From an uncultured Alphaproteobacteria bacterium (GTDB lineage Bacteria > Pseudomonadota > Alphaproteobacteria > RF32 > CAG-239): a stretch of DNA of 64,000 bases. Position numbers and translations under genes: made by a program. The notes beneath the pieces are model-generated. The model did no database searches. It saw only the letters and a program-made list of their open reading frames with translations, and was not told the origin of the DNA. Positions 1 to 64,000 of this stretch are shown in pieces. The stretch's first letter is position 1. Each line of letters begins with the position of its first letter. The stretch lies in NCBI GenBank assembly GCA_944392835.1, contig CALXYB010000005.1, positions 1 to 64,000 on the forward strand. Direction: 5' to 3'.

Positions 1-220
1 TTCCTTTCATAAATAGTGTTTTGCTCATTAACTATTTATATTATGCGGTATATTTTCCCATCCGCGAGCCCCTAAAACACACAAACTTGATGACATTTTG
101 CTACGATTTGGACGGGATTACTAATTTATGGACGGAATATTGTTTTGGTAAAATAATTTTCTGACTTGCGAAAGATATTTTCATGTGATTATCTATTTAG
201 TAATAATCGGAGATCACAAA

Positions 221-1714
221 ATGAAATTAAACTGTACAGAAGATAAATTAAACAGATCTAAACACTTACAACCACTCACAAAACTTCTTGACAACTTATC
301 TGAAGAGAATTTTGTTATGACCGTTTCCGCACCATACGGTGGAGGGAAAACTTTTTTTATTGATTTGTGGAAAAAATATTTAGAAGACAATGGGTACAAA
401 ACACTTTATTATAATGCTTGGGAAAATGATGTAGCCGATAATCCTTTGATGTCGTTTATTGCAAGTTTTGATGAACTTGGTTTAGATGATGCATCTTGGA
501 AAGAGTTAATTGAAAGTGCGGCAGGGGTATTTACCGACGAAGTTTTATTGAACCCAGACATAATGGGGCATTGTTTTAATTTTGTTTCTCCGGCTGCCGG
601 GATAGTAGCTCGTTTTATTACCAAAGGAACCAAGAAAGTAAAAGAAAGCTATAATCTTGTTAAAGGTAAAGCTGAGTGCAAAAATATCTTTATTGAACAG
701 GTAAAGAATGAAAAAAAGAAGAAAGAACAAATTTTAAAGCTGAAAGAAGCCTTAAAAAAGATTATTAATAAACAAGAAAATCATAAATTGGTTATCTTTA
801 TTGATGATTTGGACAGATGTAGTCCTGCATATGCAATAAAATTTTTAGAATATATCAAACACTTGTTTGATGTTAATGGGTGTATTTTTGTACTAGCTGT
901 TGATGAAGAACAGCTTAAATCTGCCGTTGAAGTTATTTATGGAAATAAGAATGGTGAGGATTTTCTTGCTAAAATTATAGATTTTAAATTCTATTTGCCT
1001 GCTCCAGATATTTCAGAATTAATAAGATACTTAGCTAAGAGTTTGGAATGGGGTAGATATTTTAAAGTTAGAAAAATTTGGCAATACACTAGAAAAAGCA
1101 AAATAAATAAATTTCTCGATACATTTAATTTGATGTCCAAGATATTTCATCTCAGTGCAAGAGACGTATTGCATATCTGCCAAGATTTGAATGTCGTTTT
1201 CAAATCCCATGACCCTGACGTAGTTTCCCCCACATATTTAATGCTAACTTATATAATAGAAAACTATAAACATAAAATTGATACAGAGTTACAACAACAC
1301 ATCAATCAATATCATAGCTATGTAAAGGCTCTTGATAAATATTGTAGTGAACAGCATTATGATTTTAGCAATAATGAAGAAAGAAATGTGGTTTACCCAA
1401 CAAACTATCAACCAATTCATATTAACCAACAATCTCATTTGACAAATTTCTTAAATTTACTTGAAAATAATATAGATATAGCCGAAGAAAAAAGGTATAC
1501 AGAAGCATTTTTTGCACTTTCAGTTTATGATTTTGATAAAAAACAATACAAAAATGTCTATGAAAATTCTAAAAAAATCATTGAAGACATACTTGTTTTT
1601 GACAAAGAGCGTGAAACAGAGCTTCAAACTATAAAAGAATCTTTGTATCAACTTAATACAATGGATAGGTTTAATAGTGGTCCGTTTTATAACGATGCAG
1701 ATGAAGATTTTTAA
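221..1714 (+). CDS. KAP family P-loop NTPase
   Basis: A 497-residue STAND-like ATPase of the KAP family. The Walker A motif APYGGGKT lies at about residues 37-44, the KAP-typical YYNAW follows at about 63-67, and the Walker B segment VIFIDDLDRC is at about 191-200. I see no clear membrane span, although many KAP proteins have them between the two Walker motifs. A GTG 36 bases upstream is in frame, but GGAG sits 8 bases before the ATG at 221, so I use that start. KAP proteins are known from phage-exclusion and defence contexts (PifA of plasmid F is one). Its position just before a type III restriction system suggests a defence role; that role is inference, the family call is firm. Confidence 0.85.
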   Translation: MKLNCTEDKLNRSKHLQPLTKLLDNLSEENFVMTVSAPYGGGKTFFIDLWKKYLEDNGYKTLYYNAWENDVADNPLMSFIASFDELGLDDASWKELIESAAGVFTDEVLLNPDIMGHCFNFVSPAAGIVARFITKGTKKVKESYNLVKGKAECKNIFIEQVKNEKKKKEQILKLKEALKKIINKQENHKLVIFIDDLDRCSPAYAIKFLEYIKHLFDVNGCIFVLAVDEEQLKSAVEVIYGNKNGEDFLAKIIDFKFYLPAPDISELIRYLAKSLEWGRYFKVRKIWQYTRKSKINKFLDTFNLMSKIFHLSARDVLHICQDLNVVFKSHDPDVVSPTYLMLTYIIENYKHKIDTELQQHINQYHSYVKALDKYCSEQHYDFSNNEERNVVYPTNYQPIHINQQSHLTNFLNLLENNIDIAEEKRYTEAFFALSVYDFDKKQYKNVYENSKKIIEDILVFDKERETELQTIKESLYQLNTMDRFNSGPFYNDADEDF

Positions 1715-1852
1715 TTCCGGTCTTGTTTTTATAATTTGTTACAAGATAATCTTTCAATATTGCCTTTGTAAGTTAGAGAAAATCATAGATTAAAAAGTTT
1801 ATACAAGAAGTGCTTTCATAAACAAAAACTGCCCATAAGCTGCTCGTTTGTC

Positions 1853-1880
1853 TTGCTTTTTGTGTAGTAAGACGTAAAAT
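1853..1880 (+). promoter_or_regulatory. Possible promoter for the type III R-M genes
   Basis: TTGCTT at 1853 and TAAAAT at 1875 are 16 bases apart, about 37 bases before the mod start. A second TATAAT-like hexamer lies near 1893. The gap 1715-1916 holds no gene I can support. AT-rich sequence makes chance matches easy. Confidence 0.3.
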
Positions 1881-1916
1881 ATTAAAAATATTTTATAATG
1901 ATTATAAGGTGGATTT

Positions 1917-3926
1917 ATGGCACAGAAGTTGGATATTACAAAGGTTGACGGCAAAAGTTTGGATATTGAGGCGGTTGATAAAGAAAAATTAAAAGCCGTG
2001 TTTCCGCAATGTTTTAGTGAAGGCAAACTGGATATAGATAAGTTGTTGTCGTTGTGTGGTGAATATATAGACAACGATTTTGAGAAATACAAGTTTGAAT
2101 GGAAAGGAAAATCCGAGTGCTATAAAATTGCCGGTAAGCGTTCAACAGGAACTCTCCGCCCATGTGTGCAAGAAAGTGTGGATTTTGAAAATACCAATAA
2201 TCTGTATATTGAGGGTGATAATTTAGAAGTCCTGAAGCTCTTGCAAAATGCTTATTATCGCAAGGTTAAGATGATTTATATAGATCCGCCGTATAATACC
2301 GGTAATGACTTTGTTTATGAAGATGATTTTAAAGACCCTTTGGCAAAATATAAGGAAATTACATCGCAAACAACTAAATCTAACCCCGAAACTATGGGCA
2401 GATATCACACAAACTGGTTGAATATGATGTATCCCAGATTGCGTTTGGCGGCTAATTTGCTCCGTGATGACGGTGTGATTTTTATTTCTATTGATGAAAG
2501 AGAGGTTGAGAACCTTAAAAAAGTTTGTAATGAGGTTTTTGGTGAAGAAAATTTTATCGGCTCGTTTATTTGGCGAAAGAAAGATGGTGGTGGTCAAGCG
2601 AAAGATTATTTTGCAATAGAACACGAATATATTGTTGTTTATCGAAAGACTGAATTATTAGATTGGATTGATAAAATAGAACAAAGAAGTATTACTCAAT
2701 ATAATAAAAAAGATGATATCGGCAATTTTAAAATTACAAAATTGGCAAAATGGGGAAATACTGCAAGGCGAGAAGATAGACCTTCTATGTATTTTCCGCT
2801 TGTTGCTCCAGATGGCGAAAATGTATATCCCATTGCTCCAGACGGTAATGATGGTCGTTGGAGAGTGGGGAAAGACAGAATGGAAGAATTAAAATCAGCA
2901 AATTTGATTTATTGGGAAAGAAAAGCCGATAAATGGGTTCCTTACGAAAAAGAATATTTTGATAATCAAGTTAAAATATTAAAAAAACGAAGCATTTTGT
3001 ATGATGTGGCTAATACAGGAGATGGGTCAAATGTCTTAACGGATTTATTCGGGAAAAAAGATATTTTTGAAAATCCTAAGCCTATTGAGCTTTTACGCGA
3101 ATTTTTAGAATCTTCAACAAAAGATTCTGATATCATTTTGGATTTTTTCTCTGGTTCAGCTACCACCGCTCATGCTGTTATGCAACTTAATGCCGAAGAC
3201 GGTGGCAATCGCCAATTTATTATGGTGCAGTTGCCGGAGTTGACTGATGAAAAATCCGAAGCTTATAAAGCCGGTTATAAAAATATTTGTGAAATCGGTA
3301 AAGAACGTATCCGCCGTGCCGGAGCTAAGATTAAAGCCGAAGAAATGTCCAAAATATCTCAAAAATCTGGTGCATCTCCGGATTTGGTAAATTTGGGTAT
3401 AGTTAGTTCGTTCGATTTAGGTAGTGGATGCGAAGCAACGTATAAAAATAATCAAACGAAAACTTTTTCTCAAAATGGAGAAAATCAAAAATTACTTGAT
3501 ACGGGATTTAAGGTTTTCAAATTAGATACTTCAAATCTCGTAAAATGGGACGATACGCCGATTTTAGATAATAACACCCAAGATTTGTTTACTCGTATGA
3601 ACAATATGGTTGAAAGTATCAAAACAGACCGAACAGAATTAGATGTTGTTTATGAGGTTATGTTAAAACTCGGTATTCCGGTTACTTACAAGATTTTTGA
3701 AACTCAAGTAAATGGCAGAAAGGTATATTCAATCGGGGAAGATGGTTTGGTTTTGGTCTGCTTGGATAAATCAAACGGCGGAATTACACCGGAAGACATA
3801 ACCGCAATGTGTGATTTGGCTCCTGCCAAAATTGTTGCCGCTGAAAATGCTTTCAAAGATGACGTTGCCCTCTCTAACGCATATTACATCAGTAAAGACA
3901 AAGGTATTGAAATAGAGCTGTTGTAG
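1917..3926 (+). CDS. mod: Type III restriction-modification DNA methyltransferase (Mod)
   Basis: A 669-residue adenine-specific DNA methyltransferase, the modification and target-recognition subunit of a type III system. The catalytic motif IV DPPYNTGNDF is at about residues 123-132 and the AdoMet-binding motif I DFFSGSATT is at about 409-417, the motif order of the beta class. The stretch between them (about 215-370) is the expected place of the target-recognition domain. AAGGTGG lies just before the ATG, which supports the start. It is the first gene of a run of four on the plus strand ending with res. The length is normal and no motif is damaged, so it is probably active. The recognition sequence cannot be read from the protein. 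Confidence 0.93.
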   Translation: MAQKLDITKVDGKSLDIEAVDKEKLKAVFPQCFSEGKLDIDKLLSLCGEYIDNDFEKYKFEWKGKSECYKIAGKRSTGTLRPCVQESVDFENTNNLYIEGDNLEVLKLLQNAYYRKVKMIYIDPPYNTGNDFVYEDDFKDPLAKYKEITSQTTKSNPETMGRYHTNWLNMMYPRLRLAANLLRDDGVIFISIDEREVENLKKVCNEVFGEENFIGSFIWRKKDGGGQAKDYFAIEHEYIVVYRKTELLDWIDKIEQRSITQYNKKDDIGNFKITKLAKWGNTARREDRPSMYFPLVAPDGENVYPIAPDGNDGRWRVGKDRMEELKSANLIYWERKADKWVPYEKEYFDNQVKILKKRSILYDVANTGDGSNVLTDLFGKKDIFENPKPIELLREFLESSTKDSDIILDFFSGSATTAHAVMQLNAEDGGNRQFIMVQLPELTDEKSEAYKAGYKNICEIGKERIRRAGAKIKAEEMSKISQKSGASPDLVNLGIVSSFDLGSGCEATYKNNQTKTFSQNGENQKLLDTGFKVFKLDTSNLVKWDDTPILDNNTQDLFTRMNNMVESIKTDRTELDVVYEVMLKLGIPVTYKIFETQVNGRKVYSIGEDGLVLVCLDKSNGGITPEDITAMCDLAPAKIVAAENAFKDDVALSNAYYISKDKGIEIELL

Positions 3927-3939
3927 GGAGAGAAATGCT

Positions 3940-5052
3940 ATGAATATAGTTAACGCTCAACAAGCTATTGAGCAATTAAGGCGAATGTTAAGTAATTCAG
4001 CTAATGAACAGGATAAAAATATATTTGCTAAACTTAAATCAGATTTAGCCAAAGATGCACCAATAAATCTTAAAAATAAAATTCTTAAGTTAGAATATTT
4101 ATATCAATGGGAAGAATGGGAGATTCCTTGGAATCAAACACCTCCTGAAGAAATATCTGCATACGATATTAACAAATTGCTTAGGATGTATGAAGAAAAA
4201 ATTTTAGATTTATCGATACCTCACACTCCACAAGATTTATATAAAAAGAAATTATTAAAAGCTAAAAATAATAATATTGATTTTTTTGTATGCCTTGGAG
4301 CGATGGTTGTAGGAGATACAGACTTTTTCCCTTATAGAAAGTCAACTCAAATAAGTCGATTTTTTGAAGAATCTGGATATCCTAATTTAAAACACGATGG
4401 TTCAACAAGAAGATTTTGGGTAGCAAAACAGCTTGAAGATATGTCTTTAGATGACTTATATAATGTTATCAGATGTCTTTTTAAAAAAAAGTATTTTGTT
4501 GAAAATCCAAAAGAAGAAAACGAAAAGATTGTTGATATAGAAAAAGCTAAACTACAACTAAAAGAATTACTTTCATCATCTTGTCAAGAAGATGAATTTG
4601 AAGATTTAAAAGATGTTTTTGATTTAGATATTAATACATCATTATTATTTAACAAAAAAATTATTACAGATGATAATATATTAAACAATGATCTTGAATT
4701 AGCTCGCAATCTTTATTTAAATAATAATTTACAGTTAGCTGTTGAAAAAATATGGGATGTGTATGAGCGGATTAAATCTTCATTTGATAAAGATAAAAAA
4801 ACATCTGTAATGAATATTGTTTCTAAAATATCTGATGAAATTACTAATACATCAGCTGAAAAATGCTCAACGACGGATTTGTTTTTTTATAAAGAACTGC
4901 AAGATTTAACTCATATTGGAAATAATTATAAAATTAGACATTCTGAAAAAGGCAAGAAAGAGTTAAAGAATGATGCAACAAAAGAATATCTTTTTTTCAG
5001 AGTGTTAAATTTAATAAATTTGATACATATTAGAATGAATATGGAAGCATAG
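3940..5052 (+). CDS. Hypothetical protein, AbiJ/HEPN-like, between mod and res
   Basis: A 370-residue soluble protein with no membrane span, lysine-rich and coded by very AT-rich DNA. The segment around residues 110-190 has aromatic and FF/RRFW patterns that recall the AbiJ N-terminal domains of abortive-infection proteins. The last 120 residues are helical and end near YKIRHSEKGK (about 332-341), where an R/H pair recalls the HEPN RNase signature. This is resemblance by eye only. GGGAGAG at 3926-3932 sets the start. It begins 13 bases after mod and lies inside the mod-res transcription unit, so it probably acts with or guards the restriction system. It could also be an unrelated passenger. 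Confidence 0.5.
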   Translation: MNIVNAQQAIEQLRRMLSNSANEQDKNIFAKLKSDLAKDAPINLKNKILKLEYLYQWEEWEIPWNQTPPEEISAYDINKLLRMYEEKILDLSIPHTPQDLYKKKLLKAKNNNIDFFVCLGAMVVGDTDFFPYRKSTQISRFFEESGYPNLKHDGSTRRFWVAKQLEDMSLDDLYNVIRCLFKKKYFVENPKEENEKIVDIEKAKLQLKELLSSSCQEDEFEDLKDVFDLDINTSLLFNKKIITDDNILNNDLELARNLYLNNNLQLAVEKIWDVYERIKSSFDKDKKTSVMNIVSKISDEITNTSAEKCSTTDLFFYKELQDLTHIGNNYKIRHSEKGKKELKNDATKEYLFFRVLNLINLIHIRMNMEA

Positions 5053-5077
5053 TTTTACAATAAAAGGATTGAGAAAT

Positions 5078-6025
5078 ATGGATGCAAAAGATACGGAAAT
5101 AATAATCGAGGCGGTAACAGATTGGTGGACCGTTGGTGCTACTATCTTGGCTGGAATATTAACTGCGGCAATGACTTATATTGCGGTTTGGTACACTAAT
5201 AAAAAGACCGTTGAATTGTATGAAAGGGATAAAGATTATCAAAATAAACGAGATAATATGGTAATCATTAAGCCTACCATTAAAATGGGAAGTTTTTTTG
5301 GAATTATTGAGGAACTTATTCTTTTTAATATTCGAGATAGAGTATTACTCGTTTCATCTGATAAAGACGGTTTTGATTTTTTTGATGATAATGAAAAAAG
5401 AAACATCCAAAATAATCGCTTATTTTCTATAAAAAATGAAAGCAAAAAAGATATACATTCAGTAAAATTAGATATAAAAACAATATTAAAGACAAGTTCC
5501 GATGCAAAAATAGAAGATCATTTCTCAAATTTTGTAAATTTATTAAGAGGAAATGAAGAAATTATCGTAAGAATGCATAATACAGAACAAAGAGATAAAC
5601 TTTGGGAAGAGTTGGATAAAAACAATCAAACAATTTTAAATTTTGATTGTACAATAGACTACTTAACATCGGCAAACGAACAAGTTCGCTACAATTTTGA
5701 AGCTGAAATTGTCAATATTCCTGAAAAAACAATAATAAAAGACCAAGAAGTTGTATGTAATAATGCCAAAATTAGTATTTTAAAAGATGAATATAAAGTA
5801 CTGAAACAAAATATATTAAAAGATAATATGACAACTTCTGTATATCGAAATATGCAAGATTATGTAAATTTAGATAGAGTTAAATACATTCATCAAAAAA
5901 TTGGTGCGGCTCAAGCAGAGGGAGCTATGTCTCAAATTGGTAGTGCGTTTGCAAATCAATATCAAGCTCATCCTAATACTATAGATGTATCTCCAAAAAA
6001 TGAAGAATTCAAGGATAGCAAATGA
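5078..6025 (+). CDS. Membrane-anchored hypothetical protein between mod and res
   Basis: A 315-residue protein with one transmembrane helix near the N-terminus (about residues 14-38, including TVGATILAGILTAAM), then a charged segment and a large, probably cytoplasmic domain rich in Lys, Asp and Asn. No catalytic motif is visible. A TTG at 5069 is in frame, but AAAAGGA at 5062-5068 is spaced better for the ATG at 5078. Its stop codon overlaps the res start in an ATGA, so the two are probably translationally coupled. I do not recognise the family. The tight fit between AbiJ-like and res genes suggests a part in the same defence unit; this is inference. Confidence 0.6.
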   Translation: MDAKDTEIIIEAVTDWWTVGATILAGILTAAMTYIAVWYTNKKTVELYERDKDYQNKRDNMVIIKPTIKMGSFFGIIEELILFNIRDRVLLVSSDKDGFDFFDDNEKRNIQNNRLFSIKNESKKDIHSVKLDIKTILKTSSDAKIEDHFSNFVNLLRGNEEIIVRMHNTEQRDKLWEELDKNNQTILNFDCTIDYLTSANEQVRYNFEAEIVNIPEKTIIKDQEVVCNNAKISILKDEYKVLKQNILKDNMTTSVYRNMQDYVNLDRVKYIHQKIGAAQAEGAMSQIGSAFANQYQAHPNTIDVSPKNEEFKDSK

Positions 6026-9000
6026 AACTAAAGTTTAAGAATCAAGATTTTCAAAATGATGCCGTGGAAACGGTGGCAAGGCTTTTCAAAGGGCAAGAAA
6101 AGGCGAATACGACTTTTTCCATCTCGGATAATTCGGCTCAATATAATTTGCTTGAAAACGAATTTGGCTTAGGCAACCGTCTTTTGATTGATGCCAAAAC
6201 ATTACAAGAAAACTTAAACGCCGTGCAAAAGGCTCATGCTTTGCCTCAAACCGAAATTGATTCAGCTCAGGCTTTTCCTATCTCCGTTGAAATGGAAACC
6301 GGTACCGGAAAGACTTTTGTATATACCAAAACCATATTAGAGTTGAACAATCTTTACGGATTTACAAAATTTATTATTGTTGTGCCGAGTGTGGCTATTC
6401 GTGAAGGTGTTTATAAGTCTTTGCAAGTTACCGAAGATTATTTCAAAAACCAATATAATCGTCCGTATCACTACTTTATTTATAATTCTGCCAAACTCAA
6501 TGCCGTTAAGAGTTTTGCAACTTCTGATAATATTGAGATTATGATTATCAATATTGACGCGTTCAAAAAAGCCGAAAATGTCATTAATCAGGAACAAGAC
6601 AAATTAAACGGCGAAACGGCAATGCATTATATTCAAAACACTAATCCGGTGGTGATTATTGATGAGCCGCAAAGTGTTGATAATACACCAAAAGCCAAAG
6701 AGGCGATTGCTTCGCTTAATCCGCTTTGTGTCTTGAGATATTCGGCAACGCACCGAGAAAAGCAAAATCTGGTTTATCGTTTGACTCCAGTTGATGCTTA
6801 CCAAATGGGCTTAGTCAAACAAATCAGCGTGATTTCCAATTCAATTCTTAATGATTCAAACAAGCCCTATATTGCTCTGAAGGCTGTGTCTAATGCCAAC
6901 GGATTTACCGCCAAGATAGAGATAGACGTTGAAAATAAAGAGGGGCTGGTTAGCCGTAAGACAATTACGGTTAAGCCGAATGATGACTTGTTTATTCTCT
7001 CCGGACACCGCGAACTTTATGAAGAATATGTCGTTTCCGGTATTGATTGCACTCCAGGGTATGAATGTATTGAGTTTTCTAATGCAGAAACGGTTAATCT
7101 TGGAAAAGCGATTGGTTCCGTTGATGAAAATGTGATAAAACGAGCTCAAATCTACCACACCATAAAAACGCATTTAGATAAAGAAGTACGCTATTTTGAT
7201 AAAGGGGTTAAGGTTTTGTCGTTGTTCTTTATTGATGAGGTTAAAAAATATCGAACGGAAGACGGCGGCAAAGGAATTTATGCCCAGATGTTTGAAGAAT
7301 GTTACAACGAACTGATGGCTAAACCTAAATATGCCGTTTTGAAAGAAAAGTTTAATACAGATGTTACAAAAGCTCATAACGGCTATTTCTCACAAGATAA
7401 AAAAGGAAAATATAAAGACACCAAAGGCGACACGCTTGCAGATGATGATACATACAATACCATTATGAAAGACAAAGAGTGGTTGTTGTCTTTTGATTGT
7501 CCGTTAAGGTTTATCTTTTCTCACTCTGCCCTGAAGGAAGGTTGGGATAACCCGAATGTCTTTCAGGTTTGCACACTTATTGACCAAAAATCCGTGTTTA
7601 CCTGTCGTCAAAAAGTCGGACGTGGTTTGAGATTATGCGTTAATCAAAATGGTGAACGTATTGAAGATAAAGACATCAACATTCTGCACGTGGTGGCAAA
7701 TGAGAGTTTTGCCGAGTTTGCTCAAAAACTGCAAACCGAAATTGAAACTGAAACCGGCGTTAAGTTTGGCGTACTTGAATTGAGTATGCTGATTGGCTTG
7801 ACTTATGATGAGGAAAAAGAAGTTCAAAAAGAAATTTCGCCCGAGATTGCAACGATTGTGATTGAAGATTTACAAAAATCCGGCGTTATTGATGAACAAG
7901 GCTCTCTCAAAAATGAAGTGGCTCCGGAAGAAATTCAACTGACGAGTATTCCCGAGGCTATAAAACAAGAAGTTGTCAAAACCATAAAGAAAGAAAAAAC
8001 GGTTTCGGTTGCGGCTCTGGCCAGCAAAACTTATACCGAAAAAGTCGTTGAGAAAAAAGTTATTGATTATCACGAAGCCGCTCAAATGATTGAAGACCTG
8101 AAAGAAAGCAAGGTTATTGATAAAAACGGCAAAATCAAAGATACAATGAAAGCTCAGCTTGCCGCAGGAACACTTAATTTGAACGAAAGGTATTCTAAAG
8201 CGGCTCAAAGAGCGATGTTGCAGGCCTTAAATAAAGCCGATACCAAGACAATTATCCGAGACGCAAGTAAAGAAGTTACGGTTCGACTGAAAAAGCAAGC
8301 CATAATCAGCCCCGAATTTTTGGAGCTTTGGAATAAAATCAAGCAAAAAACAACTTATCGGGTTAATTTTGACTTAGATGTCTTAGTGGCTAACTGTATT
8401 AAAGACTTAAAAGAAATGCCGGCTATATCTACCGCCCGATTAATTAGTCAGACTGCTGATATTGAAATTCAAAAATCCGGCGTTTCACATATTGAAAGAG
8501 CCATGGTTTCAACCAATTTAGAACGAAACTATGATGTTTTACCCGATATTTTAAGGTTGATATCCATAAAAACCTTATTAAAACGCTCAACCATCAATAA
8601 AATTATTCAAGAAAGCGGCCGTGGAGCTGACTTCCTCAAAAATCCGCAAGAGTTTTACGAAAAGACTTTGGAAATTATTAAACGAAACCGCCACAAATTG
8701 GCTATTGACGGTATTAAATATGTAAAACTTGCCGGTGAGGAATATTATATTCAAGAGATTTTTGATAGTTCCGAACTTATTGCCAACCTTGATAAAAACG
8801 CGGTGGCGGTGGAAAACAGCATATATGATTATGTGATTTATGACAGTAGCGTTGAAAATAAATTTGCCGTTGCTCTTGATAATGATCCTGATGTTAAGAT
8901 GTTTTTCAAAATTCCGAGCCGCTTTACCATTGAAACACCTATCGGACCCTATAACCCCGATTGGGCGGTTTATTTGGAAAAGAACGGCGAACAGAAACTT

Positions 9001-9162
9001 TACTTTGTTTTGGAAACCAAAGGTACTGATTTTATTTATAGTTTGCGACCGGAAGAAGCCTTAAAGATTCATTGCGGATATGAACATTTTAAGGCTCTTG
9101 ATAATGTTACATTCTCCGAAAATCCGATTAAAGACTGGAGAGAATTTAAGCAAACGGTATGA
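6022..9162 (+). CDS. res: Type III restriction enzyme, Res subunit (helicase-nuclease)
   Basis: A 1046-residue superfamily 2 translocase-nuclease, the cleavage subunit partnered with Mod. The Walker A METGTGKT is at about 91-98, the DEAD-box equivalent IIDEPQ at about 212-217, motif III YSATH follows near 240, and motif VI KVGRGLRL is at about 530-538. The C-terminal PD-(D/E)xK nuclease is visible as PDW near 979 and ETKG near 998-1001. All motifs look intact and the length is usual for the family. The ATG overlaps the previous stop. The extra distance between mod and res (about 2.1 kb with two genes) is unusual, since the two are normally adjacent. Confidence 0.93.
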   Translation: MKLKFKNQDFQNDAVETVARLFKGQEKANTTFSISDNSAQYNLLENEFGLGNRLLIDAKTLQENLNAVQKAHALPQTEIDSAQAFPISVEMETGTGKTFVYTKTILELNNLYGFTKFIIVVPSVAIREGVYKSLQVTEDYFKNQYNRPYHYFIYNSAKLNAVKSFATSDNIEIMIINIDAFKKAENVINQEQDKLNGETAMHYIQNTNPVVIIDEPQSVDNTPKAKEAIASLNPLCVLRYSATHREKQNLVYRLTPVDAYQMGLVKQISVISNSILNDSNKPYIALKAVSNANGFTAKIEIDVENKEGLVSRKTITVKPNDDLFILSGHRELYEEYVVSGIDCTPGYECIEFSNAETVNLGKAIGSVDENVIKRAQIYHTIKTHLDKEVRYFDKGVKVLSLFFIDEVKKYRTEDGGKGIYAQMFEECYNELMAKPKYAVLKEKFNTDVTKAHNGYFSQDKKGKYKDTKGDTLADDDTYNTIMKDKEWLLSFDCPLRFIFSHSALKEGWDNPNVFQVCTLIDQKSVFTCRQKVGRGLRLCVNQNGERIEDKDINILHVVANESFAEFAQKLQTEIETETGVKFGVLELSMLIGLTYDEEKEVQKEISPEIATIVIEDLQKSGVIDEQGSLKNEVAPEEIQLTSIPEAIKQEVVKTIKKEKTVSVAALASKTYTEKVVEKKVIDYHEAAQMIEDLKESKVIDKNGKIKDTMKAQLAAGTLNLNERYSKAAQRAMLQALNKADTKTIIRDASKEVTVRLKKQAIISPEFLELWNKIKQKTTYRVNFDLDVLVANCIKDLKEMPAISTARLISQTADIEIQKSGVSHIERAMVSTNLERNYDVLPDILRLISIKTLLKRSTINKIIQESGRGADFLKNPQEFYEKTLEIIKRNRHKLAIDGIKYVKLAGEEYYIQEIFDSSELIANLDKNAVAVENSIYDYVIYDSSVENKFAVALDNDPDVKMFFKIPSRFTIETPIGPYNPDWAVYLEKNGEQKLYFVLETKGTDFIYSLRPEEALKIHCGYEHFKALDNVTFSENPIKDWREFKQTV

Positions 9163-9366
9163 TAAAATGGGCTGTTCTCGGTTACAATCATCATTTGAGG
9201 CGATATGGAAGGTCAGAAAATTAGCCGGTTTATATTTCTACTAATATCAAAATTTTACCTTATCAAATTGCCGCAGCTAGATTTTCTTTGCGTTCGGGCA
9301 ATCTAAAAGGTTGCATTTTATGTGATAAAGATAGTTTGGAAAAAACTATGAGGTGTTATTGTTTAT
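9159..9366 (+). pseudogene. Remnant of an SNF2/DEAD-type helicase gene
   Basis: An ATG overlapping the res stop opens a frame of 22 codons closed by TAG; the same frame then stays open for about 47 more codons. The second part reads LPYQIAAARFSLRSG and then GCILCDKDSLEKT. This closely follows the Q-motif and Walker A region of SNF2-like helicases, where one expects PYQxxAAxFxLRS and DEVGLGKT. The glycines of the P-loop are replaced and the frame ends soon after. I read it as the decayed start of a helicase gene that once followed res. The evidence is pattern similarity by eye. Confidence 0.5.
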
Positions 9367-9540
9367 AAGGCAAATAATAATTTTTTTTGCCAAATTTAAG
9401 CAAAAAAGCGTGTATTTTTTAATTTTTTCGGTTTAAAATGCAAAATATGAGAAAATTGTATAGCAAAGTGTATAGCATTTGTGAAAATTTGGTTTTAAAA
9501 TTTAAGCAAAGCCAAGCTGTTCAAGGGATTTGGAAGATAT
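9367..9540. other. AT-rich intergenic stretch at the island edge
   Basis: This stretch follows the helicase remnant and holds no open frame or RNA I can support. It is very AT-rich and contains two close copies of a tagca word (near 9461 and 9473). It probably belongs to the end of the integrated element. Confidence 0.4.
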
Positions 9541-9566
9541 CGGTAAGTTTCCGGCCTGGCGCACCA
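9541..9566 (+). other. tRNA 3'-end-like fragment, possible attachment site
   Basis: The bases end in CCGGCCTGGCGCACCA, which looks like the last T-stem, acceptor strand (CTGGCGC), discriminator A and CCA of a tRNA. No matching 5' half (GCGCCAG) lies upstream within tRNA length, so this is not a whole tRNA. A 3' fragment of this sort is what elements integrating into tRNA genes leave at their far end. The loop of the putative T-arm does not fit well, so the call is tentative. Confidence 0.35.
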
Positions 9567-9574
9567 TTTTGAAA

Positions 9575-9600
9575 AAAGCCTCCTTCAAGGAGGTTTTTTT
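9575..9600 (+). terminator. Rho-independent terminator
   Basis: The stem GCCTCCTT/AAGGAGG is followed by a run of seven T on the plus strand, with a run of A before it. It directly follows the tRNA-like fragment and could be the original terminator of that tRNA. Confidence 0.7.
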
Positions 9601-9624
9601 ATTGTTTATTTTAAGTCAAACAAA

Positions 9625-9656
9625 AAACCGGCCGTTATGATAACGGTCGGTTTTTA
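9625..9656 (-). terminator. Rho-independent terminator of the 9674 gene
   Basis: The near-perfect inverted repeat ACCGGCCGTTA / TAACGGTCGGT with a TGA loop is flanked by A and T runs. It lies just after the stop codon of the minus-strand gene at 9674 and can work in both directions. Confidence 0.8.
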
Positions 9657-9673
9657 TGGTTTAGAGTTTCTGC

Positions 9674-11119
9674 TTATTCAGCGGCGCGGAGGTCTTGGTA
9701 AGCCAGAATAGCTTCTTCAGCCTCCTGCTTGTCCATATAGCGTGTGTCGCCTATGATGGCTTTACCAGTCAGACCTTTATGCTGAAGCATAGAAATAGTT
9801 TGGCGGACGTACCAGTCTTCCTGCTCATCCATTGCTTTTCCGCTCATTCCTTTATCGTACTCGCAAAGTTGCAAGTAACGAAGTATTTTCATGACACCGG
9901 CAACGTCCTCGTCGTCTCCGCAAAGGTCGCGGGTTACGTTCGGGTAAGAATAAGCCATAAACATTACGGCTAATTCTTTGAATGCTTCCGGATATTCGCC
10001 GAGCCACGGGAACTTATAGCGGATTTGGTCTTCGCCTTCCGTGCGCAGATGAATATGGGCGCAGCAGTTGGCAAGGCTCAGGTCGCCTAACTGGTACAGC
10101 GGCTGGTCATAGGAAAGGATACGATATTCATCGTAATCTTTTCCGGCAGCTTCGCTCATTGTAGCCATTCCTTTCTTTTTGGGCGGAATGTCAGCAATGA
10201 TAATGTTGCAGTCCGGCGCATCATCTGCGTGTTCCAGCCCCCAAGCGAACTCTGTTGCAGTACGCAACTGGTAAACCGGATAGCCGACAATAATCAGGTT
10301 ACATTTTTCTATCCCAAACCGGCGTTTGAGAGAAGCAACAACCTTAATATTCTGCCAGGTATCTGTGTCGGTTGGATCCAGCCAGAGTTTGCGGACGTAA
10401 CTCTTTGGCAAGCCCATCGCCACTTCTTCATTGGCGTAGGTGTCGGCCTCGGAACGTTGACGATATTTGAATGACGGATTGAAGTCCGTCATATTTTGGT
10501 TATCCTCAAAGCCAATATTGAAGACAAAATCAGGAAAATGACTATTGTTCTTCAAATACCTATACATCAGCTCTGTCGCCTTATGAGCCGTTTGCTGATG
10601 TCCGGAATAAACCAGCACCACGTCTATCCGACCGTCCTTGTTCGCCGGAATTTGGCGGTAGTCAATGGAAATGACTTGTTTTTTGCCAAATTTGCTATCG
10701 TATTCCAACAGCAATCCCGGTTTGCCGCGTCCGTATTCTTCTGCTTCCAGAATGACGTTTTCTTCTTTTTCAGTCAGATGGTAGTTTGGAATCTTGTGGC
10801 GGGCGGCTTCAGCTATCTCCTGTGTGATTTGCAAAGCCGGATGTTCAACACCCAGTTTTTTTCCTAATTCAAGTAATGGCTTGTAGGATTCCGCACCCGG
10901 ATGACGAATGAACTCTATCATCTGGCGGGTATATTCCTTCTTTACATTAGGATGTCCTTGGAGACGATTGACATTAATTGCCATTTGGGCGTAGAGCTTC
11001 CAAATGGTTTCATCTTCCGCCGGATGTTTGCGGGCTGCAAATTCAGGATAACTCTTTTTAATACCGTTCAATAAGTCGGCAACAACCTGCACGTAGCAAG
11101 GTCTTTTCAAATCTTTCAT
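9674..11119 (-). CDS. DUF218/YdcF-like hypothetical protein
   Basis: A 481-residue soluble protein without signal peptide. The middle part resembles the DUF218 (YdcF/SanA/ElyC) fold: a strand VVLVYSGH at about 177-184, SEADTYA and a glycine-proline turn (MGLPKSYV) near 230-250, a D/T-rich segment with DTWQN, then a strand and IIVGYPVYQLRTATEF, which takes the place of the usual strand plus HxxR. The N-terminal 150 residues are helical and specific to this protein. No Shine-Dalgarno motif precedes the ATG. A promoter-like TTGACC-17-TATTTT lies about 127 bases upstream of the start, and a terminator follows the stop, so it is probably a single-gene unit. Substrate unknown. Confidence 0.6.
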   Translation of the reverse strand: MKDLKRPCYVQVVADLLNGIKKSYPEFAARKHPAEDETIWKLYAQMAINVNRLQGHPNVKKEYTRQMIEFIRHPGAESYKPLLELGKKLGVEHPALQITQEIAEAARHKIPNYHLTEKEENVILEAEEYGRGKPGLLLEYDSKFGKKQVISIDYRQIPANKDGRIDVVLVYSGHQQTAHKATELMYRYLKNNSHFPDFVFNIGFEDNQNMTDFNPSFKYRQRSEADTYANEEVAMGLPKSYVRKLWLDPTDTDTWQNIKVVASLKRRFGIEKCNLIIVGYPVYQLRTATEFAWGLEHADDAPDCNIIIADIPPKKKGMATMSEAAGKDYDEYRILSYDQPLYQLGDLSLANCCAHIHLRTEGEDQIRYKFPWLGEYPEAFKELAVMFMAYSYPNVTRDLCGDDEDVAGVMKILRYLQLCEYDKGMSGKAMDEQEDWYVRQTISMLQHKGLTGKAIIGDTRYMDKQEAEEAILAYQDLRAAE

Positions 11120-11245
11120 AAATCAGGGATTTAAATTAATAAAAAATATTTAATGTCTCGGAAAATTCAAAAGAATTAAAACCCAAATATGAAAGAAGAA
11201 ACTCTTTCAACATAATTGTCTTAATAATAGGTTTTAAACGTCATT

Positions 11246-11274
11246 AAAATACCACAATTCGCCTGAGGGGTCAA
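11246..11274 (-). promoter_or_regulatory. Probable sigma-70 promoter of the 9674 gene
   Basis: Read on the minus strand, TTGACC (11269-11274) and TATTTT (11246-11251) are 17 bases apart. This leaves a leader of roughly 120 bases that includes a short TGAAAGA/TCTTTCA hairpin at 11190-11209 and no ribosome binding site. Confidence 0.45.
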
Positions 11275-11327
11275 GACGAAAAATGGACAAAAGTTGTCAA
11301 ATCTGAGGTCTTATTGAGAGGAAATGC

Positions 11328-11999
11328 TTAGGGAAGCAAAATGCCTTTTTGATAGTTGCGACAAAGGGTAAACTGGTTATTCGCACTTTCATAGACATAT
11401 AATCTATCCAGCTTGTCGGCATAAGTTGTAAGATAAGTATTGACCAGATTGTAGCGTTCGGCAATCAGCTCCGGCGGGGTGTGGCGGTGAATGATTTTTT
11501 CTCGTTCCTGAGCGCGCGACTGAGCTTCCGCCAAACCGCACAAGATGAAATGCACCTCGGTTTGGTAGCCTTGTTTTCTTAAGCTCTCAACCAGTTGAAT
11601 ATGCGCTGAATTTACACCGCTATGCTCCAGATATATGTCTGAACGCGCTTTTATGGCACGGCGCAAAAGCTCATAGCCGATGATACGCGCCGGAAGCTCC
11701 CATTTCTTGAAACTCTCTGCCAGACCCAAACGATAAGAATCAAGCTGATATGCCGGAAGGCTGTTCATAATCGCGTCAAAACTGATGAATAATTTATCCT
11801 TATTCCATTTGTTATGCGCGCAAAATGTGCTTTTGCCGGCGCCGGGGATGCCGCTGACCTGTACAAAAACAGGTTGCTTGGAAGCCTTAGCCTTGCTCAT
11901 ATACAAATCCAACAATCGGTCGTATTCTGGTTTGCGGATTGCGGCATAGTCGTAAGGAATGAGCTTATAAATATCCGGCATAAGGCTTTTTAATTGCAT
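11328..11999 (-). CDS. Zeta-toxin-like P-loop kinase
   Basis: A 223-residue P-loop protein. The Walker A motif SGIPGAGKST lies at about 50-59, followed by a D-containing strand FISFDAI typical of small-molecule kinases and zeta toxins, then YLEHSGVN and an arginine-rich lid region (AQSRAQEREK) near 160-170. It is about the size of stand-alone predicted kinases. AAGGAT stands 6 bases before the ATG. There is no epsilon-type antitoxin beside it, so I prefer a housekeeping or nucleotide-sugar kinase over an active toxin, but the substrate cannot be told from the sequence. Confidence 0.7.
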   Translation of the reverse strand: MQLKSLMPDIYKLIPYDYAAIRKPEYDRLLDLYMSKAKASKQPVFVQVSGIPGAGKSTFCAHNKWNKDKLFISFDAIMNSLPAYQLDSYRLGLAESFKKWELPARIIGYELLRRAIKARSDIYLEHSGVNSAHIQLVESLRKQGYQTEVHFILCGLAEAQSRAQEREKIIHRHTPPELIAERYNLVNTYLTTYADKLDRLYVYESANNQFTLCRNYQKGILLP

Positions 12000-12138
12000 T
12001 TGATTTATCCTTATATTTTCAAAACCACCACTCTATAGCATAAAAATTGTTTTTTGTCTAATATTTTATGTTGTTATTTATATCACAAATTTGCTACATT
12101 CATTTTCAGAATGAATAAAATTTTTGAAAGGTCTCATT

Positions 12139-12798
12139 ATGAGCAAAATTACTTGGAAAGCAGGAACCCTCCTTGCTCCCGTGCCGCCGGCTTTAATCTC
12201 TTGCGGAACAGTTGATAAACCAAACGTGATGACGGCTGCTTGGACAGGTATTATTAACAGCGAGCCTTCGATGACTTATGTTTCTATCCGCCCGAGCCGC
12301 TTCTCTCACGCTCTGATTAAGCAAAGCGGCGAATTTGTCATCAACCTGACGACCTTGTCTTTGGTCGAGGCGGCGGATTATTGCGGAGTGAAGTCCGGTC
12401 GTGATACGGATAAATTTGCCGCTATGCACCTTACTCCTGCCGCCTGTTCTAAAATCTCCGCGCCCCAGGTTTTGGAAAGTCCACTCTCTTTGGAATGCAA
12501 GGTCAAGGATATTACGTCTCTTGGCTCGCATGATATGTTTGTGGCTGAAATTGTGGCCGTGAATGTGGATGAAAAATTTATTGACGACAAAGGTCATCTT
12601 GATTTGGAAAAAGCCGGCTTGGTGGCTTATTCTCACGGGCATTATTATACGCTGGGACGCAACCTTGGCGGTTTTGGGTTTTCGGTTAATAAAAAGCGCC
12701 TCAAAAAACTCCAAAACAAAAAGCCTGTAGCTAAAACTTCTGTCAAATCTTCTCTTGTGAAACCTAAGAGAAAGCCAAAATTTAAGAAAAAAGCATAA
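12139..12798 (+). CDS. Flavin reductase-like FMN-binding protein
   Basis: A 219-residue protein of the flavin reductase/flavoredoxin split-barrel family, which binds FMN and is used for electron transfer or flavin reduction. Family features include the start KAGTLLAPVPPALISCG, NVMTAAWTG near 31-39, the strand TYVSIRPSRFSH, and GEFVINLTT. The last 30 residues are a Lys/Pro-rich basic tail, not part of the fold. An in-frame TTG lies 15 bases upstream, but GAAAGG before the ATG at 12139 fits that start. It is divergent from the kinase at 11999 and shares a terminator with the converging CoaD-HD gene. Confidence 0.85.
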   Translation: MSKITWKAGTLLAPVPPALISCGTVDKPNVMTAAWTGIINSEPSMTYVSIRPSRFSHALIKQSGEFVINLTTLSLVEAADYCGVKSGRDTDKFAAMHLTPAACSKISAPQVLESPLSLECKVKDITSLGSHDMFVAEIVAVNVDEKFIDDKGHLDLEKAGLVAYSHGHYYTLGRNLGGFGFSVNKKRLKKLQNKKPVAKTSVKSSLVKPKRKPKFKKKA

Positions 12799-12802
12799 AA
12801 AA

Positions 12803-12835
12803 ATAGGTCCGTTTCTTTTAACGGGCCTGTTTTTG
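12803..12835. terminator. Bidirectional terminator
   Basis: AGGTCCGTT and AACGGGCCT form a 9-base stem with one G-T pair, with A and T runs on both sides. It lies between converging genes and can serve both. Confidence 0.8.
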
Positions 12836-12852
12836 TTAGGATTTTAGCATTA

Positions 12853-14049
12853 TTATCTGCTCTGCCAGTAAGAAATCTCTTTTTGCATATTGGCGCGGGC
12901 ATCTTCTTCAAACAATTTTGCAAATTCCGGCAACAAGAACAATGGCTCTGATGAAAGAAGTTTTTTCAAGACATCTATTCTGCCTTTTTTATAAGCTTCA
13001 TCATCGTATTTGCCATATTCCCAGCGGATATTGGCTGCGTAATGTCCATAATTTGTCGTATCTCCCAAGACGGCTAAATCTAAGTCGTGAATCAGCTTCA
13101 TCTCAAAAGACATTTCTTCCGGCAGAGCACCATGTTTGGTTGCCATAATCAGCTTTTCGATTTCGGCACGCAGATTGGTGCTTAGTCCGGCGTCTTTCAG
13201 GGCTGCGCAAGATGCTTTTTCATCATCTTCTTTGCCTTCATTGACAAAGTCATGATAAAATATGGCTATGGCAAGCAGCTCTTTGTTTTCTGTTTGGGCA
13301 TATTCCAAATTCTCAGCAATCTGTAAGTAGTTAAACATATAGCCAATATGCGACATACTGTGGTGTCTACGCTTGTTATATGTTTTTACTAAGTTGCTGT
13401 AATTTTTTATGCTGTTGATTTTGGAGACATCGCATCTTTTGAGTAAATCAACATATTTTTCTGACAGTTTCTTGCCTACCAGATAAGCATGAACGCTTGA
13501 TGTTATATATCGCTCAGCGGCAATATATTCATTAAGCCCAAATAAGGTACGTACATTTGAGGAGGAAATGTAGGTCATGTCTTCACGTGGTACCGGTATG
13601 GTTGCCATATTCAGTGAGGCTTTGCGAACTTCCAAGATTTGCTTGTTTAGAATCGAGGTTTGCATCTCACTGTCGTGGTCGCCGACAATGCGCTCCCCTC
13701 TTATCAGCGAAGTGGCTCCTTGCTTTAATGCTTCATCAACAGTTAATCCTTTGTAGGAGATAACTTTTACGCAATCAGGGGTGTTGGCCAGACGTTCTAA
13801 CGCTTGTAGTTCCGAACGAGAATATTTTATCCCGATTAAATCGCGATATTCGTACTCAAACAACAAATCATCCAAAGATTTGTGCACCATCTCAGCTCTT
13901 TCTTCCGGCAAATAAAGCTGTTGCTTGCCTTCATTAACACCTACACCGACAATGACCTGATCATAATCATTAAGTGCTTCACAGATGATTCCTAAATGTC
14001 CTCGGGTTACCGGAGAAAATGATCCGGCGTAAAATCCTATTTTTCTCAT
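12853..14049 (-). CDS. CoaD-like nucleotidyltransferase fused to an HD-type phosphohydrolase
   Basis: A 398-residue two-domain protein. Residues 1-195 match phosphopantetheine adenylyltransferase: FYAGSFSPVTRGHLGII with the TxGH nucleotide-binding motif at 15-18, a CoaD-like RGERIVGDHDSEMQ segment at 117-130, and ISSSNVR at 161-167. Residues 215-395 match the predicted HD-superfamily phosphohydrolases of COG4339: RRHHSMSHIGYM near 227-238, the HD pair in FYHDF at 264-268, TKHG, and HDLDLAVLGD near 321-330. CoaD joins ATP and phosphopantetheine in coenzyme A synthesis; the HD part suggests phosphate-ester cleavage. No Shine-Dalgarno is seen. Whether this is the cell's only CoaD or a specialised nucleotidyltransferase is open. 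Confidence 0.8.
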   Translation of the reverse strand: MRKIGFYAGSFSPVTRGHLGIICEALNDYDQVIVGVGVNEGKQQLYLPEERAEMVHKSLDDLLFEYEYRDLIGIKYSRSELQALERLANTPDCVKVISYKGLTVDEALKQGATSLIRGERIVGDHDSEMQTSILNKQILEVRKASLNMATIPVPREDMTYISSSNVRTLFGLNEYIAAERYITSSVHAYLVGKKLSEKYVDLLKRCDVSKINSIKNYSNLVKTYNKRRHHSMSHIGYMFNYLQIAENLEYAQTENKELLAIAIFYHDFVNEGKEDDEKASCAALKDAGLSTNLRAEIEKLIMATKHGALPEEMSFEMKLIHDLDLAVLGDTTNYGHYAANIRWEYGKYDDEAYKKGRIDVLKKLLSSEPLFLLPEFAKLFEEDARANMQKEISYWQSR

Positions 14050-14150
14050 AATAGTAAAGTATTAAAAAGTATTAAAATGTTTAAAATAATAAAAAAAGTG
14101 TTTGAGTACTATGCGCATAAATTTCTTTTTTTGTCAATATTGGGGCAAAA

Positions 14151-14178
14151 AAAACGGCACTCTAACGTGCCGTTTTTC
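14151..14178 (-). terminator. Terminator after nrdG
   Basis: CGGCAC/GTGCCG stem with AAAAAA and TTTTT on either side, directly at the end of nrdG. It closes the anaerobic ribonucleotide reductase operon. Confidence 0.8.
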
Positions 14179-14880
14179 TTATGAACGAAAAGCAAAATCT
14201 GAGAACTTCTTGTGTAGATATTCTTCCAAAGCCTTATCCGTGAAAAATTTTTCACATTCGGAATCCGGGGTGTTATCCCCTTCAACCTGACGATATCGTT
14301 GCAGCCTATATGTCTTTACACCCATTGATGACAAGTTATCCGCAATGGTATAGATATCTGCAATATCTAAAACTCTGGGGTCGCAGGTTGTACGGCATTC
14401 AAAATCCACACCACTTTCAATCAATAGCTCCAGACTTTTGCGCACATGCTCAATTTTGTCATAGCCACCGGTAGATTTTTTATAACCTTCCGCTGTCAGA
14501 GGGGCTTTTATATCAAAGCCTACCCAATCAAGCTTTGGTAAGACTTTTTGGAAAGCCTCCGGACGATAGCCGCCTGTATGCAAAGCAACCTTATAGCCCA
14601 TAGCTTTTACATCATCTATGGCATCTCCTAAGCTGTTTTGCACTAAAGGCTCTCCGCCGCTGAAAACAACTGCGTCCAAAATGCCTTGGCGCTTTCCTAA
14701 GAAATCCAAAAACTTTTCCCAAACAAAATCCGTTGCCGAATCTATGGGTTGCAAAGATGCGTTGTGGCAAAAAGGACAACGCCACGGACATCCCTGCAGG
14801 AAAACGACAGCTGCCATATGCTCAGGAAAATCGACGGTGCTGAAAGTTTCAACACCGCCGACGTTAATTTTTGCACTCAT
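14179..14880 (-). CDS. nrdG: Anaerobic ribonucleotide reductase activating protein (radical SAM)
   Basis: A 233-residue radical SAM enzyme that creates the glycyl radical in the class III ribonucleotide reductase. The 4Fe-4S cysteines are in GCPWRCPFCHN (about 30-40) with spacing CxxxCxxC, and the AdoMet-binding SGGEPL follows at about 74-79. At 233 residues it is longer than Escherichia coli NrdG (about 154) and nearer the anaerobic NrdG types linked to the NrdD of this class. It is the third gene of the operon after nrdD and the separate glycyl-radical gene. The start has no clear ribosome binding site, only 21 bases after the previous stop, so coupling is likely. Confidence 0.88.
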   Translation of the reverse strand: MSAKINVGGVETFSTVDFPEHMAAVVFLQGCPWRCPFCHNASLQPIDSATDFVWEKFLDFLGKRQGILDAVVFSGGEPLVQNSLGDAIDDVKAMGYKVALHTGGYRPEAFQKVLPKLDWVGFDIKAPLTAEGYKKSTGGYDKIEHVRKSLELLIESGVDFECRTTCDPRVLDIADIYTIADNLSSMGVKTYRLQRYRQVEGDNTPDSECEKFFTDKALEEYLHKKFSDFAFRS

Positions 14881-14901
14881 TGCAATAAAACTGTCTGAAT
14901 A

Positions 14902-15108
14902 TTATTCAGCCGCAATGTCCATGTGGTCGCAGCAACCGCCGCAAACAGCTTTGCTTTCTGAGAAGCATACGCGAGAGTAAAATTCCGACTTCTTGCCTTT
15001 GTTAAATTCAGATACCGGACGGAAATATCCCATAACACGGGTCCAAACTTCGCAAGGCTGTCTTTCTTCATCGGCTAATTTAATATCTTCAAAATTAATT
15101 GTTGTCAT
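14902..15108 (-). CDS. Stand-alone glycyl-radical segment of NrdD
   Basis: A 68-residue protein with CEVWTRVMGYFRPVSEFNKG at about 19-38. This corresponds to the C-terminal glycyl-radical loop of class III ribonucleotide reductases (RVxGY with the radical glycine; here G27). The preceding nrdD gene ends right after its zinc site and lacks this loop, so the two together make a complete enzyme. The tail holds CGGCCDH, possibly a metal site. GGAG lies 9 bases before the ATG at 15108. A longer frame reaching up to 15237 exists, but its upstream part overlaps nrdD out of frame, so I use the shorter start. Confidence 0.82.
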   Translation of the reverse strand: MTTINFEDIKLADEERQPCEVWTRVMGYFRPVSEFNKGKKSEFYSRVCFSESKAVCGGCCDHMDIAAE

Positions 15109-15139
15109 CTTTTCTGTCTCCAAGGTTAATTTTTTTACT

Positions 15140-17194
15140 CTATGCAACTTCTTTTCTGGAAGCTGCGGCTCTTTTTTCTGCTTTCTTCTCTTCGTCACAG
15201 ATTGGGCAGTATTTGTGTTCTCCCGAAATATATCCATGCTTGGGGCAAATGGAGAAGGTCGGGGTGATGGTAACGTACGGTAAACGATAGTTGGTCAAAA
15301 CTTTGCGGACAATGTCGCGGCAAACTTTGGCCGAGGAAATCCGCTGTCCCATATACAGGTGGAGAACTGTTCCGCCAGTATATTTGGTTTGCAGATTTGA
15401 TTGCAAATCCAAAGCCTCAAACGGGTCATCGGTGTAACCAACCGGCAACTGTGAGGAGTTGGTATAATAGGGGTTCTCTTCCGTTCCGGCTTGAATGATG
15501 CCTTTGAAGCGTTTTTTGTCTTCACGAGCAAAGCGGTAAGTTGCGCTTTCTGCCGGGGTGGCTTCAAGGTTATACATATGACCGGTTTCTTCCTGAATCT
15601 TGACCATGCGGGCACGGATGTAATCCAAGAACTTCTCGGCGAATGCTTGTCCCCATTGGTCAGCAATGTTGTGCTCATCATTGGTGAAGTTTCTAATCAT
15701 TTCATTGATACCGTTAACACCAATGGTGGAGAAGTGGTTGCGCAATGTGCCCAGATAACGCTTGGTGAAGGGGAACAAACCATTGTCAATCAGGCGTTGG
15801 ATAACTTTACGCTTAATCTCCAAAGAGGTGCGAGCAATGTTCATCAACTCATCTACGCGGGCAAACAAACCTTCCTCATTGCCTTTGTAAACATAACCCA
15901 AACGCGCACAGTTGAAGGTGATAACACCGATAGAACCTGTTTGCTCTGCCGAACCAAACAAACCATTACCTCTGGCCAAGAGTTCACGCAAGTCAAGCTG
16001 CAAACGGCAGCACATAGAACGAATCTGACCGGGTTTTAATACTGAGTTGATGAAGTTTTGGAAATAAGGCAAACCATATTTTGCTGTCATTTCAAACAAA
16101 AGTTCTGTGTTTTCATCTTCCCAAGGGAAATCCGGTGTCATGTTATAAGTCGGAATCGGGAAAGTGAACGGACGACCTTTAATATCACCTTTCATCATAA
16201 TTGTGATATAGGCCTTGTTAATCATGTGCATTTCCTCTTTGAGGTCGCCATAAGTAAACGGCTGCTCAACACCGGCGATAATCGGATGTTTATCACGCAA
16301 ATCTTCAGGGCATACCCAGTCAAAGGTGAAGTTGGTAAACGGTGTTTGAGAACCCCAACGAGAAGGAACGTTTAAGTTATAAATCAGTTCCTGAAATGCT
16401 TGCTCAACTTGTTCATATGAAAGTTTGTCAACACGAACATAAGGAGCCAAGTAAGTATCAACAGATGAAAATGCCTGAGCGCCTGCCCACTCGTTTTGCA
16501 ATGTCCCCATAAAGTTGACCATTTGACCAACAGCTGCAGACAAGTGTTTTGCCGGACCGGCTTCGGTCTTACCCGGAACACCGTTGAAACCTTCGTGCAG
16601 CAAGTTTTTCAAAGACCAACCGGCGCAATAAGCTGCCAACATATCCAAGTCGTGAATATGGATGTCGCCATTGCGGTGAGCTTCACCAACTTCTGCCGGA
16701 TAAACATGGCTTAACCAATAGTTGGCCGTTACCTTACCGGAAACGTTTAGTATCAAACCACCGTTTGAATAACCTTGGTTGGCGTTTGCGTTAACACGCC
16801 AGTCCAATTTTTCCAAATATTCGTTGATGGAGCTCTCAACGTCAACCATTACCTTTTTGTCACCACGAGAACGATTGCGTTGGTCGCGATACAAAATGTA
16901 GGCTTTAGCTGTGGCAAAATAGTTAGCTGAAATCAATACCTGTTCTACAATATCTTGAATCTGCTCAATAGAGGGCAGTGTTTCCGAAAACTTATGTTTC
17001 AAAACTTTCAAAACTTGACCAGTCAGCAACCACGCTTCCTGCTCACTAAACTCACCGGTGCTGTTGCCGGCTTTCAAAATTGCGTTATAAATGCGGTTGC
17101 TGTCAAAAGGCGCCAATGTGCCATCTCTTTTGGTAACCGATTCAATGGCGATAGTCTCATTTGCGAGCGCCGTTTGGTATTGATTCTCAGACAT
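15140..17194 (-). CDS. nrdD: Anaerobic (class III) ribonucleoside-triphosphate reductase, main subunit
   Basis: A 684-residue protein that makes deoxyribonucleotides without oxygen. It has an N-terminal ATP-cone regulatory domain (about 18-110, from ESVTKRDGTLAPFD) and the ten-stranded barrel with NGDIHIHDLD, RSMCCRLQLD and GVITFNCARLGY. Near the end are the four zinc cysteines in FSICPKHG and KYCPICDEE. It stops about 15 residues later, before the glycyl-radical loop that single-chain NrdD proteins have. That loop is coded by the next gene, 31 bases downstream. Two NrdR-box palindromes lie 75-121 bases before the start, so repression by NrdR is likely. Confidence 0.93.
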   Translation of the reverse strand: MSENQYQTALANETIAIESVTKRDGTLAPFDSNRIYNAILKAGNSTGEFSEQEAWLLTGQVLKVLKHKFSETLPSIEQIQDIVEQVLISANYFATAKAYILYRDQRNRSRGDKKVMVDVESSINEYLEKLDWRVNANANQGYSNGGLILNVSGKVTANYWLSHVYPAEVGEAHRNGDIHIHDLDMLAAYCAGWSLKNLLHEGFNGVPGKTEAGPAKHLSAAVGQMVNFMGTLQNEWAGAQAFSSVDTYLAPYVRVDKLSYEQVEQAFQELIYNLNVPSRWGSQTPFTNFTFDWVCPEDLRDKHPIIAGVEQPFTYGDLKEEMHMINKAYITIMMKGDIKGRPFTFPIPTYNMTPDFPWEDENTELLFEMTAKYGLPYFQNFINSVLKPGQIRSMCCRLQLDLRELLARGNGLFGSAEQTGSIGVITFNCARLGYVYKGNEEGLFARVDELMNIARTSLEIKRKVIQRLIDNGLFPFTKRYLGTLRNHFSTIGVNGINEMIRNFTNDEHNIADQWGQAFAEKFLDYIRARMVKIQEETGHMYNLEATPAESATYRFAREDKKRFKGIIQAGTEENPYYTNSSQLPVGYTDDPFEALDLQSNLQTKYTGGTVLHLYMGQRISSAKVCRDIVRKVLTNYRLPYVTITPTFSICPKHGYISGEHKYCPICDEEKKAEKRAAASRKEVA

Positions 17195-17268
17195 ATCCTA
17201 CTTAAATCCTTCTTTTAGAATACGGGGTTTATTAATGTTTAATTTATTTTATCAAAGCTGATATTGTT

Positions 17269-17284
17269 ATACAATATATAGTAT
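17269..17284 (-). promoter_or_regulatory. NrdR box 1
   Basis: ATACAATATATAGTAT is a near-palindrome that fits the NrdR-box consensus acaCwATATATwGtgt of ribonucleotide reductase genes. It lies about 75 bases before nrdD. Confidence 0.75.
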
Positions 17285-17299
17285 TAAAAATTTGTAAAC

Positions 17300-17315
17300 A
17301 GCCTATATATTGTAT
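17300..17315 (-). promoter_or_regulatory. NrdR box 2
   Basis: On the minus strand this reads ATACAATATATAGGCT, sharing 13 bases with box 1. The centres are 31 bases apart, about three helical turns, as is typical for paired NrdR boxes. The two sites bracket a TTTACA hexamer that could be the -35 element of nrdD. Confidence 0.72.
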
Positions 17316-17317
17316 GC

Positions 17318-17597
17318 ACAAATATTTTTTTGATTTTTGATTTTTTTATTTTACAGGGGGGCAGAATCCCATAAAATTTATGATTTCATATTGCTTGATA
17401 TGCTCGCTTATAACAAGCCCTTTAAACTTATTTTTGGGTATTGACAGAGCTATGTCATTATATTTCATATAAAAATTTTTTTGAGGTAAGTGGATAATTT
17501 TTTTTAAGAATCAAATGTCATTATATCCTATTGTTTTTACTTAATATTTTAAATATCTATAATTCACAGGTTTTTCCACAGATTCTTGGAGAAAAGA
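17318..17597. other. Long AT-rich intergenic region upstream of nrdD
   Basis: No gene is seen. The stretch holds a palindrome TGACAGAGCTATGTCA (17442-17457), two copies of ATGTCATTATAT (near 17452 and 17515), and two DnaA-box-like words, AGTGGATAA (17489-17497) and TTTTCCACA (17572-17580). These may be further control sites for the reductase operon. Confidence 0.35.
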
Positions 17598-17603
17598 CAA
17601 AAA

Positions 17604-17637
17604 AAAGAGCCTCCTTATTCGGAGACTCTGTTTTTTT
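17604..17637. terminator. Bidirectional terminator
   Basis: AGAGCCTCC and GGAGACTCT pair with one mismatch around a TTATTC loop, with A and T runs outside. It ends the minus-strand outer-membrane gene at 17657. Confidence 0.75.
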
Positions 17638-17656
17638 GGATTCTTTAGCTTCAGAA

Positions 17657-19543
17657 TCAGCGTCCAGCACCAACTTCTACTTCTTCACCGACCACTGTTT
17701 CTTCTATATATTCATCCGAGCACTGCGGTCCAATACAACGTTTAAGCACCGTTGCTTTTCTTCCGTCCGTCAGCCCCTTGACGCGAATCGAAGGAACATA
17801 TACCGACTCTATTTGAATCTTGAAGACCAAATAGCCGAGGTTGCCTCTTTCATCCGTGATATAAACCTTAATCTTATATTCACCGACATCTGACGGCATT
17901 GCAACACCCTCAAAAGTATGAGTATCCTCATTAAACTTCAGCCATTTCGGCAAGGGAGAATCGTCAATCAAACCTGCTTTGGTGGTTACTTTGCCTTCCA
18001 AATCCATCTTGTCAAAAATGGCTTGCGGAATCTCAATATAGATTCTTTGTCCGGTCTCAAGTTTCAAATCCGGCATTAACCTAGATGATGACAAATTGAC
18101 CGGCGGACGCTTGCTCGGGACATCCAGCAAATATGGTCTGTTATCCGGCAAAAATTCGCCTTGCCGCCATTTTTCCAAAACATTGCGCAAATATACGGCT
18201 ATCTTGGAGGGTTTTTCTTCCAACATAAAGTACGGTAATGCATCTAAGCCGATGGTGGCATATAAGTTACCCAAAGACTCCTGAACATCCGTATAAGCAG
18301 CAAAAGCACTTGCCTCATCCTCAATCGCACGAGCAGCTTCCAGCTGACTCTTTTCAGCTTTGCTACCGTTTTCAAGCGTGGTATCTTCCGCAATGTTTTC
18401 TGAGGTGTTGGCTATCTCTTGGCTGATTTGATAGTCCTCAACAGATGACATATATTGTGCCCAAGAAACATATACTTGACTCAAAATCAAGGTTGTCATC
18501 CGCTGACGGCGCAAAGACTTCAAATCATTGGCTGAAAGGTTTTTGGTGTTTTCAAAAACGCTCAAACCAACTTCCCTCGCCTTCTTAGACCACAAGCGAT
18601 TGTAATAGTTCGGGTCATTGCGATATTTGCTTAAAGACGGGTCTTCAAAACCCTTAATGCGAATCTTTAGCTCATCGGCATTCGTAAACAAATCCTGCAC
18701 TCTGAGTTCCGGACGATTGGTTAAAGCTAACCATTCCAGCTGAGCCAAATCCGTCTTTAAAGACGGGAGTTCAAAGTTGCCATATTCCGGACCGACAAGC
18801 TTGTATTCCGTTGATGGATGGAAGCCCATTAAGCTTGCCAATCTGACCTCGGCAGTTTCCATATCTCTCTTTAACATAGAAAGATTTTTAACCGCTTCCA
18901 TATATTTTCTCTTCTTGACCAGAGCGGTTCTGTCCGGACTTTTTCCTTCTCTTGCCAGCTCTTTGGCGGCAACATTCATATCATCAACCTGCAGAGTCAT
19001 ATATTCAATCATACCGTCAATCTGCGGCAGGAGCTTTTGCGCCTCCAAGGTTTTCCAATAAAGCGTGCGGGTTTCTTGCAAAATGTTATGTATTACTTTG
19101 CGGCTCTGCTCAAAAGAAATTGATTTTGCATAAGAGGGATCTTGCGTTTGATAATATATGGTGGAAATATCCAAAATGTTCCATGCAACCTTCAAATCAG
19201 GACTCAAGTTTGAAGAGCTATTGGTGTTAACATAACCGGCATTGCTCATAATTTCAGGCAAGTGTGATACATTTTCGCCAGCCTTTATCAAGCTTTGTTC
19301 ATAGCTGACCATACGGCGCGAATAATTGTATTTTAAAGCCAAGGCCATTGCCATATACATATCAATCGGCTTTTCTATCTTGCGCGGGCTGCGCACAAAC
19401 ATATTCTGCATATCCACATCCACACGGATGGCTCTGTCCCAGTCCGTATAATATGCCGGAGATGGACGATTGTCCGGCGTGGTCTTGTTGCAGGAGACAA
19501 GCATCAACACCGCCCCCAGAAAAGCAAACACTGACTTCTTCAT
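17657..19543 (-). CDS. TolC-like outer-membrane lipoprotein with a C-terminal Ig/cadherin-like domain
   Basis: A 628-residue lipoprotein. The signal peptide ends in the lipobox LVSC (Cys18). Residues about 55-440 are long helices with two related halves, as in the TolC/outer-membrane efflux family (for example IDMYMAMALALKYN near 60 and DLAQLEWLALTNRPELRVQD near 275). After about residue 500 comes an Ig-like domain of the putative-Ig or cadherin-like type, with PLPKWLKFNEDTHTFEG and DVGEYKIKVYITDERGN. The end is Cys-containing and acidic. TolC-family proteins form trans-envelope channels for efflux or type I secretion. The extra domain is uncommon. No membrane-fusion or ABC partner is next to it; the divergent neighbour is VirB8-like. 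Confidence 0.75.
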   Translation of the reverse strand: MKKSVFAFLGAVLMLVSCNKTTPDNRPSPAYYTDWDRAIRVDVDMQNMFVRSPRKIEKPIDMYMAMALALKYNYSRRMVSYEQSLIKAGENVSHLPEIMSNAGYVNTNSSSNLSPDLKVAWNILDISTIYYQTQDPSYAKSISFEQSRKVIHNILQETRTLYWKTLEAQKLLPQIDGMIEYMTLQVDDMNVAAKELAREGKSPDRTALVKKRKYMEAVKNLSMLKRDMETAEVRLASLMGFHPSTEYKLVGPEYGNFELPSLKTDLAQLEWLALTNRPELRVQDLFTNADELKIRIKGFEDPSLSKYRNDPNYYNRLWSKKAREVGLSVFENTKNLSANDLKSLRRQRMTTLILSQVYVSWAQYMSSVEDYQISQEIANTSENIAEDTTLENGSKAEKSQLEAARAIEDEASAFAAYTDVQESLGNLYATIGLDALPYFMLEEKPSKIAVYLRNVLEKWRQGEFLPDNRPYLLDVPSKRPPVNLSSSRLMPDLKLETGQRIYIEIPQAIFDKMDLEGKVTTKAGLIDDSPLPKWLKFNEDTHTFEGVAMPSDVGEYKIKVYITDERGNLGYLVFKIQIESVYVPSIRVKGLTDGRKATVLKRCIGPQCSDEYIEETVVGEEVEVGAGR

Positions 19544-19706
19544 ATTTCCAAAATCCTTAATATACGCGTATATTCATTCACTTTATACCCTCTGAATATA
19601 AAGCTTCTATTTTATCTTTATATCAATATTTTGAATCTGAACAGTATTTATTTGCTTTTATTCAACTTTCATGTATAAAATAATGTTGAGTTAATTATTA
19701 AGGCTG

Positions 19707-20492
19707 ATGAGCAGTATGTCTGAGATATTTAATACTATTTTTAAATATAAGGAAAAACAAAGTCCCGATGAGCTTGGCTTGTACCCCGAGCGTGTGCATG
19801 TGGAGGCTATGCCTGAACGCCGCTATTTGTGGACTTCGCGTATGTTGGTCATTATCTCTTGTCTCAGCATCAGCTTCAATATGATGTTGGCCGCAACTAT
19901 CTACCTCTTATTGCCACAAAGAACTGTTTATCCGCGCTTGTTTCAAATCAATAAATATTTTAGTATGCTTGAACAAGTCCAACCCGCCGAAATCAACTTT
20001 CCCGTCAGCGACCTTATTACCGAAGAACATATTACCGAATATATTATGCTTCGCTATATCGTTACTTCTGACTATGATGAGCTCGTTTCTCGCTGGGCTA
20101 AAGGTAATATCTTGTATTGGTATTCCGCGCGCGATGTCTATGATGATTTTGCTAAAAATGATGTTCAAAATAATATTATGCAATTCCGCGAAAAATCTTT
20201 GCAACGCGATGTGGAAATAGAATGGATTAAACCGCTGGCAAAAGGTCTGTGGCAAGTTCAGTTTAAGACTCTTGATTATTTGCCGGAATATGACTACCCC
20301 ATCATCAATATCTGGCGCGCGACCATGCGCATCAGCTATGTTAAAATTCCCTTCATCCGCCGCGATGATGGTATCCTTAATCCTTATGGTTTTCTCGTTA
20401 ATAACTTCTCTTTGGCTTATCACGGAACACCAGAAACCTCCGCGCATTATCTGGAGACAGCTAAAAAAGTTACGGAAGAACTTTACAAATAA
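19707..20492 (+). CDS. VirB8-like inner-membrane protein
   Basis: A 261-residue protein with a cytoplasmic N-terminus of about 45 residues, one transmembrane helix (about 47-70, MLVIISCLSISFNMMLAATI) and a periplasmic domain. The periplasmic part has a YDELVSRW segment and near its end GILNPYGFLVNNFSL, resembling the NPxGFxV motif of VirB8/TrbF proteins of type IV secretion systems. The length is typical for VirB8. No other type IV secretion genes lie in the window, so it is an orphan here. An ATG at 19716 is an alternative start. It is divergent from the TolC-like gene. Confidence 0.6.
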   Translation: MSSMSEIFNTIFKYKEKQSPDELGLYPERVHVEAMPERRYLWTSRMLVIISCLSISFNMMLAATIYLLLPQRTVYPRLFQINKYFSMLEQVQPAEINFPVSDLITEEHITEYIMLRYIVTSDYDELVSRWAKGNILYWYSARDVYDDFAKNDVQNNIMQFREKSLQRDVEIEWIKPLAKGLWQVQFKTLDYLPEYDYPIINIWRATMRISYVKIPFIRRDDGILNPYGFLVNNFSLAYHGTPETSAHYLETAKKVTEELYK

Positions 20493-20600
20493 TCTAAATT
20501 GCTCCGGCAAAAGCTTCCAAATTCTTGCGGTACTGTAAGAAATGTTTTTTATGGTTCGGCTAAGATGGTGTACAATGCTCTTTTTAATAACAGAGCACCT

Positions 20601-22241
20601 TTAATTGTTACCTTTGTTTAGTTTTTCAATATCGCTGACAAAGGTTACGTCCCATAGGGTTTCGGCAGAGGGGGCTTCTACCAAAGTAGTGTAATCCTCG
20701 TGTTCCATAAAAACAGGACGGAGGTCGGCGTTTTCCGGAACTAAATCGGCAACGCCGTAAAGCGCTTTGCTCCAGATTATCGGATTATGTTTTACGCCTT
20801 TCCATGAGGCCATACAAAGTTGTTTCTCCTGACCTTTCTTAAATGCGGCTATCAGCTTGTCTATAAATTTGGCATCAATATTGGGCATATCTGCCGGCAA
20901 AATCAACACACCATCGCAAAAAGCAGGAACGGACTTTAAGCCCAAATTCAATGAGGTCTTGACCCCTGAACGATATGCCGGATTATACAAGATATTGACA
21001 TCTATATCTTCCAAAAATTCTTCCATAACTGCGGCCTGATTGCCGGTTACGACAAAGACGGGATTGGCTTTGGATTTGATGGCGGCTTCAACCGCTTTCA
21101 AAAACAGAGGTTTGCCTTCCGCGTCTTCTACCAGCAATTTGTTGCGGCCGGCACGACTGCCAACACCTGCAGCCAAAACAATCGCCGCTATGCCTGCTTT
21201 GCCTCTGGAGCCGCTTTGTCCTGCAGTCATAAGTTTTTCTTTTTCTTGCTCAGTTAATTTACCACCATTATCCAGCAACACATTTTGCGGGCGGGCAAAG
21301 TCATATTCATTGAGTTTGTCATTGACAATCGCCAGTTTGATATAATGTTCAGCCAAAGGTGAATCTACGCTATCAAAATGGAACGGCAGATTGATGATTT
21401 TTTGTCCGCGTTTATGCGCAATAATCAAATCTGAAACTCTGACTTGCGGTATGCTCAAATTGACGATTTCGTCTGCGAAACTCTTAATGGCGGTCGGGAT
21501 AACATCATCTTTATAATTGCTCTTTTGTCCGGCTAAAATAAAGATAACATCATTCTTGTCCGCAATGGCTTTTTCAATGGCATCTGCTACGGATTCCGCC
21601 GTATGTACGGCGTTATATTCCGAAACATAATCCAACTCAAGAGGCGAGAATTTTTCAACCAACTTGCGAACGACATTTGTAAAATGAGCAGTTTCTGCCG
21701 AATCGTTATAAAAATTGGTATAAATCAGCGCGGTGCGGCGTTTTTTTTGTTCGGCAATTTGCAATAAATCTATATTTCCCGACAAGCTGAACAAAATGTC
21801 ATCCACGGCTTTTTGCTCTGCCAAAGGCGTGGTAAGCTCAAGCTCAGCGATTATCTCCCCTGCCTTGACAAAGCTATAAGGCTGAACCGTGTTTAAGATG
21901 AGGTTATGCGATTGGCGGTTGAACTTGGCAACCCTATCGTCCGCACACAAGAAGATACCATCCGCGGCGGCGGTGATTTTGCATATTCCCTGCTCTCCGA
22001 CCGCATAGGCCGTATTTTTACCGCAGAGCTTGGCGGCAACGATGCCTAAGGCTGCTTCCAATGTCAGGTCGCTTTCATCCATAACTGCGCCATAGACCGT
22101 GGCTATGCCGCTGAGCTTGAGTTGGATTATGTCTTCCTCGTTTAGGGTGCGGCCTTTTTCCAAGACCATTCCGTCTAAACGGATTTCTTCAAAAATCTTG
22201 ACCCCGAGGGCATGGTTTAAATCAAATTCCTGACATTTCAT
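20601..22241 (-). CDS. Molybdopterin-binding protein fused to a MobA-like nucleotidyltransferase
   Basis: A 546-residue two-part protein. The first 330 residues resemble MoeA/MogA-type molybdopterin-binding proteins (GMVLEKGRTLNEEDI near 23-37; a VIFILAGQKSNYKDD strand and loop near 235-249). Residues from about 350 on are a MobA/MocA-type nucleotidyltransferase: AAIVLAAGVGSRAGRNKLL, VFVVTGN and GVLILPADMPNI. This arrangement is known in alphaproteobacteria and points to cytidylyl or guanylyl transfer to molybdopterin for molybdenum enzymes. No molybdenum enzyme is in the window. It converges on the VirB8-like gene, with no strong terminator between them. Confidence 0.8.
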   Translation of the reverse strand: MKCQEFDLNHALGVKIFEEIRLDGMVLEKGRTLNEEDIIQLKLSGIATVYGAVMDESDLTLEAALGIVAAKLCGKNTAYAVGEQGICKITAAADGIFLCADDRVAKFNRQSHNLILNTVQPYSFVKAGEIIAELELTTPLAEQKAVDDILFSLSGNIDLLQIAEQKKRRTALIYTNFYNDSAETAHFTNVVRKLVEKFSPLELDYVSEYNAVHTAESVADAIEKAIADKNDVIFILAGQKSNYKDDVIPTAIKSFADEIVNLSIPQVRVSDLIIAHKRGQKIINLPFHFDSVDSPLAEHYIKLAIVNDKLNEYDFARPQNVLLDNGGKLTEQEKEKLMTAGQSGSRGKAGIAAIVLAAGVGSRAGRNKLLVEDAEGKPLFLKAVEAAIKSKANPVFVVTGNQAAVMEEFLEDIDVNILYNPAYRSGVKTSLNLGLKSVPAFCDGVLILPADMPNIDAKFIDKLIAAFKKGQEKQLCMASWKGVKHNPIIWSKALYGVADLVPENADLRPVFMEHEDYTTLVEAPSAETLWDVTFVSDIEKLNKGNN

Positions 22242-22305
22242 CGGTTTTGTTCCTTATTTTTATTTTTTTAATATATGCCGATAAATCTTAAAATATAGCA
22301 AACAA

Positions 22306-22330
22306 AAAAGGGAGCCGAAGCCCCCTTCTT
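22306..22330 (-). terminator. Terminator of the 22329 gene
   Basis: AAGGGAGC and GCCCCCTT pair with one mismatch around a CGAA loop. On the minus strand the stem is followed by a T run. Confidence 0.7.
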
Positions 22331-22808
22331 ATCTGTCTGCGAAAGTATAGCTCTCAAGGGTGCGACCATTGTCGTCCTTGAGGTATACATATCCTTTTTT
22401 GGCCAAAACAACCACTACGACATTGTAGTGGTATAAGCTTTGACCGCGAAGGATATAGCAATTATACGTCTTGCTCTGGCTTACGGTGAGAGCATGTCTG
22501 CCGCGAAGGGCAAACTTACCGTTTTCTACCTCCCAAACATAGAGGTAAGGTCCTTGGCGCTCAACCTGCAAACTTGACCAGGTCAAGCTCTTGAGCGGCC
22601 GTGCGAAGGGGTGATGTACAATTGTTCCGTAATCGCTAACCTTTTTGGGGCGCATACGGTAAACTCTTTTGTACAGCCCTTCGTAGCGTTCATAAATTTG
22701 GACAGCTCCGTTGAGGTTGCCAAAGAACTTGTCCACTTTGTTTTGTGCCAGGACACAGGATGCCAAAGCGCAAAGCGTCATCAACACCCAAAATTTTTTT
22801 GTTTTCAT
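22329..22808 (-). CDS. Secreted hypothetical protein
   Basis: A 159-residue protein with a signal peptide (MKTKKFWVLMTLCALASCVLAQ; cleavage probably after the second ALA-like site, near residue 21). The mature part is basic and rich in Tyr, with many short beta-prone segments. No catalytic motif or known family is recognised. It lacks a Shine-Dalgarno motif and sits alone between terminators. It is probably periplasmic or exported. Confidence 0.6.
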   Translation of the reverse strand: MKTKKFWVLMTLCALASCVLAQNKVDKFFGNLNGAVQIYERYEGLYKRVYRMRPKKVSDYGTIVHHPFARPLKSLTWSSLQVERQGPYLYVWEVENGKFALRGRHALTVSQSKTYNCYILRGQSLYHYNVVVVVLAKKGYVYLKDDNGRTLESYTFADR

Positions 22809-22944
22809 ATATGTATAATTTTATTTGTTTCACAAAAATACATCAGCCCAGAATAATCATCATTTACAAGCACTAAGGTAGCATATTTTTGGCAGAGTGT
22901 CCAGAATTAAAATTTTGTCTAAAATTGAAGACAAGGCACAAAAA

Positions 22945-22975
22945 AAAGAGGTGCGAATTTGCACCCCTTTTTTGA
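22945..22975 (-). terminator. Terminator of the rplM-rpsI operon
   Basis: GAGGTGC and GCACCCC form a stem with an AATTT-type loop, with A8 and T6 runs on the two sides, just after rpsI. Confidence 0.8.
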
Positions 22976-22992
22976 AAAAATGTTCCGAACGA

Positions 22993-23463
22993 TTAACGTT
23001 TAGAGAATTGGTAAGAACGACGAGCTTTCGCACGACCGTATTTCTTACGCTCAACTGTTCTGTCATCACGGGTCAAGAATCCGGCTTTCTTCAATACTGC
23101 GCGGAGCTCCGGCTCGTATTCGTTCAAGGCTTTGGCAATACCGTGTTTGATAGCACCGGCCTGACCAGACAAGCCACCGCCTTTTACGGTGCAAACTACG
23201 TCAAATTCGTTAACGCGGTTAGCAACTTCAAACGGCTGGTTGATGATCATCTTCAAAACCGGGCGAGCAAAATATTGATCAATGGATTTGTCATTAATCG
23301 TGATGTTGCCTTTACCGGGTTTTACCCATACACGAGCAACAGCGTCTTTTCTTTTACCTGTTGCATAAGAACGGCCCTGCTTATCACGGTTGGGCTTTCT
23401 GGCAGCTTTAACTTCAGCTGTAGCAGCCTTAATTTCGTTCAAAGATTCTAATTTCTCAGCCAT
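22993..23463 (-). CDS. rpsI: 30S ribosomal protein S9
   Basis: A 156-residue ribosomal protein S9. The conserved core starts at [14 protein letters not shown] near residue 33, with [19 protein letters not shown] near 95-113. It ends in the basic tail [11 protein letters not shown] that reaches the decoding centre. The N-terminal 30 residues are a Lys/Ala-rich extension common in alphaproteobacteria. It starts at the last base of the rplM stop codon, the usual rplM-rpsI operon. Confidence 0.97.
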
Positions 23464-23930
23464 TATAATGCGCTCCTTTTGTTCTTTTCATTCCAAGAAG
23501 CGATGTCCAAAACCTCAGGGTTCTGAGCGGTATGCGGATGCTCGCTGCCTGCATAAACTTTCAACTTGGTCATCTGCTGACGGCCCATCGGGTTGCGAGA
23601 AATCATACGCTCAACGGCTTTCTCAACAACTCTTTCCGGGAAACGACCATCTAACAACTTGCCAGCTGTCGTTTCTTTGATACCGCCAATCCAACCGGTA
23701 TGCTTAAAATATTTCTTTGCGGTCAATTTCTTGCCGGTTAATTTTACTTTGTCGGCATTGATAACGATAACATAGTCGCCGCAGTCCAGGTTCGGAACAT
23801 AAGAAGGTTTGTTCTTGCCTTGCAAGATCTTGGCAATCTGAGCAGCCATACGACCCAAGACAACACCTTCAGCGTCAACGACATACCATTTTCTTTCAAT
23901 GTCAGACGGTTTTGTTGCATAAGTGTTCAT
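23463..23930 (-). CDS. rplM: 50S ribosomal protein L13
   Basis: A 155-residue L13. Recognised by [21 protein letters not shown] near 13-33, [12 protein letters not shown] near 51-62, [19 protein letters not shown] near 72-91 and the [15 protein letters not shown]-like block (here [20 protein letters not shown]). It is the first gene of a two-gene operon with rpsI. A good promoter stands about 41 bases upstream of the start. Confidence 0.97.
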
Positions 23931-23970
23931 ATTTATCTCTCTTATAAAGATGGTTGTTAAATTCGTGTTG

Positions 23971-23998
23971 AATATACAGGATAAAATTCTATTGTCAA
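23971..23998 (-). promoter_or_regulatory. Promoter of rplM-rpsI
   Basis: On the minus strand TTGACA (23993-23998) and TATATT (23971-23976) are 16 bases apart. This is the clearest sigma-70 type promoter in the window. Confidence 0.7.
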
Positions 23999-24092
23999 CA
24001 ATAAAAAACTCATATTTTTCAAATATTTATTTAGCGGTATTATAATACCGTCTATCAACTTGTTGTTTTTGCACAATTTTCATTATTTACAA

Positions 24093-24126
24093 GAAAAGCT
24101 CCGCGAAAAAATTTCGGGAGCTTTCC
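24093..24126 (-). terminator. Terminator of the 24144 gene
   Basis: AAAGCTCC with GCGAAA pairs with TTTCGGGAGCTTT, a long stem with one bulged base and short A/T flanks. Confidence 0.7.
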
Positions 24127-24143
24127 TTAAAACCAGTTTTTTC

Positions 24144-24989
24144 TTACTTACAAAGCTGATATAAGCCTTGTTCATCCTTGCGGAAACGCTTTTCAACAGC
24201 ATTTTCGTTTGTTTGTTCGCCGTCATCGCACCAGTCATAGGTTTTGAAGCTGCAAATGACCTCGCCGTTTGGCATTATTCCTTCCAAAACAACCCATTCC
24301 TGATGACCCGAGTTGGAGTTATTATACTCTTCGCGACTTTCATCAACTTTTACCAGACAACGCATTTCGCCGTTTGCATATTGATAAAGCCCTGTGCTGC
24401 TCAAAATGATTTCATCATACCAAATTTCTTTACACCTGCCAACATAGCTGAGTTTTTGCTCTTTTTGCAAAAATAAGTCGTGTTCTTGGGTTTGAAAAAG
24501 ATTGGAAGATTTATCTCCTAAGAGCAACTCCGGCGCCGGTCTTAACCAAACACCCAAAACATATTGGTATAATTCTTTTTCATCTATCAGCGCATAGCGA
24601 TGCTTAATGAGTTTTACGGCTCCGGCTTCATAGCAGAACAAAATCAGGAATTTTCTTTCCGCTTCATCCCTTGCGGCGGTATCCGAAGTCCAACAATCCG
24701 TATATTCCGGAATCTCAGAAAACTGTGATTTCGTAGCACTGTAAGCAACTTTAAGCATCTCTATCTCTTCGCAGTTCGGAAAGTTCAGGCCATATTCCGC
24801 TGAGATTGCTTCCGCCTCCTTTTGGGTAATTCGTTGACCGAAATACCGATGAAGAGGGACGTAAACTTTAGGTACGACATAAGCGCCGTCAATAGTTCTT
24901 TCCAGGCTTTTATAATGCCATGGTTCTTTAATCTCGCTATCTGTTCTGAAACTTTCTGAATAGCGAATGATTTTATTTTTCGTTTCCAT
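24144..24989 (-). CDS. Hypothetical protein
   Basis: A 281-residue soluble, acidic protein without signal peptide or membrane span. The start includes FRTDSEIKEPWHYKSLERTI; two segments (LIKHRYALIDEKELYQYVL near 130-145 and LYQYANGEMRCLVKV near 202-216) look beta-rich. I do not recognise a family and see no catalytic motif. No Shine-Dalgarno is present. A TTGACA hexamer lies about 80 bases upstream, with no good -10 at normal spacing. Confidence 0.6.
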   Translation of the reverse strand: METKNKIIRYSESFRTDSEIKEPWHYKSLERTIDGAYVVPKVYVPLHRYFGQRITQKEAEAISAEYGLNFPNCEEIEMLKVAYSATKSQFSEIPEYTDCWTSDTAARDEAERKFLILFCYEAGAVKLIKHRYALIDEKELYQYVLGVWLRPAPELLLGDKSSNLFQTQEHDLFLQKEQKLSYVGRCKEIWYDEIILSSTGLYQYANGEMRCLVKVDESREEYNNSNSGHQEWVVLEGIMPNGEVICSFKTYDWCDDGEQTNENAVEKRFRKDEQGLYQLCK

Positions 24990-25077
24990 ACAAAATAAGG
25001 TTTAAAATTATACAATAGAATACTTAATCACTCTGAGCGGGAGAGTGGCGCAAATTTTCTCTTTTGTCAATGTTTAT

Positions 25078-27756
25078 CTAAACAAGAGCTTTGAGTTCAT
25101 AAAGCTTTTCTAAGGCTTCCTTCGGGGTCATTTCATCAGGATTAAGCGCTTTTAAGGCATCTTCCGCTGCAGAGCTATGCTTAACCTCTTCTTGGGCTAC
25201 CTTTTTCTGCAAAGCAGCAAACAAGGGTAAGTCATCCGCCAAATCGTTCATCTTCTTGTTCTTTTTATCATGCTCCAAGGCATCCAGAACTTGCTCAGCT
25301 CTTTTAATGACCACTGTCGGCAAGCCCGCAAGCTTGGCAACATGAATACCGTAAGAACGGTCGGCTGCTCCGGGGATAACCTCATGCAAGAAGACAACCT
25401 CGTCGTTGAACTCCTTGATTTTCATACAATGCAAGGACATCTTATTCAGCTTTGCCGTCAAAGAGGTCAGCTCATGATAGTGGGTGGCAAATAAGGCGCG
25501 GCATTTGTTCTTCTCATGCAAGTGTTCTACCACCGCCCAAGCAATGGACAAGCCGTCAAAGGTGGCTGTTCCGCGCCCGATTTCATCCAAGATGACAAAG
25601 GAGCGTTCATCTGCCTGATTCAAAATGCTTGCGGTTTCTACCATCTCAACCATAAAAGTAGAGCGGCCGCGCGCTAAGTCATCTGAGGCACCGACACGAG
25701 AAAAAATCTTGTCAATCACGCCAATCCGTGCGCTCTTACAAGGCACGAAAGAGCCCATTTGCGCCATAACCGCAATAATGGCATTTTGCCGCAAAAAAGT
25801 TGACTTACCTGCCATATTCGGTCCGGTTATAAGCCAAATCAGTGAAGTATCATCGCTTAAAGAGCAATCATTGCCGACAAAAGCTCCGGCATTCTCCTTT
25901 TCAATGGACTGCTCTACAACGGGATGTCTGCCCTCCTCTACCTCAAAGACCAAAGAATTGTCCAAAACAGGGCGGCAATAGTTCTTCTCAACGGCCAAAT
26001 CAGACAAGGCCGCGCCGACATCCAGCTCGGCTAAGGCTTTTGCCGTGCGAGAAATGTCTTCCGAAGCAACGGCGACATCCTCAACCAGATTGTTGAATAT
26101 CTCAATTTCCATCGCCAGAGCCTTATCCGCCGCACCACGAATTTTGTTCTCCAGATCCGACAGCTCAACCGTGGTAAAGCGCGAAGCGTTCAAAACCGAC
26201 TGACGATGAATGAACTCTTTATTCTCCAACATCTCAGTTGCAAACTTGCTTTGTACCTCAATAAAATAGCCAATGACATTGTTGTATTTTATTTTCAAAT
26301 TTGCAATGCCCGTGCTTTCGGCATATTTGTTCTGAAGGTCTAATATCAGTTTGTGGCTATCGTCTTTAATCTCCTTGATTTCATCTAAGGGCGGATAATA
26401 GCCTTTCTTTACAAAGCCGCCGTCTCTTGCCAACAAAGGCAATTCTTCTTCCAATGCCTTGTCTAAGGTTGTAACCAAGCTAGCATGATAGCCCAGCTTA
26501 TCTACAATATTCTTCAGGGCATCGGGCAGTTTTTCCAGCAGAGCATCTGCCCCAACTGCCGACAAAATATTTTTGATTTGCGGAATGGCTGACAACGTCG
26601 TTTTAATATTGGCTAAATCTCTTGGGCCGCCGCGACCCAAGGTCAATCTTGATACAGCACGTTCTACATCAGGACAAGATTTGAGTAGAGCCCTTAAATC
26701 TTCCCGAATCCGCGGATTATCATTAAAAAATTCTATAACATCCAAACGATGATTGATTTCTGTTATATCAAGCAAGGGGTTGGCAACACGGTTGGCCAGC
26801 AATCTGGCTCCGGCTCCGGTTACCGTGCGGTCAATAACCGACAACAACGACGCGCCTTTATCGCCAATCATAGATTCCAAGAGCTCCAGATTGCGTCTGG
26901 TGGCACCGTCTATCTCCATAACCTGATTGACATAAACTTTAATCGGACGCTCAATCCTTGGGGCTTTGCCTTTTTGCGTGTTCTCCACATAATCCAGCAC
27001 AATTCCTGCCGCCGTTACTTCCGCTCGGCTGAAACTGCCAAAGGAATCTAACGTATTGACCTTAAAAACATCCAATAAACGTTTTTCGGCATTGGCAGCA
27101 TTAAACCTTGCCTGAGGCAAAACCGTCAGCTTCTCCCGATATTCGTTTAACAAAGAAAAGATATTTGGCTTTTGCAAAAAAGTATCTGATACAATTATTT
27201 CAACCGGCATTAACCTTGCCAAAGAAGAGCCCAAAAGCATAGCCTCATTCTGCGGGGTAACGGTTTGTTCCTGCGTATAAAAATCGCCGGTGGACAAATC
27301 CAACCACGAAAGCCCTAAGCTTTCTCCGTTTTTAACAATGCTTAAAAGATAGTTGTTCTTGCGGGCATCCAACAAATTGTCTTCGGTTAAAGTTCCTGCC
27401 GTTACCAGACGAATGACCTCTCGCCGGACGCAAGACTTTGAACCGCGTTTTTTGGCTTCTTTCGGGTCTTCCGTCTGTTCGCATATCGCCACTTTGAACC
27501 CCTGACGAATGAGCTTTGACAAATAACTCTCATAGGCATGAAAAGGCACGCCGCACATCGGGACATCTTGATTATCCAATTTACCCCTTTTGGTTAAGGC
27601 TATATCCAAAGCCTTTGATGCGACAACCGCGTCATCAAAAAAAAGCTCGTAAAAATCGCCCATACGGTAAAATAAAAGATAATCTTGATGTGCGTTTTTA
27701 ATCTCAAGATACTGCGCCATCATCGGCGTTAAAGCAGTCGTATTATTTTCAGTCAT
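25078..27756 (-). CDS. mutS: DNA mismatch repair protein MutS
   Basis: An 892-residue MutS that finds base mismatches and small loops and starts repair with MutL. The mismatch-binding domain has the Phe-x-Glu motif in FYELFFDDAV near 31-40 (F-Y-E). The lever and clamp domains follow. The ATPase has Walker A GPNMAGKST near 644-652, Walker B FVILDEIGRGT near 720, and ATHYHEL. The C-terminal helix-turn-helix for dimer formation is present. Length matches the family. The divergent neighbour is a histidine kinase; no mutL is in the window. Confidence 0.97.
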   Translation of the reverse strand: MTENNTTALTPMMAQYLEIKNAHQDYLLFYRMGDFYELFFDDAVVASKALDIALTKRGKLDNQDVPMCGVPFHAYESYLSKLIRQGFKVAICEQTEDPKEAKKRGSKSCVRREVIRLVTAGTLTEDNLLDARKNNYLLSIVKNGESLGLSWLDLSTGDFYTQEQTVTPQNEAMLLGSSLARLMPVEIIVSDTFLQKPNIFSLLNEYREKLTVLPQARFNAANAEKRLLDVFKVNTLDSFGSFSRAEVTAAGIVLDYVENTQKGKAPRIERPIKVYVNQVMEIDGATRRNLELLESMIGDKGASLLSVIDRTVTGAGARLLANRVANPLLDITEINHRLDVIEFFNDNPRIREDLRALLKSCPDVERAVSRLTLGRGGPRDLANIKTTLSAIPQIKNILSAVGADALLEKLPDALKNIVDKLGYHASLVTTLDKALEEELPLLARDGGFVKKGYYPPLDEIKEIKDDSHKLILDLQNKYAESTGIANLKIKYNNVIGYFIEVQSKFATEMLENKEFIHRQSVLNASRFTTVELSDLENKIRGAADKALAMEIEIFNNLVEDVAVASEDISRTAKALAELDVGAALSDLAVEKNYCRPVLDNSLVFEVEEGRHPVVEQSIEKENAGAFVGNDCSLSDDTSLIWLITGPNMAGKSTFLRQNAIIAVMAQMGSFVPCKSARIGVIDKIFSRVGASDDLARGRSTFMVEMVETASILNQADERSFVILDEIGRGTATFDGLSIAWAVVEHLHEKNKCRALFATHYHELTSLTAKLNKMSLHCMKIKEFNDEVVFLHEVIPGAADRSYGIHVAKLAGLPTVVIKRAEQVLDALEHDKKNKKMNDLADDLPLFAALQKKVAQEEVKHSSAAEDALKALNPDEMTPKEALEKLYELKALV

Positions 27757-27863
27757 TTTTCTAAAATTTTAAGCCTATTTAAACCTCTTTGCATTAGTTT
27801 CAGTATAATAGCTTAATTTCGGCGCTCGTCTATCTTTTTTTGCAACTTATGGGACATTATGCC

Positions 27864-29303
27864 ATGTTTGGAAAGCACAGCAAAATTTTTAATATTGAAA
27901 AAAACACCCAATTTGTTGACCGTGTATTGTTCTTGTCTTTGCCTTCTGCTTTGGTATTTATTATGCTGGTGGCGCTTCGGTTGATTACGCCGACTTTGGC
28001 TGTTATCTCTTATGCTACAATTATCTTTTTTAATATTGTGTTTTTGTTTCCGATTACGTTTGAACTCCAGCAGCTCAAAAAATATATTACCACGCTTTCC
28101 CGCGGTGAAGATTTTGACGAAAAACTTATGACGCTTTCTGAAAAAGAAGCTAAAGAAATTGTTGATGCCGTTAATGCTATGCACCAGTTTTGGGCACATA
28201 AGACCGATCTCTTGGAAGCGCAAACCATGTCTGACACAGCCGTGCTTGACTCCCTGCCCGACCCGATTTTGATGATTGACAGAGCCGGAAATATTCTCGG
28301 GGCTAACCTCTCTGCCCGAAACCTTTTGGGAAACAATATTACCGAAAAAAATGTTGAGGCCATCTTTAAGGCTAATAATTTTATTGAGGCTGTCTCAAAA
28401 GTCTTAAACAAACAAAGCAAAGCCGAAAACCTTATCTTTTATGCTCCGGCTGCTTCAAAAAAAGAAGACCCGCAAAAGCTTTATGCCCATATCAAACAAC
28501 TTCCTTGGCTTTCTAAAGGGCGTGCTGTGGCGGTTATCTCCCTTTATGATATGACTAAAGCAATGAAAATTGAAAAAATGCAGTCTGACTTTGTGGCTAA
28601 TGCAAGCCACGAGCTTAGAACCCCGCTTTCAATCATCTCGGGTTTTATTGAAACCCTGCAAACCTCCGCCAAAGACGATGAAGAAGCCAGAGAAAAATTC
28701 TTAAAAATTATGAGTGAGCAGGCTGAATATATGTCGGCTTTGATTGAAAACCTACTTTCTTTATCAAAAATTGAGATGAGCCAAGACCAGAAACCGGATG
28801 AACCCACAAATGTAAAAAAATTGATTACGGAAGTAGCTCAGGCTTTGTCTCTTAAAGCAAAAGAACGCGAAATAAATATTAAAACGGACATTGAAAAAGA
28901 TGTTCCTAAAGAGATTATTGCCGACAGCCGACAAGTCAAACAAGTTATTCAAAACCTGACGGATAATGCTATTAAATATGGGCTCAGCCAAAGTGATGTT
29001 ACCATAACAGCTTGCATGGCAGAGAAAATTCCTCTTTCTAAAAGCTTTAAGGTTGCCAAAGGTAAAGCTGTTGCCATATCCGTTAATAATAAAGGGCCAA
29101 AAATTTCACCAGAAAATTTGGCTCGCCTTACCGAGCGCTTCTATCGTTTGCAAGAACATAAAGACCTTAATATTAAAGGAACCGGCCTTGGTCTTGCTAT
29201 TGCTAAGCATATTATCCTGCGCCACAAAGGAAACCTGACCGTTAATTCTACTTCTTATAACGGAACAACCTTTACAATTTATTTGCCTATAGAACAGAAC
29301 TAA
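27864..29303 (+). CDS. PhoR-like sensor histidine kinase
   Basis: A kinase of about 479 residues with two transmembrane helices near the N-terminus (about 18-38 and 42-60), a short linker, a PAS-like domain (from LDSLPDPILMIDRAG, near 130-145), the phosphoacceptor H-box in FVANASHELRTPLSI (His about 248) and the ATPase domain with QNLTDNAIKYG (N-box), ERFYRL and GTGLGLAIAKHI. This is the PhoR/PhoB-type layout used for phosphate sensing. No response regulator is adjacent. ATG codons in frame occur at 27849 and 27864; GGGA stands 9 bases before the second, so I use it. The gene ends at the edge of a repeat element. Confidence 0.85.
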   Translation: MFGKHSKIFNIEKNTQFVDRVLFLSLPSALVFIMLVALRLITPTLAVISYATIIFFNIVFLFPITFELQQLKKYITTLSRGEDFDEKLMTLSEKEAKEIVDAVNAMHQFWAHKTDLLEAQTMSDTAVLDSLPDPILMIDRAGNILGANLSARNLLGNNITEKNVEAIFKANNFIEAVSKVLNKQSKAENLIFYAPAASKKEDPQKLYAHIKQLPWLSKGRAVAVISLYDMTKAMKIEKMQSDFVANASHELRTPLSIISGFIETLQTSAKDDEEAREKFLKIMSEQAEYMSALIENLLSLSKIEMSQDQKPDEPTNVKKLITEVAQALSLKAKEREINIKTDIEKDVPKEIIADSRQVKQVIQNLTDNAIKYGLSQSDVTITACMAEKIPLSKSFKVAKGKAVAISVNNKGPKISPENLARLTERFYRLQEHKDLNIKGTGLGLAIAKHIILRHKGNLTVNSTSYNGTTFTIYLPIEQN

Positions 29304-29304
29304 C

Positions 29305-29406
29305 AAGCTGTTCAAGTGGACGCACTTGAGCGCTCACTGGTTGCTTTGAGAACCATTGTTGAACCGCGTTGCTTCCTAAGTGCATATCTATCTTTCGTGC
29401 CTTATG
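29305..29406 (+). repeat. Dispersed REP-like element, single copy
   Basis: The 56 bases 29351-29406 match 36551-36606 at most positions (shared core aaccattgttgaaccgcg, then gtgcatatct and tttcgtgcc). The left part has its own hairpin, TCAAGTG/CACTTGA at 29312-29329. Like the copy at 36381, it begins with caagctgtt directly at the end of a gene. Confidence 0.7.
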
Positions 29407-29428
29407 TTTTTTAGCCAAAAAAATTTTA

Positions 29429-29481
29429 TGTAGGCTCATTAATGGTAGACAAAAAAAATTGTAGTCTCATTAATAGTTGAC
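29429..29481 (+). repeat. Two direct repeats with 31-base period
   Basis: tgtaggctcattaatggt at 29429 and tgtagtctcattaatagt at 29460 differ at few positions and are 31 bases apart, close to three helical turns. They lie about 140-190 bases before the secreted-protein gene at 29620 and might be a paired operator. A weak CATTAAT core is shared. Confidence 0.45.
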
Positions 29482-29619
29482 TCATCCCTCAAATTAGTAT
29501 ATTCTTATATTCAATAGGTGTGTTGTTGTCGGCGTGATGCTTCTTGCTTCCGCCTCTCTTTGACGCATACCTTATTTTAACCGCAGGCTTTGTTTCTTGA
29601 TTATTGTTTGAGGTGTGCT

Positions 29620-30576
29620 ATGTCTGATACTCGTTATCTCTTTATCGCGGCTCTATTGAGCGCTGTTTCGCTTTCTGGAAACGCTAATGCTTTAACCGTT
29701 TCGGATAAGCTTATCTCAAACTTTATCAATACACATACATACACATCCACACCATCAACAAAGTCTGCGGCCTCTTTTGCCCAATTAGATAAATCTTACA
29801 AACTTGCCGGTGTTTGTTTTATGGGAGCCGGTAATTGTGGCGATGACGGACATTTTAGTAAAGGGTCTTCCGGCGGAGGCGGCGGTAATGCCGATAATAA
29901 TGGTTCTGGTGGCGGAAACAACGGAGATGGTGGTTTTGAAATTGATACGGACAAACAATGCCAAAATGAAGGCTATACCATTACATCTTGTCCAGCAGGT
30001 TCAGCTGCTACGGGTGTTTGTCCTTATGATAACGGTTATTATAGCGGATGTAAGTCTTATGAAGAGCTTTGCAAACAAGACAACTATTATAAAACTTGTT
30101 CGGGAAATATGGTCCTAGACCCTGATCAGAGTTGTGATTATGACAGTTCTTATAAAAAATGTATTCCTTCCGAAGAAGCTTGTGAAGATGAAGGTTATCA
30201 CAGTAGTTGTGAAGACGGAAAAATCTTAGACCCCGGACAAGTTTGTTCCTATAACTCATCTTACCAAAAATGTGAATGCAACCCTTGTGACGGGTTTGAA
30301 TATAGCTATGAGGAAGCCACGGCACAAGGCTATGAAGTGGACGGTGAAGCCTGCAATAGCTGCGGGGTGATGAAATACAAACGCAAGGTTAAGGAATGTT
30401 TGGGCTTCTCAGTTTGCGACTGCGGAGGCGAAATCGGCACGACCGAATGCTGGAGCGGACAACAACAGATGTTTCTAAACTGCAAGGCTTGTGTAGAAGA
30501 ATGTGATTCCGGAGAGATTGACTTAAATAATTATTGGTGCAACGGCGACCTGAAATGTATCTTCGGTGGGCGCTAG
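29620..30576 (+). CDS. Secreted cysteine-rich repeat protein
   Basis: A 318-residue exported protein. A signal peptide covers about residues 1-24 (ending in GNANA). A Gly/Asn/Asp-rich linker lies near 83-110. Then come at least three cysteine repeats of roughly 35-40 residues, each with C-x(3)-GY/YY, a second C, an LDPxQxCxYxSSYxKC-like half (clear in units two and three), followed by a divergent C-rich end with CNPCDG, CNSCGV, CDCGG and CKAC. More than 25 cysteines point to disulphides outside the cytoplasm. GAGG precedes the ATG at 29620. It forms an operon with the next gene. Function unknown; surface or adhesin-like use is possible. Confidence 0.75.
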   Translation: MSDTRYLFIAALLSAVSLSGNANALTVSDKLISNFINTHTYTSTPSTKSAASFAQLDKSYKLAGVCFMGAGNCGDDGHFSKGSSGGGGGNADNNGSGGGNNGDGGFEIDTDKQCQNEGYTITSCPAGSAATGVCPYDNGYYSGCKSYEELCKQDNYYKTCSGNMVLDPDQSCDYDSSYKKCIPSEEACEDEGYHSSCEDGKILDPGQVCSYNSSYQKCECNPCDGFEYSYEEATAQGYEVDGEACNSCGVMKYKRKVKECLGFSVCDCGGEIGTTECWSGQQQMFLNCKACVEECDSGEIDLNNYWCNGDLKCIFGGR

Positions 30577-30607
30577 GAACAAGGACTAAGATATAAGGAG
30601 AAAGACA

Positions 30608-31174
30608 ATGAAGAAGTCAAATATAATATCACAAATAGCGTTTGCTTGGGGTTTGGGCTTGATGAGTGTTGCACCGGTTTGGGCGCAGACTTGTATCAAG
30701 ACACCTTCTTGCGCTGACCTTGGTTATACCAAAACAACAACGGCTTGCGCTGGCAAAACCATCCTTAAATGTCCGTTGGATACAACAAAGGTTTATTGCC
30801 CAAGCGATGTGGAAACATCAAAGATATATAAAATTGGTGATACTTATATCGGAAAAGATGGTGTGGGGGTAGGAAAAATAGTTAGTGTTGATAGTAGTGG
30901 ACGGCATGGTATTATGGTCGTTACTGCCGGAACTGGAAAATTAGAAACAGTTCAAAACTATTGTACAACTTTGACTACTGGTACCGGTTATATTTGGCAA
31001 TTGGCTTCTTTTGGCACTTATACATTTATGAATAGTGGAAATGCATATTTTGATGGCTGTGCTGTTTATCATGCCTCTGGTGGAAGGTGTCATATGTGTG
31101 GTAACGGTATTGGTAGTTGTTCTGATAGTATAGAGAGTGGTTCTGCAGGTGCTTATTGCCAAGCGGCTTTTTAA
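30608..31174 (+). CDS. Secreted protein with one cysteine repeat and a DUF1566-like domain
   Basis: A 188-residue exported protein. The signal peptide ends at VWAQ (about 26). Residues 27-63 carry one cysteine repeat of the kind in the gene before (CADLGY, then ILKCPLD and VYCPSD). Residues about 70-188 form a compact domain with GKIVSVDSSGRHGIMVV, GYIWQLASFGTYTFM and a C-rich end CHMCGNGIGSC. The last part recalls DUF1566-like surface domains; I judge this by general pattern only. AAGGAG precedes the ATG. It lies 31 bases after the partner gene and a strong terminator follows. Confidence 0.7.
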   Translation: MKKSNIISQIAFAWGLGLMSVAPVWAQTCIKTPSCADLGYTKTTTACAGKTILKCPLDTTKVYCPSDVETSKIYKIGDTYIGKDGVGVGKIVSVDSSGRHGIMVVTAGTGKLETVQNYCTTLTTGTGYIWQLASFGTYTFMNSGNAYFDGCAVYHASGGRCHMCGNGIGSCSDSIESGSAGAYCQAAF

Positions 31175-31177
31175 AAT

Positions 31178-31208
31178 TCTAAGCCCCGCCAAAGAGCGGG
31201 GCTTTTGT
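31178..31208. terminator. Bidirectional terminator
   Basis: AAGCCCCGC/GCGGGGCTT stem with a CAAAGA loop and a T-rich tail. It lies between converging genes and serves the secreted-protein operon and pepF. Confidence 0.85.
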
Positions 31209-32996
31209 TTACAACTTCAGTTTTTTATCCAAGGCTTCAAGCTGGTCTATATAGCCAGAAATCAGGCTCAGACCCTTGTTCCAAAAATCAGCATCATTCG
31301 GGTTTAGGCCGAAAGGTTTGAGCAATTTGTCATAATCCGTGATTGCTGTTTTGCTCAACATATCCAGATATTTGTCGGCAAAATCTTTGACCTTGCCTTC
31401 TTGGCTGACCTGATACAACGAATTGACCAGACAATCCGCAAAGGAATAAGCATAGACATAAAACGGCAAGAAGAAGAAATGGCCGACCTGCATCCAGATA
31501 TAGGCGCTGTTTTCATCAACATTTACATAACGTCCCAGACTATTGCGCATTTCTTCCAGCCAGATTTGGCAGATGCGGTCTTCCGAAAGCTCGCCGTCTT
31601 TTCTTTCCTCGTGGCAACGGGTTTCAAAAAAGTGAAAAGCTATCTGGCGAATCGCCGTATTTATCATATCATTCACCTTGCCGGCAATTAGGCACAACTT
31701 GGCTTTATCATCATCCAGATTGCGCAATAAGGACTGGAAGGTTATCATCTCGCCGAAAACAGACGCAACTTCTTCTGAGGTCATACGGCTATATTCGTTC
31801 AAATCGCCATTTTTGGTACGAAGCTGATGATGGCAGCCGTGCCCTAACTCATGCGCCAAGGTCAAAACATCATTCTGTTTGCCGGCGAAGTTGAGCAGCA
31901 AATAGGGATGGTGTTTGGAAGTTGCGGAAGCGCAGAAAGCCCCGCTTCTCTTGCCATCGCGCGGCGGAACGTCTATCCAATTATTATCAAAAAAGTCCTT
32001 GGCTACATTATACAACTTCGGTGAAAATTCTTTATAAGCATCCAAGACAATCTTTACGCTTTGCTTCCAAGAATATTCGGCATCATCACTGAAAGGCAGA
32101 GGCGCATTACGATCCCAATACTGAATTTTCTCAACGCCCAGCCATTTGGCTTTCAGTTTATAAAAGCGGTGCGCGATATCCTTATATTTTTCTCTTACCG
32201 TCTGAGCCAGAACATCAACCGTGGAATCCTTGACATTCTCGGCCAAGTTGCGTTCCGAAACCGGACGAGCGAATCCGCGCTTGTCATCTTCTATCGCTTT
32301 ATCCTTAATCACCATATTATAAATCATGGTAAACAGCGGCGCATTTTCCTTGCAAACACGATTTAATTCCTTGCCCGCTTTTTCGCGAATCTTGGGATCT
32401 TTGTTTAACAGCAACTTGCTGATTTCGGCATCGTTATATTGTTTGCCGTCTACCGTAAACACCAATCTTGATGAAGTTTCTTCATACAAGCGCACCCAAG
32501 CCGAACCCGAGGTTACGGATTTTTCGTGCAAAATCTCTTCAACCGCCTCAGACAGCTCATATTTCTTAAAACGTCTGACTTTGTCCAACCAAGGTTTATA
32601 AAAAGCAACTTTTTCATTCTTCAGCCATTCCTTGATTTTGGCTTCCGGCAGGCGGTTTATCTCCAAGCTGAAAAAGATGGTCGGCTTGCTGTAATCTGTC
32701 AATTTCTCACTGATGTTTTGATAAAAAGCCATCGCCTCTTTATTCTTCATCTGCGTTACCATATTAAGATAAGCAAACTCGCCCAAAACGCCGCCCATTA
32801 CAGACATTTTTTCTTCTGCCTTTAAAGCATCCAAAAATTCTTCGGCCTTCAGTTTTTCCAGTTTGCCTTTATATTTTTTGGCAAATGAGATGGCTGTTTT
32901 TTTCAGTTTTTCCAAATCGGCATTGATTTTGGGGTCATCCATGCCTTTGTACATATCAGACAAATCCCAGGCGGGAAGATTATTGTTGTTGCTCAT
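31209..32996 (-). CDS. pepF: Oligoendopeptidase F (M3 family)
   Basis: A 595-residue zinc peptidase that cleaves short peptides in the cytoplasm. The zinc motif is HELGHGCHHQ at about 382-391 (HExxH), with the third ligand in EEVASVFGEM about 25 residues later. The start NLPAWDLSDMYKG is typical of bacterial PepF, as is the length. Its start overlaps the end of the gene at 32980 by 17 bases, so the two are cotranscribed with the GlmU-like gene upstream. Confidence 0.93.
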   Translation of the reverse strand: MSNNNNLPAWDLSDMYKGMDDPKINADLEKLKKTAISFAKKYKGKLEKLKAEEFLDALKAEEKMSVMGGVLGEFAYLNMVTQMKNKEAMAFYQNISEKLTDYSKPTIFFSLEINRLPEAKIKEWLKNEKVAFYKPWLDKVRRFKKYELSEAVEEILHEKSVTSGSAWVRLYEETSSRLVFTVDGKQYNDAEISKLLLNKDPKIREKAGKELNRVCKENAPLFTMIYNMVIKDKAIEDDKRGFARPVSERNLAENVKDSTVDVLAQTVREKYKDIAHRFYKLKAKWLGVEKIQYWDRNAPLPFSDDAEYSWKQSVKIVLDAYKEFSPKLYNVAKDFFDNNWIDVPPRDGKRSGAFCASATSKHHPYLLLNFAGKQNDVLTLAHELGHGCHHQLRTKNGDLNEYSRMTSEEVASVFGEMITFQSLLRNLDDDKAKLCLIAGKVNDMINTAIRQIAFHFFETRCHEERKDGELSEDRICQIWLEEMRNSLGRYVNVDENSAYIWMQVGHFFFLPFYVYAYSFADCLVNSLYQVSQEGKVKDFADKYLDMLSKTAITDYDKLLKPFGLNPNDADFWNKGLSLISGYIDQLEALDKKLKL

Positions 32997-33459
32997 ATTC
33001 TGACTTTTCCTTTTCTTCCTGTTTTTTTATTTTCTCTTCAAGCTCGCGATTTAATTTGCGCAAGTTTTGCATGGAGGCCTCAATATCCGGTGTTTGCTCA
33101 TAAAACTCTTGCAGGCTCTCTTCTGCCTCCACTTCCGTTTCGGTGTTTTGTTGCGGTAATTGGGGTTCAAAAATATAATTTGCCCAAGGTGTTTTTTGCT
33201 CGCCTTTTAGCCATTGACCAATGCCTCTGGCAACAACTTTTGTGTCACACCAAGTGTTTTTGCCTATGGTCTTGAGCATACACCAAGGACTATTGTCGCA
33301 AAAGATGAGTTCCTCTGCCATTATCTCCGTACAGGGAATGAAGCCTCTTTTTTGCTCATCATACCTTGGCGCAAACAGAACCAAAACAAACACCTGCAAA
33401 TATGCCAGCATAAACAAAGATATTATTAAGCCGAACCAATGATGCTTGATGAAACGCAT
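32980..33459 (-). CDS. Small membrane protein with C-terminal coiled coil
   Basis: A 159-residue protein with one transmembrane helix near the start (about 9-29), then a segment with four cysteines (PCTEI, FCDNSPWCM, WCD), a proline/glutamine linker, and a charged coiled coil (about 125-159, LNRELEEKIKKQEEKEK). Family not recognised. The cysteines after the membrane helix suggest a periplasmic disulphide region. It sits between the GlmU-like gene and pepF with overlaps at both ends. Confidence 0.6.
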   Translation of the reverse strand: MRFIKHHWFGLIISLFMLAYLQVFVLVLFAPRYDEQKRGFIPCTEIMAEELIFCDNSPWCMLKTIGKNTWCDTKVVARGIGQWLKGEQKTPWANYIFEPQLPQQNTETEVEAEESLQEFYEQTPDIEASMQNLRKLNRELEEKIKKQEEKEKSEYEQQQ

Positions 33460-34190
33460 TATTTTCCTTTTCTTTTTTTCAAATAACTTTCAAGCAAGGC
33501 TAACTCTTCCAAGGTATTGGCTCCGGCAACTTCTTCGGGAGAGCACTCAACAACCGTGCATTTTAAGCCTTTGCTTCTGGCAATAGCTATTGCATCTGTT
33601 AAATAATACTCACCGGCGGCATTTTCATTGCCTATGGCTTCCAAAATATCAAACATGGTTTTGCCGTCAAAACACATGCAACCGGAATTGCACAAATCAA
33701 TGGCTTTTTCTTCTTCCGTTGCGTCCTTAAACTCAACAATTTTTTGCAGTTCACCATTTTTCATTACCAGACGGCCATAACGTGCCGGGTCTTCAGGGCG
33801 GAAGCCTAAAACAACAACAGCGTAACCTTCTTTAACCTTATTTGCCGCTGTTTGGTAAGTTTCTTTAGTAAAAATAGGATTATCGCCAAAGATTACCAAA
33901 ATTTGACCTTCAAAGCCTTTCATCAAATCCTTGGCAGCCAAGACAGCGTGCCCTGTGCCAAGCTGTTTTTCCTGAATGCAGCTTTGGTGGGGTGCAACTT
34001 CCTTGCGAACCATATCTCCATCAGGCGCGGTTACGACCACAATCTTTTTAACCCCCATTTCTTCCAAAGTGTCTATCGGGTGGCGAATCATCGGTTTTCC
34101 GCCCAAAGGCATCATAACTTTGGGTAAGTCTGACTTCATACGGGTTCCCTTGCCTGCTCCCAGAATAATGGCGGCGATTTGGTCATTCAT
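33459..34190 (-). CDS. GlmU-like UDP-sugar pyrophosphorylase, nucleotidyltransferase domain only
   Basis: A 243-residue nucleotidyltransferase that matches the N-terminal half of GlmU, which makes UDP-N-acetylglucosamine. Motifs: IILGAGKGTRMKSDLPKVM at 8-26, QEKQLGTGHAV near 73-83, FGDNP for the metal-binding region near 100-104, GEYYLTDAI near 194-202. The left-handed beta-helix acetyltransferase half of GlmU is absent, and the stop is natural, not a frameshift. So it makes a nucleotide sugar but cannot acetylate. A full GlmU may be elsewhere. It is first in a three-gene operon ending in pepF. Confidence 0.8.
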   Translation of the reverse strand: MNDQIAAIILGAGKGTRMKSDLPKVMMPLGGKPMIRHPIDTLEEMGVKKIVVVTAPDGDMVRKEVAPHQSCIQEKQLGTGHAVLAAKDLMKGFEGQILVIFGDNPIFTKETYQTAANKVKEGYAVVVLGFRPEDPARYGRLVMKNGELQKIVEFKDATEEEKAIDLCNSGCMCFDGKTMFDILEAIGNENAAGEYYLTDAIAIARSKGLKCTVVECSPEEVAGANTLEELALLESYLKKRKGK

Positions 34191-34283
34191 GGTAAAAACT
34201 CCTTATAAAAATTTATTCTTTTCTTAATAACTGCAGTTTATACTAACAGATATGTTTTATTTGTTAACAAAGGTTTTTAAGTT

Positions 34284-36398
34284 ATGAAAAAACTTTTTCT
34301 TGCCGTTTGTTTCAGTCTTGTTTTTTTGAGCTCCAATCTTTGGGCTGCAACCACAGAAATAAATAATGCCGAAGAACTTCGCGCCCGGGAAGCTCAAGCC
34401 CCGGTTGATAATGAGCCGATTATTGACCCGAGAATCCCAACAGGCGAGAATCCGGCTGAAATGGATGCTTTCATCAAAGAAAGAATGAAAACCGTTGTGA
34501 TTACAAAACTTGATGAAAACGAAGACTTAAATGCCATGAAGTCCCTTGATGTACAACATAGTGCAGAATACATCAATATGCTTAAGGAAAGTAAAAAATC
34601 TACCTTTGAAAAAATTTATGATAATGCGATGAAGCGTATATCCGCAACAGATACGAGCGGAACATCCGAACAGCCTTATGATGATGTTTATTACTATATT
34701 AATGACCAGCCTTCCGTTGAGGAGCAAAAAAAACAATGGGAAGCTCCTGATTTTCCGGTCGTTAATGTAGAGCTGCCAAACGGCGCTCAAACCTTGGTGC
34801 CGGCAAGAGAACATATTCCGTATTTATTCAGCAAGATTGAAATTATGCCTAACGGCTTGATTGGTATCAACGAAACGATTACGGTTATTGCAAATGGTGA
34901 AAAACTTAAAAACGGTTTGTCTCGCGTGCTTCCGAAATATTCGGTTTCGCGCTTAAATGAACGCCACAAAATTGATTTTTCCTTGCTCTCCGTTACCATC
35001 AACGGGCAGGAAATTCCTTATAAGGCCGAAGAAGTCGGCGACAAAATTGTCTTAAAGCCCAAAGATAAATATACTCTTCAGCCCGGAATTTATACTTATA
35101 ATTTTGCTTACCTGATAGATCGGCAGCTTTGGACTTATGATGATTTTAACGAATTTTACTGGGATGTTACGGGAAGTTCGTGGAACTTAGTGATTACAAA
35201 CGCCGGAGCATCTGTCAGCCTGCCCGGCACGCAAGCTCCCATCAGCCAAAATATTTTTATCGGTTATCCCGGTCAGTTGACTTCTGAAAATGCTTTTGTA
35301 ACCAAAGGTGCGGATAATACTTTGGGCTTTGTTTCAGAAGTGCCGCTCTTTATCGGTGAAGGTATGCACCTTATCGTAGCTTTGCCCAAAAACGAGTTGC
35401 TTGTTCCTGATTTCGGCAAGAGGTTTTCTTGGTTTGTAAGTGATTATGGCGATATCTTATTTGCCTTGTTCGGTTTGGCGGCTATCTTAATCTCTTATAT
35501 TATCTCTTGGCGCTATATCAGTGCCGGACGCTCCAAACTTAAAACCGGAATGCGACGCACGGCTCCGATGTTGCGATACCTGATTAAAGGCGTGTTTGAT
35601 AAGGTTTCCTTTACGGCTTATTTGTTGGAGCTCTTCCGCAAAAATATTATTGATATTCAGGAAAGCGAAAATGAGATTATGTTGATTAAAAAAACCGACA
35701 ACCTCAGCGCCTTGAGCCGAACTGAACGCAAGGCTCTTGGCAATTTGTTTCCCGGAAAAGAATCTGTCATTAAGGTTAACAAGCAAACTCAGCTTAAATT
35801 TAAGCGCGCCTTTAGGCTGATTGAGAAAAACACTCTTCAAAACTTCAAAAGTGTTTCGCTCAAGCTCAGCGCCGGTTATTTGTTTTTCAGTATCGGCATG
35901 CTTCTGCTCTCCGAAGCCGCGATTGCCCTCCTAGCAGTTAATTTCGGACAAATCTTTTCCATTGAGCTGGCTTGCAGCGTTACGATGGCTTTTTATGTCT
36001 GGATTTTGCAACTTAAATTTAAGTCTCCTCTTTGGGGGTGGATGGCTAAAATTTTTGCGGCCTTAATCATCCTTTTCTCGCTTATGATGCTTAGCGTCTA
36101 TATCAGTTCCTTTGCTGCTCTTGTTCTGCTGGCGATGATTTATGTTATCTTTGCTTATACGGGGATTTTTGCCAAAAGAAGCGGCTTGATGAAAAACAAT
36201 ATTAAAGATGCTCTCGCTTTTCGTGATTATCTGATTGATAATGCCGCAACTTTGAGCTTAGGCAGAGATTTTTATGCGCAACAAGCCAATATCTTTGCTT
36301 TGGATATCTCCACGAAATATCCGCTAAACCCGAATATTAAGGATAATTATCGCTTGATTGAGGCAGAAAAACTTGCTCTCAAGCTGTTGTCAGCTTGA
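34284..36398 (+). CDS. DUF2207 family membrane protein
   Basis: A 704-residue exported membrane protein. Signal peptide about 1-21 (NLWAA). Residues about 180-370 form the DUF2207 extracytoplasmic domain: IEIMPNGLIGINETI, LSRVLPKYSV, YTYNFAYLIDRQLW and FYWDVTG. A transmembrane helix follows near 395-412, then a cytoplasmic stretch and three or four more helices near 540-640. Family members are found widely and have no settled role. The last five codons (KLLSA) and stop lie within the first unit of a 65-base repeat array, so the repeat has entered or formed the gene end. Confidence 0.75.
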   Translation: MKKLFLAVCFSLVFLSSNLWAATTEINNAEELRAREAQAPVDNEPIIDPRIPTGENPAEMDAFIKERMKTVVITKLDENEDLNAMKSLDVQHSAEYINMLKESKKSTFEKIYDNAMKRISATDTSGTSEQPYDDVYYYINDQPSVEEQKKQWEAPDFPVVNVELPNGAQTLVPAREHIPYLFSKIEIMPNGLIGINETITVIANGEKLKNGLSRVLPKYSVSRLNERHKIDFSLLSVTINGQEIPYKAEEVGDKIVLKPKDKYTLQPGIYTYNFAYLIDRQLWTYDDFNEFYWDVTGSSWNLVITNAGASVSLPGTQAPISQNIFIGYPGQLTSENAFVTKGADNTLGFVSEVPLFIGEGMHLIVALPKNELLVPDFGKRFSWFVSDYGDILFALFGLAAILISYIISWRYISAGRSKLKTGMRRTAPMLRYLIKGVFDKVSFTAYLLELFRKNIIDIQESENEIMLIKKTDNLSALSRTERKALGNLFPGKESVIKVNKQTQLKFKRAFRLIEKNTLQNFKSVSLKLSAGYLFFSIGMLLLSEAAIALLAVNFGQIFSIELACSVTMAFYVWILQLKFKSPLWGWMAKIFAALIILFSLMMLSVYISSFAALVLLAMIYVIFAYTGIFAKRSGLMKNNIKDALAFRDYLIDNAATLSLGRDFYAQQANIFALDISTKYPLNPNIKDNYRLIEAEKLALKLLSA

Positions 36399-36606
36399 CC
36401 GCGACAATGGCTGTGGCGCGAACCATTGTTGAACCGCGATGCTTCAAGCTGTTGCCAGCTTGACCGCGACAATGGCTGTGGCGCGAACCTTTGTTGAACC
36501 GCGATGCTTCAAGCTGTTGTCAGCTTGACCGCGACAATGGCTGTGGCGCGAACCATTGTTGAACCGCGATGCTTCCGGCGTGCATATCTTGCTTTCGTGC
36601 CCTATG
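36381..36606 (+). repeat. Three tandem 65-base REP-like units with shared flank
   Basis: Units run 36381-36445, 36446-36510 and 36511-36575 and differ at only one or two bases. Each holds a small hairpin (AAGCTG TTGT CAGCTT) and a larger one (CGACAATGG pairing with CCATTGTTG). The flank 36576-36606 (gtgcatatct ... tttcgtgcc) also occurs at 29380-29406. The array starts inside the last codons of the DUF2207 gene. Confidence 0.85.
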
Positions 36607-36658
36607 ACTTTTATGGATTCTTCGGGACAAAGTCCCTCAGAATCACGGTAGAAGTTTT

Positions 36659-37453
36659 TTAATCCTTGCTTAGCTGCTCTTGGTGGTGCCAAAAATATGT
36701 GAAATATTGGTACACGTGGCTATAAAAAGAAGCCTTCAGCGCTGCGTCAAAATATGATAGCCCGATTAAAAGTGCAGACATAATAAACTTAGATACAAGC
36801 CCTTCAAACTCCATCATCTCATACATGGTTGTTAATATTAGTACCGCGATTACCAAAGGCACTCTTAATAAAACTTGTCCCCAAAATATTTTATTGGCAT
36901 TCCCTTTGGTGAGCTTAAACGCTTTTTCCATCGTTAAATCTTTATCATCTACAGCTATTGCCGGAAGAATTATAAAGCACCGCGCAAAGTTTATGGCAAA
37001 AAACAAAGAAACAACGCCTGTAGATAAAAGTAGCATACCTCCTTTAACGCCAAATGACTTTAACATACCGACTATAATTCCCGCCGGGATTGCTACCAAC
37101 AAAAATAATAATAAATTGTACCCCAAGTATTTAATTTCTCTCCAACCAAAAGAGAAGCTAAAATACTTTCTCTCTTCTTTCAAAATGATTTGGCGGCTAA
37201 AACCTACAGCTATGGAAATAGAGGCTAAATACATAATTACAACAGAAAGATTTTGATAACCTTTGGATGGGCATATTTCTCCTTCCAACCCACAAAGAGA
37301 CGGAAAGCCCACAGCAACCTCATAAATAAGGATTAAAAACCAAACAGATGCGAGTTTTGTAAACGCATTGAAATTGGTAAAAATATATAAAAAGCTACGG
37401 CGAGCACATTCCCCAAAAGGAAGTTTAATTTGCGGTATCTGTTCTTGTTCCAT
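36659..37453 (-). CDS. Polytopic membrane protein
   Basis: A 264-residue protein with about six transmembrane helices (for example near 33-52, 70-90, 110-135, 140-165, 180-205 and 220-245). Between helices four and five is DDKDLTMEKAFKLTKGNANKIF, a pattern seen in YciC/DUF975-like and other membrane-domain proteins that share a TMEEAWxLTxGN-type loop. No function can be assigned. It overlaps the end of the related gene at 37425 by 29 bases; the pair look like cotranscribed paralogues. Confidence 0.65.
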   Translation of the reverse strand: MEQEQIPQIKLPFGECARRSFLYIFTNFNAFTKLASVWFLILIYEVAVGFPSLCGLEGEICPSKGYQNLSVVIMYLASISIAVGFSRQIILKEERKYFSFSFGWREIKYLGYNLLLFLLVAIPAGIIVGMLKSFGVKGGMLLLSTGVVSLFFAINFARCFIILPAIAVDDKDLTMEKAFKLTKGNANKIFWGQVLLRVPLVIAVLILTTMYEMMEFEGLVSKFIMSALLIGLSYFDAALKASFYSHVYQYFTYFWHHQEQLSKD

Positions 37454-38318
37454 TATTTTCTCCCAATAAAAATTCTTTTTGAAGCCAGCAATGATTTATT
37501 ACTAAACTGAAAAGCATCAGCATAATCAGGTTATAGGCATAATCCAAAACCGTGCCACTCCAATTGACATATTCCGGCTCTATTGCTAATACGGCTCTCT
37601 GGTAGTAAAGTGCAAAAAATGACATAACAATCATGATTAAAAACAGAGCTAAAATAATGCCTAAATTATTGCCTTTGGAGCGCTGCCACAAGTATGAAAA
37701 GCTCGGAAGCTTTTGACCGGACAAAAAGGCTGCCGGAAGAGCATAAAAACGCATCAAGATAAACGGAACCAGAAAACCAACGGACACACAGGCAAAGTAA
37801 AGAACCTCAACCACCCAATCCGGATTAGGAACTCTCATATACAAAAGATAAAAAGACAAAATAGGCGTTAAGTTCAGTAGTAAAAACAAAATTATGCCGC
37901 CGGTTAGAGCAAAATCCCGCTTGGTGGGCAATAAAATATTTCTTAAATCATAGCTCTTTTTCAGAAATGCGATATCATACCAGCGCGCTAAGAACATTGA
38001 AACCAAAAAGATTTTCAACAATAGGGCTAGTATATAGATAAAGTTGGAATCCGAACAGAAGAAATATGCTTCACGATATGATGTAAAGCAAATGCCGGCA
38101 AAGCCCAAAATAATGCTGACAAGGCTCAAGACAAAACCAAAAAGTGCGCTTAATCTAAATAAGCTGCCAAATTGGTTGGTTAAAATGCCGAAAGGCGCAA
38201 AAATTAACTTACTGAAAGGAATATGAACGCATAATTCGGCTTTCTGAGGTTCTGTGGTTTTGGGGCTTTCAGAAAACTTTTGCTTAAACTGATTTATCTT
38301 TGCAATAAAATCTTTCAT
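37425..38318 (-). CDS. Polytopic membrane protein
   Basis: A 297-residue protein with about six transmembrane helices after a cytoplasmic start of about 40 residues. The layout is like that of the next gene, including a short loop LPSFSYLWQRSKGNN in the place of the TKGN loop. Family not recognised beyond this. It starts only a few bases after dnaE ends upstream, so dnaE and the two membrane genes may be one transcript. Confidence 0.65.
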   Translation of the reverse strand: MKDFIAKINQFKQKFSESPKTTEPQKAELCVHIPFSKLIFAPFGILTNQFGSLFRLSALFGFVLSLVSIILGFAGICFTSYREAYFFCSDSNFIYILALLLKIFLVSMFLARWYDIAFLKKSYDLRNILLPTKRDFALTGGIILFLLLNLTPILSFYLLYMRVPNPDWVVEVLYFACVSVGFLVPFILMRFYALPAAFLSGQKLPSFSYLWQRSKGNNLGIILALFLIMIVMSFFALYYQRAVLAIEPEYVNWSGTVLDYAYNLIMLMLFSLVINHCWLQKEFLLGENNGTRTDTAN

Positions 38319-38320
38319 GG

Positions 38321-41300
38321 CTATATTTCCTTTATGGTGGTTACGCCCGGAAGCGCACGAATTTTGCTCAAAAACTCAGGATCCGCAAAGGCAAAGCCGC
38401 CGGCCAACTCAATGCGGACATCCCATTCCTTATTATCCGGCTTAATATATATTTTGTTGCGGCCGTTGTGGTCTTTTTTCAAAATCTCGTGCAGACCGGG
38501 AACCGCCGTAACATCATTGACACAAATCTCCAAACCATTGGCAACTTCTGAAATGGCTTTATCCAAGGTTTCTATCACATTAAACATTACTCTCGGGTTG
38601 GCTTCTTCCGATTGTTTGTCTATGGTTATGCTGGCAAACAAAGGCAAACCCGAAGATATAATATCTTCATAACGAGCCAATCCCTCAGAGAATAATATTC
38701 CCTCAAAACTGCCGCTGGCATCCGATAATTCCAGAAAAGCATACTTGTTGCCGGTTTTGCTGACACGCTTTTGAAAACCGTTTACACAACCCGCAACTTT
38801 GGCTCTGATGCTATCTCCGACACGGATGTTGCGGAAAATCTCGCTGCAATTCTTGACACCTAAGCGCTCTATCCCTCGGCCATAACTATCCAAGGGGTGG
38901 GCTGAAAGGTAAAAACCGATGGCTTCCGCCTCAAGTCTTAATTTCTCAAGCTCCGGCCAATCCGGCTTTTCAGCCAATTTGACCTTAGCGTGTAATTCTT
39001 CATTGCCAAACAAAGAGGCCTGCTCGCTGGTCTTGAGTTCCGAAGATGAGGCAATATGACGCAAAATGGTTTCAACATTGGCAAACAAACGTCCACGGTT
39101 CTTCTCCAAGCAGTCAAAAGCTCCGGCTTTTATCAATTGTTCCAACTGGCGGCGGTTAATCTGCTTGATATCCGTACGGTGAATGAAGTCTGAAATATCT
39201 TTATACGGACCATGGGCTTCTCTTTCGGCAACAATCGCCCGCATATTGGCTTCGCCCACGCCTTTGACCGCACCGAGTGCATAGCGGATATTGCCGTCTT
39301 CTACCACAAAATCTGAACCAGAATGGTTAATATCCGGCTTTAGGACCTTGAAACCAAGCTTTTTGCATTCGTCCTTAAAGAAAAGCAATTTTTCCGTGTT
39401 GGTAATATCCAAAGACATTACCGCGCACATAAATTCTACCGGATAATGCGCCTTCAAATATGCCGTCTGGTACGAAATCAGCGAATAGGCCGCAGCGTGC
39501 GACTTGTTGAAACCATAAGACGCAAATTTTTCCATCTGGTCAAAAATCGCTCCGGCTGTTCCTTCTTCAATGCCGTTTTTAATCGCGCCTTCCATAAACA
39601 TTTTGCGTTGTTTTGGAATTTCATCGCGCATTTTTTTACCCATGACCTTACGCAGCTTATCCGCACCGCCCATGGTGTAACCACCTAAAGCACGAGCGAT
39701 GTTCATAACCTGCTCTTGGTAAATCATAATACCGTAGGTTTCTTTCAAAATCGGTTCCAGCATCGGATGCAGGTAAGTAATCTCTTCTTCGCCGTGCTTA
39801 CGCTTAATATAGCTCGGGATGTTATCCATCGGGCCGGGGCGATACAAAGAAACAATAGCGATGAGGTCCTCAAAACGGTCAGGCTTGATTTGCTTATGAA
39901 CATCCTGCATACCGGCAGATTCAAACTGGAACACTGCCGCGGTATTACCGCTTTGCAACAGTTCATAAGTCGGCTTGTCATCTAATGGCACATTGTCCAT
40001 ATCCAGCTCAATGCCCTTTATCTTCTTAATCCAGTCAACCGCGCGCTGAATGACGGTTAGGGTCTTTAAGCCCAAAAAGTCAAACTTAATTAAGCCGGTT
40101 TCTTCAACATATTTCATATCATATTGTGTTACCGGCATATCTGCCCGAGGGTCTTTATACAAAGGCACGAGCTGGTCCAAAGGACGGTCGCCAATTACCA
40201 CGCCGGCAGCATGCACACCAGACTGGCGATACAAGCCTTCCAACTTCATACCGATATCAAACAGCTTGTTGACCTGCGGGTCGTTCTGGCGCATCTCCTC
40301 TAACTCGGGAACTTGGTCCAGAGACTCCTGCAATGTGGGGTTCTTACCCTGAACGCCGGGGGGAATCATTTTGCTTAACTTATCTGCCTGAGAATAGGGC
40401 ATTTGCAAAACACGGGCGACATCGCGGATGACGTTTTTGGCTTGGAGTTTGCCATAGGTGATGATTTGCGCCACATGGTCAAAACCATATTTGTTTTGCA
40501 CATATTCAATCGTCTTGCCGCGGTTTTCCTGACAGAAGTCAACGTCGAAGTCCGGCATATTTACACGTTCGGGGTTCAAAAAGCGCTCAAACAGCAAGTC
40601 CAACTTAATCGGATCAAGGTCGGTTACCTTTAGTGACCAAGCGGTGATAGAACCCGCACCCGAACCACGCCCCGGACCAACCGGCACACCATGCCCCTTA
40701 GACCAACGGATGAAATCCGACACGATTAAGAAATAGCCGGGGAAGCCCATCTTTTTAATGACGCTTAATTCATAATCTAATCTGGCATAATATTTTTCAT
40801 CAATCTCTTTTTTCTGCTCGGCGGTCATCCCCTCAAAGTAAACTTGAGCTTCCATACGCTCTTTTAAGCCTTTATAGGCTTCTTCGGTGATGAACTCATC
40901 TTGGGTTTTGCCATCGGGACACTCAAATATCGGCAACAAAGGCTGAACTTTTTCCGACAAAAAGCTGCAACGCTCGGCTATGACTACCGTATTGTTAACC
41001 GCCTCCGGCAAGTCTTTAAAAAGCTCTATCATCTCCTCCGGGGAGCGCAAGCGGTTGTTGGGCGAGAACTTTTTGCGGTTCTCATTGGCGACATATTCTC
41101 CGGCCGCAATACAAACCAAAGCATCATGCGCCTCATACATATCCGCCGTCAGGAAAAAGGCTTCATTGGTGGCAACCAGAGGCAGATTGTGCTTATATGC
41201 CAAATTGATAAAATCTTCTTCCGTCTTGTGTTCCGCTTCTAAGCCGATGCGCATAATCTCAACATAAAGAGAATCGGGAAAATATTCTTTCAATTTGAGC

Positions 41301-41794
41301 AAAAATTCTTCCGCTTCGTCTTTGCGGTTTTCTAACAACAAACGTCCGACCGTACCCTCAACGCCGCCGGTCAAGGCTATCAAACCAGCGCTTCGTCCTT
41401 CCAAGTCCGAAAGCTTGAGCTGCGGTTTTTCATTATATTCGGGGTTGTCCAAATATGAGAGCTTCATCAGCTTCATAATGTTATGATAGCCCTCTTCGTT
41501 TTTGACCAATAAGACAATCTTGTCCGGCTCTATTGTACGGCCTTTGGACTTTAAGACATCATCAGCATCACTGTTGCGGATATAAAACTGGCAACCAAGA
41601 ATCGGCTTAATGCCGCAATCGGCGGCAAAATGGGACAAAGCCTTAGCGCCAAACATATTTGCCGTATCGGTTACGGCTATGGCCGGAAAGCCCATATCTT
41701 TGAGTTTGGGCACAAGGGACGGAACCTTAATCGCGCCTTCCGACAACGAATAAGCGGTATGCACGCGCAAATGTACAAATTTTGGCTCCGGCAT
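38321..41794 (-). CDS. dnaE: DNA polymerase III alpha subunit
   Basis: The 1157-residue replicative polymerase. The PHP domain begins at FVHLRVHTAYSLSEGAI (about 6-22). The polymerase active site has GPGRGSGAGSI near 372-382 and MPDFDVDFC near 416-424, with the catalytic aspartates. ADKLRKVMGKKM and GFNKSHAAAYSLISYQTAYL follow, then a helix-hairpin-helix and an OB-fold near 1000. The length is normal for DnaE1. AAGGG precedes the ATG. A C-family enzyme of this type copies the chromosome. Confidence 0.97.
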   Translation of the reverse strand: MPEPKFVHLRVHTAYSLSEGAIKVPSLVPKLKDMGFPAIAVTDTANMFGAKALSHFAADCGIKPILGCQFYIRNSDADDVLKSKGRTIEPDKIVLLVKNEEGYHNIMKLMKLSYLDNPEYNEKPQLKLSDLEGRSAGLIALTGGVEGTVGRLLLENRKDEAEEFLLKLKEYFPDSLYVEIMRIGLEAEHKTEEDFINLAYKHNLPLVATNEAFFLTADMYEAHDALVCIAAGEYVANENRKKFSPNNRLRSPEEMIELFKDLPEAVNNTVVIAERCSFLSEKVQPLLPIFECPDGKTQDEFITEEAYKGLKERMEAQVYFEGMTAEQKKEIDEKYYARLDYELSVIKKMGFPGYFLIVSDFIRWSKGHGVPVGPGRGSGAGSITAWSLKVTDLDPIKLDLLFERFLNPERVNMPDFDVDFCQENRGKTIEYVQNKYGFDHVAQIITYGKLQAKNVIRDVARVLQMPYSQADKLSKMIPPGVQGKNPTLQESLDQVPELEEMRQNDPQVNKLFDIGMKLEGLYRQSGVHAAGVVIGDRPLDQLVPLYKDPRADMPVTQYDMKYVEETGLIKFDFLGLKTLTVIQRAVDWIKKIKGIELDMDNVPLDDKPTYELLQSGNTAAVFQFESAGMQDVHKQIKPDRFEDLIAIVSLYRPGPMDNIPSYIKRKHGEEEITYLHPMLEPILKETYGIMIYQEQVMNIARALGGYTMGGADKLRKVMGKKMRDEIPKQRKMFMEGAIKNGIEEGTAGAIFDQMEKFASYGFNKSHAAAYSLISYQTAYLKAHYPVEFMCAVMSLDITNTEKLLFFKDECKKLGFKVLKPDINHSGSDFVVEDGNIRYALGAVKGVGEANMRAIVAEREAHGPYKDISDFIHRTDIKQINRRQLEQLIKAGAFDCLEKNRGRLFANVETILRHIASSSELKTSEQASLFGNEELHAKVKLAEKPDWPELEKLRLEAEAIGFYLSAHPLDSYGRGIERLGVKNCSEIFRNIRVGDSIRAKVAGCVNGFQKRVSKTGNKYAFLELSDASGSFEGILFSEGLARYEDIISSGLPLFASITIDKQSEEANPRVMFNVIETLDKAISEVANGLEICVNDVTAVPGLHEILKKDHNGRNKIYIKPDNKEWDVRIELAGGFAFADPEFLSKIRALPGVTTIKEI

Positions 41795-41887
41795 TTATTT
41801 CCCTTACAGATTAATCTGGAGCTGATTATAAAAACTTTGTCCTTTAGACTCAATCAAAAAATATCATCCATAGACAAATTAAAACAA

Positions 41888-41920
41888 CAAAGCCCCGAAA
41901 AAAATCGGGGCTTTTGTTTT
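41888..41920 (-). terminator. Terminator after prfA
   Basis: AAGCCCCGA/TCGGGGCTT stem with an A-rich loop and T-rich tails on both strands. It separates prfA from dnaE. Confidence 0.85.
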
Positions 41921-41921
41921 T

Positions 41922-42995
41922 TTAATCCAGCTCGGATAATCTTTGTGCCTGATCTTCCGTGACCAAAGCGTCTATAATCTCGCCCAAAGCATCGCCGGAG
42001 ACAACCTCATCCAACTTATACAAAGTCAGGTTAATACGGTGGTCGGTTACGCGGCCTTGCGGATAGTTATAGGTTCTTATTCTCTCCGAACGGTCGCCCG
42101 AACCAACCTGCAACTTACGGCGTTCAGAATATTCCTTGTCTATGGTCGTTTTTTGCAAGTCATACAACTTGGCGCGCAAGTGGTTCATCGCTTTTTCTTT
42201 GTTCTTGTATTGCGAACGGTCGTCCTGACATTGTACAACAACGCCGGTCGGGATATGCGTAATGCGCACAGCTGATTCCGTACGGTTTACGTGTTGTCCG
42301 CCCGCGCCTGATGCTCTGTAAACATCAATCTTTAAATCTGCCGGATTGATATACATATCAACCTCTTCAATCTCCGGCAAAACTGCTACGGTTGCCGCGG
42401 AAGTGTGAACACGCCCCTGAGATTCGGTTACGGGAACACGTTGAACACGATGTGCGCCTGATTCAAACTTCAATTTAGCAAAAACATCTTTACCCGTAAT
42501 CTTTGCCGATGCTTCCTTATAACCGCCGAGAGAGTTTTCATCGGCATCCAAAATCTCAAACTTCCACCCCATTTTTTGTGAATAGCGTTGATACATCTCA
42601 AACAAAACTGCGGCAAACAAAGCGGCTTCATCACCGCCCGTGCCGGCTCTGACTTCCAGAATGGCGTTTTTCTCATCATCTTGCTCTTTGGGCAGGAGCA
42701 AAATTTTTATCTCTTTTTCCATTTCGGGAAGTTTTTCTTTGAGCTCATAATATTCCGCCTCTGCCATATCGCGCATTTCTTTATCCAAAGAATCGTCTTC
42801 CATCATTGCTTTGGCATCGTTCATATTGCTTTCAGCATGATTATAATTCTGGATTGCCTCAACAACAGGTGTCAACTCCGACATTTCTTTATTCATCCGC
42901 ACCAAATCTTCCGCGCTGACATCCGGCGAAGACAACAGCGACTGAATCTCATCATGTCGGTTGACAACATTGGCTAATTTTTCTGCAAAACTCAT
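41922..42995 (-). CDS. prfA: Peptide chain release factor 1
   Basis: A 357-residue class I release factor for UAA and UAG. The hydrolysis motif GGQ is in [16 protein letters not shown] (about 228-243) and the stop-codon recognition loop has VPVTE near 186-190 (the PxT motif). [12 protein letters not shown] is near the end. Its ATG overlaps the hisS stop by one base. The methyltransferase gene prmC, often next to prfA in alphaproteobacteria, is not here. Confidence 0.97.
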
Positions 42996-44230
42996 TATCT
43001 TAATTCCTCAACAATTTTATCTAAGGCAACATTTTTCTGTGCGCCGCTGTCCAAATCCTTCAAGGTTACTTCGCCTTTGGCCAACTCATCCGTACCGATG
43101 ATTACCGCTTTAATGGCATTAACCTTGTTGGCTTTCATCATACGTTTTTTTAGATTGCCATTGTAGCTGTGTTCTACCCTAAAGCCGGCATAACGAAGCT
43201 TGTAGGCTATCTCTATTGCCTTATCATTAACATCTTCGCCAACGGGAATAACCGCTATCGGACGTGGCAAGGAAACATCTGCCTCCAAGAGCATACTCAA
43301 ACGCTCTACGCCGCAAGCCCAGCCGATACCGGCAACTTTGCCGCCGCCCATCTGTTCAACCAAGCCATCATAACGGCCACCGGCCAAAACCGTGCCTTGC
43401 GCACCTAGTTTGTCGGTTACGAGCTCAAAAACCGTGTGCGAATAATAGTCCAAACCTCTGACCAAACGGTCATTTACCTTATATTTGATGCCCAGATTAT
43501 CCAAGCCTTTCAGAACAGCATTGAAAAATGCGGCAGATGCTTCATTCAAGCTATCTTTATACAAAGGCGCACCCTCAACAACGGCTTTATCACATTCTTC
43601 TTTAGAATCCAAAACGCGAAGCGGGTTTCTTTCCAATCTGGCCTTGCTGTCTTCAGACAACTCATCATAATGTCCACGGAGATACGCCACCAACTTTTCA
43701 CGATAAGCATCGCGGCTTTCCTTGTCGCCCAAAGAGTTAATCTCTACCGTTACGGAACCGGACAGACCAAGCTTTTCCAAAAACTCATAGGCCATTGAAA
43801 TAACCTCAATATCGGCTTGCGGTGTTTCAACACCCAAAAGCTCGCAACCAAACTGTGTGAACTGACGCTGGCGACCTTTTTGCGGACGCTCATATCTGAA
43901 CATCGGGCCGCTGTAATATAACTTAACCGGCAGATTTTGCTGCATTCCCTCCGAGATGAAGGAGCGAACGATGCCCGCCGTTCCCTCAGGGCGCAAGGTC
44001 AGGCTCTCGCCTCCTCTGTCCTCAAAGCAATACATCTCTTTGGTTACGACATCTGAGGTTTCGCCCAAATTTCTTGAGAATACTTCCGTAAACTCAAAAA
44101 TCGGGGTTTCAATTTCTTCAAAACCATATTTTTCTACGACTTCAGAACCTACAGACGTAACCTTTTTCATTTTGCGTTTGGCTTCGCCGTATAAGTCGTA
44201 TGTTCCTCTAACATTTTGTAACTTTGCCAT
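42995..44230 (-). CDS. hisS: Histidyl-tRNA synthetase
   Basis: A 411-residue class II synthetase charging tRNA-His. Motifs: [14 protein letters not shown] at the start, [13 protein letters not shown] (motif 2 region), [39 protein letters not shown] (histidine A) and [10 protein letters not shown] (motif 3). The anticodon-binding domain follows. A longer frame adds 12 residues, but GAGGT stands just before the ATG at 44230, which I use. It leads the hisS-prfA pair. Confidence 0.96.
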
Positions 44231-44267
44231 TTTTACCTCTATTAAAAAATTTTTTCTTATAAACAAA

Positions 44268-44303
44268 AAAAAGAAAACAGCAGGCGCAAAAATACCTGCT
44301 ATT
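44268..44303 (-). terminator. Terminator after the RodZ-like gene
   Basis: On the minus strand AGCAGG pairs with CCTGCT around a TATTTTTGCG loop, followed by GTTTTCTTTTTTTT. Confidence 0.75.
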
Positions 44304-44324
44304 TTCTGTTCTATGAAATTTGCG

Positions 44325-45431
44325 CTAATGGTTAGCGGAATCTAAAAACGGGTCTAAGGCGATACCTGTTTTTTTGTTGGGTTTGACAACTTCGGTTAAC
44401 TTGCCGTCAACGTAAACTTCCGCACCTTCATATCTGCCGACAGACAAAATCATGCCTTCTCCGGCCGGAACCTCATATACATCTCCGTCTTTTAAAACCT
44501 TGCTGATGTAAAGCTTGTTGGTATCTCTAACCTCAACCCAGTTTTCACCGCCTTTGATTTTTACCATTACGCGAGAACCTGGCTTTTTACTTGAAGTAAC
44601 TGTTTTGGCTTCCTTTTTTACCTCTTCCTTTACTTCTTGCTTTTCTTTTATGTCTTGTTTTTCAGTTTTAGCTTCCTCTGCCTTGACTTCCGGCTCTGCT
44701 TTGGCTTCTTTAACCTTAGTTTCCGTTGGCTGAGAAGTCTCGGGAACGAAGCTCTCCTCACTTACGGTAACATTTCCACTCTCGCCGTCTGCAACAGGAG
44801 CCACATCAACAACCGGGACCTGTTCTTCAACTTCCTCCGCGGCAGGCAATTCAACACCGCTCTCCTCAACTGAGACAAAATCCTCAACTTGGAGCGGATA
44901 GTTTTCTGCAGGTTCAGACATCTCTGCACTATATTCCTGAGATTGGGCAACTTCTTCTGTTTTGTTTTGGCTTTGATTGTATATATACCAGCCGACATAA
45001 ACCACGATGATTGCCAATAAACTTATCATCAAAGACTTCTTATTGGGCGCATTAGCCTCTGTTTGCGGCTCCATAACATAATAATCGCTGTTTTTGGAGG
45101 CGGCATCGGTTTCTTCTTTAAACAGCTGCACCATACGCGCTGCATTTAAGCCCAGATAATCTGCATAAGAACGGATAAAACCAATACCATATGGCGGTTC
45201 GGGAATCTCGTCATAATTGCCGGCCTCTATTGCTTCCAGATAGGAGGCGCGAATACATAATTCTTTAGAGGCATCCGTAATTTTCAGACCTTTTTTAAGA
45301 CGAGCTTCATGCATCAAGGAGCCAACTTTGTCCTGATTAACCTGAATCTCTTTTTCCTCTTTCTCAACATCAGCAATCGGCTCTGCAGCTTTTGCCATAT
45401 CTTCGGATTTGGTTTTATTCTCTTTTTTCAC
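44325..45431 (-). CDS. RodZ-like helix-turn-helix membrane protein
   Basis: A 368-residue protein with the RodZ layout: a helix-turn-helix domain near 33-100 (VGSLMHEARLKKGLKITDAS), one transmembrane helix near 133-151 (SLMISLLAIIVVYVGWYI), a long Glu/Val/Lys-rich periplasmic linker, and a C-terminal DUF4115 domain from RVMVKIKGGENWVEV. RodZ ties the MreB cytoskeleton to the envelope and sets cell shape. The start is GTG, with AAAGGG 8 bases before it. It lies between ptsP and hisS, all on the minus strand. Confidence 0.85.
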   Translation of the reverse strand: MKKENKTKSEDMAKAAEPIADVEKEEKEIQVNQDKVGSLMHEARLKKGLKITDASKELCIRASYLEAIEAGNYDEIPEPPYGIGFIRSYADYLGLNAARMVQLFKEETDAASKNSDYYVMEPQTEANAPNKKSLMISLLAIIVVYVGWYIYNQSQNKTEEVAQSQEYSAEMSEPAENYPLQVEDFVSVEESGVELPAAEEVEEQVPVVDVAPVADGESGNVTVSEESFVPETSQPTETKVKEAKAEPEVKAEEAKTEKQDIKEKQEVKEEVKKEAKTVTSSKKPGSRVMVKIKGGENWVEVRDTNKLYISKVLKDGDVYEVPAGEGMILSVGRYEGAEVYVDGKLTEVVKPNKKTGIALDPFLDSANH

Positions 45432-45481
45432 GTCTGTGCCCTTTGTTCAAAAAATTAACTTTGGATATTCAATCATAATTT

Positions 45482-47749
45482 TTAGTAAATTTCAATACCA
45501 TGGTCATAAGCATAAGCTAATAATTGTGGACGTAAAGTCCTTTTTTGCGATTTTAAGAGGGTTTTTACATAATCTGTAACCTCTTCTATGTTCACCGAAC
45601 GTATCATAGATTTTACACGACCATAAGATGCACCGGAAGATGATAAATTGCGATAGCCTAAGCCTAAAAGCACCATTGCCTCAACCGGATTACTCGCCAT
45701 CTCGCCGCAAACAGAGCAATAGACTCCGGCTGCATTTGCTTTGGCGACAATATCTCCCATCATCTTCAAAAACGGCGCGGACAAAACATCATAACGCTCG
45801 GTCAGCCTTGGATTGCCTCTATCACAAGCAAAGGTAAATTGCGCTAGATCATTGGTGCCGATGGATATGAAATCAGCTTGTTTTAAGACATCTTCTAGCT
45901 GAAAAACAATGGAAGGAACTTCTATCATTAAGCCGACATTGACTTTTGAGGGGATAGGTTGGTTGCGGCGCTTCTCTTTCTCAAGTTCTATCATCAAGGT
46001 TTCTTTGGCTTCCTCAAACTCCGAGACATCGGATATCATCGGAAACATTACATTCAGCTCTTTGCCCACAGCGGCTCTTAAAAAAGCTCTGACCTGCTTA
46101 CGCAAAATAGCGCGTCTATCCAAAGATATGCGAATGGAGCGCCAGCCGATTGCCGGATTTTCCTCGCTCATATTGCTCCAATAGGGCAATAATTTGTCCG
46201 AGCCGACATCTAAGCTCCGGAAAATAACCTTACGTTTGCCAGCCCTGTCCATCAGTTCCTTATAAAAACCGACTTGGCGCTCAACATCGGGCATAACGTC
46301 TGAGGTCATAAAAGGAATCTCGGTACGATATAAGCCGACACCGTCGCAATTTGTGCTTTCAATATAGTCCAAGTCAAAGGCTAAACCGACATTGATGTAG
46401 TGCCCAATACGCACACCATCCAGAGTTTTGGACGGCAGCTTGCTTAGCTCCGCCAAACGCGCCAAGAGTTTTTCCTTCTCGGCTATCTTGGCCTTAAACT
46501 TTTCTTGCGTGGCCGGCAAGGGATTGATATATACGTAGCCTTCGTTGCCGTCTATGGCGATAAGTTCTCCGGTCTTGACCTCATCAAACAAGCCTTTGAT
46601 CTTGGCAATAACCGGAATGTTTAAGGCCTTGGCCACAATGGCGACATGCATGGTCGGCGTGCCTTCCTCTATGATAAGGCCGCGAATCTTGTGATAATCA
46701 TAATCCATTAAGTCTGCCGGACCCATTGTTTGGGCAACAACAATAATATCGCTCCAATTGCTGATTTCGCTGACTTCCTTAAAATCGCCACTCAAATAAG
46801 ACTGCAAACGGTCTGCCACATCGCGCAGGTCATGCAGACGCTCTTTTAAGTATTGATCATTGGTACCGGACAGGCGGTTCCACATATCTTCATAAGCTCG
46901 TTCAACCGCAGCTTCCGCCGTCAAACCACTTTTGACATTGTCTTCTATCTTTTTATACCAGCCTTTGTCTTTGGCAAACATTCGGTAGGTGTCAAGAATA
47001 TCTACATGTTCGCCGATACCAAGCTGTGTGGATGCAAACTTCTTGTCTAAGTCCTCGTTCATCTGCTTATAAGCAGTCTCTAAACGATGCAGCTCGCCTT
47101 CCTTATCTTCGGCAAAGATTTTGCTAACCATTTGACGGCGGCGATGCACAACCGCCTTGCCCAAGCCATAACCTTTGCTTAGGCTCAGCCCCTTAACGCG
47201 CTCTCTTGTCGTTAGACCTCTGGCTTTAATCAGGTCTTTTTTATATTCCGTCATCTCCTCTGAAGCAACCGTCTCGGACAAGACCATTGCCACGGTTTCA
47301 AGAATTTCTATCTCCAGGCGCGAATATTCATGGACTTGCTTGTTTTGCAGCGTAATCACACCGATTGAGCGGTTCCAACGCACCAGCGGAACCCCCAGAA
47401 ACGACTTATATTCTTCTTCGCCCAACTCCGGTTTGTATGAAAATTTTGGATGTGCCCAAGCATCAGATACGGCTAAAGAACGGTTGGTTTTAGCCACTTC
47501 TCCGACCAGACCTTCACCATAACGAATGGTTACTTTATGCGCAACATCATCATTAAAACCAAAGGAAGAAAACAACTCCAGATAGCTATCATCAACCGCG
47601 ACATAACAAGCGGCGGCATCTGCCTCCATTTTTTCAGCTATTATTCGCGTGATTTTAGCCAGCTTGACCGGAACTTCGTCCTGACCTTCGGTAACCTGAC
47701 GAAGAAGTTTTAAGATATCCATTGCCTGATTTATGGCGGGTGATTGCAT
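45482..47749 (-). CDS. ptsP: PTS-Ntr enzyme I (phosphoenolpyruvate-protein phosphotransferase)
   Basis: A 755-residue enzyme that starts the nitrogen-type phosphotransfer chain, passing phosphate from PEP to NPr. An N-terminal GAF domain (about 1-170) senses metabolites. The swivelling domain has TPTMHVAIVAKAL (His about 366). The PEP-binding barrel has GVGLYRTEIPFM, IFRSLDVGSDK and VYCSVCGEMASNPVE. The usual GGxTSHAAI context of the histidine is changed to EGTPTMHVAI, though the His itself is kept. No ptsN or ptsO is in the window. Confidence 0.94.
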   Translation of the reverse strand: MQSPAINQAMDILKLLRQVTEGQDEVPVKLAKITRIIAEKMEADAAACYVAVDDSYLELFSSFGFNDDVAHKVTIRYGEGLVGEVAKTNRSLAVSDAWAHPKFSYKPELGEEEYKSFLGVPLVRWNRSIGVITLQNKQVHEYSRLEIEILETVAMVLSETVASEEMTEYKKDLIKARGLTTRERVKGLSLSKGYGLGKAVVHRRRQMVSKIFAEDKEGELHRLETAYKQMNEDLDKKFASTQLGIGEHVDILDTYRMFAKDKGWYKKIEDNVKSGLTAEAAVERAYEDMWNRLSGTNDQYLKERLHDLRDVADRLQSYLSGDFKEVSEISNWSDIIVVAQTMGPADLMDYDYHKIRGLIIEEGTPTMHVAIVAKALNIPVIAKIKGLFDEVKTGELIAIDGNEGYVYINPLPATQEKFKAKIAEKEKLLARLAELSKLPSKTLDGVRIGHYINVGLAFDLDYIESTNCDGVGLYRTEIPFMTSDVMPDVERQVGFYKELMDRAGKRKVIFRSLDVGSDKLLPYWSNMSEENPAIGWRSIRISLDRRAILRKQVRAFLRAAVGKELNVMFPMISDVSEFEEAKETLMIELEKEKRRNQPIPSKVNVGLMIEVPSIVFQLEDVLKQADFISIGTNDLAQFTFACDRGNPRLTERYDVLSAPFLKMMGDIVAKANAAGVYCSVCGEMASNPVEAMVLLGLGYRNLSSSGASYGRVKSMIRSVNIEEVTDYVKTLLKSQKRTLRPQLLAYAYDHGIEIY

Positions 47750-47848
47750 CAGAGTTGTTCCATCTTAAAAAAATTATTTCTTGCGCTTTTAGTTATATTG
47801 CCTATATTCGTTTTCATCAAGTATAAACTTTGTTTAAGGAGTAAAAAA

Positions 47849-48214
47849 ATGGCCAATAATTACAAAAAAGGCGACCATGACAACCGCCCTTGGGGCACTT
47901 GGGAAGTTTTGGATTCCGGCGAAGGTTTTTGCGTTAAGAGAATCTGCGTAACTCCCGGAAATATCCTTTCTTTGCAATCACACAACTTCCGCAACGAGCA
48001 CTGGATTATTGTCTCCGGTGAAGCCGTTGTTACCTTGGGCGAAGAAAAAATAGTTAAGAAAGCCGGCGAAAACGTCTTTATCCCGGTTAAAATGAAGCAC
48101 CGTATTCAAAATAATACAGACAAGAATATGGAGTTTATTGAGGTACAGACCGGCGAAACTCTGGATGAAAACGACATCATCCGTTATGAAGACAGCTATG
48201 GCCGCGTTGGCTAA
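47849..48214 (+). CDS. Cupin, mannose-6-phosphate isomerase type II-like
   Basis: A 121-residue single cupin domain. RPWGTWEVLDSGEGFCVKRI, LSLQSHNFRNEHWIIVSGEA and ENVFIPVKMKHRIQN follow the C-terminal isomerase domain of bifunctional ManC (mannose-1-phosphate guanylyltransferase/phosphomannose isomerase), with the metal-binding His and Glu residues in place. AAGGAG precedes the ATG at 47849; a longer frame starts within the ptsP promoter region and I reject it. A stand-alone isomerase or sugar-phosphate epimerase role is likely. Confidence 0.82.
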   Translation: MANNYKKGDHDNRPWGTWEVLDSGEGFCVKRICVTPGNILSLQSHNFRNEHWIIVSGEAVVTLGEEKIVKKAGENVFIPVKMKHRIQNNTDKNMEFIEVQTGETLDENDIIRYEDSYGRVG

Positions 48215-48225
48215 GTTTTATAAAA

Positions 48226-48255
48226 AAGGGCTTCCTCACCGGAAGCCTTTTTTAT
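48226..48255. terminator. Bidirectional terminator
   Basis: GGCTTCC/GGAAGCC stem around TCACC, with A6 before and T6 after. It lies between converging genes. Confidence 0.85.
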
Positions 48256-48803
48256 TATTTGACATATTGGCTGACGATTTGTTTGAACTCGTCCGTGCCG
48301 GCTTTTTCCAACCACTCAAAAATAACCATCTCCGAGGTTACAATATCTATATTGTTATGAGCCAGACGCTGCAAGGCCATCATATTTTGCGTAGCATCTC
48401 TTGAGGAACAAGCATTGGAAACCACAAAAACCTCATAACCTTGTTTTTGCAAGTCCATCGCGGTTTGGAGCAAGCAAATATGCGTTTCGGCTCCGGCTAA
48501 GATGATTTGTTTTTTGCCGCTTGCCTTGATGGCTGACATAATTTTTTCTTCTTTGGCGCAAGAAAAATGTATTTTGGCATAATAAGCCGCTCCCTCACCT
48601 GCTTCCTGGCGAATATCCACCATGGTTTGTCCCAAACCTTGCGGATATTGCTCGGTTATGATGAATGGAACATTCATGGCTTTAGCGACACCAATCAGTT
48701 TTGCTCCATTACTTATAACTTGTCTGGGATTATCCATCGCCGGAGCCAAACGTTCCTGCACATCTATGACTAATAAAAGAGAATCTTGTCTGTTCATCAA
48801 CAT
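48255..48803 (-). CDS. Isochorismatase-family cysteine hydrolase
   Basis: A 182-residue hydrolase of the isochorismatase/nicotinamidase fold. The catalytic Asp is in LLLVIDVQERLAPAM (about 10-24), and the nucleophilic Cys in ILAGAETHICLLQTA (about 107-121). A Lys in the middle (HFSCAKEEKI region) may complete the triad. YcaC-like enzymes of this size have unknown substrates. AAGGA lies 8 bases before the ATG at 48803; the frame upstream of it has no support. Confidence 0.85.
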   Translation of the reverse strand: MLMNRQDSLLLVIDVQERLAPAMDNPRQVISNGAKLIGVAKAMNVPFIITEQYPQGLGQTMVDIRQEAGEGAAYYAKIHFSCAKEEKIMSAIKASGKKQIILAGAETHICLLQTAMDLQKQGYEVFVVSNACSSRDATQNMMALQRLAHNNIDIVTSEMVIFEWLEKAGTDEFKQIVSQYVK

Positions 48804-48902
48804 CTTATCATTCCTTATTTTCTTTTGGGGTTGACTAGGCTTTATAAAATACATAGTATCTAGAAAAATAATATAAACCAATATTTAAAGAGAAGAAGTA
48901 CA

Positions 48903-49736
48903 ATGAATTTTGCAGATTTGGGTTTGAGCGAAAAAACCATTCAGGCAATTGAGGAGTTCGGCATTAAGGAACCGACAACCGTTCAGAGCGATGTTATTCC
49001 CTCCATTTTGCAAGGGAAAGACGTGTTTACAATCGCACCGGCAGGTTGCGGCAAGACAATGTCTTATGTTTTTCCTCTAATTGACATTATTAGCACAAAT
49101 AATGCCAACACTGAAAGTCTGGGTAAAAATATACTCATCATTACGCCGGATTCCACGCAATCGGTTAAAGTATCCGATAGTTTGGCTGTGTTTAATAAAT
49201 ATCATGAAATCAACGAGGCAACGATTAAAGACCGCGATGAAAATGTTGATAATGAAGCCAATGTGATTATCGGCTCACCGGATTTGCTCTTGGATGTGGC
49301 TGCAGAAGGCAGAGTTGACTTGTCTAATACCAATATTTTGGTTGTAGATGATATTAACCTGATTAAGAAACAAAAACAGCTGACGAATCTGGAAAAGATT
49401 TTGGAAATGTTGCCTGCTGACAAACAAAATATTGTTTACACGAACAGACGCTCTCGCGAAACGCAAGATGTGCTGGATAAGATTTTGAAAGCACCACAAG
49501 AGATTAAGGTAGACAAAGCCAAAGAACAAGAAGCTGCCAAAAGCGCACCGGTTGCCGAAAAGCAAACAGAAGCACAATCTGAGGCACAACCGGCTAAGAC
49601 AAAAAGCGTTAATCATCACATGGCTCAGCCCAAACGCGATCCCGAGGCTGAGGCTTTGATGAAGAAATATAACGCATTTAACGGCAAAACACCGGAGTTT
49701 ATTCTTAATCAAGGCATTGTCGTTAATATTGATTAA
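48903..49736 (+). CDS. Degenerate DEAD-box protein, helicase N-terminal lobe only
   Basis: A 277-residue protein that begins like an RNA helicase: FADLGLSEKTIQAIEEFGIKEPTTVQ (Q-motif) and a P-loop APAGCGKT at 45-52. Beyond this the motifs are changed: the DEAD box is VDDI (about 148-151), PTREL is TPDST, the SAT motif is not present, and the second helicase lobe is absent. A Lys/Glu/Ala-rich linker and a short conserved-looking tail (MKKYNAFNGKTPEFILNQG) end it. The frame is intact and has GAAGAAG before the ATG, so it is a working gene but probably not a helicase. It may bind RNA or regulate a real helicase. Confidence 0.75.
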   Translation: MNFADLGLSEKTIQAIEEFGIKEPTTVQSDVIPSILQGKDVFTIAPAGCGKTMSYVFPLIDIISTNNANTESLGKNILIITPDSTQSVKVSDSLAVFNKYHEINEATIKDRDENVDNEANVIIGSPDLLLDVAAEGRVDLSNTNILVVDDINLIKKQKQLTNLEKILEMLPADKQNIVYTNRRSRETQDVLDKILKAPQEIKVDKAKEQEAAKSAPVAEKQTEAQSEAQPAKTKSVNHHMAQPKRDPEAEALMKKYNAFNGKTPEFILNQGIVVNID

Positions 49737-49853
49737 ATTGCATGTAGAGAAAATTTGGATATAAGTAACTTTTGACTTTTTTATATTTTGGTAGGTTGAA
49801 CGTTAAAGTTATAAACAATTTATGTTTTTAGGCTTTCTGTGAGGTTTTTTTTG

Positions 49854-50639
49854 ATGAACTATTGGACACACTTAAGTATTGAATATGCAAATCAAAGAAA
49901 TTATTTGGATGAATTATTCAAAATTTACCCAACTATTCCTGATGGAATCCGCGATATTGATAGAGAGCAGTGGGCTGATGTTGTAAAGTATTTCAGAGAA
50001 AAAAATAATCAAAAATTACTGGAGACATTATTACATTTTAATTTGTTTCCAATTAAAGATTCTTATGTCGCTTATTTAAAAAAAGATAAAAACGCTTTAG
50101 CTAGAAATCCAGAAACTGTTAACCGACTAGCGGGTAGGCTTTATGGTTTAGGGCTAGATAAATTATATGAAAAATGTAGCGAACCTAAAGAAACAAATAG
50201 ACAGATTGGACCTCTTTTTAAAAGATGGATTAATGCTGGCCATCTTGGAGTTCCGGTAATGGGGGTTCATGATTTTTGTACTTCGGACTGCAATGCTGTC
50301 TTATCCGCAAGTGATTCTGAAATGATGACTTGGGCTCGGGCAAACGTAAATTATAAAAGAAATAAAGGTTTAGACTTTGTTGCTAGATTTAATGGAAAAT
50401 TTATTATAGGTGAGGCGAAGTTTCTTACTGATTTTGGAGGGCATCAAAATGCACAATTTAATGATGCCATAGACACAATTACTGATTCTGGAATCGACGC
50501 TATTACTGTTGCCATCCTTGATGGTGTATTATATATTCCCGGCAATAACAAATTATATAAATCAATTACTAAGACCTATAGTGATTATAATATATTAAGC
50601 GCCCTTGTACTTAATGAGTTTTTATACTCTGTTGCTTAG
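49854..50639 (+). CDS. Type II restriction endonuclease, Tsp45I-like
   Basis: A 261-residue nuclease. The region GLDFVARFNGKFIIGEAKF (about 175-193) gives a PD-(D/E)xK-type core: D at LDF and E-A-K in GEAK, followed by TDFGGHQNAQFNDA. This matches my memory of Tsp45I-type enzymes, which cut GTSAC; the specificity is not shown by the sequence. GAGG lies 9 bases before the ATG at 49854. It is very AT-rich compared with its neighbours and is paired with the methyltransferase 8 bases on. It most likely arrived as a unit by transfer. Confidence 0.72.
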   Translation: MNYWTHLSIEYANQRNYLDELFKIYPTIPDGIRDIDREQWADVVKYFREKNNQKLLETLLHFNLFPIKDSYVAYLKKDKNALARNPETVNRLAGRLYGLGLDKLYEKCSEPKETNRQIGPLFKRWINAGHLGVPVMGVHDFCTSDCNAVLSASDSEMMTWARANVNYKRNKGLDFVARFNGKFIIGEAKFLTDFGGHQNAQFNDAIDTITDSGIDAITVAILDGVLYIPGNNKLYKSITKTYSDYNILSALVLNEFLYSVA

Positions 50640-50647
50640 GAAAAAAG

Positions 50648-51778
50648 ATGATAATAACGTACAATAATAAAAAAACAGAAGATGAAATATTAAAAAAAGA
50701 AGAAAAATATTTTCTACCAAATTTTTCTGAAAATACAAACAAGCTTTTTTATGGTGATAATTTCTATATAATGAAAGCTTTATTGCATCAATATAATATG
50801 AAGGGGCAGGTTGACTTAATTTATATTGACCCTCCATTTTCAACAAACACTGTTTTTAGAGCTGACGTTGATAGAGCGCAAACAATTAGTATGGGAAATA
50901 ATAGTGATATAGCATATTATGATACTCTTATAGGTGATGAATTTATTGAATTTATAAGAGAACGTTTGGTTTTAGCTAAAGAACTTTTATCTGATATTGG
51001 CTCTATATATTTACATATTGATTATAAAGTCGGACATTATATCAAACTTATAATGGATGAAATTTTCGGAGCGGATAACTTTAGGAATGACATTACAAGA
51101 ATAAAATGCAATCCTAAAAATTTTAAAAGAAAAGCATATGGTAACATTAAGGATTTAATTTTATTTTATTCTAAAACAAAAAACAATATTTGGAATGAGT
51201 GCTATACGCAATATTCTCAAGATGATATAAATAAATTATATAAAAAAGTAAAAGATGGTAGAAATTATACAACAGTTCCTCTACATGCTCCTGGAGAAAC
51301 ACTAAATGGTGTAACTTCCCAAGCTTTCAAAGGAATGCTGCCCCCTAAAGGTCGGCATTGGAGGTGTTCTCCTGAAGAACTAGAAAAATTAGATCAACAA
51401 GGGTTAATAGAGTGGAGTAGCACAGGAGTTCCTAGACGTATAATTTATGCTGATGAAAAATTAGGAAAGAAAGTTCAAGACATTTGGGATTATAAAGATC
51501 CTCAATATCCTGAATATCCGACAGAAAAAAATATTAATTTGCTTAAACAAATTATCAAGACATCATCAAATGAAAATAGTCTAGTTATGGATTTCTTTTG
51601 CGGTTCTGGAACTACCTTGTTAGCAGCAGAACAACTATCTAGACGATGGATTGGTATTGATAATTCTGAAAAAGCCATAGAAATAGCATTAAAAAGGCTA
51701 GATGCTGAAAAAAATATGTATTCTTTACCTAGAGAATTAGTAAATTGCACAGACAAAAAATTAAAAAAAGTAGCTTAA
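50648..51778 (+). CDS. DNA methyltransferase of the type II system
   Basis: A 376-residue beta-class amino-methyltransferase (adenine-N6 or cytosine-N4). The catalytic motif is DPPFSTNTVF (about 61-70) and the AdoMet motif VMDFFCGSGTTLLAAEQL lies near 315-332, then RRWIGIDNSEKAIEIA. Methyltransferases of this kind protect the host from the paired nuclease. AGGA precedes the ATG. With the nuclease gene it makes a complete type II restriction-modification unit. Confidence 0.88.
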   Translation: MIITYNNKKTEDEILKKEEKYFLPNFSENTNKLFYGDNFYIMKALLHQYNMKGQVDLIYIDPPFSTNTVFRADVDRAQTISMGNNSDIAYYDTLIGDEFIEFIRERLVLAKELLSDIGSIYLHIDYKVGHYIKLIMDEIFGADNFRNDITRIKCNPKNFKRKAYGNIKDLILFYSKTKNNIWNECYTQYSQDDINKLYKKVKDGRNYTTVPLHAPGETLNGVTSQAFKGMLPPKGRHWRCSPEELEKLDQQGLIEWSSTGVPRRIIYADEKLGKKVQDIWDYKDPQYPEYPTEKNINLLKQIIKTSSNENSLVMDFFCGSGTTLLAAEQLSRRWIGIDNSEKAIEIALKRLDAEKNMYSLPRELVNCTDKKLKKVA

Positions 51779-51808
51779 CTCTAATGTTATTTGTGCTCCA
51801 AAAGCAAC

Positions 51809-51964
51809 TTACCATGGAACGCCATTGACACAACGGTCAGGATGCTGTTCGCAGAGGCTTGAATCCCTACCCATTTCATGCAGGCGGTTGCGGTTTTCAG
51901 GAAACTCTCCTATTGTACAACCAAACAGAAAAAAGAAACAAACCAACAGCAATAATTTTTTCAT
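51809..51964 (-). CDS. Small lipoprotein
   Basis: A 51-residue lipoprotein. The signal peptide MKKLLLLVCFFFLFGC ends in the lipobox LFGC (Cys16). The mature part has CEQHPDRCVNGVPW at its end, where a pair of cysteines frame HPDR. AAGGA lies 9 bases before the ATG. It is 11 bases after the membrane gene at 51976 on the same strand, so the two form an operon. Too short for standard gene finding, but the signal peptide, ribosome site and Cys pattern support it. Confidence 0.72.
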   Translation of the reverse strand: MKKLLLLVCFFFLFGCTIGEFPENRNRLHEMGRDSSLCEQHPDRCVNGVPW

Positions 51965-51975
51965 AAGACAAATCC

Positions 51976-52344
51976 TTAAAATATTGAACGAACAGAGTAG
52001 AACACCATAATTACAATCAGGAACCTTGCAACATGGCGTAGCCAGATACTCCTGTCATATTGTGCCGAAGAACGCCAGGTCCCTAAAATCAAAACAACAC
52101 AGTAAAAAAGCATAATACCTATGGTTACAAGGTAAACGACCGTCCAAAGAACCATTCCACTATCCATCTTCAATGGATTAAAGTAGGTACTGTAATAATT
52201 CAGAAGAGTTAGACCGTTGAGTTTTTGTGCCAACATAGATCCAAAAATACGAACTAACATATTCATAAAAATCAGGCCAACAACACCAAACTTCCAGAAG
52301 GTGTCTTTTAAGTCTATCTCGCCGTCAAGCAACTTTTTTATCAT
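51976..52344 (-). CDS. Small polytopic membrane protein
   Basis: A 122-residue protein with three transmembrane helices (about 19-38, 65-88 and 104-121). The start KKLLDGEIDLKDTFWKFGVVG and the last helix have the look of small DUF4282-like membrane proteins. Function unknown. It is the first gene of a pair with the small lipoprotein. Confidence 0.6.
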   Translation of the reverse strand: MIKKLLDGEIDLKDTFWKFGVVGLIFMNMLVRIFGSMLAQKLNGLTLLNYYSTYFNPLKMDSGMVLWTVVYLVTIGIMLFYCVVLILGTWRSSAQYDRSIWLRHVARFLIVIMVFYSVRSIF

Positions 52345-52430
52345 CTCTCAGAACTCCGCTTACTTATCTTGCTTTTGATTAAAAGCCAAAATCCCAAGTT
52401 TAGCAAGAAAATTCTGCAAGTTTTTCTGCC

Positions 52431-53813
52431 TTAGCAGTTTGGAACATTTACAGCCAAGCCGCCTAATGAGGTTTCTTTATACTTGTTGTTCATATCACGA
52501 CCGGTGTCCAACATGGTTTTAATGACATCATCTAAGGGTACATAGTGTGTGCCATCCCCCTTCATAGCTATGCGGGCAGAATTAACCGCCTTAACTGCAC
52601 CCATCGCATTGCGTTCAATACAAGGTATCTGGACCAAGCCGCCAATCGGGTCGCAGGTTAGACCAAGGTTGTGTTCCATCGCAATCTCCGCGGCATTTTC
52701 AACTTGCTTATAACTTCCGCCCATTGCCGCAACCAAACCTGCCGCAGCCATTGAGCAAGCAACGCCAACCTCTCCTTGGCAGCCAACCTCTGCTCCGGAT
52801 ATGGAAGCATTGGAACGATATAAACTGCAAATTCCCGATGCGGTCAGCAAATATTTGACAACCCCTGTTTCTACATCATTGTTAGATTTATGTGAGGCAA
52901 AGCGCTCAAAATAGCGCAAAACCGCAGGCATTATACCTGCCGAACCCATTGTTGGGGCGGTTACGATTTGTCCGCCGGTGGCGTTTTCTTCCGCTACGGC
53001 AAAGCCCCACAGATTTATCCAATCAACCATCAACAAGGGATCATAATCGTTATCGCGGAATTTTTGTTCCAAACGCTCGTATATCTCATGAGCGCGGCGC
53101 GGAATGTTTAAGCCGCCGGGGAGTGTTCCTTTTGCTTTCATCCCTCTGTCTATGGAGTTTTGCATAACACGGCGGATTTTGGCGATGCCTGCCATAACTT
53201 CATCATGCGAGCGCAAAGTCGTTTCATTTATCATCACGACATCGGCAATGGAAAGATTTTCTTTTTCGCAAATTGCCAAAAGCTCTTCTGCCGAACTGTA
53301 ATCATAGGGAACATTATAGGGTTGTCTTTCTACGCGCCGCGCAATCTCGTCCTGACGAGCGATTGTGCCGCCGCCGACCGAAAAATAAACTTCCTCCAAC
53401 AAAATATTGCCATCTCTATCATAGCTTTTGAAGCGCATACCGTTAGAATGTTCCGGCAAAAAGGTTTCTTTTTCAAAAATGACATCTTTATTGATATCAA
53501 AAGCTATGGCTCTCTCTTGCCCCAAGTGTAAGATTTTATCGCGTTCAACAGCTGCAACATAAGGTTTTTCCGGGTCTATGGCTTCCGCCTCCAAGCCCAT
53601 CAAGCCATACACAATCGCTTTGACCGTGCCGTGTCCGAAACCGGTTAAGGCTAGAGAGCCGTAAAGAACAGCCTCTACCCTCTCAACCTTATTAAACAGT
53701 TCCTTTTGATGCAGATTGTCTATATAGCGCTTGGCCGCACGCATCGGTCCGACCGTGTGTGAGCTTGACGGACCGACACCGATAGAAAAAATCTCAAAAA
53801 AGCTGTAATACAT
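52431..53813 (-). CDS. sdaA: L-serine ammonia-lyase, single-chain iron-sulphur type
   Basis: A 460-residue enzyme that turns L-serine into pyruvate and ammonia with a 4Fe-4S cluster. SIGVGPSSSHTVGPMRAAKRY at the start is the family mark. Cluster cysteines appear in GICSLYRSNASISGAEVGCQGEVG and near NLGLTCDPIGG; ending PNC holds the last Cys, which in this family blocks the cluster from inside. The beta and alpha domains are in one chain. It follows the metallopeptidase gene by one base, so they are in one operon. Use of serine as carbon and nitrogen source is likely. Confidence 0.95.
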   Translation of the reverse strand: MYYSFFEIFSIGVGPSSSHTVGPMRAAKRYIDNLHQKELFNKVERVEAVLYGSLALTGFGHGTVKAIVYGLMGLEAEAIDPEKPYVAAVERDKILHLGQERAIAFDINKDVIFEKETFLPEHSNGMRFKSYDRDGNILLEEVYFSVGGGTIARQDEIARRVERQPYNVPYDYSSAEELLAICEKENLSIADVVMINETTLRSHDEVMAGIAKIRRVMQNSIDRGMKAKGTLPGGLNIPRRAHEIYERLEQKFRDNDYDPLLMVDWINLWGFAVAEENATGGQIVTAPTMGSAGIMPAVLRYFERFASHKSNNDVETGVVKYLLTASGICSLYRSNASISGAEVGCQGEVGVACSMAAAGLVAAMGGSYKQVENAAEIAMEHNLGLTCDPIGGLVQIPCIERNAMGAVKAVNSARIAMKGDGTHYVPLDDVIKTMLDTGRDMNNKYKETSLGGLAVNVPNC

Positions 53814-53814
53814 T

Positions 53815-55527
53815 TTAGAAAAAGTCCTTAATCACAATATAATTCTTTACTCCAAGTTCTTTCTGAACTTCGGCAATATGCTGAGAATCTTTGCCCCAAG
53901 TCGTGTAACGGTCAATAAACTCTTTGGCTTTTTGCGAAGATTTGGAAAGCTGGACGGCTATGGTTTCTTCTAACATCGCATAAACCACGTCATGAAACTT
54001 CTCAAAATTGATATGTAGCTTATGGTTTTCATCAAAGTAAAATGCGCCGTTATCATGCATAAAGTTAAAATGAATCAGCTCGCCGACACGGTGCGCTTCC
54101 AAAGGTTGAGCCTTTAAGAACAACCGATAAACGACCCAAGTCGTGTATATTTTCTTCAGCGTTTCCTCATCTATCACGCCGGCCTTGACATATTCCGGCA
54201 TAAAGGCGATTGAAACCGTATCGGCTTTTTCTTCCTCCACCGTGCTGCGATGAACGCCCAAAGCGCGCTGATAGTCATTATCTGGACCTAAAGAATGGCC
54301 GTTTTCGTGCCCGATGACAAAGAGATGGTCTGCTTCCAAGTCAAAATATTTGTGCAGCTCGGGCGCAACCAGTTTATCCAGCAGCTTCTTATTCCGCTCC
54401 TTGTCTATGGATTGGCGAACCTGACGATGATAAGCATTGCGGCGACCGCCGCCGGTCTTTATTGCCAATTTGTCATTATTCGGCAGGTTTTGCGCCGTAG
54501 TTATAGCTCCGCGGCACTGTGCATAATCTCCGGTTAAGGCAACCAAGTCCACATCTACCATTGTTTGCTTCAGTTCCTCGCCATCGGATATGCTCTGGTG
54601 GTAACTCGTGGCAAAAGGCATCAATTTGGCCAGCTCCGGCATATGCTCCTTAAACTTCAAAATCAGCTCCGTGCCTTCTTTGTTGATGATGCCGACCCTC
54701 ACGCCCAACATATCTTTCGGGTTGACCTCAATATTATGCTGATTGATAAGTTCCATCAGCTCCTTATTGTCATAAATGGTGGCGGTCAGTTCATCATCAT
54801 AGCTCTCGCGGCCTAAAGTGAACTCAAGCTGATTATTATTTTGCAAAACAGCCCAATGCTTGTCGGCCAACATGTCCATATCTTCGTTGTTTTGCAGCAA
54901 AGCCTGCGCCTGCCAACCTAAATAATCCTTGAAATCCTCATCCGTGGTATAATGCGCGGCAACTTCCAATTCGTTGGCTACCTTAGAAAAGGCATCGGCA
55001 AAATATTCGGTATAATCTATGGCCTTCAAGTCCTTACCATTGCGCCGAACCATGGTGCGCACGCTCAAAATCTTTTTGACCTCATCAATCTTACCCTCAT
55101 TTATCATTCGGGCAATGATTTGATGAAATTCTTCTACGCCTAAATCCGCGGGATAAAAATTGCGCCCTTTGGAACCTTTTATTCCCTTAAAAATCTCAAT
55201 CGGCTCCAAGTCTATGCCGTTGTGTCCCTCAACACCGTGAAAAGACATAAACAGCTTTAAGGCCTTGGCGGCATGCGTGCTGTTTTGGGCGGCTTCTTCC
55301 AAGGCTTTTTTCATCGGCAGATTCATCTCGTGGTCTTGCTCCATCGCCACATCATCAAAAATTTTGGCGGCGGCAACCAAATGTTCCAATGCTTTTTTGT
55401 TGCCTTCGGTCAAAGCCTGATAACCGGCAAAGCTCTTATCAACCAGCTTTACTTCTCTGGTTTTGTTGGCAAAAATATCATCCAAAAATTCTTCACTGAC
55501 GTTGAGTTCATATCCGTTAATTTTCAT
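53815..55527 (-). CDS. M49-like (dipeptidyl peptidase III-type) metallopeptidase
   Basis: A 570-residue zinc peptidase. The zinc motif is HENGHSLGP (407-415) and the third ligand is in EEEKADTVS (431-439), the EExxAD-type motif of family M49. Classical M49 enzymes have a six-residue HExxGH motif; here it is the five-residue HEXGH. TGDYAQCRGAITTAQNLPN and GRRNAYHRQ are in the substrate-binding part. No signal peptide is seen, so it acts in the cytoplasm, taking dipeptides from short peptides. Its start lies inside the end of the Memo-AMMECR1 gene. Confidence 0.75.
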   Translation of the reverse strand: MKINGYELNVSEEFLDDIFANKTREVKLVDKSFAGYQALTEGNKKALEHLVAAAKIFDDVAMEQDHEMNLPMKKALEEAAQNSTHAAKALKLFMSFHGVEGHNGIDLEPIEIFKGIKGSKGRNFYPADLGVEEFHQIIARMINEGKIDEVKKILSVRTMVRRNGKDLKAIDYTEYFADAFSKVANELEVAAHYTTDEDFKDYLGWQAQALLQNNEDMDMLADKHWAVLQNNNQLEFTLGRESYDDELTATIYDNKELMELINQHNIEVNPKDMLGVRVGIINKEGTELILKFKEHMPELAKLMPFATSYHQSISDGEELKQTMVDVDLVALTGDYAQCRGAITTAQNLPNNDKLAIKTGGGRRNAYHRQVRQSIDKERNKKLLDKLVAPELHKYFDLEADHLFVIGHENGHSLGPDNDYQRALGVHRSTVEEEKADTVSIAFMPEYVKAGVIDEETLKKIYTTWVVYRLFLKAQPLEAHRVGELIHFNFMHDNGAFYFDENHKLHINFEKFHDVVYAMLEETIAVQLSKSSQKAKEFIDRYTTWGKDSQHIAEVQKELGVKNYIVIKDFF

Positions 55528-57094
55528 TCTTTATCTCCAGCGTTCTAAAACGATAGACCTTGATATTGTCCGACCAATAGCTCGGGCTTAGGCCTGCTTT
55601 TATTTTCAAATTGTTCAAAAACTCTCTTTTATCGGGGAGTTGCTCCCAGACCGAGGGCAAAAACAGCCCTTGTCTGTCGCCGTCTCTTATTATCAAACCA
55701 TCAATTCCGGGGCGGATTTTAGAAAGCAAGTCTTCTTCGCTTGAAAAATTGACCGCGTCATAGTCTGTTAACAACGAAATGCTGATGGAAATTTGCTCTA
55801 ACTCTTCCGGCTTGACGGGCGTAAAACGCGTATCACTCATGGCCGCATCATAAGCATTGTCCGCAACATCTAACCCAACCGCCTGATGCGGAACAACCGT
55901 GCCGATACAACCGCGGAGCTTGCCGTTTATTGTCAGCGTTACAAAAGCTGCGCCTTTGTCAAAAACTCTGTCCGGCCAATCGCTTCGGGAAGGCTTAAAT
56001 CTTTTGTTGTGCTCCACCGCCTCGCTTAAGGCCTGCTTGGCTATCTTGTATAAATCTTTGCCATAGAATCTGGCAAAGTCTTGCAGGTTTTGCAGCTCAA
56101 CATCTAATCTGTCTTTAGGTTCCGGCTTCGCTTTTTGCTCTTCCATAAAAGCCCAAGCCCCATAGCCGACTACACTATCTTTGTCTCCCGCCGTATCTCC
56201 GGAGTTGGCCAGCTCCAAAGTTTCGGGACGCAAATGTTTGCTCTGAGCTAAAAGCAAAACGGCATTGATACCCGTTGCGCCGCAAGACATATGATTTTCC
56301 AGCTCGGGGCGGTTTTGTTCAATCAGTTCTGCGGTTTTTTCATCCATTCCGCGAGCGGTTTCGTAGTCAAAATAGTGAGATAAATCCGCCGAAATGATGA
56401 TAACCGTATTTTTGTCGGTTACATAAGGTTCAAGCACCTTTGCCAAAGCCTCCGGTGCAACATTGCCGTAAACCAGCGGCACAATCTGAAACTTGTTTAA
56501 GACCTTTTGCAAAAAAGGCAACTGCACTTCTAAGCTATGTTCTTGTTTATGCGCGGCATCAAAAAAACGAACCTCCGGATTTTTTTCAACCATTTGCGCC
56601 AACATTTTTTGATTAACTTTTACATTACCTAAAGGTGTTTTAAACTCATCTGCTTGCGGGGCGGCAATTCCGTTAAAAGCCACGCGGTGTGAAGGTCCGA
56701 CCAGAATCACATTTTTAATGTTATCCGCATAGTTTTGGAGTTGCAGGTAAGCCTGCGCGGCAACGGGCGCAGAGTAAACATAGCCGGCGTGCGGCACAAT
56801 CAAAATCTCGGGACGAGCAGTGCCGGGGCGATATTGTGCCGCTAAATAGTGTTCAACCTCTTTATCCAACTGCTTTAGCTCCGAGGCGTAGAATATTCCG
56901 GCCACGGCCGGTTCTCTGGTGTTGGGCATTTCGTCCTCCGAAATTTGAAAATCATTGATTGTCTTAGAATTTGAGGAAAGATAAGTACGGAGGCTCCACC
57001 AATTCAGCCCCAAAAAAGCAACGACCAAAATGCCAATGATAACATAGTTGGCTATGCGTTGGTTGTCGTTGTCCGGATCTTCGTTTATGCTCAT
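55517..57094 (-). CDS. Memo-AMMECR1 fusion protein (AmmeMemoRadiSam system A and B)
   Basis: A 525-residue protein. One transmembrane helix (about 18-36) is near the start. Residues about 55-320 are the Memo domain (REPAVAGIFYASELK, PEILIVPHAGYVYSAPVAAQAYLQL and VVIISADLSHYF-like DLSHYFDYE). Residues about 345-520 are the AMMECR1 domain (AFVTLTINGKLRGCIG and LFLPSVWEQLPDKREFL). In the AmmeMemoRadiSam system these two go with a radical SAM protein; it is not in the window. Substrate unknown. The membrane anchor is unusual. It leads an operon with the M49-like peptidase and sdaA. Confidence 0.85.
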   Translation of the reverse strand: MSINEDPDNDNQRIANYVIIGILVVAFLGLNWWSLRTYLSSNSKTINDFQISEDEMPNTREPAVAGIFYASELKQLDKEVEHYLAAQYRPGTARPEILIVPHAGYVYSAPVAAQAYLQLQNYADNIKNVILVGPSHRVAFNGIAAPQADEFKTPLGNVKVNQKMLAQMVEKNPEVRFFDAAHKQEHSLEVQLPFLQKVLNKFQIVPLVYGNVAPEALAKVLEPYVTDKNTVIIISADLSHYFDYETARGMDEKTAELIEQNRPELENHMSCGATGINAVLLLAQSKHLRPETLELANSGDTAGDKDSVVGYGAWAFMEEQKAKPEPKDRLDVELQNLQDFARFYGKDLYKIAKQALSEAVEHNKRFKPSRSDWPDRVFDKGAAFVTLTINGKLRGCIGTVVPHQAVGLDVADNAYDAAMSDTRFTPVKPEELEQISISISLLTDYDAVNFSSEEDLLSKIRPGIDGLIIRDGDRQGLFLPSVWEQLPDKREFLNNLKIKAGLSPSYWSDNIKVYRFRTLEIKNEN

Positions 57095-57171
57095 ATTGCG
57101 GTCCTCAAATCTGTTGAATTTTCTTGCCTCAAATCTACAAGCAATCTGCTTAAAATTTTGCTAACCTTGCC

Positions 57172-57846
57172 TTACTTCTTGCTCAAATCAGCGTAAAAAT
57201 CCTCAAAAGAGTTATAATGAATGATGTTTTTTGCATATTTTTCTTCATCTCCCCATATCGGGTGTCCGACACGAATCGGCAAAACACCTGCACCGCAAGC
57301 ACACATACTGTCTTGCGGGCTGTCGCCCACCACCCAAACCGTTTCGGGCGAAACTACTTCTTCCGGCAAAAGGCCGTGAATCGTATATTGCGCATGGTCG
57401 GGATAAGGTTTATCCCGCGGAGCCTCATGTCCGCAAACAATACGGTCAAAAAGCTTGGGCTCAAACAACAAAGGCAGTTCATATTCCAGCAAGCGGCGGT
57501 CCTTGTTGGTCATTATGGCGATTTTTATCCCATGAGCTTTCAGCCAGTTCAAAACCTCTTGCGTCCCCTTAAAACTGCTGATTAAGTTTTTGACGTTCTG
57601 TAAATAAACTTCTGCATATTTTTTATATGCCTCTTCAGCTTTGCTTCCAAAAATACGCGGAAAATTATCCCTAAAGGACAAGTTTGTGTCCCGTAGCTTT
57701 TTGACCTCCTCCCAATCAGGCATACCATAGTCTTTAAGAATCTGATTAACGGCAAAGGTCAGGGGCGTGCGCGTTTCCGCCAAAGTATTGTCCCAGTCAA
57801 AAATAACTAATTTTACTTTATCTATCGGCAAAGGCTGATGTTGCAT
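57172..57846 (-). CDS. HAD-superfamily hydrolase
   Basis: A 224-residue phosphatase of the phosphoglycolate phosphatase-like HAD group. The nucleophile motif is FDWDNTLAE (about 15-23; D at 16 and 18), motif II is IAIMTNKDRR near 112-121, and motif IV is WVVGDSPQDSM near 174-184. The cap is a helical insert. Substrate unknown; phosphoglycolate or a nucleotide are options. Its start overlaps the HD gene by 25 bases. Confidence 0.87.
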   Translation of the reverse strand: MQHQPLPIDKVKLVIFDWDNTLAETRTPLTFAVNQILKDYGMPDWEEVKKLRDTNLSFRDNFPRIFGSKAEEAYKKYAEVYLQNVKNLISSFKGTQEVLNWLKAHGIKIAIMTNKDRRLLEYELPLLFEPKLFDRIVCGHEAPRDKPYPDHAQYTIHGLLPEEVVSPETVWVVGDSPQDSMCACGAGVLPIRVGHPIWGDEEKYAKNIIHYNSFEDFYADLSKK

Positions 57847-58451
57847 TTTTTGATGTTTTCCTCTGATAGTTTAATGATTGCTTCTTCCAGCTCGGAGATG
57901 ATTTCTTCATCCAAATCTTTAATCTGCGTTTTTTTGGTTACGGCCATTTGATAATAAATATTGCCATTCTCACATTCGGCCCAATAGCGAACATCGCCGT
58001 CATGAAAACGGTTGGCCTGAAGATTGGCTTCTAACTTGTCCAAAGCCCAAACAAGCTTGGCTTCGCGGGTTTGTCTGGTTTCATATTCCATAAATAGGTC
58101 ATATATCTTGTCATTCAAGGGCGGGGGTAAAATCTCTTGATAATACAAAGCAGCCTTCCGCTCTTTTGCTTTCTTTTGGGCTCTTAAGCTTGGGTCTGCC
58201 ATTTGTGCGGAAAGAGAATAATCGCCCGAACGCGCCTCTACCAAATCATGCACCAGCGCCAGCTCCAACATTTTGCCATAATCTGCCGGATGCTTCAAAT
58301 AAGGCTGAACCATCAGCACCAAAAAAGCCAGCTTGAAGATATGGTCGGCATCGGTTTCCTGTCGGCCGGAGCTCATCAGATTATCTCTTTCAACCAAGCA
58401 GAGCTGCTCGGCGATTTTCATAAATTCTATTATTTTCAGTGCATTATTCAT
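57822..58451 (-). CDS. HD-domain phosphohydrolase
   Basis: A 209-residue HD protein of the YfbR-like group. The metal-binding residues are in ETDADHIFKLAFL (H near 35) and LALVHDLVEARSGDY (HD near 67-68, E71), with the last Asp in ALDKLEANLQ. Related enzymes are 5'-nucleotidases for deoxynucleoside monophosphates. A TTG start 12 bases upstream is possible, but GGAAG stands 6 bases before the ATG at 58451. Overlapping genes suggest coexpression with the HAD phosphatase. Confidence 0.82.
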   Translation of the reverse strand: MNNALKIIEFMKIAEQLCLVERDNLMSSGRQETDADHIFKLAFLVLMVQPYLKHPADYGKMLELALVHDLVEARSGDYSLSAQMADPSLRAQKKAKERKAALYYQEILPPPLNDKIYDLFMEYETRQTREAKLVWALDKLEANLQANRFHDGDVRYWAECENGNIYYQMAVTKKTQIKDLDEEIISELEEAIIKLSEENIKKCNISLCR

Positions 58452-58466
58452 TTGTTCTTCCAAAAA

Positions 58467-58492
58467 TTAAGTCCGGCAAAACCGGACTTAAT
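58467..58492 (-). terminator. Terminator of serS
   Basis: AAGTCCGG/CCGGACTT stem around CAAAA, followed on the minus strand by AATTTTTG. It lies in the gap between serS and the HD gene. Confidence 0.75.
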
Positions 58493-58508
58493 TTCTTTCT
58501 TAAAAAAT

Positions 58509-59798
58509 TTAACGAGCATTCTTACCGATAAACTTCTTGCCGCCCATATAGGGTTGAAGTTTTTCGGGAATGCGCACCGTGCCATCTGCCTGCTGATGGT
58601 TCTCCAAGAACGGGACCAAAGCGCGCGGCGTAGCAATACCGGTGTTGTTCAATGTGAAAGCATATTTAACTTTGCCGTCCGTGTTATCACGATAACGCAA
58701 GTTGGTGCGGCGTGCCTGCCAATCCGTAATATTGGAGCAACTGTGGGTTTCGCGATAGCAATTTTGGGTCGGAACCCAAGCCTCAAGGTCATATTGACGA
58801 TATTTCGGCGCACCCATATCTCCGGTGCAAACTTCCAAAACCTGATAAGGCAATTCCAAATCCTGCAGAACTTCTTCCGAAATTGCCAAAAGCTTTTGGT
58901 GCCATTTTTCGCTTTCGGCAATGTCATTTTTGCAAATAACAAACTGCTCGGTTTTCATAAACTGATGCACACGGGTCAAGCCGCGGGTGTCTTTACCTGC
59001 CGCACCGGCCTCACGACGGAAACAAGGAGAGAAGCCGGCATAGAGAATCGGCAATTCATTTTCATTTAACAACTCATCGGCGCGCAAAGAGTTCAAAATC
59101 AACTCCGCAGTACCGGACAAATAAATATCATCTTGCGGCATATAATAGATTTCATCTCTGGAGAAAGGCAAATAACCCTGACCATATAAGGGTTTTTCCT
59201 TTGACAAAGACGGCACGTTAATTACCGTAAAGCCATTATCCGCCAGTTTGTCCATAACCAACAGATGGATAGCCAACTCCAATCTGGCCAGTTCATTCTT
59301 GATGGCATAAGTGCGTGAACCGCAAACTTTGGTAATACGTTCAAGTTCGCTCCAATCATTTAGCTCCATAAGCTCGACATGGTCGCGCGGGGTGAAGTCA
59401 AAGGTGCGCGGGGTGCCAACCTTGCGGCGAACGACATTCTCGCTGTCATCCTTGCCGACCGGACTTTCCGGGCTCGGCATATTGGGCATACGCAACATCA
59501 TATCATCATATTTGGCTTGTTCAACCGCCAGTTTTTCTTGCTCAACCTTCAACTCCTCACCAATAGACTTACTCTTGGCGATAATGGCGGGACGTTCTTC
59601 CGCAGAAGCCGTTTTGATGGAGTTGCTGAGTTTGTTTTTTTCTTCGGACAGAGCTTGTGATGAGGTTTTTAATGCGGCAATATCTTTATACAACGCAATC
59701 AAAGCATCAACATCAAGCATTTCTTTGGTATAACCTTTTTTCGCCATACCCGATTTAATCTCTTCGGGGTGTTCGGCAATATATTTAATATCCAACAT
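58509..59798 (-). CDS. serS: Seryl-tRNA synthetase
   Basis: A 429-residue class II synthetase. The N-terminal coiled-coil arm (about 30-110) binds the long extra arm of tRNA-Ser. Active-site motifs: YLSGTAELILNSL, PCFRREAGAAGKDTRGLTRVHQF (motif 2) and LNNTGIATPRALVPFLENHQ (motif 3). AGGA lies 9 bases before the ATG. It is divergent from trpS. Confidence 0.97.
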   Translation of the reverse strand: MLDIKYIAEHPEEIKSGMAKKGYTKEMLDVDALIALYKDIAALKTSSQALSEEKNKLSNSIKTASAEERPAIIAKSKSIGEELKVEQEKLAVEQAKYDDMMLRMPNMPSPESPVGKDDSENVVRRKVGTPRTFDFTPRDHVELMELNDWSELERITKVCGSRTYAIKNELARLELAIHLLVMDKLADNGFTVINVPSLSKEKPLYGQGYLPFSRDEIYYMPQDDIYLSGTAELILNSLRADELLNENELPILYAGFSPCFRREAGAAGKDTRGLTRVHQFMKTEQFVICKNDIAESEKWHQKLLAISEEVLQDLELPYQVLEVCTGDMGAPKYRQYDLEAWVPTQNCYRETHSCSNITDWQARRTNLRYRDNTDGKVKYAFTLNNTGIATPRALVPFLENHQQADGTVRIPEKLQPYMGGKKFIGKNAR

Positions 59799-59900
59799 TT
59801 TATTCTGTCCTAAATTTATAGTTTTTAATTGATTTTAACCAGCAAGTAGAGTATCAATTTTACAAATAATTACAACACAAATTTCAAGAATGGATATAAA

Positions 59901-60935
59901 ATGTTTGAAAAAAAAGTGATTTTGACCGGTGTTAAGCCGACCGGAACCCCTCATCTTGGGAATTATCTCGGTGCAATTAAGCCTGCTATTAAGCTCGGAC
60001 ACGAGGCTTTGGCAAACGGCGGCAAGCATTATATGTTTATTGCCGACTACCATGCCATCAATGCCGAAAAAGACCCCAATATCTTGAGCCAAAAACTCAA
60101 AGAAATCGCTTGTATCTATCTGGCCGGAGGGCTTGACCCCAAGCAATCCATCTTTTATCGGCAATCAGATATTCCCGAAATCCACGAAATCACAACCATT
60201 TTGTACGCCTACACACCTAAAGGTTTTATGAACAAGGCTCACGCTTATAAAGCTGCGGTTGATAAGAATCGCGAGGCCCAGAAACCTGACGATGACGGTA
60301 TCAATATGGGGCTTTATACCTACCCGACCCTTATGGCTACGGATATTTTGGCTTTCAATACCGATATTGTTCCGGTCGGCAAGGACCAAGTTCAACATGT
60401 GGAAATTGCGCGTGATATTGCCGGCGCAATTAATGCACATTATAACTGCAAGTTGCTGCATCTGCCGACTTATTATATTGATGAGCATGTTGCCGTTGTT
60501 CCCGGAATTGACGGACGCAAAATGAGCAAATCTTACGGAAATGTTATTCCGTTATTTGATGATGACAAAGCCATTAAAAAAGCTATTTTTTCCATCAAGA
60601 CAGATTCTCGTCCGATGGAAGAGCCCAAGAATCCAGATGAGATTTTGGTTTATGAAATTTATAAGTCCATCGCGACGGAAGAGCAGCTTAAGGAGATGGG
60701 CGACGGATTACGCCAAGGCAAGCTCGGTTACGGACATATCAAAAATATGTTGTTGGATGCCGTGATTAATGAAATTAAAGATGCGCGTGAAAAATACAAT
60801 TATTATATGGCGCATTTTGATGAGGTTGAGGAAATGTTGCAAGAAGGCGCAAGCAAAGCTCGCCCGACGGCACAAGCCACACTCAAACGCTTGAAAGATG
60901 CCGTTTTTGGCAAAGGCTTAAATCCGTTTGAATAA
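59901..60935 (+). CDS. trpS: Tryptophanyl-tRNA synthetase
   Basis: A 344-residue class I synthetase. The HIGH-type motif is TPHLGNYLG (about 15-23) and the KMSKS motif is GRKMSKSYGN (about 206-215). VPVGKDQVQHVEIARDIA is the typical trp-binding region. It has a TGGA ribosome site. It stands alone on the plus strand, divergent from serS, with a terminator behind it. Confidence 0.97.
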   Translation: MFEKKVILTGVKPTGTPHLGNYLGAIKPAIKLGHEALANGGKHYMFIADYHAINAEKDPNILSQKLKEIACIYLAGGLDPKQSIFYRQSDIPEIHEITTILYAYTPKGFMNKAHAYKAAVDKNREAQKPDDDGINMGLYTYPTLMATDILAFNTDIVPVGKDQVQHVEIARDIAGAINAHYNCKLLHLPTYYIDEHVAVVPGIDGRKMSKSYGNVIPLFDDDKAIKKAIFSIKTDSRPMEEPKNPDEILVYEIYKSIATEEQLKEMGDGLRQGKLGYGHIKNMLLDAVINEIKDAREKYNYYMAHFDEVEEMLQEGASKARPTAQATLKRLKDAVFGKGLNPFE

Positions 60936-60954
60936 ACAAAGCTTTAAAAAGCAA

Positions 60955-60990
60955 AAGAACTTCGGGCCTAAAAGCGCGAAGTTCTTTTTT
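60955..60990. terminator. Bidirectional terminator
   Basis: GAACTTCG/CGAAGTTC stem with a long GGCCTAAAAGCG loop and T8 on the plus side. It lies between trpS and the converging small gene. Confidence 0.75.
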
Positions 60991-61000
60991 TCTTAAAGAT

Positions 61001-61273
61001 TTAGAAGTTCATAGTTGAATAACTACTTGTGCTTCTTTTCTTTTTGGTGCTTTTTATAAACTCCTCATGCTTGGAATTTTTTATTAGGTACTTTTCGCTA
61101 AAGACTGTTCCGTCTGTGCGAAAAATACGGGTTATGACACCGAAGTAATCATCATTCCCGCGAGCTGCCTTTACGGCATCTCCTACACACAAGAAATTTT
61201 CATCAATCTTAATTTGATAATCCCTCTGGATTAGCCCAAAGCGGATTACCTTATGTGTTGTTGAATGGCACAT
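61001..61273 (-). CDS. Small hypothetical protein
   Basis: A 90-residue basic protein without signal peptide. It has a middle segment of small beta strands (FLCVGDAVKAARGNDDYFGVITRIF) and a Lys/Ser-rich end. Family not recognised. No ribosome site is seen, but CTTGCA-18-TATAAC lies upstream and terminators are found on both sides, so it is probably a real gene. Confidence 0.5.
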   Translation of the reverse strand: MCHSTTHKVIRFGLIQRDYQIKIDENFLCVGDAVKAARGNDDYFGVITRIFRTDGTVFSEKYLIKNSKHEEFIKSTKKKRSTSSYSTMNF

Positions 61274-61350
61274 ATTATATAATTTTATGGGTTAATAATC
61301 TCTTTTAGCAAGATTGTTATACCACAAAATCAGCCCCTCTGCAAGCACAA

Positions 61351-61380
61351 AAAAAGCAAGGACCTTGCCTTGCTTTTTTA
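61351..61380 (-). terminator. Terminator of the META lipoprotein gene
   Basis: AAAGCAAGG/CCTTGCTTT stem around ACCTTG with A and T runs on each side. Confidence 0.8.
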
Positions 61381-61384
61381 TGGT

Positions 61385-61786
61385 TTATTTCAAAGATGAG
61401 GCTCTGCCGATTATTTCAAAGACCAAGCTTTCGCCGTTGGCCTTGCTCAAAATCAAGCGATTGCCGTCTAAGCGATAAGTTGCAACTTGAGGCAAAAATT
61501 GCAGATAATCTCTTTCTGCCGCCATCAACGGCTCCGGACCGGCCATCATGGTTGAACCGGACATGCCTAAAGTTAATTTGTTTCCTTCCGTTTTATAGGT
61601 ACCGAAATAACGATTAATAGCTGCTCTGCCGAAATAACGGTTTTCTTCACCATCAAAACCTAAAGTTATTTCTGCGCCATTCTTAGCATTGCGCAATTTA
61701 TAGGCATTATCAACAAAGGTTGTATTATCATTGCCACAGGCTGATAATATGAACAACAAAGACAACACATACACAATTTTTTTCAT
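61385..61786 (-). CDS. META-domain (HslJ-like) lipoprotein
   Basis: A 133-residue lipoprotein with lipobox LSAC (Cys17). The mature part follows the META domain: GFDGEENRYFGRAAINRYFGTYKTEGNKLTLG, STMMAGPEPLMAAERDYLQFLP and YRLDGNRLILSKANGESLVF. HslJ-type proteins lie in the outer membrane and are linked with stress and novobiocin resistance in Escherichia coli. It is a single-gene unit. Confidence 0.85.
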   Translation of the reverse strand: MKKIVYVLSLLFILSACGNDNTTFVDNAYKLRNAKNGAEITLGFDGEENRYFGRAAINRYFGTYKTEGNKLTLGMSGSTMMAGPEPLMAAERDYLQFLPQVATYRLDGNRLILSKANGESLVFEIIGRASSLK

Positions 61787-61859
61787 AGTTTACTCCTTCC
61801 TACATACCGAGTGTAAGATAACAATAAATTTTTAAAATACCAGCGAAAACTTATGCAAT

Positions 61860-62579
61860 TTAATAAATCAGGGCATAAAGTAATGCTGAAAGAAAGATAA
61901 ACCCTCCCAAGGCCAAGCCCAAATCTTTAAGCCAGGGCTTGTGTGGAATATTAGGTAACTTGGCACGCGCTTTTTCAACCTTATAAGCTTGCAAGTAAAT
62001 GTAGGTTACGACGGCCCACCAAACCAATATACTGGCAACAGAAGCACCGCTTGGAGCAACATAGAGTTGCAGACCTTTTTCAAAAGTCCACCAGATGATT
62101 GCAAAAACGAATATCCAGCGATAGCCACGGCGCATAAGATAGAGCAACGGCAAGATTAAGGCCGCCTCAAATAAAATATCATAACTCTTGGTCAAAAAGC
62201 CCATCAAAAGAGTGATAACCAAAATAAAAGAGGTTAGATAAAAGGCCATTCCGCGAAAAGTGCGACGAAAAGGCAAAGTATCATATTCTTCAACCTGGCG
62301 ATTGCGCTCTAAACGGCGGAATTGTTTGTTGGCAACACCTTGTAGCATGGTTTTGAAAAAATGATAAAAGTAAAAAGGCAAAATAACCAACAACGGCGTT
62401 GCAACCAAAGCCCCTACTAAACCTAAAACAGAGCCAGAAGCAACGGCGGCAATAATCATTAGAATGCCGGATAAGCCCAAGAGGACGGAAAAAACTTCGC
62501 AAGCCATACGCGCTTTGCCTTGCGGCTCGGCAAAATATGAGCGAATTTTGTCTTTGATTGCGGTTTTATTTATCTGCAT
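61860..62579 (-). CDS. Polytopic membrane protein
   Basis: A 239-residue protein with about seven hydrophobic helices (for example near 29-50, 53-78, 110-130, 135-150, 152-167, 178-195 and 218-238). Basic loops (RRLERNRQ and KARAKLPN) lie between them. Family not recognised. The gap 62580-62745 behind its start is AT-rich and holds the promoters of this gene and the tRNA, but no gene. Confidence 0.6.
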   Translation of the reverse strand: MQINKTAIKDKIRSYFAEPQGKARMACEVFSVLLGLSGILMIIAAVASGSVLGLVGALVATPLLVILPFYFYHFFKTMLQGVANKQFRRLERNRQVEEYDTLPFRRTFRGMAFYLTSFILVITLLMGFLTKSYDILFEAALILPLLYLMRRGYRWIFVFAIIWWTFEKGLQLYVAPSGASVASILVWWAVVTYIYLQAYKVEKARAKLPNIPHKPWLKDLGLALGGFIFLSALLYALIY

Positions 62580-62745
62580 TGTTTTGGCCTTTCTAATAAA
62601 AATTATTTGTTTTTATCTTAAACTAATTTTTTATTTTTGCACTAAAATTTAATATCTATATAAACAGATACAAATTTTTTTTACAAAAATTAAAAAATAT
62701 ACTTGATTTTTATGTTTATAGTCTGTATGTTCACTTTCAGTTGTC

Positions 62746-62820
62746 GCCGCTGTAGCTCAGTGGTAGAGCACGTCATTGGTAATGACGGGGTCGCAAGTCC
62801 GATTCTTGCCAGCGGCACCA
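62746..62820 (+). tRNA. tRNA-Thr (GGT)
   Basis: A complete 75-base tRNA with encoded CCA. The acceptor strands are GCCGCTG and CAGCGGC, the anticodon loop is TTGGTAA with stem GTCAT/ATGAC, and the T-arm is GCAAG TCCGATT CTTGC. The anticodon GGT reads ACC and ACT. It is also the integration site of the element that follows. Confidence 0.93.
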
Positions 62821-64000
62821 TTTATCAGTTTCTGGCGTTTTTAGTAGTTCATCAAATGGCTTAACTATTGAAAACGCTATATTTTTTCCTTCAGTTTTGC
62901 AGTCCGATAATATTAATTTCAAAATGTCTCTTTTTTCAGAAATAATCGGACTTTTTAAGAATTTTCCTACATTTGCTGCTATTTCCGCGATATTTGCTAG
63001 TATTTCATCAGTTTCAGCATCAATCTCAAGGTATTTATCCATATCTTTTTGTAGTTTTTCTTTTTCCATTTCAATTTCAGTTTTTAATTCATTATACATT
63101 TTTTCATCGCATTTACCTTTCATATAGCCACGAAATAGGTTTTTTGCTTCTTCATCAAGCTCATTTAATTTAATGGTAATGTCTCGTTTGAGATTGGTTG
63201 TATTGATATTTTCGGCTTTGAGTTGCTTTTTTACTTCTGCCTTAATATTGTTTAACATAGTGTCACTAATGTTCATAGGTAATGACAATTCTTGTTCAAG
63301 TTGTTGTAAGATTTTTGCTTCATTGATTGGTTTTTGTGAACATTTGGAACGTAATTTGTTGCATTTTAAATAATTGTAAGAATGTTTATCGTCTTTTACT
63401 TTAGTTTCACAAGTCATTAAACTACCACAACAACCACATCTGACTAAACCTGTAAAAATATATTGTTTATCACCATAATATAATTTACTTGGTGCTCGTT
63501 TTCTTCCTGCCATTGTATCTTGGACAATTTGAAACAATTCTTTATCTATAAATAAAGGATAAGGATGTTTATAAACTTTGCCTTTTTGCGTGAAATATCC
63601 AATGTAAAAAGTGTTTTTCAGTATGTTTTGAACTTGAGCTCGACTGATTGTTTTATTTACACGACACATTTTTGAAGATAATCCTAAGGTTCTGGCTAGA
63701 TTGGTAATATCTTGCAAGGTTCGTCCACCTTTGGCATATTCTTCAAACAATCTCTTAACCTTTGGCGCACGGTCGGGGTCAATGATAATATCTGCCGGAG
63801 TCGTTTTGGTTTTGGATATATTTAAATAACCGACCGGAGCACAAGATTGCCATTGTCCGTTTTCTCTTTTATATTCCTGACTTCTGATAACATTATCACG
63901 CAGCGACCCGACATACATTTTAGCGGATAACACTCCCATGTCCCAACGCAATATATCAGAAGAGGTACTGTCTTTATGTAAATGAAAACCTTCTTTATAA
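62773..64000 (-). CDS. Serine site-specific recombinase, partial at window edge
   Basis: The last 409 residues of a large serine recombinase; the catalytic N-terminal domain lies beyond base 64000. The visible part has the recombinase domain (PVGYLNISKTKT, ILKNTFYIGYFTQKG and PLFIDKELFQIVQDTM), the zinc ribbon CGCCGSLMTCET with later cysteines in YLKCNKLRSKCSQ, and a coiled coil near the end. The last 15 codons (WCRWQESDLRPRH) are antisense to the tRNA-Thr, and the stop lies in its anticodon stem. Such an enzyme inserts and excises a mobile element at the tRNA 3' end. Confidence 0.85.
   Translation of the reverse strand, partial: YKEGFHLHKDSTSSDILRWDMGVLSAKMYVGSLRDNVIRSQEYKRENGQWQSCAPVGYLNISKTKTTPADIIIDPDRAPKVKRLFEEYAKGGRTLQDITNLARTLGLSSKMCRVNKTISRAQVQNILKNTFYIGYFTQKGKVYKHPYPLFIDKELFQIVQDTMAGRKRAPSKLYYGDKQYIFTGLVRCGCCGSLMTCETKVKDDKHSYNYLKCNKLRSKCSQKPINEAKILQQLEQELSLPMNISDTMLNNIKAEVKKQLKAENINTTNLKRDITIKLNELDEEAKNLFRGYMKGKCDEKMYNELKTEIEMEKEKLQKDMDKYLEIDAETDEILANIAEIAANVGKFLKSPIISEKRDILKLILSDCKTEGKNIAFSIVKPFDELLKTPETDKWCRWQESDLRPRHYQ

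Follow-up and report, generated by a model that had tools for sequence, protein, structure and literature searches.

The stretch of DNA analysed here (64 kb, called the window in the following) carries a gene for a DUF2207-domain membrane protein, which ends within a short tandem array and is followed by a convergently oriented neighbour gene. This array is by far the strongest one reported by Tandem Repeats Finder for the window, extending from 36374 to 36575 with a period of 65, 3.1 copies, a match of 96% and a score of 381. An ungapped comparison revealed three head-to-tail units of 65 nt, starting at 36379, 36444 and 36509 with an end of the array at about 36575, and pairwise identities of 97-100%, unit 1 being identical to unit 3 and unit 2 differing at 2 positions. 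The three nearly identical 65-base units claimed in an earlier note on this DNA were therefore borne out. Each unit begins with the 8-bp hairpin TCAAGCTG-TTGT-CAGCTTGA. Unit 3 continues into a terminal module, GTGCATATCTTGCTTTCGTGCCCTATG, that reaches to about 36604, and a separate hairpin lies beyond it at 36615-36644. The features of the region are given below, R1 being a sequence profile of the ~97-nt core of the repeat family to which the units belong.

29304-29405, plus strand: second family copy within the window (R1, 67 bits), immediately following the TAA of a histidine-kinase-like gene
34284-36398, plus strand: gene for the DUF2207-domain membrane protein, 704 aa (open reading frame; Pfam PF09972, E 2.7e-17)
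36379-36443, plus strand: unit 1 (65 nt), matching the sister species' single unit at 100% identity
36379-36398, plus strand: left-end hairpin of unit 1, from sequence, fold and family conservation, with TGA at its end
36444-36508, plus strand: unit 2 (65 nt), with two private substitutions in the ungapped unit comparison
36509-36573, plus strand: unit 3 (65 nt), without a difference from unit 1 in the same comparison
36511-36604, plus strand: complete family core, formed by unit 3 and the terminal module GTGCATATC...CGTGCCCTATG (R1, 94 bits, E 4.8e-27; family alignments)
36615-36644, minus strand: companion hairpin GGATTCTTCGGGACAAAGTCCCTCAGAATC, an optional part of the element, from sequence, with the degenerate tag CGTGATTC
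36659-37453, minus strand: convergent neighbour gene, 264 aa, no match in the Pfam search (open reading frame)

The window's genome (G000) is a draft of 1.71 Mb in 27 contigs, and short reads have difficulty with three 65-nt copies that are nearly identical, which might have left a wrong number of units in the assembly. We consider such an artefact very improbable, as the flanks of the array are intact inside a 120-kb contig, the two private differences of unit 2 mean that at least two distinct units were resolved, and other arrays in the same and in other genomes, with units that are 79-95% identical, prove tandem units to be genuine.

The first 20 nt of unit 1 encode K-L-L-S-A-stop together with two bases of the preceding Leu codon, and the first hairpin of this unit closes with 3 nt that are the TGA of the DUF2207 gene. 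Thus, the suggestion that the array supplies the last codons of the gene is true for these 20 nt, though not for the array as a whole. As the stop lies inside unit 1, the number of units does not change the protein.

The DUF2207 gene end in related species

Genomes of seven species of the genus (G000-G006) were compared, and DUF2207 orthologues are present in all seven of them. The protein ends in LALKLLSA-stop in G000 and in its sister species G005 (94% protein identity to the window's DUF2207), both of which carry the element, and in LAHML-stop or LAQRL-stop in G004 (86%) and G003 (80%), respectively, both of which lack it. Three units are found at this site in G000, one in G005 and none in G004 and G003. 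In the two latter species, the stop of the DUF2207 gene is followed by an intrinsic bidirectional terminator, and no terminator-like hairpin was found by our own terminator script on either strand at the end of the gene in G000 and G005. Filled sites in G000 and G005 and empty ones in G004 and G003 indicate that the insertion preceded the split of G000 and G005, and that it supplied KLLSA-stop and removed the native end together with its terminator. Neither a target duplication nor an exact insertion boundary was recognisable at orthologous empty sites, that of DUF2207 included, where the boundary is unreadable because the flanks have diverged.

The single unit of G005 is 100%, 97% and 100% identical to units 1, 2 and 3 of G000, respectively, and the next best copy elsewhere reaches 94%. 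Since the unit in G005 is the closest one outside G000, either one unit became three after the split or three units shrank to one, and we infer the former direction. That the nearest outside relative of all three units is a single unit at the same site of the sister species supports the recent amplification proposed in the earlier note. In the common ancestor of G000 and G005, the element would have entered the DUF2207 gene a few codons upstream of the original stop, replacing the last codons, the stop and the bidirectional terminator behind it, and the 65-nt unit would then have been duplicated to three in the G000 lineage, for which slippage or unequal recombination between units would be the simplest route.

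Unit number differs between species at DUF2207 and also at other orthologous loci. At 30 kb of contig C11, two units are present in G000, one in G005 and none, but a terminator, in G003, and a ComF-like locus contains 1, 1, 2, 1, 1 and 3 units in six species. In total, two or three units at a spacing of 59-65 nt were encountered in 15 distinct arrays, with identities within an array from 57 to 100%. Tandem units are therefore a property of the family, and the array of the window is merely among the most homogeneous ones.

A dispersed and modular repeat family

The earlier note had not recognised the unit as part of a dispersed and modular family. A query of two units matches more than 20 places in G000, and the copy count that had been proposed as a check gave 34 matches to R1 in this genome. 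Five of the other species have 49, 33, 28, 26 and 18 matches to R1, and G006, the seventh one, has none though that genome is 99% complete. Among 126 genomes of the taxonomic family, the only further occurrences are diverged cousins in one other genus (five genomes) and one to two copies in two more genomes. When one genome per species was scanned for 84,980 species, five MAGs of the genus, including Azospirillum sp. CAG:239, contained exact matches to a 20-nt pattern for the left hairpin; elsewhere there were two isolated, chance-like single matches, and no streptococcal genome matched. A private satellite was rejected, the unit being dispersed through the genome, and so was a phage or plasmid origin, for which no exact match in IMG/VR contigs and no BLAST match in PLSDB were obtained. 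Similarly, a known structured RNA was rejected, as an Rfam search gave no match in or around the array, even when E values up to 5 were admitted.

The diverged cousin family of genus g8 (L168-L188) reads CAAGCTGAAGCCAGCTTGACCGCATC...CCGCGATGCTCT...GTGCCTTG. In its copy at L180 a 24-nt hairpin module alone is tripled in tandem, and its copies at L171 and L175 abut TAG stops, the latter apparently behind a flagellin-like gene.

The element consists of a hairpin-headed unit of 59-65 nt, present one to three times head-to-tail, of one terminal module, GTGCATATC...GTGCC, and in many cases also of a companion hairpin with a CGTC tag. Unit spacings in arrays amount to 59, 64 or 65 nt. In an alignment of 41 copies, the blocks CAAGCTG..GCCAGCTTGACCGC, GCG.TGCTTCC, GTGCATATC and GTGCC are invariant, highly variable stretches lie between them, and the blocks of the core are invariant across species. 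Of the two inverted repeats per unit described earlier, the first one, i.e. the left hairpin, is kept across the family; the second one, CGCGACAATGG...CCATTGTTGAACCGCG, is good in the array copy at 36379-36575 but not retained in the family. RNAalifold on the core returned the left hairpin and three outer pairs only, with a covariation term of 0, so that a covarying RNA fold of the whole core was rejected and, lacking covariation outside the left hairpin, the conserved feature is not proven to be RNA structure. In a MITE, the two ends would form terminal inverted repeats; by inspection, the ends of this element, CAAGCTG... and ...GTGCC(T/C)TRTG, do not mirror each other in this way.

Codons were added to DUF2207, gene ends were formed at a few other loci, and one reading frame of the core stays open in 35 of the 41 copies, all of which might point to a coding element that adds in-frame peptides as rickettsial palindromic elements do. 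Such a protein-coding element is hardly credible and was rejected, since there is no codon-position signal in the substitutions (permutation p 0.83), the best frame is just as open as expected from column permutation, and none of the unit lengths of 59, 64 and 65 is divisible by three. An integron attC site was also dropped, as there are no cassettes and the GTTGAAC of the element, which resembles the attC motif GTTRRRY, becomes GTTATAT in many copies.

The companion hairpin often follows the element. Its intact form, with the minus-strand sequence CGTCATTCTGAG...GAATCCA, is present at 31 of the retrieved loci, which overlap in part and come from several species. Its tag is degenerate in the copy of the window and an intact CGTC in the sister species (L052). 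Compensatory-looking changes, GGGAC/GTCCC and GGAGC/GCTCC, were noted in its stems (L052/L001 and other loci).

Two further recurrent sequences were noticed around the copies. A longer second dispersed repeat of ~130 nt, AAAGTTTGGAGAACGAGGTAAATAATAAGAAATAAAGGCGAAAGT...GTACGTGAGGAAACTTTCGCC...TTACCCGTTATACAAACTTTTT, repeatedly adjoins the left end of the family (L012 1565-1790, L014, L006, L008, L010 and L016, on contigs C1, C13 and C11 of G000). Downstream of several copies (29406-29500 of the window; L005, L007, L016 and L065), a recurrent block TTATGTAGGCTCATTAATGGTAGACAAAAAAAATTGTAGTCTCATTAATAGTTGACTC precedes genes that resemble paralogous secreted or surface proteins, and it might be a shared promoter or switch.

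Placement at gene ends and possible effects

Gene orientation was assigned at the 18 placeable loci of G000 by simple calling of open reading frames and by reading the sequence where this was ambiguous. Ten loci lie between convergent and eight between co-directional (tandem) genes, and none between divergent ones; compared to gaps of 50 nt or more within the window, the convergent excess has a p of 0.014, at small numbers. After collapsing orthologues, 44 independent junctions were left, grouped by our own script with simple rules, which makes the counts indicative. A TAA or TGA stands immediately before the left end in 17 of them, compared to a mean of 1.8 at neighbouring offsets, and the stop of the frame itself abuts the element exactly (distance 0) in 9 of the 42 junctions that have an upstream reading frame. 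Copies thus prefer such junctions, and the left junction is target-like, TRA/C with the stroke at the junction. At two stop-abutting loci, empty orthologues have their stop at the same codon, and there the stop predates the element. Other reading frames apparently end inside the element (L113 and L208/L222, the TAG lying in CAAGCTGTAG) or, at L003, in the companion hairpin with ...RSEELCSEESITT-stop, so DUF2207 is not unique in this respect.

Intrinsic terminators were called by our own script with simple rules at the seven loci with empty orthologues, and these counts are likewise indicative. At four of the seven (DUF2207, 30 kb of C11, and 107 kb and 52 kb of C1) the terminator is gone in the filled copies and present in at least one empty relative, at one it is missing in both states, and at two, rpsA and 103 kb of C5, it is kept beside the element, at C5 not in every filled species. 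The terminators kept at these two loci mean that replacement is not a rule.

Dispersal, filled and empty sites, junction preference and modular repetition fit a non-autonomous small interspersed repeat, and we consider it probable that the array is a copy of a genus-level family of such repeats, small, modular, non-coding and BOX-like, that was inserted and then amplified at DUF2207. The same family might well be neutral debris without an effect on transcription, translation or RNA stability, with gene ends that tolerate insertions and terminators that are dispensable, a possibility that we take seriously without favouring it. Small interspersed repeats accumulate where they are harmless, several copies have no adjoining terminator and no obvious replacement, and the missing covariation of the core would agree with neutrality, but core blocks that do not vary across species speak against it. 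Also, exact abutment of the stop in 9 of 42 junctions is far above a broad expectation of insertion anywhere downstream, although target choice alone could explain this excess.

The copies may have moved as DNA, mobilised in trans by a putative enzyme; no mobilising enzyme or transposase partner was found for the family. An IS200/IS605-like (Y1, RAYT) transposase that recognises the left hairpin and a TRAC-like target, and moves the repeat as a REP element, would be one candidate. It would agree with the hairpin at the left end, with the TRA/C junction and with the Y1 transposases that occur in four of the seven genomes of the genus. However, no Y1_Tnp was found in G000 or G002, both of which carry the repeat, and the Y1 genes of the genus belong to ordinary IS200-like elements with different ends of their own and are not flanked by the repeat as RAYT genes are by REPs, which makes this origin unlikely.

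In work summarised in PMC12306157, ribosome stalling and reduced translation are reported for REP hairpins that lie no more than 15 nt from a stop codon, and mRNA stabilisation or a part in termination has been suggested for REPs (PMC3733652). By analogy, transcribed hairpins that coincide with the stop or lie a few nt away from it may act on the mRNA 3' end or on ribosomes. An effect of the array on mRNA ends at DUF2207 is plausible, as the terminator of two relatives is absent here, and where a terminator was lost the element might take over 3'-end formation. It seems doubtful, in our estimation, that the whole of a more far-reaching scheme applies, in which a mobile or recombining family targets TRA/C behind stops, displaces terminators and takes over 3' ends, with the number of units as a tunable element.

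Relation to known repeats and significance

The closest analogues would be the pneumococcal BOX element (boxA-boxBn-boxC) with respect to architecture and REP elements with respect to position. BOX elements of Streptococcus pneumoniae and S. suis are modular (boxA-boxB(n)-boxC), have a variable number of tandem boxB modules, are in excess between convergent genes and can modify genes where they are inserted (PMC3049150). Like BOX, the family is a small, dispersed, intergenic and modular repeat with one module in variable head-to-tail number and an excess in convergent gaps, which can modify genes at its landing site and has no dedicated transposase known. A unit in variable number and a fixed right module were observed in six species, and a distinct fixed left module was not found in them. 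Unlike in BOX, the unit itself bears the left-end hairpin in place of a separate boxA-like left module, the left end abuts stop codons, and a CGTC-type hairpin often follows. The likeness rests on architecture and placement, not on sequence, and homology is not expected between the different phyla.

REPs lie within 20 nt of the ends of open reading frames, and CGTC-tagged REPs are a class reported mostly from alphaproteobacteria (PMC3733652). Like REP, REPIN and BIME sequences, the family has hairpins at gene 3' ends near the stop, mostly between convergent or co-directional genes, and the companion hairpin fits the CGTC type of REP, having CGTC as the tag of one end, a stem that opens with AT and, in intact copies, a CCA tail. 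The main unit differs from REPs in that it has neither a GTAG nor a CGTC tag, is longer (unit of 59-65 nt, core of ~97 nt), is conserved mostly at the level of sequence and not as a single palindrome, is repeated head-to-tail where REPs form inverted dimers, and has no RAYT. In the family alignment, the left end reads CAAGCTG...CAGCTTGAC, and a GTAG tag is absent at the foot of the palindrome. Since neither a distinct left module nor a GTAG tag nor a repeat-flanked RAYT gene was found, the family is not filed as BOX or as a RAYT-type REP.

Rickettsial palindromic elements are alphaproteobacterial repeats that form in-frame inserts inside open reading frames. The family described here is likewise an alphaproteobacterial repeat able to add residues to proteins, but its copies lie at gene ends, not within open reading frames, and there is no coding constraint.

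As far as a limited literature search of open-access papers shows, this is a new, undescribed family of a known kind of element. It represents an independent BOX-like architecture in a gut alphaproteobacterial genus, far from the streptococci. The family provides the genus with a variable marker and accounts for unusual C-termini in annotated genes, and the repeat-free species G006 is a natural control for any mobilising enzyme. Close species with 0, 1 and 3 units at one gene end offer a natural series for studying the spread of a repeat, and this series also suits asking why stop codons are preferred and whether terminators are replaced.
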